NCBI GenBank assembly: GCA_030647005.1
Contig: JAUSKG010000014.1
Location: 1-32,302, forward strand
Reading direction: 5' to 3'
Length of the DNA stretch: 32,302 bases
DNA from: a bacterium
GTDB taxonomy: Bacteria; Patescibacteriota; Patescibacteriia; JACPHY01
How positions within the stretch are numbered: the first letter of the stretch is position 1; the number at the start of each line of letters is the position of its first letter. This document shows, one piece after another, positions 1 to 32,302 of this stretch. A program made the translations under genes and the position numbers. The notes under the pieces are model-generated. The model worked only from the letters and a program-made list of their open reading frames with translations, was not told where the DNA came from and searched no databases.

Positions 1-10
1 CACGTGGCAC

Positions 11-48
11 ATAGCAAAACACTCCGGCTTCCCGGAGTGTTTTGCTAT
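11..48 (-). terminator. Terminator hairpin after tRNA-Ala
   Basis: A 17-bp perfect inverted repeat (11-27 with 32-48, loop CTTC) lies directly at the 3' side of the minus-strand tRNA-Ala. The A-rich/T-rich outer part of the stem resembles a bidirectional intrinsic terminator. Confidence 0.7.
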
Positions 49-119
49 GGACCAGATGGGAGTTGAACCCACGACCCCTGCAATGCGAATGCAGTGCTCT
101 ACCACTGAGCTACTGGCCC
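48..119 (-). tRNA. tRNA-Ala (anticodon CGC)
   Basis: A full cloverleaf reads on the minus strand. The acceptor is GGGCCAG/CTGGTCC, the anticodon stem is CTGCA/TGCAG with loop TTCGCAT, and the T arm carries TTCAACT. The loop gives anticodon CGC, which reads GCG. The acceptor has the G3:U70 wobble pair, the classic alanine identity element, so the assignment is firm. The discriminator is A73. CCA is not encoded and must be added after transcription. A strong hairpin terminator follows immediately. Confidence 0.96.
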
Positions 120-158
120 GACGAGCGAGAGAAGTGCTGGGAGAGTACCCTCTCACAA

Positions 159-198
159 GCACTTTCGAGCGAGGAGGGCTAGTATCGAGTCCTCGAAG
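159..198. repeat. 40-bp direct repeat, copy 1
   Basis: This 40-bp block starts GCACTTTCGAGCGAGGAGGG and recurs at 604-643 with one mismatch. It lies in the 5' flank of tRNA-Ala, in a stretch (120-346) where I see no gene. Similar short words such as TTCGAGCGAAGGAGGG occur at about 245-262, so it probably belongs to a dispersed intergenic repeat family. Confidence 0.75.
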
Positions 199-346
199 CG
201 GTGCCATGCACCGTCCTGAGGAGTCCTCGCCTGCCCTTCCGTAGCTTCGAGCGAAGGAGGGACGAAGGAACTCTCCTCTGAAGAACCAATAGCCAATACC
301 CTAACCCTACCAAAAAATACCAACGCAACCACATGGATTTCGTTCC

Positions 347-532
347 TTACGCGAACAACGCAGTGACCACGAACGCGACCATTGCAAAGGCAACTATAAG
401 TGCAACATGGGCGAGAAGTACGTGACCGAAAATGTAGAAAACACGCTTCCAGATGTCAGTGCTGTTGAGCGTGTGTTCTTCGAGTTTGGTGACGCGCTCT
501 GCGAGATTCTCTAGTGTAATAGCGGGTTCCAT
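347..532 (-). CDS. Small protein: N-terminal coiled coil plus one TM segment
   Basis: This is a 61-aa reading frame from ATG at 532. Residues 6-20 form a short amphipathic, Leu/Glu-rich helix (LENLAERVTKLEEH). A strongly hydrophobic stretch at about residues 33-60 makes one membrane span that ends the protein. A longer form from GTG at 607 would begin inside the 40-bp repeat and adds a basic segment unlike the rest, so I prefer the internal ATG, although no clear Shine-Dalgarno site precedes either start. I recognise no family. A small membrane-anchored coiled-coil protein is the most that can be said. Confidence 0.55.
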   Translation of the reverse strand: MEPAITLENLAERVTKLEEHTLNSTDIWKRVFYIFGHVLLAHVALIVAFAMVAFVVTALFA

Positions 533-603
533 ATTATTCAGTCGTTCGTTGGTAGCTTTACCACATCGGTACTTTCGTCGAATGTGCGGGTCCTCACTCA
601 CGA

Positions 604-643
604 GCACTTTCGAGCGAGGAGGGCTAGTATCGAGTCCGCGAAG
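604..643. repeat. 40-bp direct repeat, copy 2
   Basis: Matches 159-198 with a single substitution (GTCCGCGAAG here, GTCCTCGAAG there). It overlaps only the doubtful 5' extension of the small gene at 347-532. Confidence 0.75.
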
Positions 644-716
644 ATACGATATTACCTGTAAGAATCACGAGAGTTGTTTACACTTTTCTGTCTCATCGTC
701 CACTATATTTATATTC

Positions 717-836
717 CGTCATCTCGACCGAAGCGACCAGCGGGAGCGGAGCGGAGAGATCTCTATGGTATGACGATTCACCAGATGAGATTTCTCGACT
801 TCGTTCGCCCATGCGCTCACTTCGCTCGAAATGACG
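717..836. repeat. Palindromic dispersed repeat, copy 1 (about 120 bp)
   Basis: Begins CGTCATCTCGACCGAAGCG and ends TTCGCTCGAAATGACGAG, so the ends are imperfect inverted repeats. GAGATCTC and GAGATTTCTC blocks lie inside. It belongs to the family seen at 4588-4672, 9853-9944 and 28722-28809. No coding function is visible in this copy. Confidence 0.8.
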
Positions 837-1064
837 AGGGTGGAGACGGAGATCGTCTACGAGAAGTTCTGTGTGTAAACAACGCTTAAAAAATTCACAC
901 ATCATTTTCATTCTAACAAAAGATTTACTCTTGTCATTTTTGTATTTTTTATCACTCTAGCGTTATAAAAACTATTCAAATGTAAAATTTTAGCTAGAAT
1001 AAGCAAAAAATATGTGTATTTTGTACAGATAACGCCAAAAAAACAGTACGCTAGCGTTCCCAAA

Positions 1065-1136
1065 TGCCCTCACCGGGAGTCGAACCTGGATTTAGGGTTT
1101 AGGAAACCCTCGTTCTATCCATTGAACTATGAGGGC
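1065..1136 (-). tRNA. tRNA-Arg (anticodon CCT)
   Basis: The minus-strand cloverleaf has acceptor GCCCTCA/TGAGGGC, anticodon stem AGGGT/ACCCT with loop TTCCTAA, and T loop TTCGACT. The anticodon CCU reads AGG. The discriminator is A, and CCA is not encoded (ATTTGG follows). No overlapping credible coding frame is present. Confidence 0.95.
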
Positions 1137-1233
1137 GAGGGGGGGGCTGTCTCCATGGTATCACCAGATCATGCACTGTGTTTTAGCACACTAGCGTGCT
1201 AAAAATACTTTCTATCAACAACGGTGGTTTGGT

Positions 1234-1267
1234 TATCATCCCCGATGTTGGTACATCGGGGATGATA
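1234..1267 (-). terminator. Perfect 15-bp hairpin downstream of the zinc-ribbon gene
   Basis: TATCATCCCCGATGT (1234-1248) pairs exactly with 1253-1267 around a TGGT loop. It lies 18 bp past the stop of the minus-strand gene at 1286-1741. There is no strong T-run, so termination is likely but not certain. A second inverted repeat (TTTTAGCAC/GTGCTAAAA, 1181-1204) lies further on. Confidence 0.6.
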
Positions 1268-1285
1268 CGTGGATGGCGGGATGCT

Positions 1286-1741
1286 CTAGTGTGCTGCCTC
1301 CCGCAACACCTCCCAGGCGGCGGCGATTGCCGACCGGACATCTTTACGGTGGTACGCGGCTGACCAGAATACCTTCGGACGGTAGTCGTGGAGGAGCCGC
1401 ACGCCCGGCATACTGTGCGGTGTGCGACCTTCACGAATGGCCAGGACTGCCGAGAGCACCTGAGGAAAGCTGAGGTACGGATACCGAATGAGTGCGTATG
1501 ACCCGTTACCACCCGTTCGTCGAACTTCGAGCTCCGCCTCGAAGCGACCGCTGCATTCCGGGCACGTCATGCGGTAGTCACTTGGACTAGCTGACCATGG
1601 ATCATCCCGTTCCGGATCCACGCAGTAGTGGCAGAATCGACACGTCGTGTGTGGCCTGATCTCCTTCCAGCACGTGAGGCGCTCAAAGAGCGTCAACCGT
1701 ACTTCCTTGACCTCCAGGTCGCCGCCGATAACGAGGTGCAT
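1286..1741 (-). CDS. Hypothetical protein with zinc-ribbon-like cysteines
   Basis: The product is 151 aa. The ATG at 1741 is chosen because GAGGAGGG lies 6-8 nt upstream; an earlier in-frame ATG lacks such a site. Two cysteine clusters, CRFCHYC (about residues 35-41) and CPEC (about 63-66), have zinc-binding spacing, with a His nearby. The remainder is a globular alpha/beta sequence with no signal peptide or TM segment, so the protein is probably cytoplasmic. It stands alone, with its own promoter (1780-1808) and a downstream hairpin. I do not recognise the family; a nucleic-acid-binding or structural zinc site is possible but not shown. Confidence 0.75.
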   Translation of the reverse strand: MHLVIGGDLEVKEVRLTLFERLTCWKEIRPHTTCRFCHYCVDPERDDPWSASPSDYRMTCPECSGRFEAELEVRRTGGNGSYALIRYPYLSFPQVLSAVLAIREGRTPHSMPGVRLLHDYRPKVFWSAAYHRKDVRSAIAAAWEVLREAAH

Positions 1742-1779
1742 GCACCCTCCTCTCCCGTTCATGGAAAACAACCATCTTG

Positions 1780-1808
1780 ATCCTAGCCCGTCCCTCCGCC
1801 CTTGTCAA
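1780..1808 (-). promoter_or_regulatory. Sigma70-type promoter for 1286-1741
   Basis: On the minus strand TTGACA (1808-1803) and TAGGAT (1785-1780) are separated by exactly 17 nt, 39 nt upstream of the start codon. The leader then carries the GGAGG site. Confidence 0.8.
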
Positions 1809-1839
1809 ACGTCCCAACCCGAGCGTATGATAATACCAC

Positions 1840-1916
1840 GCGCGCATAGCTCAGCTGGTTAGAGCGTTGCATTCACACTGCAGAGGTCCCTGGTTCGAAT
1901 CCAGGTGCGCGCACCA
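1840..1916 (+). tRNA. tRNA-Val (anticodon CAC), CCA encoded
   Basis: The acceptor is GCGCGCA/TGCGCGC. The anticodon arm is TTGCA-TTCACAC-TGCAG with anticodon CAC (reads GTG). The T arm is CCTGG-TTCGAAT-CCAGG. ACCA follows directly, so the CCA tail is genomically encoded, unlike in the other four canonical tRNAs of the window. Confidence 0.95.
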
Positions 1917-1943
1917 AAAACACCCCGCGTCGCGGGATGTTTT
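1916..1943 (+). terminator. Terminator of tRNA-Val
   Basis: AAAAACACCCCGCG pairs with CGCGGGATGTTTTT and ends in a T-run, immediately 3' of the tRNA. This is a typical intrinsic terminator. Confidence 0.85.
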
Positions 1944-1967
1944 TGGTTGCAGCGCGATGGCACACCA

Positions 1968-1996
1968 TTGACACCGCGAGCAGTTCGTGCTACGAT
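1968..1996 (+). promoter_or_regulatory. Promoter of the UPRTase-like gene
   Basis: TTGACA (1968-1973), a 17-nt spacer and TACGAT (1991-1996). The start codon lies 46 nt further on, with GGAGAGGAG as ribosome binding site. Confidence 0.85.
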
Positions 1997-2042
1997 TGGT
2001 GCGGTACGTTGACAATCAACCAGCAGTAGGAGAGGAGACAAT

Positions 2043-3032
2043 ATGAGGCCAGTGGGATATACGGATGTCCTCGCGTGGGATCCGGAGGCGCGCGAGCGGG
2101 TGCTCGCCGCGCTCATGGAGCGCGACCAAAAACGTCGGCAACGAGCGACGTGGATGGCATCAGCCACACCGCCCGAGTTCACGGAGGTGCTCGATAGCAT
2201 CCGCGTACGCATGGCGAAGGCGCGACAGCAGATTGTCGCGCGGCGTAGCGGTCATGCACATGTGGCACTCGTGCCGTCGGCGATCGCGATGCTCGAGCAC
2301 GCGATCGCGCGTGAGCAGACGCGATTCATCCACTACAACGACGACGCGGATATCGGGGCGCCACTTGCACTGCTGCGCGCCAACTACGTCTGCGACAAGC
2401 GGGTCGTGGATGGCGAGCTGTTCCGCAGGGGTGCGCGGCAACTCTGGGAACGCTTGTTCGAGCGAGCGTTGCACTTTGCCATTCCGACCCTGTACCTCCC
2501 GCGGCGGCTACCCAAGGTAGCGACCCAACTCGTGGTTGTCCTCCCGTGGCGCGCCGCGCTCATCGCCGGCGAGGTCTGCAAACACGCGGGCGTGGAACAC
2601 TTCTGGCACCTCGGGTGCTCGCGCGACGAGCAGACGCTCGCGTGCTCCGTGTACCACGAGCACCGCGCGCCGGCGCACACGCATTCGTACCTCCACATCA
2701 TCGCGGAGCCGATGCTCGCCGCCGGCGGGACGCTCATCGAGATCATCGAGCGTCTCCGTACGTCGGATGTTCCGCTGAACAAGATCGTCATCGTGTGCGC
2801 GGTCGCTGCACCTGAAGGCGCGGATCGCATTCTGCACACGTACCCCGAGGTGCGCCTCGTGTGCGGGGCGCTCGACGGACATCTCGACGAGAAGGGCTAC
2901 ATCGCTGAGCCGGGCCTGGGCGACTTTGGAGATCGCGCCATGGAGGGCGTGGACGGCCGGTACGCCGAGGCGCACTGGATCAGCACCGGCCTCCTCACGA
3001 AGCAGCAGGCCGAGATCGTCCTCTCGCGCTGA
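2043..3032 (+). CDS. Uracil phosphoribosyltransferase-like protein with N-terminal extension
   Basis: The product is 329 aa. Residues about 105-329 match the uracil phosphoribosyltransferase fold: an LALLRANYVCDKR start like the family's LTLLRDK segment, RDEQT near 194, the PRPP loop AEPMLAAGGT (221-230) and the base-binding GYIAEPGLGDFGDR (285-298). UPRTases make UMP from uracil and PRPP in pyrimidine salvage and are usually about 210 aa. This one has about 105 extra N-terminal residues, mainly helical and basic. The PRPP loop has Glu where the family has Asp, and the uracil loop has one extra residue. The start is supported by GGAGAGGAG and a strong promoter. The gene is monocistronic. Substrate identity is therefore uncertain; another nucleobase or a regulatory role is possible. 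Confidence 0.82.
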   Translation: MRPVGYTDVLAWDPEARERVLAALMERDQKRRQRATWMASATPPEFTEVLDSIRVRMAKARQQIVARRSGHAHVALVPSAIAMLEHAIAREQTRFIHYNDDADIGAPLALLRANYVCDKRVVDGELFRRGARQLWERLFERALHFAIPTLYLPRRLPKVATQLVVVLPWRAALIAGEVCKHAGVEHFWHLGCSRDEQTLACSVYHEHRAPAHTHSYLHIIAEPMLAAGGTLIEIIERLRTSDVPLNKIVIVCAVAAPEGADRILHTYPEVRLVCGALDGHLDEKGYIAEPGLGDFGDRAMEGVDGRYAEAHWISTGLLTKQQAEIVLSR

Positions 3033-3039
3033 GACGTAA

Positions 3040-3070
3040 ATCCCCCCACACCAACGCGGTGTGGGGGGAT
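3040..3070. terminator. Bidirectional terminator between convergent genes
   Basis: ATCCCCCCACACC (3040-3052) pairs with GGTGTGGGGGGAT (3058-3070). It lies 8 nt past the UPRTase-like stop and 17 nt from the end of the converging gene at 3087, so it can serve both. Confidence 0.85.
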
Positions 3071-3086
3071 GTTCATGCTTTGGTGC

Positions 3087-4427
3087 TCACGCGCCAGTTT
3101 CGGGGGGAGCATCGGAAATCACCGCAGCGGGCAGCTGCGCATGTTCCACGAACTGCTCACGAAAGGCCTTGATTGCCTGCGCGGAGGGTGGGGTGACGGG
3201 GTGCTGACGATCCAGCTTGTCCACGAGCTCCAGGATCGGACCGGCACATGCGGCGGCGTGCTTGCAGATGCCCTCGAGCGTATCGAGGGGCTCATCGAAG
3301 ACGCGCGCGAACGCCACCCCAATCCTTGCCGTGACACGATGCTGTGCATCCTCACCGTCCAACCCGCTGAACCCCTTACTCTCTCCGGATGCCAAGATGT
3401 CTGCCAGCATGCGGTGGAGGAGCTTCGCGTGCTTGGAGCGTCCGAGTACCTGCCGTGAGCGCGTGAGGGCGCAGAGTACTTCGGCCACACGATCGATGAG
3501 GTAGTCGCGCTCGTTCACGACTCGGATGACTCGCATCCGCGCGCTCTCGAGATCCTTGTACTGCTCGACGAGGACGCGCTGCGTCCGATCTCCGAAGGTC
3601 ACGCTCTCGTGATGCGCGAGCTGAAGTATCATCACGCTCGGATGCTCATTGACCATGCGGAGCTGGGACCGCACGTTACCATGCATCTCGATGCTCAGCT
3701 CCGCGGGGTCGACGTGGTCGGTGATCCGCACGTCATCGGAACCGCGCCAGCAGTGCGCGATGCTCCAGTCGCCCGTGTTGTCGAGGATGGTGCACTTCCG
3801 GAACCATCCCCCGCGACGCAGCTGGAGGATCGCGCCGCTCACGAGGAACTCGGTACCATCGGACCCAAACGCGCCGCCGGTCTGCTCGTGGAGTCTCCGT
3901 GTGGCGCGCCACGCATCGAAATGCGCAATACGCGGCGGATGCTTCTCGTCCTTGATGACCACCACACCGTAGCATTCTCCGGCAGGAACCTGATCGATGG
4001 CGATCGGCATCGTTTCGTGCTTGTGCAGGATGTTGCCTCCATCCTCGAACACGAACTCTTGGAGTCCCCCGACGTTCGCCATGATGAGGATGATGCCCAA
4101 ACAGAAGGCGATAAGCGCCGATACGGTGAGGGCCACGTACAGTCGGAACTCGCCGGTGTTCGCTACACCGCTCTTCGGGTCGAGGGTGAGCGCAGCCCAC
4201 CAGGCGATCACGGACAGCGCAGCAAGTACATAGCACAACCACCAGCAGTACGTTGGCCATGGCCCGTAGATGAGCGTGTTGGTAGGTGCCTTGAACGCGC
4301 TGCACTCCGGACACGCCAGCGGCACTTCCTGTCGCCTGACGATGATGCGCTCCGCGTTGGTGGCGCCTTCCGGTTCCACAGTCGAACCGCTGCCGTCTCC
4401 TGCCTGCACTCCATCTTGCTTCGCCAT
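3087..4427 (-). CDS. Two-TM membrane protein with large cytoplasmic C-terminal region
   Basis: The product is 446 aa from ATG at 4427, set by GGAGGAAATC just upstream; a longer frame to 4553 lacks this signal. Residues 1-35 are polar, then a single CPEC pair occurs (about 39-42). Two hydrophobic helices follow, around residues 60-82 and 95-120. The remaining ~320 residues are soluble, with a beta-rich part (VPAGECYGVVVIKDE) and a helical C-terminal part rich in Leu, Arg and Asp. No catalytic motif is recognisable. It probably sits in the cytoplasmic membrane facing inward. A possible promoter is at 4542-4570. I cannot name the family. Confidence 0.75.
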   Translation of the reverse strand: MAKQDGVQAGDGSGSTVEPEGATNAERIIVRRQEVPLACPECSAFKAPTNTLIYGPWPTYCWWLCYVLAALSVIAWWAALTLDPKSGVANTGEFRLYVALTVSALIAFCLGIILIMANVGGLQEFVFEDGGNILHKHETMPIAIDQVPAGECYGVVVIKDEKHPPRIAHFDAWRATRRLHEQTGGAFGSDGTEFLVSGAILQLRRGGWFRKCTILDNTGDWSIAHCWRGSDDVRITDHVDPAELSIEMHGNVRSQLRMVNEHPSVMILQLAHHESVTFGDRTQRVLVEQYKDLESARMRVIRVVNERDYLIDRVAEVLCALTRSRQVLGRSKHAKLLHRMLADILASGESKGFSGLDGEDAQHRVTARIGVAFARVFDEPLDTLEGICKHAAACAGPILELVDKLDRQHPVTPPSAQAIKAFREQFVEHAQLPAAVISDAPPETGA

Positions 4428-4541
4428 GATTTCCTCCGAGCGGTGGGCTCGTACGTCCCACCGGTCTGAGTGCTGCGACCAGCTCATCCTCCACCATGGA
4501 GGCACGTCCGATCGGAGCCATTGAGAAGGTACTGCGCGTTG

Positions 4542-4570
4542 AGTGTCGCACACTGCGGGAACAGAGTCAA
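4542..4570 (-). promoter_or_regulatory. Possible promoter of the two-TM protein gene
   Basis: TTGACT (4570-4565) is followed after 17 nt by GACACT (4547-4542) on the minus strand. The -10 is weak (3 of 6 consensus bases). It would give a leader of about 110 nt. Confidence 0.4.
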
Positions 4571-4587
4571 GACACCTCTACAAGAGT

Positions 4588-4672
4588 CGTCATTTCGACC
4601 GAAGGGAGAAATCTCACCCGCCACAATCACTGTACCCTGTGAGATTTCTCCTCGCGGATTCGTCGAAATGAC
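4588..4672. repeat. Palindromic dispersed repeat, copy 2
   Basis: Starts CGTCATTTCGACCGAAGGG and ends GATTCGTCGAAATGACAG, with internal AGAAATCTCAC and GTGAGATTTCTC arms, so it can fold as a long imperfect hairpin. Same family as 717-836, 9853-9944 and 28722-28809. Confidence 0.85.
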
Positions 4673-4708
4673 AGAACGCGGGAGTTTTGCAGATGCTTCT
4701 CAAGAAGA

Positions 4709-4731
4709 CCCCGCACCGGTGTGGTGCGGGG
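4709..4731 (-). terminator. Terminator of the lipid kinase gene
   Basis: A 9-bp GC hairpin, CCCCGCACC/GGTGCGGGG with a 5-nt loop, starts 8 nt past the stop codon. TCTTCTTG follows on the minus strand. Confidence 0.7.
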
Positions 4732-4739
4732 CTCGTGAC

Positions 4740-5720
4740 TCACCCGATGATGAACTTGAGCATCGGGCCGCAGGTGATGACATCGCGCATCGTCGGTGGA
4801 CGGAGCTCACCATCAATCTGCGTGATGGTTGGCGTAGCGTACTCGATGATCGTCGTGCGCGCCGTGGCATCGAGCACGAGATCCGGTACGCTCCAGCCGA
4901 CCCAGATGCGCCCGATGTTGTTGAGCACCTGCCAGAAGGTCATCTGTGCCGAGCGTACCATGAAGTGCCCGGGAACACGCATGGCATCGGGAAGTGCCCG
5001 ACAGTTGAGGCCCACCTGATCAATGGAGCCCACCATGATGCCGTTATGGAGCTCACGGTCGGCGAAACGTGCGTCATGGCCGCGGGGCAAGAGGATCGTC
5101 GCGCGCACCGGTTTCATGAGGAGCTGCTTGGGTTGCCGACGCGGGAGGAGGCCCAGGAGTTCATCCCAGAACATCTCCGCGAGGACAACCGCGCCGCGCA
5201 TACCGCCCACCGTGGAGCGGTCCGCGTAGTACCGCTCGAGCAGGTTCACCGCCATGCCCGCGCCGTAGAGGAAGCCGTACTCGTCGTTGACGCGAAGGGG
5301 GTACGCGTGTGCGTAGTCAAACGGCAGCCCCTCGCGCAGCTTCGTCGCCACGCGCTCGGCGAGCGCGACCGGCGAGAACCGCGTCGCGCCGATCGTGGCG
5401 GCAACGTTGTTCATGGTGCCGGTGGCGAGGAGCAGGATCTCCGGAATCTTCGTGCTCGATTGCCCGTGACGCTTGACCAAGAGCGCGGTGATCGCGCGAT
5501 GGAGCGTCCCATCGCCACCAGCGAGCGCGAGGATGTCCGGTTGATCGCGATGAATCTGCGCCGCGGCTCGCTCGAGGTCCGCGAGCGTCTGCGTGCTGTA
5601 GATGCGATTGGGGTTTGGCGGCCGCGCGAGAATGGATCCGATCACCTTCCCCATACCGGCACGCCGCGTGTGCTGTCCTGCGTTCGGATTGTCTATATAC
5701 GAAATGCTCCTGTCGTTCAC
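4740..5720 (-). CDS. Diacylglycerol kinase family lipid kinase
   Basis: The product is 326 aa. The start is a GTG at 5720, chosen because AGGAGGGAG lies just upstream; the frame stays open for another 37 codons without such a site. The family's nucleotide-binding elements are clear: NPNAG (11-15), the glycine-rich LAGGDGTL (66-73) and a GTMNN segment near residue 98. The C-terminal half, with YGAGMAVN and later strands, is the usual beta-sandwich part. Relatives of the DgkB/YegS type phosphorylate diacylglycerol or similar lipids at the membrane with ATP, returning the product to phospholipid synthesis; some relatives act on other substrates. The length is normal for the family. No TM segment is present. 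The lipid substrate cannot be told from sequence. Confidence 0.88.
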   Translation of the reverse strand: MNDRSISYIDNPNAGQHTRRAGMGKVIGSILARPPNPNRIYSTQTLADLERAAAQIHRDQPDILALAGGDGTLHRAITALLVKRHGQSSTKIPEILLLATGTMNNVAATIGATRFSPVALAERVATKLREGLPFDYAHAYPLRVNDEYGFLYGAGMAVNLLERYYADRSTVGGMRGAVVLAEMFWDELLGLLPRRQPKQLLMKPVRATILLPRGHDARFADRELHNGIMVGSIDQVGLNCRALPDAMRVPGHFMVRSAQMTFWQVLNNIGRIWVGWSVPDLVLDATARTTIIEYATPTITQIDGELRPPTMRDVITCGPMLKFIIG

Positions 5721-5815
5721 GTACTCCCTCCTCCTCAGACCATGCAAGGTGCTGCCCCCAGTGTTGCACGCAGCGTGCGGAGCATCAAGTGCGTGGACTC
5801 GTGCGCGGCGGTGCC

Positions 5816-5845
5816 TTGACAGGATAGCCAATCATGGGACATACT
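5816..5845 (+). promoter_or_regulatory. Promoter of the split gene at 5884-6699
   Basis: TTGACA (5816-5821) with CATACT (5840-5845) at 18 nt, or ACATAC at 17 nt. The start codon with a GAGGAGGAAG ribosome binding site lies 38 nt downstream. Confidence 0.65.
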
Positions 5846-5883
5846 TGATCGTGGTTCTTTCCACTACGGAAGAGGAGGAAGTA

Positions 5884-6000
5884 ATGAGAAACGATAGCAA
5901 CGTCGGGATGCTCGCGCAGTCCCGCGCGAGTGCTCTCCTAAAGGCATTCACGAAACTCCACCCCCAGCTTTTCCAACTCGACGTCCATCATGTGGAGTAG
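5884..6000 (+). pseudogene. 5' part of an amber-split gene (38 codons)
   Basis: An ATG at 5884 with a strong GAGGAGGAAG site and a promoter opens a 38-codon frame that ends at TAG (5998-6000). The same frame continues without another stop to 6699. The residues on both sides of the TAG (LDVHHVE, then WREEREQQL) look like one charged helix leading into the membrane segments of the next entry. A TGG codon follows the TAG, so a Trp-to-stop change is easy to imagine. Alternatives are a true 38-aa peptide with translational coupling, amber readthrough, or a sequencing error. I favour a broken or error-containing start of the downstream gene. Confidence 0.55.
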
Positions 6001-6027
6001 TGGCGCGAGGAACGTGAACAGCAGCTC

Positions 6028-6699
6028 GTGTGCCGTCGCGAGATGATCTCGCTCGCGTTGAAGCACTGGTCGCTACGGAGGCCGGTGGTGGCGTGGGGTC
6101 TTACCGCATTGACGTTGGCCGTGGTGGCGCTCGCGCTCCGGCCTGGCCCGTTCTCCGTGCCAATCCTGGTCCTTGCAACGGCTTCGGTCGCGATGGCTGT
6201 GATACACGTCATGGACATGCGCTCCTGTCCGCAGGATTTCATCAGTCACGCCGACTACGAGAACCTCCGGAAGCGCCTCGCCGCGGAAGACCCGTTCTAC
6301 CGGCGCATTATCCTCGCGCTGGACACAGCGAAGGCATGGAGTGTTCTCGTGGAGCGGTACGATGCGTGGCGGCTCGCGGTCCAATCCGGCCTCACCCCGT
6401 GCAATGCAGCACTCGATGAGCGGAATCGCTCCATCCTCACACGCGGCGCACAGCAACTGGGGCGTACGTTCGACCAACTTGAGGCGGTCCGCATGCTCAT
6501 CGCGAACGCGAACCACAGCATCAACGAGGAGTCGCTCGCACACTTCCTCGAACACCTCAACGCCGGAGAGGAAGACCTCAGCGCGCTCGCTGCGATCCAC
6601 CTTGAGGAACCGCTCGCACTCCTCGAACGCGAGCACGAAACCGAGAAGGCCCTCGAGCAGCTCAACCACGAGCTCCGAACACTCGCGGAGACCGCGTAG
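6028..6699 (+). CDS. Membrane protein with C-terminal coiled coil (3' part of split gene)
   Basis: This is a 223-aa frame if read from GTG at 6028; there is no good ribosome binding site for that start, and the frame is continuous with 5884 except for one TAG. Two membrane spans lie at about residues 20-37 and 43-62. A mostly helical soluble region follows and ends in a coiled coil (about 180-222) rich in Leu and Glu. If the TAG is ignored the whole protein is about 271 residues. No enzymatic motif is seen. A bidirectional terminator follows at 6718-6741. Function unknown; a membrane-tethered scaffold is only a guess. Confidence 0.65.
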   Translation: MCRREMISLALKHWSLRRPVVAWGLTALTLAVVALALRPGPFSVPILVLATASVAMAVIHVMDMRSCPQDFISHADYENLRKRLAAEDPFYRRIILALDTAKAWSVLVERYDAWRLAVQSGLTPCNAALDERNRSILTRGAQQLGRTFDQLEAVRMLIANANHSINEESLAHFLEHLNAGEEDLSALAAIHLEEPLALLEREHETEKALEQLNHELRTLAETA

Positions 6700-6717
6700 C
6701 AGCTCCGGAAAAAAGCA

Positions 6718-6741
6718 GACCCCCCACATCGTGGGGGGTCT
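6718..6741. terminator. Bidirectional terminator
   Basis: GACCCCCCAC pairs with GTGGGGGGTC, preceded by AAAAAAGCA and followed by TCTTGCTATT. It separates the split gene (plus) from the converging gene ending at 6746. Confidence 0.85.
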
Positions 6742-6745
6742 CTTG

Positions 6746-7210
6746 CTATTCCTGCTGCAGCTCCGGGCGTGCCGTGGACTTCTCGCGCTGCTGGATGAGT
6801 TCCCGAAGGTACTCGATGAGCTCGCCGGTGTGATGGTTCGCGAAGCGCGGAGTGACACCCCACACACCGCTCCGCGGGAACTCGTCATCCGAGAGGTCGC
6901 GGGAAATTGCAATGAACGTGATGTCGAAATAAACGCGCTTCCACGTTTCTCGCAGCACCTGCATTTGGCGATCCAACGACTCACTGTGCTGCTTGGTATC
7001 GTAGTCGTAGATAACGCAGACCGCTTCCGGCGCACAACCCCGAAGGTCTGGCGGCATCGCGACGCTGGGATGATCAGTCGCGGCGCATACTACCACGCGA
7101 CAGCGCAGGACGTATTCGAGTATTCCCGCAAGCACCGCGGGCACATTCACACGCGTACGAGGGGTGATGATGAAGATGACCGGGACCGACCTCGTCTTCT
7201 TTCGTTTCAC
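6746..7210 (-). CDS. Hypothetical cytoplasmic alpha/beta protein
   Basis: The product is 154 aa from GTG at 7210, chosen from the AAGGAG site 7 nt upstream; longer readings run through the tRNA-Leu gene and are spurious. The N-terminus is basic (VKRKKTR). It is followed by a beta strand (VPVIFIIT), a helix, a second strand (CRVVVCA) and further alternating elements, consistent with a small Rossmann-like or TIR-like fold, though no diagnostic motif is present. The C-terminus (about 130-154) is helical and charged. It has its own strong promoter and shares a terminator with the converging gene. I do not recognise a family. Confidence 0.75.
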   Translation of the reverse strand: MKRKKTRSVPVIFIITPRTRVNVPAVLAGILEYVLRCRVVVCAATDHPSVAMPPDLRGCAPEAVCVIYDYDTKQHSESLDRQMQVLRETWKRVYFDITFIAISRDLSDDEFPRSGVWGVTPRFANHHTGELIEYLRELIQQREKSTARPELQQE

Positions 7211-7274
7211 GGGCACTCCTTCCTTGGATGCATGCTGCATGGGGGGGAATGAACAGCACCTACCGATCGTGCCC

Positions 7275-7303
7275 ACCATAGCGAGCCGTTCGCGCAATGT
7301 CAA
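7275..7303 (-). promoter_or_regulatory. Promoter of 6746-7210
   Basis: On the minus strand TTGACA (7303-7298), 17 nt and TATGGT (7280-7275), 65 nt upstream of the GTG start. Confidence 0.8.
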
Positions 7304-7318
7304 GGAAAACAACCTAGC

Positions 7319-7348
7319 AAAAAACGCTCCCGTGATGGGAGCGCGTTT
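7319..7348 (-). terminator. Terminator of tRNA-Leu
   Basis: AACGCTCCC/GGGAGCGCGTT hairpin between A-rich and T-rich flanks, just past the tRNA 3' end on the minus strand. Confidence 0.75.
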
Positions 7349-7351
7349 CGC

Positions 7352-7434
7352 TGGGCGGGGTGGGACTTGAACCCACATGGGGTTGCCCCCACCGGCTCCT
7401 AAGGCCGGCGTGTCTGCCATTCCACCACCCGCCC
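7352..7434 (-). tRNA. tRNA-Leu (anticodon TAG)
   Basis: A class II tRNA of 83 nt. The acceptor is GGGCGGG/CCCGCCC, the anticodon stem is CCGGC/GCCGG with loop CTTAGGA (anticodon TAG, reads CTA), there is a long variable arm, and the T loop is TTCAAGT. Discriminator A; CCA not encoded. Confidence 0.95.
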
Positions 7435-7472
7435 GTGTGGTTCTTGTATCGTACCACGAGCCGATCGTCAAA

Positions 7473-7481
7473 TGGTACGAT
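7473..7481 (+). promoter_or_regulatory. Extended -10 promoter, predicted leaderless start
   Basis: TGG-TACGAT ends exactly 8 nt before the ATG at 7490. No -35 at normal spacing and no Shine-Dalgarno site are visible. The same layout precedes polA and trxB. Confidence 0.65.
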
Positions 7482-7489
7482 GGAACACT

Positions 7490-10400
7490 ATGCTTCGCAC
7501 CACTGCACTGTTGATGGTGAGCGTGCTCCTGTTCCCGTTCTTCACTCATGCTTCGCACGGTAGCCACGTCCTCATCGGCGAGCTCCAGGTTGGCGGTGCG
7601 AGCGCAAACGATGAGTTCATCGAACTCTACAATCCCACGGGCGTGCCGGTGGACCTCGCGGAGTGGCGACTCGCGAAGCGCACGGCGAGCGGGAGCGAGT
7701 CAAATCTCCTCACCGCGTTCCCCGCGATGACGATCGCGCCGCACGCGAGCGTGCTCATCGCACACCCGAGCGGCGCGTTCGCGGGCGGCGCCGATGCGGT
7801 GTACTCCACGTCGGCATCGCTGTCACTGGACAACACGTGTGTGCTCTACGCAGCGCCCGTCGGCGGTGTACGGACGGTCGTTGATCTCATTGGTTGGGGA
7901 AGTGCGACGAGCGTGGAGGGTGCCGCAGCTGCCAATCCTGCGGCGGGCGCGTCGCTCGAACGCAAACCGGGCGGGAGCGCGGGGAACGGCACCGATACGG
8001 AGAACAACGCTGCCGATGTGGCGGCACAGGGCACGCCGACGCCGCAGAGCGCGAGTGTTGCGGCGCGTCCGATAATAGAGGAGGAAACACCCCCTCCGGC
8101 TCCCCCTCAAGATGAGGGGGAGGGGTATACGATCGTCGTTGGCGAGGTACAGATTGGCGGGGACGCAGCGGTGGATGAGTACGTGGAGATCTCAAACATC
8201 GGCGACGGCGCGGTGAACCTGGAAGGGTGGCGGCTCGCGAAGCGCACGGCGGGTGGGAGCGAGTCAAACCTCCTCACCGCATTTCCCGCGATAACGATCG
8301 CGGCAGGCGCGGGTGTCACTATCGCGCATCCGAGCGGGTCGTTCGCGAGCACGGCGGACGCCGTGTACTCCACTGCGGAGTCGCTCGCCGCGGACAACAC
8401 CGTCGTGCTCTACGCGCCGCTCGCGGACGGCGTGCGGCCGGTGGCGGATCTCGTGGGATGGGGCGGCGCATCGTCATTCGAGGGCAGCGCGACGCAACAG
8501 CCGACGGCGGGAAGCGTGCTCGAGCGCAAGCCCGGCGGCGATGCGGGGCACGGACAGGACACGGATGATAACGGCGCGGACTTCGTTGTGCACGAACAGA
8601 CACCCCCTCCAGCTCCCCCTCAAGATGAGGGGGAGGGCCAGGGTGCGCCGCTCACGGAGCCGTCCATCGTGGCACCGCCGCCCGTGCCCAAGCACGTTCG
8701 GATCAATGAATTCGTCTCCGATCCCGCCGACGGCGACGTCGAGTGGGTGGAGTTGTACAACACCGGCACGAGCGCGGTGAACCTCGTGGACTGGACAATC
8801 GAAGATGGCTCCGAGCGCACGACGTTCCTCTCTGGCGTACTGCCGGTGGGCGGGTTTGTGGTCGTGGAGGAGCCCGCGGGGAAACTCAACAACGGCGGTG
8901 ACCGTATCGCGCTCCACCAACCGGACGGCACGCTCGTGGATGCGGTGTCGTATGGCGACTGGGATGATGGCAACCGATCGGATAACGCGCCGGCGGTTTC
9001 CGATCCTGCGGCGGTCGCGCGTGTCGTTGATGGCGGTGATACGGATAGCGACGCGCGTGACTGGGTGCGCACGGAGGTGCCGACGCGGGGAGCACCGAAC
9101 GTCGTGGCGAGCGTCCCCAATCCTTCGGCAGACCCCGCAGCACAATCGCAAGCCGCCCCGCGCCGCACGCCAATCGTCGTGCTCAACGAACTCTACCCAA
9201 ATCCGCTCGGCAGCGATGCGGAGGATGAGTTCATCGAAATCGCGAACATTGGTGACTGGGGGACGATGCTCGACGGCTGGCGCGTACGCGATGACCTCGG
9301 CACGGAGTACGTCATCAATGCGAAGGATGGTCCGACGTCGCTCGGTGCCGGCGGTGTGCTCGCGCTCTCGCGCTCGCGCACTGGCATCGCGCTGAACAAC
9401 ACGGGCGGCGATGCCGTTCGGCTCTTCAAGCCAGACGGTGACCGCGCCGCATCACTCGTGGAGTGGAAGGGTGTCGCGGAGGAGGGGCTGAGCTACGCAC
9501 GCAGCGATCGCGGGGTGTGGGTGTGGAGCACGATCGTCACCGCGGGCGTGGTGAATACCATCGAGACGCCGAACGAGCTGCCGGAGGCGGTCATTGACGC
9601 GCCGGATACCGTGGCACCGCAGACCGTCGTCGCCTTTGACGGCACCGATAGCGCGGACCCTGATGCGGAATCGCTCACGTACCTCTGGGACTTCGGTGAC
9701 CCGCAGACGCAAGCGGATGTCGCGACGAACGTCATTGGGCGGTATGTGTACGCACAGCCCGGCGCGTACACCGTGACACTCACGGTGACGGATACGCGTG
9801 GCGGTGTGGCGACGACGGAACACGAAGTCATGGTCATGCAGAGTATCCCTTCCGTCATCTCGAGCGAGTCCTCGAGTCGAGAGATCTCTTCAGTAGAACA
9901 AGATTTCTCCGCGACCGCATCAGATTCGCTCGGTCGAAATGACGAGATGGCGATCCGTCTCTCCGAACTCCTCGTGAATCCCGTCGGGCGCGATACGGAT
10001 GGCGAATGGGTGGAGATTGAAAACACGAGCGATGGAGCGGTCTCGCTCGACGGCTGGGCGTTCGTCACGATCGGCTCGAGTGAACGACGCTCACCACTGC
10101 CGGAGGACGCGGTGGTCCCCGCGCACGGGTACGCCGTCATCCCGCGGAGCCAGCTCCGCGCAGCACTCACGAACAGCGGCGCGACCGTGGAGCTCCGCGC
10201 GCCGGACGGCACCGTCATGGACTCCACCGCGTACGCGGATGCGAAAGAGGGGTGGAGCTTCGCGCGGCTCGACGGCGCGCAGTGGCAGTGGACGAGCGCG
10301 CCGAGTCCGAACGCGCATAACGCGTTCGTCGCCGGCGTGCGCATCGTCGCGGACAGCGGGAGTGGTGGTGCATCCGCGAGCACCACCGAGGGAGTGCTCT

Positions 10401-11104
10401 CCGTCCGCATCGCAGACCTCGATGACATCGCGCTCGGGAGCGACATCATCGTACGCGGGACGGTCACCGCCGCGCCCGGCGATGTCGGCAAGCAGGTCTT
10501 CTACATCGCGGACGGTGGCGCAGGGCTCCAGGTCTACGTCGGCAACCGCGTGCTCCCCACGCTCGCGATCGGCACCACGGTCGAGGTGACCGGTGAGTAC
10601 CGCATGGCCGCCGGAGAGCCGCGCGTGGGCATTCGCGCGCCGGAGGACGTGCGCGTCGTCGGCAGCGATGTGGTGCCGGAGCCCGTCGCTCTACGCGCCG
10701 CGGACGCGAGCGATGCCGCGCTCGGCGCACTCGTCGCGCTCGAGGGTGAGGTGATGGAGCGACGCGGCACCATCATCCACGTTGATGACGGGTCTGATGA
10801 GCTCCGCGTCGCGCTCTCAGGTGCCGCCGCGACGGACACCGACGTTCGCGCGGGCGACACCGTGCGCATCGTCGGCATCCTCTCCAAGACGCAGAGTGGC
10901 TTCCGCATCCTCGCACGCACAAGCGGCGACGTCACCGTCCTCGCGCGCGCCGAGGTCGGCGCGGCCTCTGCCATCCTCCCAACGCAGCCGCTCCGCCAAT
11001 CCATCGAAATCGGCGTAATCGTCGGCGCAGCGGGCGCGTTCGCGCTCGCATCACTCTGGCGGCGCCTCCGCACGATCGTACGCCGCCGCACACCCCCGGC
11101 TTGA
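7490..11104 (+). CDS. Large surface protein: lamin-tail domains, PKD domain, C-terminal TM anchor
   Basis: The product is 1204 aa from ATG 7490; the ATG at 7472 would start upstream of the -10-like box. A signal peptide spans residues 1-24. Five lamin-tail (LTD) domains follow, with starts near residues 28, 218, 404, 565 and 822, each with a GE/NE strand and a WV/FIE(L/I) strand. A PKD domain (about 702-782, with YLWDFGD) lies before the fifth. After it comes an OB-like beta domain (about 970-1070), a further beta region, and a final hydrophobic helix plus basic tail as membrane anchor. LTD and PKD modules in secreted proteins serve adhesion or envelope structure, sometimes next to nucleases; no nuclease motif is present here. 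Three segments are encoded by palindromic repeats also found, or looking like those found, between genes (8087-8125, 8600-8637, 9853-9944). Confidence 0.88.
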   Translation: MLRTTALLMVSVLLFPFFTHASHGSHVLIGELQVGGASANDEFIELYNPTGVPVDLAEWRLAKRTASGSESNLLTAFPAMTIAPHASVLIAHPSGAFAGGADAVYSTSASLSLDNTCVLYAAPVGGVRTVVDLIGWGSATSVEGAAAANPAAGASLERKPGGSAGNGTDTENNAADVAAQGTPTPQSASVAARPIIEEETPPPAPPQDEGEGYTIVVGEVQIGGDAAVDEYVEISNIGDGAVNLEGWRLAKRTAGGSESNLLTAFPAITIAAGAGVTIAHPSGSFASTADAVYSTAESLAADNTVVLYAPLADGVRPVADLVGWGGASSFEGSATQQPTAGSVLERKPGGDAGHGQDTDDNGADFVVHEQTPPPAPPQDEGEGQGAPLTEPSIVAPPPVPKHVRINEFVSDPADGDVEWVELYNTGTSAVNLVDWTIEDGSERTTFLSGVLPVGGFVVVEEPAGKLNNGGDRIALHQPDGTLVDAVSYGDWDDGNRSDNAPAVSDPAAVARVVDGGDTDSDARDWVRTEVPTRGAPNVVASVPNPSADPAAQSQAAPRRTPIVVLNELYPNPLGSDAEDEFIEIANIGDWGTMLDGWRVRDDLGTEYVINAKDGPTSLGAGGVLALSRSRTGIALNNTGGDAVRLFKPDGDRAASLVEWKGVAEEGLSYARSDRGVWVWSTIVTAGVVNTIETPNELPEAVIDAPDTVAPQTVVAFDGTDSADPDAESLTYLWDFGDPQTQADVATNVIGRYVYAQPGAYTVTLTVTDTRGGVATTEHEVMVMQSIPSVISSESSSREISSVEQDFSATASDSLGRNDEMAIRLSELLVNPVGRDTDGEWVEIENTSDGAVSLDGWAFVTIGSSERRSPLPEDAVVPAHGYAVIPRSQLRAALTNSGATVELRAPDGTVMDSTAYADAKEGWSFARLDGAQWQWTSAPSPNAHNAFVAGVRIVADSGSGGASASTTEGVLSVRIADLDDIALGSDIIVRGTVTAAPGDVGKQVFYIADGGAGLQVYVGNRVLPTLAIGTTVEVTGEYRMAAGEPRVGIRAPEDVRVVGSDVVPEPVALRAADASDAALGALVALEGEVMERRGTIIHVDDGSDELRVALSGAAATDTDVRAGDTVRIVGILSKTQSGFRILARTSGDVTVLARAEVGAASAILPTQPLRQSIEIGVIVGAAGAFALASLWRRLRTIVRRRTPPA
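8087..8125. repeat. GC-rich palindromic repeat inside the LTD gene, copy A
   Basis: The arms CTCCCCCTC/GAGGGGGAG flank AAGAT. It encodes TPPPAPPQDEGEG, the linker between LTD1 and LTD2. Nearly identical to 8600-8637. Confidence 0.85.
8600..8637. repeat. GC-rich palindromic repeat inside the LTD gene, copy B
   Basis: Same element and same frame as copy A with one base change (CCAGC for CCGGC). It encodes the linker between LTD2 and LTD3. Confidence 0.85.
9853..9944. repeat. Palindromic dispersed repeat, copy 3, in frame inside the LTD gene
   Basis: Begins CGTCATCTCGAGCGAG and ends CTCGGTCGAAATGACG, with internal GAGAGATCTC and GATTTCTC blocks. This is the same family as the intergenic copies at 717, 4588 and 28722. 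It is read through without a stop and encodes a Ser-rich linker of about 31 residues between the PKD domain and LTD5. Confidence 0.85.
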
Positions 11105-11128
11105 CCTCGCCCCACTTCCTGCTACGCT
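11101..11128 (+). promoter_or_regulatory. Promoter of tRNA-Gly
   Basis: TTGACC (11101-11106), 16 nt, TACGCT (11123-11128); the tRNA starts 11 nt later. The -35 overlaps the stop codon of the LTD gene. Confidence 0.65.
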
Positions 11129-11138
11129 GAAAACACAT

Positions 11139-11210
11139 GCGGGTATCGTATAGTGGCTAATATACGTCCTTGCCAAGGACGAGCGAGGGGTTCGATTCCC
11201 CTTACCCGCA
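11139..11210 (+). tRNA. tRNA-Gly (anticodon GCC)
   Basis: Acceptor GCGGGTA/TACCCGC, anticodon stem CGTCC/GGACG with loop TTGCCAA (anticodon GCC), T loop TTCGATT. Discriminator A; no CCA encoded. Confidence 0.96.
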
Positions 11211-11212
11211 TT

Positions 11213-11245
11213 GCAAAAGGCGTCCCACTCGGGGCGCCTTTTGCA
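11213..11245 (+). terminator. Terminator of tRNA-Gly
   Basis: GCAAAAGGCG...CGCCTTTTGC hairpin with one internal mismatch, directly after the tRNA. Confidence 0.85.
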
Positions 11246-11452
11246 ATGCGGGTTTTCCGTCTTGTGTTATTGCAATGACGCTCTTTTGTAAGGGCCTCTT
11301 TGCTATGGTCTCTCTTGAGCATCCGCCCATCCTCCATATCGTTTGACAGTGACAAAAGATTCTGATACCTTTCTAATACTATTGATTCAGAAATTTGACA
11401 TTATTATTACTTATCGAGGCACTCCAGCAGACGTAAGCTGACATATCGTCTT
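11246..11452. other. AT-richer upstream region of the subtilase gene
   Basis: No gene is seen. Two TTGACA boxes occur (11343-11348 and 11395-11400) without a convincing -10 at standard spacing. AT-rich stretches around 11340-11415 suggest promoter DNA. No Shine-Dalgarno site precedes the ATG at 11453. Confidence 0.45.
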
Positions 11453-14400
11453 ATGCGCTCAACACAACGCTTTTTCACATGGTTCATGGTTTTGGCCGTG
11501 TCCGTACAACTGGTTCCGGTGGCGGTCTTTGCACAAGAAATTGCGGAAACCACGGAGCAAAACGCGCAAGTGGAGCCCATAGAAGCAGTTCAACAGAACG
11601 AAGTGGATGATTTTGATGGCACTGAAAACGAATCGAGCGCAGTAATCGCGTCAGATGATGGAGATACTACTGCAGATGGTCACGCTTTCGTAGTAAACGA
11701 TGAGCAGGAAAACGCAGCACTCCGTGAGGATGCTGCGATTATTGTTTCTCCGAAGGAGCCGTCCACTACGACGAGCAGAACGAACGCGCAGCAGCGCGAT
11801 GCCGCAGCACAACCAGAACCCTACGTCCCGGGCGAGGTGCTCGTGCGCTTCAAGACGAAGTCCGTAGACCTCACAACCGCTACCGGTAAAGCATTCGCGG
11901 AGCAGTTTGCGGATGCGCAGCACCTCGATCGCAAAGCCCTCATCGCCGCGAGCAATATCGCCGTGTACAAAACGCGCGATGGCGAGACAACCACAGACGC
12001 GGTCACACGCTTGCGCTGGATTCCTGAGGTATTGCACGCGCAGCCGAACTTTGTGTATCAGCCGCGCTCGAATGATACGTTGTACGGCGCGCTGTGGGCG
12101 CTGGAGAATACCGGACAGATCGTCAATGGTGTCGCGAGTACGACGCCTGATCACGACATTGACGCGCCGGAGGCGTGGGTGAAGAGCGAAGGAGATAGTG
12201 TGATTGTTGCGGTCATTGATTCCGGCGTTGCATTCAATCATCCCGATCTGCTTGCGAGCATGTGGGATGGAGCAATCTGCGTTGACGAGAATGGCAATGC
12301 GCTTGGTGGCTGTGAGCACGGGTACGATTTTACAGGAGATGGAGACAAACAGCCCCTTCCCACGACCTCTTCGCACGGCACTCATGTTGCGGGCACTATT
12401 GCGGCGGTGAAGGACAACGGCACTGGGGTTGCCGGTGTTGCTCCGAGGGCGAAGATCATGGCGCTCCGATCGGATCTCTCCACGACATCCATCATAAGTG
12501 CGATAAATTTTGCTGGTGCGAATGGAGCAGCGGTGATCAACGCGAGTTTTGGCGGTGCGTACTCACAGGGGACTCCCCTCAGTGCGGATGACCTCCTCTT
12601 CAAGCAAAGTGTCGAACAATTTCCTGGAGCCTTCGTTGCTGCGGCGGGGAATGGCAATGCGTTTGGAGACCTCAGTGTGGGTGATGTCCACGGAGTTGAT
12701 ATTGATTCATACCCCTGTGACTTCGATTCCGCAAACGTCATCTGTGTTGCCGCAACGAATCAGGGCGATGAGCTTGCATCCTTCTCCGACTACGGCGCGG
12801 AGTCCGTTGACGTCGGTGCGCCGGGGACGAGTATCGTGAGTACGGGATTCACACAAGAAGCGTTTTTCGATGCAGCACTGCCGAGTTTTTCTGGTACGAA
12901 ATTTACCAGAACCAGCGGATCATGGGCAACGAGCACATGGGACGGGAACGACAAGATGACCGTGGCCAACGATTCGTACGTGAACGATGACGACGGGGTG
13001 CTCACGCTCACTAACCCCATAGACACACGAGCGATTGATGACGGTCAAGATGTACAGTTGGAGTTCTATGTACAAATGGACACCGAGGAGCCCGATGGTG
13101 ATTCCTGTTTTGACTATCTTGCAGTAGAGGTGAATGACGACGACGGTGCTTGGACGCGAGCATATGTGAACTGCGGGAATGTGCTCGGTACGCAAACCGT
13201 GAATCTTGGCGCGGGAACGCAACATGCACGGATTCGATTTGTGTGGCATACAGACAGCTCCGGAACGGGCTCCCAGGTGCCCATCATTGATGATGTCGTC
13301 ATCTCGAACACGCACGACTACGAATACAAGAATGGCACCTCTATGGCCGCGCCGCATGTGGCGGGGGTAGCGGCATTGGTGCGGGGGTTCAATAAAAATG
13401 TGACGACGTCGCAGATCAAGAAGATTGTGATGGAGACAGGCGACGCACTTGCTGCGTTGAATGGAAAAACGGTCAGTGGCCGGCGCGTGAATGCGAACAA
13501 TGCGCTTGCTATCTTTGATCCGCACGTCGCGCTTGAGGAGGACGACGTACTCGTTGCCGGGGGCAGGTCCACGGAAGGAGCCATCAAGTTCAACTTCGTG
13601 GTGCGCGATGGTATCGCAGAGTTGCCATTCACGCTCGCGCAGTTCGAATACTCGACCGATGATGGAGAGACGTGGCAAGCGCCGGAGAACGGCGACGCGA
13701 GTGGCGCGCTTGAGTCATTCGTGCTCGATGATCGTACGACTGTGGACGCGATTCCGGAACCGGAGGGGTCATTCTATGCCATCTTCTTCAATCCAAAACA
13801 TGCGGACCTCACCGGTCTCGCGGACGTTGATCAGGATGATGTAGTGATTCGCTTCAAGGCAAACGATGGCGCGGTGAACTCGCCGTTTGCAACCAGTGAA
13901 CCGTTCTCGGTGGATTTGCAAGCACCAACCGCGACGCTCACGGATACGCCTGATGCGTTGACCACTGCGACAAGCGCGACCATCGCGGTTGGCGGAGACG
14001 ATGACATGGTCTCGTACCAATATGCGCTTGATGACGATGCATTCTCTCCCGTCACACCGATCGCGGATCCGGTTGCGATTTCGGGGCTCGTGGATGGAGA
14101 ACATACGCTCCGCGTGATTGGCATTGATGATGATGGGAACGAGCAGGCGGAAACCGATGCGACGACGTTCACATGGACCGTGGACACGACGCCGGGCACC
14201 GCGCTCCTCACGTCGAAGCCGGATGCGCGGACGAATGAGACGAGTGCGACGTTCACGGTTGGCGGTGAGGATGTAGCAACGTACACGTACCAACTTGATG
14301 GTGGTGTGGCGCAAGGCCCGTTCTCGGTGGACGCGACGATCGAACTTGCTGATCTCGCCGAAGGGTCACACACGATTGCGGTGACTGGCTTGGATGCGCT

Positions 14401-16351
14401 CGACAACGTGCAGCCAACGCCGACGACGTACACGTGGATTATTGATGCGACCCCGCCGAGTTCCGTGAGTGGAGGTGGCGGCGGTGGCGGAACGAACTCG
14501 GCAACGCTCTCGCTTTCGGGGGCACCGGTAGCTGTCACGAACACCACCGGAGCCACGCTCATTGTTGGCGGCGACGACGTTGTTGCATACCGCTTCGCGC
14601 TGGATGGCGGCGTATTTGGAGAGGAGGCACTGGTGGCAGCGCCAATCGAACTGACCAATCTGACAGACGGCACGCATACCGTGGCGGTCATCGGCCGTGA
14701 TGACGTGGGCAACTGGCAGGCCGAGGCGAACGCGACGACTGTCTCATGGACCGTGGACACGACCGCGCCGACGCTCGCGGAAGTGGAGTCCGTCGCAACG
14801 CCGACCAACGACGCGACGCCGTCGCTCACCGTTCAGGTGGAAGCCGATGCGACATGGGAAGTGCTGCGTGGGGAGACCGTGCTGGCAAACGGCACGGGTA
14901 CGGGTGAGGCGCAGACCGCGCAACTCGCAACGCTGACCGACGGTATCTACACGCTCACGCTCACTGCAACGGACGCGGCGGGCAACGCGGGCAGCATCGC
15001 GCTCTCCGAGTTCGTGGTGGACACGGCATCGCCAACCGGCTTGTCGCTGAACGGCGTTCCGGATGCGCTCACGAACGCGACGAGCGTGACCATCACGGTT
15101 GTGGCAGGGAATGACCTCGTCGCGTACCGCTCCGCGTTTGACGGGAGCGACTTTGGTGCGGAAACGCCAGTCGCAACTCCTATCACCCTCAACGATTTGG
15201 AAGATGGTGCGCACACGCTGCGCGTGATTGGGAAAGACGCGGCGGGCAATTGGATGCCGGAAGGCATCGCGGTAGCTGCGACATGGACGGTGGATACGGT
15301 GCCGCCAATCGCAGCACTTTCGGATCTGCCGTTCGCCGAAACACCCGCAACGACCGCGACCATCACGGTTGGTGGTGAGGACGTGGTTGCATATCGCGCC
15401 GCACTGGATGGTGGCGCCTTCGGCGACGAGACACCGGTGGCGGACTTGCTGACACTCACCGATCTCTCGGATGCTACCCATACGCTCGCGGTGATCGGCC
15501 GCGATGCAGCGGGTAACTGGCAGGCGGAAGATGCGGCAACGACCTTCGCGTGGCTTGTGGACCGCTCGCTGGCAGTACCGCCAACGGCAGATCCGGCATC
15601 GGGCGCGCTGACTGCGCCGCAAATCGTGCACTTTACGGCACCGCTCGCGGAGAGCATACACTACACCTACGAGGATGCGGAATTACTCTCGTGCACAACC
15701 GGATCATCCTTCGGGACAGATGGGGAGCTCCACATTGATCGCGGCACAACACTCTTCATGGTCGCGTGCTACGCCGGTGGTGTGCCGTCCGAGGTGCAGA
15801 CGTTCACGTACACATTCGCGTCGCGTGGGGGTGGTGGAGGCGGAGGTGGAGGTTCCGCAGGAACGATTTTTGCCACGCCAGCAGTAACGGCGCCGCAATC
15901 GGTCACCCCGAGTACTCCAGCCCCGTCAACAGCACCGTCCGGACGGGTCTTGGGTACGCGATCCTTCGCCGACGGCGTACTGCTCCGCGTGAACGAACGC
16001 GATATCTACCTCGTAGATAGTGGGCAGCTGCATAAGGTTCCAAATCCGCAGGCACTGTGGCGCTATCGTCATCACGAACGTCTGGAGGTGGGCGATGCGG
16101 ACATCGCAGGATATACTGTTGGTGACTCCGTCCTCGCCATGCACCAACGCACGTTGCGTGTCCTCGGTGTGCGCACATTCATCAACGGTGTCCTGCTCCG
16201 TGTCAACGGTGGTACCATCTACCTCGTTGACGGCGACGCGCTGCGCAAGATTCCTACCATCGAAGCGCTCTGGCCCTATCGTGATCGCGAGCGGTTCGAG
16301 GTGGGCACAGACGTGCTCGAAACATATACGCTTGGAGCGCCGACTGCGTAG
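11453..16351 (+). CDS. Secreted subtilisin-like serine protease with Ig-like repeats
   Basis: The product is 1632 aa. A signal peptide (1-28) precedes an acidic low-complexity region and a propeptide-like part (YVPGEVLVRFK, about 123-133). The S8 catalytic triad is clear: Asp256 in VIDSG, His308 in HGTHVAG, Ser630 in GTSMAAPHVAG. Insertions between His and Ser include a jelly-roll-like domain (about 475-620). After the catalytic domain come six Ig-like repeats (about 820-1370), each ending in a TWTVD-type strand, with a Gly-rich linker after the second. A chitobiase-like C-terminal domain, a second Gly linker and two copies of a module with DGVLLRVN, IYLVD and ALWRYR/ALWPYR follow. It probably cleaves proteins outside the cell while held at the surface. 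No C-terminal TM helix is seen. Confidence 0.92.
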   Translation: MRSTQRFFTWFMVLAVSVQLVPVAVFAQEIAETTEQNAQVEPIEAVQQNEVDDFDGTENESSAVIASDDGDTTADGHAFVVNDEQENAALREDAAIIVSPKEPSTTTSRTNAQQRDAAAQPEPYVPGEVLVRFKTKSVDLTTATGKAFAEQFADAQHLDRKALIAASNIAVYKTRDGETTTDAVTRLRWIPEVLHAQPNFVYQPRSNDTLYGALWALENTGQIVNGVASTTPDHDIDAPEAWVKSEGDSVIVAVIDSGVAFNHPDLLASMWDGAICVDENGNALGGCEHGYDFTGDGDKQPLPTTSSHGTHVAGTIAAVKDNGTGVAGVAPRAKIMALRSDLSTTSIISAINFAGANGAAVINASFGGAYSQGTPLSADDLLFKQSVEQFPGAFVAAAGNGNAFGDLSVGDVHGVDIDSYPCDFDSANVICVAATNQGDELASFSDYGAESVDVGAPGTSIVSTGFTQEAFFDAALPSFSGTKFTRTSGSWATSTWDGNDKMTVANDSYVNDDDGVLTLTNPIDTRAIDDGQDVQLEFYVQMDTEEPDGDSCFDYLAVEVNDDDGAWTRAYVNCGNVLGTQTVNLGAGTQHARIRFVWHTDSSGTGSQVPIIDDVVISNTHDYEYKNGTSMAAPHVAGVAALVRGFNKNVTTSQIKKIVMETGDALAALNGKTVSGRRVNANNALAIFDPHVALEEDDVLVAGGRSTEGAIKFNFVVRDGIAELPFTLAQFEYSTDDGETWQAPENGDASGALESFVLDDRTTVDAIPEPEGSFYAIFFNPKHADLTGLADVDQDDVVIRFKANDGAVNSPFATSEPFSVDLQAPTATLTDTPDALTTATSATIAVGGDDDMVSYQYALDDDAFSPVTPIADPVAISGLVDGEHTLRVIGIDDDGNEQAETDATTFTWTVDTTPGTALLTSKPDARTNETSATFTVGGEDVATYTYQLDGGVAQGPFSVDATIELADLAEGSHTIAVTGLDALDNVQPTPTTYTWIIDATPPSSVSGGGGGGGTNSATLSLSGAPVAVTNTTGATLIVGGDDVVAYRFALDGGVFGEEALVAAPIELTNLTDGTHTVAVIGRDDVGNWQAEANATTVSWTVDTTAPTLAEVESVATPTNDATPSLTVQVEADATWEVLRGETVLANGTGTGEAQTAQLATLTDGIYTLTLTATDAAGNAGSIALSEFVVDTASPTGLSLNGVPDALTNATSVTITVVAGNDLVAYRSAFDGSDFGAETPVATPITLNDLEDGAHTLRVIGKDAAGNWMPEGIAVAATWTVDTVPPIAALSDLPFAETPATTATITVGGEDVVAYRAALDGGAFGDETPVADLLTLTDLSDATHTLAVIGRDAAGNWQAEDAATTFAWLVDRSLAVPPTADPASGALTAPQIVHFTAPLAESIHYTYEDAELLSCTTGSSFGTDGELHIDRGTTLFMVACYAGGVPSEVQTFTYTFASRGGGGGGGGGSAGTIFATPAVTAPQSVTPSTPAPSTAPSGRVLGTRSFADGVLLRVNERDIYLVDSGQLHKVPNPQALWRYRHHERLEVGDADIAGYTVGDSVLAMHQRTLRVLGVRTFINGVLLRVNGGTIYLVDGDALRKIPTIEALWPYRDRERFEVGTDVLETYTLGAPTA

Positions 16352-16393
16352 CACGTTCGAGAGCATCGCGTACGCGAGCGGGTCGCACACCAC

Positions 16394-17644
16394 ATGCACC
16401 CGCTCGCCTCCATCACCGCTATGCGTGAGTACCTCGACCACGCCAACCGCCTCTGTCGCCTTGCGGTGATCCCGCACGCGGAGAACGACTACCGTCCGTA
16501 TCTCCTGCACCCCAAGCGTACGGTGCGGTACGCGGTGGCGTTCTCCGCGATGAAAATCGTTGTCCTCGGACTGGTGGTGCTCTTGCCCGCCAGTATTTTT
16601 GCCGCGCCTGAGGCAGTACAGGTACAGGAGCAAGAACTCATTCGCCTCGTCAATGATGTACGGGTGGCCAACGGCGCGAGCGTCCTTGCAACCGATGCTC
16701 GGCTCACACAATCTGCGCGCGCAAAATCCGCCGACATGCTGACGCGACAGTACTTCGCGCACACGAATGCAGATGATGAGGGACCCGACACGTTCGCCAC
16801 CCGCGCTGGGTATCCGTACAGCGTGATTGGCGAGAACCTCGCGATGGGATTTGTCGCTGCGCGTGATGTCCTTGATGCGTGGGAACGTAGCCCCACGCAC
16901 GCGCAAAATATGCGTGACACGTTGTACGAGGATACTGGATTGAGCGTCATCGGCGGTACGTTCTATGGAGAACCCACGGTATTCATCGCGCAACACTTTG
17001 GCCGCGAGCGGCGCGGAGCGACCACAGCACCGCTACCGCCGACCACCCCCGTGCTGGCTTCCGAGCAGCCACCCACGGAGGCATCTGGTCCCACCAATGT
17101 CGCCGTGGCACAGCCAGAAATCGAACAACCTCTTGTACGGAACGCAACGTTACAATGGGAAAGGACGGGGAGCGATGAAACTGAGGTGACTGCGACGGTA
17201 GAAGTGGCGGGGTCGGTTGCAGGAGCACGTGTGAACGTCCATGGACACGATATCCTTCTCTCTCGAGGCGATGCATCCTCGGACACCTATACGGGCACCC
17301 TCGCCATTCTCGCTCCTCCCGAAGACGTCTTCCGCGTCGTGGTGCCAGGAACGCTCTCTCTGGTGAACGCCGATGGTACCGCGGTCATGCAGTCCCTTCC
17401 ATGGGCAGCGCCGCTCGTTGTCCGCCCATCATTTGGCACAAAGTACGCGCAAGCCAAAACACTCCTCCCGCAAACGTTCGGGCCAACGCTCCACGTCTCG
17501 CGGTTCGTCTTCGCCCTCGCCTTCATCATCTTCGCCATCGCGTGGCTCATCAATCTCGTCGTTGAAATCCGACGCCAACACCTCGACCTCCTCATCCCCA
17601 GTGGTGCGCTCGTCTTGCTGCTGGGGCTGTTTTGGTGGGTGTAA
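16394..17644 (+). CDS. CAP-domain membrane protein
   Basis: The product is 416 aa. An N-terminal segment with IPHAENDYRPYLL precedes a TM helix (about 53-70); because that segment looks conserved in kind among similar proteins known to me, I keep the longer start, though ATG 16421 is possible and ATG 16550 would leave only a signal peptide. The CAP (SCP/PR-1) domain spans about 78-200 with YFAHTN, GENLAMG and HAQNM. A Pro/Thr-rich linker and a beta domain follow, then two C-terminal hydrophobic helices. Bacterial CAP proteins are extracytoplasmic and their substrates are mostly unknown. The gene follows the protease by 42 bp, so the two may be co-transcribed. A terminator follows at 17699. 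Confidence 0.85.
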   Translation: MHPLASITAMREYLDHANRLCRLAVIPHAENDYRPYLLHPKRTVRYAVAFSAMKIVVLGLVVLLPASIFAAPEAVQVQEQELIRLVNDVRVANGASVLATDARLTQSARAKSADMLTRQYFAHTNADDEGPDTFATRAGYPYSVIGENLAMGFVAARDVLDAWERSPTHAQNMRDTLYEDTGLSVIGGTFYGEPTVFIAQHFGRERRGATTAPLPPTTPVLASEQPPTEASGPTNVAVAQPEIEQPLVRNATLQWERTGSDETEVTATVEVAGSVAGARVNVHGHDILLSRGDASSDTYTGTLAILAPPEDVFRVVVPGTLSLVNADGTAVMQSLPWAAPLVVRPSFGTKYAQAKTLLPQTFGPTLHVSRFVFALAFIIFAIAWLINLVVEIRRQHLDLLIPSGALVLLLGLFWWV

Positions 17645-17698
17645 TGCTGCGGGGCTTCCCCACGTCATACCCCTGAAGCGCCGCCCGCAACGCTTCCT

Positions 17699-17730
17699 CA
17701 AAGTGCTCCGACATCACGTCGGAGCGCTTT
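17699..17730 (+). terminator. Terminator after the CAP gene
   Basis: AAAGTGCTCCGAC (17701-17713 region) pairs with GTCGGAGCGCTTT around ATCAC. It separates the CAP gene from polA. Confidence 0.8.
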
Positions 17731-17746
17731 CTGGTACGGGTCGCAG

Positions 17747-17755
17747 TGGTACAAT
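17747..17755 (+). promoter_or_regulatory. Extended -10 promoter of polA, predicted leaderless
   Basis: TGG-TACAAT ends exactly 8 nt before ATG 17764, with no -35 of standard spacing and no Shine-Dalgarno site. Same layout as 7473-7481 and 25400-25408. Confidence 0.65.
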
Positions 17756-17763
17756 GGACCTCT

Positions 17764-20439
17764 ATGGCCCGTGCTCCAATCACTACGCCGACGCTCATCA
17801 TTATTGATGGACATGCGATTCTCCATCGCGCGTTCCATGCGTTGCCGCCTATGCTGGCACCGTCGGGGGAGCTCGTGAACGCGGTGTATGGATTCACGAC
17901 CATCCTCCTGAAGGTCCTTCGGGACTACGCACCGACACACATCGCAGTCACATTCGACACCGCAGCAGCGACGTTCCGCCACGAGATGTACGGGCAGTAC
18001 AAGGCGACACGCGAGGAGAAGCCGGACGAGCTCTACGCGCAGATTGATCATATCGAGGATGTCCTCGCGGCGTTCCACATCCCCACCTACGCGGTGGATG
18101 GATTTGAGGCGGACGACCTCATCGGCACGATCGTTGCGCAGGTGAAACGCAAGAAGATTCAGACGCTCATCCTCACCGGTGACCTCGATACGCTCCAGCT
18201 CGTCTCGCCCACCGTCCACGTCCTCGCGCTCACGACGAGCATGTCTGCGCCCACGGAGTACGACGAGGACGCCGTGCGGGCGCGCTACGGTCTCGACCCC
18301 GCACAGCTCATTGACTTCAAGGCGCTCGCCGGCGATCCGTCCGACAACATCCCGGGGGTGTCCGGCATTGGCAAGAAAACCGCGACGCAGGTGCTCCAGG
18401 AGTTCGGCACGATCGCGCACGCGCTGCGCGCTGCGGCGAAGGGTGGCGCGCAGGGCACCGTCTCCGCGCGCGTACTTGAGAAAATCCGCGATGCGGAGGA
18501 GGCCATCGCGCTTGGCAGGGAGCTGGTGACGATCAAGCAGGACGCCCCGATCACCTTCCAACTCGACGATGCGGCGCGCAGACCGGTTGACCGCGACGCG
18601 ACGGTTGCGAAGTTCCGCGAGCTCGGATTCGCCACGCTCATCACTCGGTTGCCCGTGAGTGCCGAGTCCTCGTGCGGTGATGACGCCGTGGAGGCGCTCC
18701 ACACCCCACAGGACCTCGCGCAGCTCTCACAAGACCTCGCACGCACAAAAGCGTTCGCGTTCGCCATCGCGCACGACGAGGGTTCGCCGCGCACGGCGCA
18801 CGCCCGCGCGATCGGTTTTTCGTACGATGACCACGCGGTGGTCGCGGAGCCCTGGGGTGCCGCGCTCGCCGCAACCGCGCGCGTGTTCGCGGACGGGGCG
18901 ATCGCAAAAACCGCGCATGACGCAAAAGCGGCGCTCCACCTCCTCGGGCGTTCGCACATCGCGCTCCGCGGCCTCGCCGATGACACGATGCTCCTGTCGT
19001 ACCTCCTCGCACCCGGCACGCGCAAGCACGACCTCGTGAACGTCGCGCTCGCCGAGCTCGGCGTGGAACTCAACGCCGCACCGGGGAGCGTAACCGCCGC
19101 GCCCGCGGCGGCAATCGCCGCGCTCCAACCGCTCCTCGCGAAGCGACTCGCGGACGAGGGGCTCGAGCGCGTGTACCGCGAGATTGACCTCCCGCTCGTA
19201 CCGGTGCTCCACCGCATGGAGCACATCGGCATCATGCTCGACGCGACGGTGCTCGCCGGACTCTCCGCAAAAATGCACGAGCAACTCGACGCGGCGGACG
19301 CGCGCATCGTCGCGCACGCGGGCCATGAGTTCAATATTGATTCTCCCAAACAACTCAAGGTGGTCCTCTTTGAGGAGCTCGGCCTTGAGGTGCGCGGGCT
19401 CAAGAAAACCGCGAAGGGTATGGGGCTCTCCACCGCCGCGTCGGAGCTCGAGAAGCTACGCGGCGCGCACCCGATCATTGATGACGTCTTTGTGCACCGC
19501 GAGCTCAAGAAGCTCGTCTCCACCTACGTGGACGCGCTCCCAGAGCTCGTGGACCCGCAGACCGGCCGCGTGCACACGACGTTCAACCAGTGTGTGGCCT
19601 CCACGGGGCGATTGTCGTCGGACTCACCAAACCTCCAGAACATCCCCGTCACGCAACCATGGGGCCCGGCCATCCGCAGCGCGTTCGTCGCAGAGCGCGG
19701 CTGGGTGCTCCTCGCGCTGGACTACTCGCAGGTTGAGCTGCGCATCGCCGCGTCGCTCTCCGGCGATCGCGCGCTCGCGGAGGCCTTCCGCTCCGGCAGC
19801 GACATCCACGCGGCAACGGGTGCGCTCGTCTTTGGCATTGCACCGGAACTCGTGACGAAAGACCAACGCCGCGTCGCGAAGGCCATCAACTTCGGCATCC
19901 TCTACGGCATGGGTGCGGGGACCCTCGCAAAAACCGCGGACATCAACCGCGAGGAGGCGGGTGAGTACATTAGCGCGTACTTCGCCGCGTACCCCGAGCT
20001 CCACGCGTGGATCGAGGAGACCAAAGCAACCGCGCGCAAGCGTGGCTTCGTGGAGACCCTCTTCGGCCGCAAGCGCTACCTCCCGGAGATCACCTCCGGC
20101 GTGCCCATGGTCGCCGCCGCCGCAGAGCGCATGGCCGTGAACATGCCCATCCAGGGCACCCAGGCCGACCTCGTGCGCATGGCGATGGTCGCAGCGGACG
20201 CATGGGTGCAACACGCGAACACGGAGATGCGCTCCGAGGGCCCCACCTCGGGAGAGCGCGTCCGCATGCTCCTTCAGGTACACGACGAACTCGTCTTCGA
20301 GGTGCGCGAGGACTTCCTCAAAACAGCGGCGCCCGCGCTCATCAACATCCTGGAAAACATCCACACCTTCCCCGTACCCGTTTCCGTCGAGGCGAGCACC
20401 GGCACGAGCTGGGGCGCGCTCAAAAAACTGGAGCACTAA
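17764..20439 (+). CDS. polA: DNA polymerase I
   Basis: The product is 891 aa. Residues 1-290 are the 5'-3' exonuclease/flap nuclease domain (IDGHAILHRAFH, FEADDLIGT, GDPSDNIPGVSGIGKKT). The middle region (about 320-470) has the shape of the 3'-5' exonuclease but lacks its acidic residues: FAFAIAHD replaces the DxE motif and the later Asp positions are also lost, so proofreading is almost certainly absent. The polymerase domain carries motif A (LDYSQVELRIA, about 652), motif B (RRVAKAINFGILYGMG, about 702) and motif C (QVHDELVFEV, about 837). It fills gaps, removes RNA primers and joins in repair. The ATG 17764 is preferred to the frame's earlier ATG because the -10 box overlaps the latter. 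Confidence 0.97.
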   Translation: MARAPITTPTLIIIDGHAILHRAFHALPPMLAPSGELVNAVYGFTTILLKVLRDYAPTHIAVTFDTAAATFRHEMYGQYKATREEKPDELYAQIDHIEDVLAAFHIPTYAVDGFEADDLIGTIVAQVKRKKIQTLILTGDLDTLQLVSPTVHVLALTTSMSAPTEYDEDAVRARYGLDPAQLIDFKALAGDPSDNIPGVSGIGKKTATQVLQEFGTIAHALRAAAKGGAQGTVSARVLEKIRDAEEAIALGRELVTIKQDAPITFQLDDAARRPVDRDATVAKFRELGFATLITRLPVSAESSCGDDAVEALHTPQDLAQLSQDLARTKAFAFAIAHDEGSPRTAHARAIGFSYDDHAVVAEPWGAALAATARVFADGAIAKTAHDAKAALHLLGRSHIALRGLADDTMLLSYLLAPGTRKHDLVNVALAELGVELNAAPGSVTAAPAAAIAALQPLLAKRLADEGLERVYREIDLPLVPVLHRMEHIGIMLDATVLAGLSAKMHEQLDAADARIVAHAGHEFNIDSPKQLKVVLFEELGLEVRGLKKTAKGMGLSTAASELEKLRGAHPIIDDVFVHRELKKLVSTYVDALPELVDPQTGRVHTTFNQCVASTGRLSSDSPNLQNIPVTQPWGPAIRSAFVAERGWVLLALDYSQVELRIAASLSGDRALAEAFRSGSDIHAATGALVFGIAPELVTKDQRRVAKAINFGILYGMGAGTLAKTADINREEAGEYISAYFAAYPELHAWIEETKATARKRGFVETLFGRKRYLPEITSGVPMVAAAAERMAVNMPIQGTQADLVRMAMVAADAWVQHANTEMRSEGPTSGERVRMLLQVHDELVFEVREDFLKTAAPALINILENIHTFPVPVSVEASTGTSWGALKKLEH

Positions 20440-20453
20440 CAAGAGAAGAGAAA

Positions 20454-20483
20454 AGCCCTTCACCCGTTATTGGTGAAGGGCTC
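20454..20483. terminator. Bidirectional terminator after polA
   Basis: AGCCCTTCACC pairs with GGTGAAGGGCT around CGTTATT, between polA and the converging gene ending at 20513. Confidence 0.85.
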
Positions 20484-20512
20484 CTTCCTGCTCCTCGCTC
20501 CCCGTGGAGCCC

Positions 20513-21037
20513 CTACAGATGGCCAGCGATGATGGCGGTCGCGAGCTCGAGGTGTTGTGCGGCTGCATCGAGGCACGCCTTGGAGTGGTCCGGTCTTGCG
20601 TTGAACGCCATGATCGCATCACGCACCGCATCCCAGGCGTTCTGGATGTTGGTGGCGAGCGCATCAACCGGCGGTGTCATAGACCCCGCACGATCACGAG
20701 ACCGATCAGCCGACAACACATCGAGTCCCGGCTTGTAGCGCTCGACAACATCCGCCACGAGCTCGATATCAAGGAGCGGTACGAAAAACCGGTACACAGA
20801 ATCACGTGCTCCCTCCACCACCACATCCGGAGTACTCATAGATGCTTCCGGCAAGCACACCTCTCTCGCGTAGTACTCGACCGTGGTGGGTGTGTTGTAG
20901 CCGCTGAGCGTCCCCACCTCGAGCTGTGCGCGTGGACGCTCGGCATGGACGTCCACATGCACTACGAGCACGGGGTCGCCGACCCTTGGCTCTTCTTCCG
21001 GGCGGTAGTACAACACATTACTGCGTCGCCGTTCCAT
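20513..21037 (-). CDS. Hypothetical soluble protein
   Basis: The product is 174 aa from ATG 21037, with AGGAG about 12 nt upstream. The N-terminal half is beta-rich (VLYYRPEEE, VLVVHVDVH, TTVEYYAREV). The C-terminal half is helical (about 95-174) and Ala-rich. There is no signal peptide, TM helix or catalytic motif. It lies downstream of dnaN on the same strand, 133 bp away, so it may be read from that side. Family not recognised; a replication role cannot be claimed from position alone. Confidence 0.7.
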   Translation of the reverse strand: MERRRSNVLYYRPEEEPRVGDPVLVVHVDVHAERPRAQLEVGTLSGYNTPTTVEYYAREVCLPEASMSTPDVVVEGARDSVYRFFVPLLDIELVADVVERYKPGLDVLSADRSRDRAGSMTPPVDALATNIQNAWDAVRDAIMAFNARPDHSKACLDAAAQHLELATAIIAGHL

Positions 21038-21170
21038 TGTCTCGCTCTTCTCCTGAGTACAAAGGGCTCACACCACACCCCGAAACACACGGGGGTCGCC
21101 TCTCCCAGGAGATTTCCTATCCTACCAAAAATCGCCGCGCAGGCAAGCATTTCCACCGCCTCCAGAGACC

Positions 21171-22310
21171 CTACTGCTTGATCGGCATGATGATGTAGAG
21201 GTAGTTCTTCTTCCCCTCCTCGTCCGTCTGGCGGAGGGTGACGGGTGCCACAGCACCGGTGAGCTCGATCGCCACCATGTCCGTCGCGATGGCGGAGAGC
21301 CCGTCGAGGAGGTAGCGCGCATTGAGGATGGTCGTCACTTCATCTCCCGAGACCTCGGATGCGTCTATGGTGGCCTGGTGCTCGCCGAGCTGCGCGCTCT
21401 CCGAGCGCACGATGCACTGTCCCCCGCTCGTCACCACGCGGAGGTGGACGTCATTCACACCCGTGCGTGAGAAAAGCGATGCCGCGCGCACGGTCTTCTG
21501 GAGCTCGCCGCGCGGGAGCACCACCCGCGTCGTATGGGTCTGCGGGATGATCTGGCGGTAGTCCGGGTACATCCCATCCACAAGCCGCGAGGTGATGGAG
21601 AGTGACCCCGCGGTGACGAGGAGCTGGCTTGGCGTGTACGCGATTGCCACCTCGGCGAAATCCTCCTCACCTCCCGCAAATGTCCCGAGGACGCGAATGA
21701 TCTCCTGGACCGTCCGCGCGGGGACGATCACCTGCGTGCCGCTCTGCGCGCTGCTCCGCAGGAGCGGCACCTGCGCCTCTGCGAGCCGGTAGCTATCCGT
21801 CGCCGCCACGGTCATCGCACCATCCCGAAACGCGAGGAGCGCCCCGCAGAGCTCCGGACGCGCGCTGCCTGAGGCGACCGCGAACGTGATGCGTGCAAGC
21901 GCGTCGCGGAGCGTCGTGGTGCCCACAACAACCTCCTGCTCGCGCTGCACCGTCGGGATGAGCGGGAATTCTGTCGCATCCATCCCGCGCACCTTCGTGG
22001 TATTCCCACGGCACACGAGTTTGAGTTCCGCGTTCTTCAGGAGCGCGACGTCAATACGATCTGCGGGGAAGAGCTGCACGACATCCGTGAGGAGCTTTGC
22101 ATTCACCGATGTCGCCCCCTCCTCCTCCACCTTCCCGCGCAGCTGTGCGACCATGGCGAGCTCGAGGTTGGTCACCGCAAGGGTGAGCATCTTCCCTTCG
22201 GCCGTCACACAGACGTTCGAGAGAATGGGGAGCGATCCCTGCCGTGAGGCGATGGCACCAATCCTATTGAGGGCGTTCTTGAGATTTTCCTGCGTACAAG
22301 AGAAGCGCAT
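21171..22310 (-). CDS. dnaN: DNA polymerase III beta subunit (sliding clamp)
   Basis: The product is 379 aa, a normal length. The first 20 residues (MRFSCTQENLKNALN), the central ATDSYRLAE motif and the C-terminal YLYIIMPIKQ match the clamp family, which has three repeated domains. Two clamp molecules form the ring that tethers DNA polymerase. It lies downstream of dnaA on the same strand, in the usual dnaA-dnaN order, separated by 298 bp that contain DnaA-box-like sites. No strong Shine-Dalgarno site is visible before ATG 22310. Confidence 0.97.
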   Translation of the reverse strand: MRFSCTQENLKNALNRIGAIASRQGSLPILSNVCVTAEGKMLTLAVTNLELAMVAQLRGKVEEEGATSVNAKLLTDVVQLFPADRIDVALLKNAELKLVCRGNTTKVRGMDATEFPLIPTVQREQEVVVGTTTLRDALARITFAVASGSARPELCGALLAFRDGAMTVAATDSYRLAEAQVPLLRSSAQSGTQVIVPARTVQEIIRVLGTFAGGEEDFAEVAIAYTPSQLLVTAGSLSITSRLVDGMYPDYRQIIPQTHTTRVVLPRGELQKTVRAASLFSRTGVNDVHLRVVTSGGQCIVRSESAQLGEHQATIDASEVSGDEVTTILNARYLLDGLSAIATDMVAIELTGAVAPVTLRQTDEEGKKNYLYIIMPIKQ

Positions 22311-22608
22311 GCACTGGCTGTATTCTTTTTCTTAAAAGTTACCTAAAGGTAAAGATAGTAATAAGGAAGTGAGTGGACAGTGTTCGTGGTGTGTGGATAC
22401 CACGCCTCAGTTTCGCTCTACTGTGATGAATCCACCGCGTGTGCGATACGCATGAGCGTGTGCGTGCGCTGCAATCCTCGTGGGATGGTTTGTGTACCAC
22501 GATTGAACACCTTTTGTGTTCGTGTGGATACCTCACCACCTCATCTCCACCCCATCCTCCTCTTGCGCCACAGGCCGTACCGATGGTGAGGAACTGTGGA
22601 CGGCCTCC
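22311..22608. other. dnaA-dnaN intergenic region with DnaA-box-like sites
   Basis: Two identical TGTGGATAC sites (22392-22400 and 22523-22531) differ by one base from the inverse DnaA box TGTGGATAA. A weaker TGTGGACGG (22595-22603) abuts dnaA. AT-rich DNA near dnaN (about 22322-22370) could be an unwinding or promoter region. This is one of three candidate origin segments. Confidence 0.5.
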
Positions 22609-24015
22609 CTAGACGTAGAGGCGCTGGCGAATGAGCTGGACGTCCTGGCGCATCTTCTCGTTATTCTCGATCTCCCTCGAGATCTTGTCGTACGCGTGCA
22701 TGGCTGTCGTGTGATCGCGGCCGCCGATCTCATTGCCGATTGCGGGGTAGCTCGACTTAATCTCCTCGCGCATAAGGTACATGACGATCTGTCGCGGGTT
22801 GACGAGCTCCTTCTTGCGGCTCTTTCCGATGATGTCCACAATGGCGATGTCGAAGAACGTGGAGACCGTTTGGATGAGCTGCTTCGGCGTGATGGCGGTC
22901 TTGCGGGGGAGGGTGGAGAGCTGGGTGATGATCTGGCGCGCGACCTCGACGACCGCGGGGACCTTGTGGAACTGGACGTGCGCGTGGAACTTGTTGAGCG
23001 CACCCTCCAACTCGCGGACGTTCGACTGGATGTTCGAGGCGAGGTAGCGGATGACCTCGTGGGAGAGGGGGAACTCGCGTTCGCGGCACTTGGTCTCAAG
23101 AATGGCGATGCGCGTCTCGAGATCCGGGTTCTGGATGTCCGCAATCATTCCCCACTCGAACCGCGACTGCAGGCGTTGCTCCAACGCCTGGATGGCCTTC
23201 GGTGGGCGATCGGAGGTGAGAATAACCTGCTTGTCGTGCTGGTGGAGGTGGTTGAAGGTGTGAAAGAACGCCTCCTGGGTCCCCTCGCGTCCGGAAATGA
23301 ACTGAATGTCGTCAATGAGGAGGAGATCAACGGTCCGGTAGCGATCGTGGAACTCCTTTGCCTCACCACGGCGCACCGTTGAGACGAAATCGTGCATGAA
23401 CTGCTCACAGGTGACGTAGCGAATCTTCGCTCCCGAGAGTCCCGCAACCACCTGGTGCCCAATGGCCTGCATGAGGTGGGTCTTCCCAAGCCCAACACCT
23501 CCGTAGATGAAGAGTGGGTTGTAGGGCTTTGGTTTTGCCTCACAAACGGCCTGGGCAACGGCCTGGCACGCAGCGTGCGCGAGCTCTGATGCCTTCCCCA
23601 CGACGAACGTATCAAACGTGTACTTTTGGTTGAGGCCATGCTCATTGACCACTGGAGGAACTTCCCGCGTCGCGACCGTTGCGAGCGATCCGGCAGCGGC
23701 GGTTGCTGTGCCACCCGCGCGGATAACCTCGCCACCGCCGTGCATCGGGACTGCGTCGGGGCGCACAACCTCCACGCGGTACACGATCTGCTTCACGTGC
23801 GTCTGGGTGACGTTCTGGAGCGCGCGAAGGATGTGCTGGTGGTACTTCTGCTCCAGCCAGGACTTCGTGAACGTGTTGGGCACGCAGACCGTCGCCCGAT
23901 CGCCATCGCACGCGACGAGGCATGACCCCTTGAACCACGTCGTGAAGTTCGGCTTAGAAATGGTGAGCTCGAGCTCACCGAGCACCGCCTGCCACACCTG
24001 AGAGGAGTTGAGCAT
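22609..24015 (-). CDS. dnaA: Chromosomal replication initiator DnaA
   Basis: The product is 468 aa from ATG 24015, where the domain I sequence begins (VWQAVLGELE...FTTWF). Domain II is a short Gly/Ala linker (about 90-125). Domain III is the AAA+ ATPase with Walker A GGVGLGKTH (172-180) and Walker B DLLLIDD (230-236). Domain IV ends with the DnaA signature GGRDHTTAMHAY. It binds DnaA boxes and opens oriC in an ATP-dependent way. A longer reading frame to 24132 extends into the DnaA-box-like cluster and is not needed. The ribosome binding site is weak. Confidence 0.97.
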   Translation of the reverse strand: MLNSSQVWQAVLGELELTISKPNFTTWFKGSCLVACDGDRATVCVPNTFTKSWLEQKYHQHILRALQNVTQTHVKQIVYRVEVVRPDAVPMHGGGEVIRAGGTATAAAGSLATVATREVPPVVNEHGLNQKYTFDTFVVGKASELAHAACQAVAQAVCEAKPKPYNPLFIYGGVGLGKTHLMQAIGHQVVAGLSGAKIRYVTCEQFMHDFVSTVRRGEAKEFHDRYRTVDLLLIDDIQFISGREGTQEAFFHTFNHLHQHDKQVILTSDRPPKAIQALEQRLQSRFEWGMIADIQNPDLETRIAILETKCREREFPLSHEVIRYLASNIQSNVRELEGALNKFHAHVQFHKVPAVVEVARQIITQLSTLPRKTAITPKQLIQTVSTFFDIAIVDIIGKSRKKELVNPRQIVMYLMREEIKSSYPAIGNEIGGRDHTTAMHAYDKISREIENNEKMRQDVQLIRQRLYV

Positions 24016-24075
24016 AACGTCGCCGCGCTTAGAGAACGAATGGTCAAGGGTTGCGTCTCTTCCATTCTCTCCGAT

Positions 24076-24123
24076 TGTGGATCGCGGGACAAGACGTGGA
24101 TAGTCGGGATAGGAGGTGGATAG
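24076..24123. promoter_or_regulatory. DnaA-box-like triplet between dnaA and rpmH
   Basis: TGTGGATCG (24076), CGTGGATAG (24095) and GGTGGATAG (24115) are repeated at 19-20 nt, about two helical turns, all in one orientation. Each matches the inverse box TGTGNATAA at 6 or 7 of 9 positions. They sit upstream of dnaA, so autoregulation or origin function is plausible. Confidence 0.5.
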
Positions 24124-24139
24124 GCGGTGCAAAGATTAC

Positions 24140-24166
24140 TTGACACGGTGGACGGCACGGTATAGT
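24140..24166 (+). promoter_or_regulatory. Promoter of rpmH-rnpA-yidD
   Basis: TTGACA (24140-24145) and TATAGT (24161-24166) with a short 15-nt spacer. A leader of about 25 nt without a clear Shine-Dalgarno site leads to ATG 24197. Confidence 0.6.
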
Positions 24167-24196
24167 GTAGAGGTTGAAGTGCGCGTTATATTCCCT

Positions 24197-24340
24197 ATGC
24201 CCAAGCGAACCTACCAGCCAAAGAAGCGAAAACGTGCGCGAACGCACGGGTTTCGCATCCGTATGCGCACGAAATCCGGCCGCACCACCCTCAAGCGCCG
24301 TCGCGATAAGGGACGAGCGCGGCTCACGGTGAGTGCCTAG
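24197..24340 (+). CDS. rpmH: Ribosomal protein bL34
   Basis: The product is 47 aa: [19 protein letters not shown], then the family's RMRTKSGR and a basic tail. It is a small component of the 50S subunit. It is the first gene of a divergent rpmH-rnpA-yidD group next to dnaA, the ancestral bacterial origin arrangement. The length is typical. Confidence 0.97.
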
Positions 24341-24381
24341 CAAAACGCTCCGGCCTCCGCTGGTGCGAGCAGCTGATCACT

Positions 24382-24768
24382 ATGCTTCCTGCACGGTACC
24401 GGTTGCGAAAGATGAAGGATGTCGAACGGGTCTCCCGCAAGGGGAGGCCCGCGTTCGTGTCTGTGTTCACGCTGCGCTACGCGAAGAATGACCTCGATCA
24501 TATCCGCATGACCGCGGTTGCGGGATTGAAGGTGCATAAGCGCTCCGTTCGGCGCAATCGGGTCAAGCGTCTCATTCGCGAGGCGTTCCGGCGTGAGTTC
24601 CTCGATCGCGTCACACCCGGCTACGACATCGTCATCTACGCGAAGAAAGACCTCGTGGGGAAGACCTACGCCGACGTTGCAACAGAGCTCGGTGTTGCGC
24701 TGCGGAAAGCGGGACTCCTCATGCAACCACCACGCAATCATGGAGCAAAACCAGCAAACGGAACGTGA
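24382..24768 (+). CDS. rnpA: Ribonuclease P protein component
   Basis: The product is 128 aa. It begins LPARYRLRKMKDVERV, typical of RnpA, and has the RNR-type motif VRRNRVKRLIREAFR (about 57-71), which contacts the catalytic RNA. It assists the RNase P ribozyme in trimming tRNA 5' leaders. It lies 41 bp after rpmH and overlaps the start of yidD by 29 bp, indicating co-translation. No RNase P RNA was identified in this window. Confidence 0.95.
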   Translation: MLPARYRLRKMKDVERVSRKGRPAFVSVFTLRYAKNDLDHIRMTAVAGLKVHKRSVRRNRVKRLIREAFRREFLDRVTPGYDIVIYAKKDLVGKTYADVATELGVALRKAGLLMQPPRNHGAKPANGT

Positions 24769-25030
24769 AACGTGCGGGGCGAGCATCACCCGTATTCCCC
24801 GACTGCTCCTCGTTGTCGCGATTGAGCTCTACCAGCGCACGCTCTCCCCGGATCATGGGCCGCTCTTCGCGCGGATGTTCCCACACGGTTTTTGTCGGTA
24901 TTACCCGAGCTGTTCCGCATACGGAAAGAGCGCGATCATGCAAAACGGGGTGTTGATTGGCTCAATGAAAGCAACGTGGCGCATCCTCAGATGCAACCCG
25001 TGGTCAAAAGGTGGTGTGGATAACACGTGA
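24740..25030 (+). CDS. yidD: Membrane protein insertion efficiency factor YidD
   Basis: The product is 96 aa. A short amphipathic N-terminal region (RIPRLLLVVAIELYQRTLSP) precedes the family signature CRYYPSCSAYGKSAI and ILRCNPWSKGG. YidD is a peripheral inner-face protein that helps YidC-dependent membrane insertion. The ATG 24740 lies inside the end of rnpA, as is common. No yidC follows within the window, which differs from many genomes. The last codons overlap a DnaA box (25015-25023). Confidence 0.93.
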   Translation: MEQNQQTERETCGASITRIPRLLLVVAIELYQRTLSPDHGPLFARMFPHGFCRYYPSCSAYGKSAIMQNGVLIGSMKATWRILRCNPWSKGGVDNT

Positions 25031-25073
25031 AAATTGTGGATGATTCTGTGTATAAGATGATTATTGTGTGAAC
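25015..25073. other. Candidate oriC: DnaA boxes in an AT-rich segment
   Basis: TGTGGATAA (25015-25023) and TGTGTATAA (25047-25055) match the inverse DnaA box TGTGNATAA perfectly; TGTGGATGA (25035-25043) matches 8 of 9. A degenerate copy starts at 25065. The segment 25020-25080 is AT-rich compared with its surroundings. These are the best DnaA boxes in the window, so this or the dnaA flanks is the likely origin. Confidence 0.55.
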
Positions 25074-25078
25074 TACCT

Positions 25079-25107
25079 TTGACAAACGAGCACCGCATCC
25101 GTATGCT
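25079..25107 (+). promoter_or_regulatory. Promoter of the 33-aa membrane microprotein
   Basis: TTGACA (25079-25084), 17 nt, TATGCT (25102-25107); the start codon is 20 nt later with TGAGGAGGAA between. Confidence 0.7.
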
Positions 25108-25126
25108 CGTTGAGGAGGAATGCCAC

Positions 25127-25228
25127 ATGATCCGTGAGCATCAGGAGCCCGATTTGGTCAGCATCATCGCATCACTCACCGCCATGGCCGTCGGTTTGGG
25201 GGTGATCCTGTGGTTCATGACCACCTAG
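25127..25228 (+). CDS. 33-aa single-span membrane microprotein
   Basis: ATG 25127 follows a strong GAGGAGGAAT ribosome binding site and a promoter with 17-nt spacing. The 33-residue product starts with a charged MIREHQEPD segment and then has one hydrophobic span (about residues 11-31, with SIIASLTAMAVGLGVIL) before TAG. It lies between the candidate origin and trxB. Good expression signals and a textbook TM helix argue for a real gene. Function unknown; small regulators of membrane proteins look like this, but nothing specific supports that. Confidence 0.65.
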   Translation: MIREHQEPDLVSIIASLTAMAVGLGVILWFMTT

Positions 25229-25252
25229 TGCGGCCCATCAATGCCAAAATCT

Positions 25253-25279
25253 CGTAGGGGAGGGGTTCATCCCCTCCCG
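25253..25279. repeat. GTAGGGG-type hairpin repeat, copy 1
   Basis: CGTAGGGGAGGGG-TTCAT-CCCCTCCCG forms a hairpin. Related units lie at 26358-26383 (inverted) and 26430-26458, so trxB is bracketed by this family. Confidence 0.7.
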
Positions 25280-25307
25280 CTCCGGTTCAGGACTCCATTC
25301 AGTAAAA

Positions 25308-25335
25308 CGCCGATCCCCGAGCGGGATCGGCGTTC
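25308..25335. terminator. Terminator upstream of trxB
   Basis: AACGCCGATCCC pairs with GGGATCGGCGTT around CGAGC. It ends the microprotein transcript. Confidence 0.8.
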
Positions 25336-25399
25336 TCATGAGAACAGCGCGCGCGGCCGCGCTTTCCGCACGGAAGATCAGGCAGCGGCAGCGAACACA

Positions 25400-25408
25400 T
25401 GCTACGAT
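25400..25408 (+). promoter_or_regulatory. Extended -10 promoter of trxB, predicted leaderless
   Basis: TGC-TACGAT ends exactly 8 nt before ATG 25417; no -35 at usual spacing and no Shine-Dalgarno site. Confidence 0.65.
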
Positions 25409-25416
25409 AGCGATCT

Positions 25417-26343
25417 ATGGACACTCCACGATCCCTCATCATCATTGGCGGTGGCCCGGCAGGGCTCACCGCGGCCATCTACGCGGCTCGGGCTAACCTC
25501 AATCCACTCGTACTCGCTGGCGCAACGCCTGGCGGTCAGCTCATGCTCACGTCAGACGTGGAGAACTACCCGGGGTTCGCCGAGCCCATCGCAGGCCCGG
25601 AGCTCATGGATCGCTGGCGCGCACAAGCGAAGAGGTACGGCGCGGAGATTGTGAACGAGGACGTCACCATGATTGATGTCGCACAGCGGCCGTTCACCGT
25701 CACCGCGGGCAAGCAGTCGTACCGCACACACGCGGTCATCGTGGCATCCGGTGCCACGGCGAAGCGGTTGGGTCTGCCAAATGAGGATCGTCTCTGGTCC
25801 AAGGGCGTCCATACATGCGCGGCGTGTGACGGATTCATGTACCGAGGGAAGACCATCGTGGTTGTTGGCGGCGGCGACGCGGCCATGGAGGAGATGCTCA
25901 CGCTCGCGAGGAGCGCGAAGCGCGTGGTCGCCGTGCACCGGCGCGACGACTTCCGCGCGTCGAAGGTCATGGGCGAGCGCGTGAAAGCGCACGCGGCAAT
26001 CGAGGTCCGGTGGAATTCCGTCGTGGAGGATGTGCGCGGTGACGACCGCGTGTCCGGCGTCGTGCTCCGGAACGTGGAGACCAACGCAACGGAGGAGCTC
26101 GCGGCAGACGCGCTCTTCGTCGCCATTGGCCACACTCCCAATACCGGCTTCCTCCAGGGAAAGATCGCGCTCCGCGAGAACGGCTACGCAGACGTGCACG
26201 ACCGCACGCGCTCATCCGTGGACGGCGTCTTCCTCGCCGGCGATGTCGAGGACTACCGCTACCGCCAAGCCGTCACCGCCGCAGCCGGCGGGTGTATGGC
26301 CGCCATGGACGCCGAGAAGTGGTTGGAAGCGAACCATCCGTAG
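25417..26343 (+). CDS. trxB: Thioredoxin reductase
   Basis: The product is 308 aa, a normal length. The FAD-binding GGGPAGL lies at 11-17, the redox-active CAAC at 134-137, the NADPH-binding GGGDAAMEE at about 152, and the late FAD motif with DGVFLAGDV near 270. The enzyme passes electrons from NADPH through FAD and the Cys pair to thioredoxin in the cytoplasm. No thioredoxin gene is in the window. The gene is alone between hairpin repeats and has its own promoter. Confidence 0.96.
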   Translation: MDTPRSLIIIGGGPAGLTAAIYAARANLNPLVLAGATPGGQLMLTSDVENYPGFAEPIAGPELMDRWRAQAKRYGAEIVNEDVTMIDVAQRPFTVTAGKQSYRTHAVIVASGATAKRLGLPNEDRLWSKGVHTCAACDGFMYRGKTIVVVGGGDAAMEEMLTLARSAKRVVAVHRRDDFRASKVMGERVKAHAAIEVRWNSVVEDVRGDDRVSGVVLRNVETNATEELAADALFVAIGHTPNTGFLQGKIALRENGYADVHDRTRSSVDGVFLAGDVEDYRYRQAVTAAAGGCMAAMDAEKWLEANHP

Positions 26344-26357
26344 CGCATTCATTCGGA

Positions 26358-26460
26358 CGGGCGGGTATAAAACCCGCCCCTACGTAGGACGGACACACCT
26401 CTTTGCCTCGCTCCACACATACTCCTCCGTCGTAGGGGAGGGGTTTACCCCCTCCCTCCC
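26358..26460. repeat. GTAGGGG-type hairpin repeats, inverted pair
   Basis: GGCGGGTATAAAACCCGCC with CCTACG (26358-26383) and CGTAGGGGAGGGGTTTACC with CCCTCC (26430-26458) are the same unit in opposite orientations. A third unit lies upstream of trxB at 25253. Confidence 0.7.
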
Positions 26461-26475
26461 CACTCCAAACAAGGA

Positions 26476-26508
26476 AGAACCGTCCGGCGTGCTGCCGGAC
26501 GGTTCTCG
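26476..26508. terminator. Bidirectional terminator
   Basis: AGAACCGTCCGGC pairs with GCCGGACGGTTCT around GTGCT, before the converging gene end at 26520. Confidence 0.85.
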
Positions 26509-26519
26509 TTGGTGCTGCG

Positions 26520-27395
26520 CTAGGCAACAAATACTTGCGGTGCTTCCGCGACCTTCTTGAGGGCCGCTTCAAGTGCCCTACTCCGTCTCCACTGCGTGCT
26601 GGCGACCCCGTGCAACGCGCGGGCGGCGATGCTGAGCGTCGTGAAGCGCGCCGCTGCGATACTCAGCACACGGTCCCTCTGGGCGACAACGTCATTGAGG
26701 TGCTCGTTTGCCGCGTGGACCCCGCCGAATCGAGCGCGCAGCTCCGTGTTCTCGATGCGCAGACGCTCCGTCGCGCGCTCTTGTTTCTCCACGAGCTCCT
26801 GGGCCTTCTCCAGTTGCGTCTGCTCCGCAGCAACCTGTTGCGCGGCACTGAGCACGTCGTCGATGGTGCAGTCGCCGACGAGGCATCGAAGTAGCAGGTT
26901 GGGATCCGGCACGTACTGGCACGCGCTCACGTAGTAGCGCATGTACAGCTCAGGATAGTCGTCGCTGTATCTGCGCGCCTTTTCGAGGTCCAGGGTGGTG
27001 AATCGTTCGCCGTCAGGAGCAACAACCTCGATGGCGGTTTGGTAGAACGCGTGTACGATCCCGCCGATTACCGGTCCCTCGGGCACCCAGATGTTTTCGG
27101 TGTCCACGGAGAGCTCGCGGTGATCTCCCTGTCCCGCGCCTTGGATCTTGATGAGCATCGGGTAGGCCTCCTTTGAGGCGTTCTTTCCCGATCCGCTGGT
27201 GAGATCAACGATCACGGCGGCGACCCCGTATTGCTGCTCCTCGTGAAGCGTGAACGAGACGCTGCTCACCTTCGCTCCAGGGAGAGTGCTCGCACGGCAT
27301 GACGATCCAAGGAATGTGAGCTCCGGCTCGTTTCGCGGAGCGATGGTAGCAACCGAACCAGCGACACGCGCAAACAACAACTGACCTGGCTTCAT
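26520..27395 (-). CDS. Hypothetical protein with C-terminal coiled coil
   Basis: The product is 291 aa from ATG 27395, set by TTGGAGGCATTC; the frame is open further upstream but without signals. Residues 1-150 are beta-rich (LLFARVAGSVATI, VSSVSFTLHEEQQYGVAAVIVDL, MLIKIQG). A helical region follows, then a coiled coil at about 190-245 (EKAQELVEKQERATERLRIE). The SPFH/flotillin proteins have a similar beta-then-coiled-coil order, but there is no TM segment and no clear motif, so I do not assign it. It has its own strong promoter and a leader of about 115 nt that can fold into a hairpin. Confidence 0.75.
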   Translation of the reverse strand: MKPGQLLFARVAGSVATIAPRNEPELTFLGSSCRASTLPGAKVSSVSFTLHEEQQYGVAAVIVDLTSGSGKNASKEAYPMLIKIQGAGQGDHRELSVDTENIWVPEGPVIGGIVHAFYQTAIEVVAPDGERFTTLDLEKARRYSDDYPELYMRYYVSACQYVPDPNLLLRCLVGDCTIDDVLSAAQQVAAEQTQLEKAQELVEKQERATERLRIENTELRARFGGVHAANEHLNDVVAQRDRVLSIAAARFTTLSIAARALHGVASTQWRRSRALEAALKKVAEAPQVFVA

Positions 27396-27416
27396 GAATG
27401 CCTCCAACAAATGACC

Positions 27417-27474
27417 GGGGATCCCCCGGGTTCGAGGTTTTTTCGGTGGCCGGAAACCCGGATCCACCTACGCA
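27417..27474 (-). promoter_or_regulatory. Leader hairpin of 26520-27395
   Basis: On the minus strand GGATCCGGGTT pairs with AACCCG-GGG-GATCC, with a bulge, across an A-rich loop. It ends about 10 nt before the TTGGAGG ribosome binding site, so it could influence translation. No known riboswitch is recognised. Confidence 0.4.
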
Positions 27475-27518
27475 GCACGACTGACATTGTGCGTCCCCTG
27501 CGTTATCAGGACATTTCC

Positions 27519-27547
27519 ATCATAGCACGGGTTGGATTACTTGTCAA
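27519..27547 (-). promoter_or_regulatory. Promoter of 26520-27395
   Basis: TTGACA (27547-27542), 17 nt, TATGAT (27524-27519) on the minus strand. Near-consensus. Confidence 0.85.
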
Positions 27548-27612
27548 TCTATAATGTTAGTATATATAGACATGAATAATAGCTATATTGAGCCAAGCCA
27601 ATAAAATAGGTC

Positions 27613-27641
27613 TTGACACGTCTGACACGGCATGGTATACT
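27613..27641 (+). promoter_or_regulatory. Very strong promoter of the structured RNA segment
   Basis: TTGACA (27613-27618), 17 nt, TGG-TATACT (27636-27641): consensus -35, near-consensus -10 and an extended -10. An AT-rich stretch lies upstream (about 27550-27612). It faces away from the promoter at 27519-27547. Confidence 0.88.
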
Positions 27642-27647
27642 AGAAAT

Positions 27648-28040
27648 GTTGAAGATAAGAGCCGCTTCAGTGGCTCGAGTTCAGGAGAAGTTTCGTCAGC
27701 GCGGATAGAAACTTCACAATACAAACCCGCTGATTGTCGGCGAGGATCGTGGTGTCGTTCGATAGTGTCAATCGCCTGACAAGCAGCAAACCCTACTGGC
27801 TCCTGCGCCTCCTGCGCGAGCCAAGAGGAGAGAGCCCTGGTGACTTGGGTCAAAGTCATAGCCCCGGTGGTGTTCGGTGAGCGATTCGACGGAACGAGCG
27901 ATCGCTCGCTCCACCCCGGACCGGTGTATGATGCGCCAAGGAATAGGCGCTCCACGGTCCGGGGCGTTCACCGAACATCATTGCCTCACCAACAATCCGA
28001 AACTCCCTCCTCGTGTCCTGAGGAGGGAGTTTCGTGCTTG
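27648..28040 (+). ncRNA. Candidate structured RNA of about 390 nt, class unknown
   Basis: It begins at the predicted start of a very strong promoter and has no credible reading frame. Visible pairings: GAGCC/GGCTC (27659-27676); GAAGTTTC/GAAACTTC (27687-27715), whose loop TCAGCG pairs with CGCTGA (27728-27733), an H-type pseudoknot; a 10-bp stem 27734-27743/27772-27782; TGGCTC/GAGCCA with GCGC/GCGC (27797-27823), whose loop CTCCT pairs with AGGAG (27826-27830), a second pseudoknot; TGACTT/AAGTCA (27841-27858); and TGTTCGGTGA/TCACCGAACA (27871-27977) enclosing CCCCGGACCG/CGGTCCGGGG. A 14-bp terminator-like hairpin ends it. tmRNA and RNase P RNA hallmarks are missing. It may be a new RNA or a long leader. 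Confidence 0.55.
27998..28034 (+). terminator. Terminator-like hairpin of the structured RNA
   Basis: CGAAACTCCCTCCT pairs perfectly (14 bp) with AGGAGGGAGTTTCG around a 9-nt loop. GTGCTTG follows, so the T-run is weak and readthrough is possible. Confidence 0.6.
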
Positions 28041-28050
28041 AGCATGTTCA

Positions 28051-28105
28051 CCACCTCATGAGCGCGGCGCTGGTACTTGTGACCAGAGCTGCGCTCATGA
28101 GGTGG
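28051..28105. repeat. Perfect 15-bp inverted repeat with inner hairpin
   Basis: CCACCTCATGAGCGC (28051-28065) pairs exactly with 28091-28105. Inside, CTGGT/ACCAG (28070-28086) forms a second stem. It lies just past the structured RNA. Confidence 0.75.
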
Positions 28106-28399
28106 CGATGGATCCGACACAACCCCGACCGTTGATGCGATGTCGGAATTCCATCTGAGCACCGCTCTGAGCGGTCCTCGGATGGGAAACGGTTGCTACC
28201 GTGCAAGTCGCTGGAGGCCGTTTGCGGGTACACTCCCGCAGACCCGCCCGAGAAAGTGTCCAGTACGCTATCGTGCGAGGTCCAAACTCGCAACGTCGCG
28301 TACCAAGGTTACTACAGTGACCGTTTCCCAAACCCTTACGTCGAAGAAAGCAAATTCCCATACAAACCCGCCCCGGGGTGAAGGGGGAAAGGACAACCG
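28106..28399. other. Hairpin-packed leader upstream of the 76-aa gene
   Basis: No gene is seen. Successive hairpins: a 13-bp stem with bulge (28107-28155), ACCGCT/AGCGGT (28161-28175), ACGGT/ACCGT, TGCGGG/CCCGCA, GTACGC/GCGTAC enclosing TGCGAG/CTCGCA, and GGTTAC/GTGACC. It ends with the CCCGCCCCGGGG leader motif (28365-28386). No separate promoter is visible, so it may be read from 27613. Confidence 0.45.
28365..28386 (+). repeat. GC-rich leader motif, copy 1
   Basis: CGCCCCGGGGTGAAGGGG and four flanking bases, 14 nt before ATG 28400, are identical to 29056-29077 before the next gene. It contains the palindrome CCCCGGGG and supplies the purine-rich ribosome binding region. Confidence 0.75.
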
Positions 28400-28630
28400 A
28401 TGAAGGTTTTTGTTCTTGTGGAAACCATGCAGAGCTTCAACGACTCCTTCGAGGTTCTTGATGTCTACATGAGTCGAGAAAAGGCGGATGAGGAGGCCAA
28501 ACGGCTGCGCGATGCGGAGGAGGAGGCCGAACGGCTGCGAGTTATGGAAGAAGGGCGGTTCGGCGATGGTGTCGACCCCCCCCAAGCGTTCCCGAAGTAC
28601 GAGGTCATCGAGAAGGAGGTGATCGAGTAG
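28400..28630 (+). CDS. Small acidic protein, beta strand plus charged helix
   Basis: The product is 76 aa from ATG 28400, preceded by AAAGGAC 7 nt upstream. The order is a strand (KVFVLVETM), a second strand (SFEVLDVYMS), a long charged helix (REKADEEAKRLRDAEEEAER, about 26-48) and a final YEVIEKEVIE strand. This resembles the small phage-type or mobile-element proteins that begin MKVYVL and carry SREKAEE. Such proteins have no known function. The codon string AAACGGCTGCGC/GAACGGCTGCGA shows a short internal duplication. A 10-bp hairpin follows at 28642-28671. Confidence 0.7.
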   Translation: MKVFVLVETMQSFNDSFEVLDVYMSREKADEEAKRLRDAEEEAERLRVMEEGRFGDGVDPPQAFPKYEVIEKEVIE

Positions 28631-28641
28631 GACGTTCAACC

Positions 28642-28671
28642 GGTTCCGACGGCCACTACGTCGTCGGAACC
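28642..28671 (+). terminator. Hairpin after the 76-aa gene
   Basis: GGTTCCGACG pairs with CGTCGGAACC around a 10-nt loop, 11 bp past the stop codon. No T-run, so attenuation or mRNA protection is as likely as termination. Confidence 0.5.
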
Positions 28672-28721
28672 CCACCTGAGATGCTGAATGGTCGGCGGTT
28701 CGGGTGGGAGGATCAATCGTT

Positions 28722-28809
28722 CGTCATTGCGAGTCCGCGAAGCAATCTCACCAGCGACAATCCCGTGTATCGTGTGAGATTGCCACGTCGAGGACTCCTC
28801 GCAATGACG
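28722..28809. repeat. Palindromic dispersed repeat, copy 4
   Basis: Begins CGTCATTGCGAGTCCGCG and ends GGACTCCTCGCAATGACG; the inner arms are GCAATCTCAC and GTGAGATTGC. This is a variant of the family at 717, 4588 and 9853. Confidence 0.85.
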
Positions 28810-28929
28810 ACAGGGAGGGTGAGCCGATCACGTCATCGGCATCTCGCATGGACGGTGGAGGACCGCGCTACGCCGAGCAATCGGAGTACCTCCAACGTCC
28901 ATGCGGGATCGCGGTGCGATTCCGGAGAC

Positions 28930-29016
28930 GGCACTGCTCAGCAGCAAGAGGACGGGTTGTCCTGCCCGCAAGGGTCGCTGAGGTAAGGGTGGGTTCGATT
29001 CCCGCCGGTGCCACCA
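28930..29016 (+). ncRNA. tRNA-like element ending in CCA
   Basis: The 3' part is that of a tRNA: T arm GTGGG-TTCGATT-CCCGC, acceptor strand CGGTGCC, then ACCA. GGCACTG (28930-28936) can pair with CGGTGCC over all 7 positions (one U-G wobble). Between them CTCAGC pairs with GCTGAG, enclosing either GGAC/GTCC and CCC/GGG hairpins or a CGGGT/GCCCG hairpin. No standard D arm and no 7-nt anticodon loop with U33 can be drawn. It may be a degenerate or unusual class II tRNA, a tRNA mimic in the leader of the next gene, or a remnant of an attachment site. Confidence 0.5.
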
Positions 29017-29055
29017 GCTGTACCACGTTGTACCACGCTGTTTTCCAAGAACGAT

Positions 29056-29077
29056 AACCCGCCCCGGGGTGAAGGGG
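29056..29077 (+). repeat. GC-rich leader motif, copy 2
   Basis: Identical 22-bp core to 28365-28386, here 16 nt before ATG 29093. Confidence 0.75.
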
Positions 29078-29092
29078 AGAAAGTGACACGTG

Positions 29093-29686
29093 ATGCGTCT
29101 GCACACGAAACCGACCAAGACGAACGTTGCTTCCATGACCGGCCTGAGGGGGCTCAGCGAATCCCAGCGGCGCAGCGAGCTCATGGCGGGAGTGTATCTC
29201 ACCCCCGGACAGCAGCTCGCCCAGTGTTGCATGGGCATCGGGCTGGACGAGCTGCACGAGGCGATGTCCCTCGACGGACGGGACCTCACCGGCGTGGCGG
29301 CGGCGAATCCGAAGCTGAGGAAGGTGCCGACCAGCACCATGAAAACCCACAGCATCCGGGGGGTGCTTAAGGGCGGTCAGGAGCACCAGCGCTTCAACAT
29401 CGGCGGGCAGCTGCGCTTCGGCGTCGCGCTGATGCGTGTGGCGGAAGACGTCAGCTGCTCGCCCGAAGAGGCGCCCTTCGTAGAGGACGATGCCGACGAC
29501 GATGTCTGCGTCCGAGGGCTCCACGAGATGCAGGACGACATGGCCGAGCTCTTGCACGAGCAGGCGGAGCGCGAGGTCAGCTTCCTGGCCCTGGTCAAGA
29601 GGACCAAGGCAGCGCGCGAGGAGAAGCGTGTCAGCCGCAGGTCTGGCGGCGAGAAGGTGCACTACTCCGTGACGCACACGGCGTAG
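29093..29686 (+). CDS. Hypothetical soluble protein
   Basis: The product is 197 aa from ATG 29093 (a GTG directly precedes it); GAAGGGGAG in the leader motif is the likely ribosome binding region. Residues 1-30 are basic (RLHTKPTKTNV, LSESQRRSEL). The middle holds GQQLAQC and short strands. Residues about 118-135 are very acidic (EEAPFVEDDADDDV) and 137-185 are helical. No TM, signal peptide or known motif. An antisense frame of 383 codons covers it but is His/Arg-rich and crosses the tRNA-like element, so I take it as a shadow. Family unknown. Confidence 0.6.
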   Translation: MRLHTKPTKTNVASMTGLRGLSESQRRSELMAGVYLTPGQQLAQCCMGIGLDELHEAMSLDGRDLTGVAAANPKLRKVPTSTMKTHSIRGVLKGGQEHQRFNIGGQLRFGVALMRVAEDVSCSPEEAPFVEDDADDDVCVRGLHEMQDDMAELLHEQAEREVSFLALVKRTKAAREEKRVSRRSGGEKVHYSVTHTA

Positions 29687-30057
29687 CGGAAGTCGAGGGA
29701 TCGGGCGTGTGCCCCATCCCATCCGCGTGCGGCGGAACCGCATGAAATGAATGACGAGGTACGGTGCATGGAGAATGAACCGAAGAAGCGCCTGTTGTAG
29801 CGACCAGGCGCGGATGCCATAAGCGGTTGGGGAACCGCGAGTGCAAAATCCCAAGAGCCCCCGAGCGCCTGCACAAGCAGCGTTCGGGGTCCCACCAAAG
29901 ATGCGTTCATCCAGGATTCCATGGGGATGAGAACGCGCCTTTGGTGGGAGAGCGAAGTGTGAGTGCTCTACCCGCAGTACATTCACCTGAGCGTTGGGAT
30001 GACCCCATTCGCTCCACATCGTTGCTAGCCCGTGCAGCGCACGGGAGGGAGAGAACC
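29687..30057. other. Hairpin-rich leader of the first membrane paralogue
   Basis: No gene is seen. Hairpins: GCGCCTG/CAGGCGC (about 29796-29820), GCGGTT/AACCGC (about 29822-29840), CCCCGAGCG/CGTTCGGGG (about 29861-29889), a large hairpin 29890-29949 with an 11-bp base, and CCCGTGC/GCACGGG (about 30029-30045) just before the GGAGGGAG ribosome binding site. Confidence 0.5.
29890..29966 (+). promoter_or_regulatory. Leader element C: hairpin plus shared motif
   Basis: TCCCACCAAAG pairs with CTTTGGTGGGA (29890-29949), with an inner CATCC/GGATG stem. The closing strand runs into GGTGGGAGAGCGAAGTG and GAGTGC (29943-29966), 20 of 24 bases of which recur in leader D (30488-30511). Confidence 0.55.
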
Positions 30058-30417
30058 ATGCTGAAGGAACTGCTCACCGTTGCAATCACCCTCATCGCGG
30101 TAGTTGTGTTCATGGGGTGTTGGGGGAAGACCCTTCCCAGAGGAAATGACGCGCCATACTTCGTGGGCATGGTGGTCTCAGGGTTGGTGGCCGTCCATGC
30201 CTACCTGCACGTGCTCCGTCGGACGCGCGGCGTGTACATCGCGAGGGTCGTCACGGGCATGGCGACACTCATTGCAACATTCGCCTCCGCCTTCTACTTC
30301 GCGGTTGCAGCGAGCCGCTACGACTACATCCCCTTCGCATACGGAGATACGGCTCTCGCCGTGCTGTCCGTAGCGATCTTCGTGGTCGTCACCGCGAACA
30401 TGCTCGCCAGCGAGTAG
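30058..30417 (+). CDS. Small four-helix membrane protein, paralogue 1
   Basis: The product is 119 aa from ATG 30058 with GGGAGGGAGAG as ribosome binding site. Four hydrophobic helices (about 5-24, 34-52, 63-86 and 97-116). It shares FMGC at the end of helix 1, GND..YFVGM before helix 2, a FYF..A segment and an AYGDTALAVL segment with the next membrane gene (30599-30991). The Cys after helix 1 looks lipobox-like but is not followed by a soluble domain. No transporter motif recognised. Family unknown. Confidence 0.75.
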   Translation: MLKELLTVAITLIAVVVFMGCWGKTLPRGNDAPYFVGMVVSGLVAVHAYLHVLRRTRGVYIARVVTGMATLIATFASAFYFAVAASRYDYIPFAYGDTALAVLSVAIFVVVTANMLASE

Positions 30418-30423
30418 ACCACA

Positions 30424-30453
30424 GTCCCCAACCGCGCCCGCGCGGTTGGGGAC
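30424..30453 (+). terminator. Perfect 13-bp hairpin after paralogue 1
   Basis: GTCCCCAACCGCG pairs with CGCGGTTGGGGAC around CCCG, 6 bp after the stop. No T-run follows; leader D begins at once. Confidence 0.65.
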
Positions 30454-30511
30454 CCACCACGAGCCCTGACGCACCGTCGGGCCGCGTGGTGGGAAAGCGC
30501 AGTGCGAGTAC
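30453..30511 (+). promoter_or_regulatory. Leader element D: hairpin plus shared motif
   Basis: CCCACCACG pairs with CGTGGTGGG (30453-30493). The closing strand runs into GGTGGGAAAGCGCAGTG and CGAGTAC (30488-30511), the counterpart of leader C. Confidence 0.55.
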
Positions 30512-30598
30512 CTTGCAAGTAAAAGAAGAATTTGAGCAGAGGGACAACCCCTCGTGCTCTACGCCTCTGCTTCATGCGGAGCAATGAAAGGACAGGAC

Positions 30599-30991
30599 AT
30601 GCGAAAGAGTTGGTTGATCGTGCTCATCGTGGCAGGAGTCGTATTCTTGGGGTGCAGCGTGGCAGGCCTCCTGAAGGGAGACAACACGCAGTACCTCATC
30701 GGCATGGCGGTGTCTTGCTCGGTGGGTGTCTATGCGTGGCTGTGCGTGCGGTACCCGAGACGCACCCTGCTCGGCAGTGTGCTGCGCATACCCCGCGCCG
30801 TGCGCATCGCGATGCTCGTGACCAAGTTCACGGCAGCGATGACGGCACTCCTCGGCTCGTTGTACTTTTTACTCCGCGCAACCCGGTGCGGCTGCGAGCA
30901 TCTCGACTACGGAGACGTCGCCGTTGCCCTGCTCTGTTTCGCGATTACGGCCGGCACCACCCTGTCACTCGCGGAGGGCGACCTCGACTAG
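30599..30991 (+). CDS. Small four-helix membrane protein, paralogue 2
   Basis: The product is 130 aa from ATG 30599, chosen because AAAGGACAGGAC lies directly upstream; the frame is open from GTG 30554. Four hydrophobic helices. FLGC, GDNTQYLIGM, SLYFLLRA and DYGDVAVALL align in order with FMGC, GNDAPYFVGM, SAFYFAVAA and AYGDTALAVL of the gene at 30058, so the two are diverged duplicates. An insertion (about 55-68) and two Cys in CGC are specific to this copy. Function unknown. Confidence 0.75.
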   Translation: MRKSWLIVLIVAGVVFLGCSVAGLLKGDNTQYLIGMAVSCSVGVYAWLCVRYPRRTLLGSVLRIPRAVRIAMLVTKFTAAMTALLGSLYFLLRATRCGCEHLDYGDVAVALLCFAITAGTTLSLAEGDLD

Positions 30992-31257
30992 CCGTGTCCG
31001 CGCATCGTTCTCCCGCCGATGGCGTGCAGTTCCTTGCCTACCACCTGCAGTCCTCTGCGTGTAGGCCATGCCATTTTCGAGCGATTTCGTATCGCTCCTC
31101 ACCTCGTGCTCCCACCTCCGGCTTCCGTCGGAGTCCCGGGAGCACGCTCCCCCAAACGCCATGATCTAAAGTCGTGCCGCTCGGGGGAGCAATCCCATTC
31201 ACAACCGTGGATACAAACGTGTTCACCACAACGAGAGAAAAAGAAAGGAGTACGCAC
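30992..31257. other. Hairpin-rich leader of the putative lipoprotein gene
   Basis: No gene is seen. GAGCGAT/ATCGCTC (about 31077-31095), GTGCTCCC/GGGAGCAC (about 31106-31145) enclosing CTCCG/CGGAG, and GCTCCCCC/GGGGGAGC (about 31147-31190) follow one another. The gene start is then preceded by AAAGGAG. The shared C/D motif is not present here. Confidence 0.5.
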
Positions 31258-32302
31258 ATGCGTACGATGATGCTGGTGTTGGTTGTGCTGGCGGTTTCTT
31301 GTGGTACGCCGGAGCGGATGAGCCCCGAAGCGGGCGACAAGGAAGCGCCGGAGCAGACGGATGATACGTCGAGCGCGACGCGCAGCGACGAGGTCTGCCT
31401 TCCCAAAGACGTGTTTGTGGATCTCGTGACGGACGACCCCGCGCTCGCGTGCGAGTCGAAGGTCGTCATCGTCGAGGTGCCGGAGGTCGTGGAAGTTCCC
31501 ACGCCCGCCGAGTGCCCGAACGTCACCGTCACGTGCGAGCCGGAGATCATCGAGGTACCCGAGGTCGTGGAAGTTCCCGCCGAGTGTCCGGAGCAGCCCA
31601 TCTGCGCGCCGGAGGCGGTGGAGACGCGACCGCCGACGTTCTCCATGTTCGATTCCCCGTTGGACGTGGATCCATCAACGAGGCCGAGCGATCAATTCCG
31701 GTTCCTGGACGTTCGGCTCCTCGGTGGCGATCGCAATGCGACGGTGAAAGCACTCACGTTCTACGTCGCACGCTACGGCGTATCCGAGGGCTACGACTAC
31801 GGCAACTGGGACACCGTGGCAGCGTGCGAGGTCTTCGACTGCTCGAGCTTCCGAATCTACTGGGTGCACGATGGCGGCTTCGAGCTCGTATCCGACGATC
31901 TCGATGCGTCGGGAACGATCGCGACGAAGCTCTCCACGCCCGCCGAGTGGAGCCACGAGCTGCCCGCGAACGCCGAAGATTACCTCAGCGTGTACGCCCG
32001 CGTGCATGGCGACGCGCCTTCCGGTCGCTACCACATCACGTTCAACACCTACAGCGTGGAGCAGGACGGCGTGCCGGTGACCATCGCGGGCCTCCCTGCG
32101 CACGGCCCGGAGTTCACCATCGGAACGGAGACGCCGGAAGCGTGCGTGCCGGAAGCGACGGAGGAACCGACGTGTACCGTCGAGGCAGCGACGCTCAGCG
32201 ATGTGTGCATTCGTGAGGTGACAGCGCGGCAACATCAAGCGTACTACGAGCAGCGTATTGGGTGCACGCACGAGGGTCCGTACGCCGGATACTGCGGGCG
32301 GA
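31258..32302 (+). CDS. Putative secreted lipoprotein, Cys-rich (3' end missing)
   Basis: Open from ATG 31258 to the window end (348 codons, no stop). AAAGGAG lies 8 nt upstream. A short signal peptide ends at LAVSC (Cys15), an acceptable but imperfect lipobox. Residues 20-70 are acidic and disordered. Two copies of an EVPEVVEVP..AEC repeat (about 78-112) follow, with Cys pairs. From about residue 130 a beta-rich domain (FRFLDVRLLGG, LTFYVARYGV, YHITFNTYSV) resembles an extracellular beta sandwich. Cys residues recur through the rest. It is probably exported and membrane-anchored; family unknown. Confidence 0.75.
   Translation, partial: MRTMMLVLVVLAVSCGTPERMSPEAGDKEAPEQTDDTSSATRSDEVCLPKDVFVDLVTDDPALACESKVVIVEVPEVVEVPTPAECPNVTVTCEPEIIEVPEVVEVPAECPEQPICAPEAVETRPPTFSMFDSPLDVDPSTRPSDQFRFLDVRLLGGDRNATVKALTFYVARYGVSEGYDYGNWDTVAACEVFDCSSFRIYWVHDGGFELVSDDLDASGTIATKLSTPAEWSHELPANAEDYLSVYARVHGDAPSGRYHITFNTYSVEQDGVPVTIAGLPAHGPEFTIGTETPEACVPEATEEPTCTVEAATLSDVCIREVTARQHQAYYEQRIGCTHEGPYAGYCGR

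Follow-up and report, generated by a model that had tools for sequence, protein, structure and literature searches.

The intergenic stretch between the 315-aa and 76-aa genes of this contig carries, judging from its sequence, a real and undescribed structured RNA gene (27613-28034), for which one homologue was found and a revised structure is proposed. The window analysed, 32,302 nucleotides, is one entire contig (G000:C14) of a ~1.06 Mb genome in 35 contigs (98% complete), in which the gene is present as a single copy. The gene is considered real because a gene sharing its promoter box, core, closing helix and terminator lies between the same landmarks in a same-genus genome, G001 (JAUSKM010000028.1; locus L024, on contig G001:C41). 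The undescribed structured RNA put forward in the preliminary description is thus supported, having its own promoter and terminator and being kept in a second species. We lean towards a stand-alone gene whose structured RNA acts in trans via its core in a raiA/ModT-like manner. The RNA is presumably transcribed, and its promoter suggests that it could be abundant. The same contig encodes rnpA and trxB, identified by Pfam hits; translations also revealed dnaA-, dnaN- and polA-like genes. The features of the locus are collected in Table 1.

Table 1. Features in and around the RNA gene in the window, with the corresponding features at the G001 locus (coordinates in L024)
Feature	Position in window	Strand	Sequence or property	G001
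Upstream neighbour, divergent 315-aa gene	26520-27467	minus	No Pfam match	
Upstream box	27578-27596	plus	AATAGCTATATTGAGCCAA	AATAGCTACATTGAGCCAA; shared part AATAGCTAYATTGAGCCAA
Sigma-70-type promoter	27613-27641	plus	TTGACA-17-TATACT, extended -10 TG	TTGACA-17-TATAAT
RNA gene	27648-28034	plus	~385-390 nt; start placed from promoter, end from hairpin	
P1	27647-27651 / 27990-27994	plus	TGTTG/CAACA; in both minimum-energy folds	GGTTTT/AAAACC
P2 hairpin	27687-27715	plus	GAAGTTTC/GAAACTTC	Shorter (GAAG/CTTC)
Candidate pseudoknot a	27739-27781	plus	GGCGA 27739-27743/TCGCC 27772-27776 interleaved with TGTCA 27766-27770/TGACA 27777-27781	
P4 hairpin	27798-27822	plus	GGCTC...GAGCC; in both minimum-energy folds	GGCAGA...TCTGCC
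Core	27824-27837	plus	AGAGGAGAGAGCCC, 14 nt, purine-rich	Identical
Candidate pseudoknot b	27834-27859	plus	GCCC/GGGT interleaved with GTGAC 27840-27844/GTCAT 27855-27859	Sequence kept
P5 long arm	27868-27883 / 27965-27980	plus	Variable tip; in both minimum-energy folds	Sequence differs
Terminator-like hairpin	27998-28034	plus	CGAAACTCCCTCCTC..GAGGAGGGAGTTTCG, perfect stem, 15-16 bp	
Second shared element	~28140-28240		Large hairpin, shared string TACCGTGCAAG, then G+C-rich hairpin	~4575-4690
Downstream neighbour, 76-aa gene	28400-28630		Weak likeness to DUF7336	
Palindromic repeat copies	28840-28915			2540-2610, 5664-5740, 6120-6190, 7365-7440
tRNA-like element	28930-29016	plus		6340-6426

Promoter, terminator and coding potential

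The promoter with an extended -10 that had been described earlier was borne out, matching 11/12 consensus positions and representing the best plus-strand site in the 32 kb. Sites of this quality are rare: both strands of the whole window contain only two, against an expectation of 0.05 from shuffled sequence, and the second one is a divergent minus-strand promoter at 27547. The conserved upstream box could possibly be a UP element or a regulator site. At the 3' end, the terminator-like hairpin first read as 14 bp is real and slightly longer (Table 1), without a clear or long T tract. A hairpin of the same type (AAACACCTCCC..GGGAGGTGTTTGG) closes the genome's RNase P RNA gene, whose promoter style is also alike. 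Since the minus strand folds as stably as the plus strand, the orientation of the RNA rests on the promoter and terminator.

The earlier statement that the segment holds no credible gene was confirmed, as no protein frame is conserved across it and the substitutions are indifferent to codon position. A 132-aa open frame on the minus strand (27557-27955) was rejected as a protein, with G001 substitutions spread evenly over codon positions (7/5/6 and 9/5/7). Additionally, a small membrane-peptide ORF located 3' of the terminator in G001 had no convincing counterpart in the window.

Predicted structure

The segment 27648-28040 folds at -188.4 kcal/mol with a z-score of -7.2 (-7.7 in a second run), compared with a mean of -1.2 (sd 1.9, minimum -5.7) for 35 windows of the same length along the contig. 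The G001 RNA has a fold z-score of -5.2. In the proposed mechanism, a near-consensus sigma-70-type promoter would drive a transcript of ~385 nt, which P1 would close on itself; hairpins and two likely pseudoknots would order the RNA around the invariant core, and a strong hairpin would end the transcript. The core, which includes a Shine-Dalgarno-like AGGAG, would then act in trans.

Besides the parts listed in Table 1, a helix P3 is paired in both species (GCTG/CAGC here and GCGGC/GTCGC in G001). The P2 loop carries a GCGGAT common to G001, and CTTCACAA within P2 is shared as well. In both species the core is followed by GTGAC...GTCA. P5 forms a helix of 16 columns, about half of whose 5' positions have changed in G001.

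The preliminary description had placed H-type pseudoknots at 27687-27733 and 27797-27830. Both can form here, but neither is kept in G001, which has no equivalent of the 8-bp pairing of the former and has GTA in place of the CCTCCT loop of the latter. The candidate H-type pseudoknots a and b are better supported, because their sequences are kept in G001. The region of pseudoknot a is retained there as GGCGAG...ATAGTGTCAA...TGACA, and GCGAGT/ACTCGC pairs in a shifted register.

The homologue in G001

A DNA search of 57 genomes retrieved only G001, through one 38-nt match covering the promoter, with the whole gene behind the match. Other short matches in these genomes, such as one beside a tRNA gene at G000:C27, were attributed to chance. 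The upstream box, promoter, P2 motifs, core, closing helix and terminator are common to both species. The peripheral arms have been rewritten in G001 with pairing retained, and several helices changed on both strands still pair there. Neither of the refuting checks proposed in the preliminary description, on reading frame and on compensatory changes, counted against the RNA. Synteny extends to both flanks of the locus, where trxB lies to one side and a tRNA-like element plus a 198-aa gene to the other. The genes immediately flanking the RNA differ between the window and G001, making a leader of a single gene less likely.

A hand alignment of the two sequences, built around the shared anchors with the structure in mind and with one G001 base dropped, gave an RNAalifold z-score of -10 against column shuffles, or -6.8 without the terminator. 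Pairs altered on both sides were no more numerous in this alignment than in shuffles, and two homologues are too few for an R-scape-type covariation test.

Distribution and comparison with known RNAs

None of 4227 Rfam models, including the raiA motif, matched the RNA at gathering or permissive thresholds; the only sub-threshold matches were chance ones to eukaryotic microRNA hairpins and the like. The absence of tmRNA and RNase P features noted earlier was correct, with no Rfam match near any gathering score. For tmRNA (RF00023), no match was found at 27400-28300, and the tmRNA matches of the genome lie on C17 and C1. RNase P RNA (RF00010) had no match at the locus, the genome's own copy being on contig C12 (141.8 bits). 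The 6S RNA model (RF00013) matched none of 13 genomes of the class (this genome and 12 relatives); 6S RNA is a rod with a central bubble, whereas the RNA described here has a branched fold. The SRP RNA model (RF00169) likewise found nothing at the RNA locus or in the same 13 genomes, and a divergent SRP RNA may lie elsewhere in the genome.

The covariance searches in relatives found no third copy: a model of the core (R1) run against 381 genomes of the class matched only this genome and G001. The same two genomes were the only ones found among 36 relatives, under lax filters, with model R3, which has 159 positions and was built from copies of both sequences trimmed and slightly edited to help alignment. 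Five further weak R1/R3 matches (14-18 bits), read singly, look like chance. Scanning 84,980 species genomes for the pattern returned only G001, its six other matches being chance hits of at most 14 bits in unrelated bacteria. No copy was found in viral contigs, and a literature search on RNAs of this lineage yielded nothing relevant. At the available sensitivity, the RNA is therefore genus-restricted.

Among known systems, the raiA motif (ModT) is an orphan, non-coding structured RNA with a closing helix, several paired regions, two pseudoknots and an appended terminator; it occurs in more than 2,500 species of Bacillota and Actinomycetota, and its abundance has been shown (PMC11706538). The RNA described here shares the closing helix, the paired regions, two (here candidate) pseudoknots, the terminator and the lack of protein coding, but ModT is about half as long and gives no sequence or covariance match. 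GOLLD, ROOL and OLE are likewise orphan, large and ornate bacterial RNAs (PMC12286853); unlike the present RNA, which matches none of them, they are larger and represented in Rfam. tmRNA is of similar length and forms a ring with several pseudoknots and an end helix that closes it, but the RNA here has neither tRNA-like ends nor a tag frame. RNase P RNA is comparable in size and in its style of promoter and terminator, although its conserved P4 sequences are lacking here. By analogy with orphan RNAs such as raiA/ModT, the gene would most likely encode a trans-acting structured RNA or a ribonucleoprotein scaffold working through the core.

Most bacteria with such small genomes have not been cultured, and their structured RNAs have been little explored; among the genomes tested, not one gave a match even to the standard SRP RNA model. 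With a strong promoter, a size like that of RNase P RNA and conservation of promoter and core in both species, the RNA could plausibly be one of the lineage's major cellular RNAs.

Alternative explanations

The main rival to a stand-alone gene is a regulated leader (attenuator), in which the core, as GAGGAGAGAG, would pair with the terminator 5' arm CTCCCTCCTC and break the terminator. Polymerase would then continue into the hairpin element that follows, the tRNA-like element (28930) and the 198-aa gene. As in attenuators and riboswitch leaders, a conserved core could compete for a terminator arm: of the 336 14-nt stretches in the RNA, the core (-15.2 kcal/mol) ranks first as a complement of the 5' arm, a preference that is weaker in G001, where two overlapping stretches of 286 surpass it. 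Additionally, the two species have the same 17 nt in the 5' arm (shared CCGAAACTCCCTCCTCG), while the 3' arm has drifted. Conservation of the arm beyond what pairing with its own partner requires counts against a stand-alone gene and fits the attenuator. Just 5' of the tRNA-like element, a promoter-like site was seen in neither the window nor G001, although several copies in other genomes have one directly upstream. However, the terminator hairpin (-28.5) far exceeds the core pairing in strength, and the content up to the tRNA-like element, which lies 0.9 kb away here and 1.9 kb away in G001, is not conserved. The immediate downstream genes differ between the species, only the distant element and gene being shared, so the conserved downstream gene of typical leaders is missing, as is any known aptamer. 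A loosely similar order is present in G058 (locus L072), where a promoter, GGAGAGAGCC with a hairpin, a terminator and a tRNA-like element follow one another, and perhaps, less clearly, in G086; the similarity to the core in G058 reaches only E ~0.3, and the likeness is only a lead. Near other tRNA-like loci, R1 and R3 detected only the weak L072 similarity, and a search for the L072 unit in G058 relatives found none, returning only the common palindromic repeat and promoter-like matches. Considering both sides, we regard a regulated leader as rather unlikely. A bolder version, which we hold to be quite improbable, is that the RNA gates an RNA-only operon: the core would toggle between the pseudoknotted fold and an opened terminator, and read-through would deliver the anticodon-less tRNA-like RNA. 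G058 and possibly G086 would then carry divergent pairs of leader and tRNA-like RNA. If the nearness to the newly recognised tRNA-like family is functional, the locus would represent a new kind of RNA operon.

Two further readings were weighed against the stand-alone structured RNA. The C/U-rich terminator arm CTCCCTCCTC or the AGGAG core could bind Shine-Dalgarno or anti-Shine-Dalgarno sequences of mRNAs in trans, given that both are the best-kept parts of the RNA and complementary to AGGAGG-type and CCTCC-type sequences. Such regulation by mRNA pairing is very unlikely here, as the arm is held in a perfect 15-bp stem and mRNA-base-pairing regulatory RNAs are usually far less ornate than this one. 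It is also conceivable that the segment is no RNA gene but palindromic, repeat-rich DNA behind a chance promoter, and the surrounding intergenic DNA is indeed full of palindromic repeats. The conservation of promoter, core and terminator at a syntenic place in the other species, the single copy in the genome and a degree of structure far above the contig background make this extremely improbable.

An anticodon-less tRNA-like RNA downstream

The tRNA-like element located downstream of the RNA is 90% identical to its G001 copy. An acceptor stem of 7 bp, a T arm and CCA are present, and a 6-bp helix enclosing two hairpins replaces the D and anticodon arms. Neither ARAGORN nor Rfam made a call at the element. 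A model built from three sequences recovered 14 loci scoring at least 44 bits in the class, 12 of them outside this genus in a dozen other genomes (L039-L050), and ARAGORN called none of the 14 a tRNA at the element. Matches scoring below 44 bits were mostly ordinary tRNAs. In the model-fitted alignment of the 14 loci, 97.9% of cells pair compared with 79% in shuffles; furthermore, both partners vary in 15 of the 21 pairs (8 in shuffles), and sliding the partners drops pairing to 34-54%. Fitting the alignment to the model is expected to account for part of these signals. The family is rare in the phylum: 380 genomes drawn from it added a single match, at 43.6 bits. No protein neighbours were generally common to the loci. 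The tRNA-like RNA is possibly a more interesting find than the 390-nt RNA.

In two genomes, a DHH-like gene adjoins either the tRNA-like element or the RNA. Its protein is 58% identical between G001 (L024 2598-3725) and a genome of another family (L071 1493-2467), close to the 64% identity of trxB within the genus, which suggests that the gene may have been transferred.

Other elements of the locus

A second tmRNA-like gene was observed in the same genome (L007 1501-1901; G000:C1:4926-5326) at 106 bits, not called by ARAGORN and with a possible long tag ending in ASAIA; the usual tmRNA is on C17. Directly 3' of the RNA's terminator, the window contains a near-perfect hairpin of ~20 bp (28045-28111, CCACCTCATGAGCGC...GCGCTCATGAGGTGG) that is absent in G001. 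The second structured element common to the window and G001 is located in the interval from the RNA to the tRNA-like element. A palindromic repeat family with a common inside (GGAG..CCGCGCTAC..GTACTCC or alike) and variable outer stems is scattered over both loci. In addition, the string CCCGCCCCGGGGTGAAGGGG is found at ~28367-28384 and 29061-29078, shortly 5' of the 76-aa and 198-aa ORFs.
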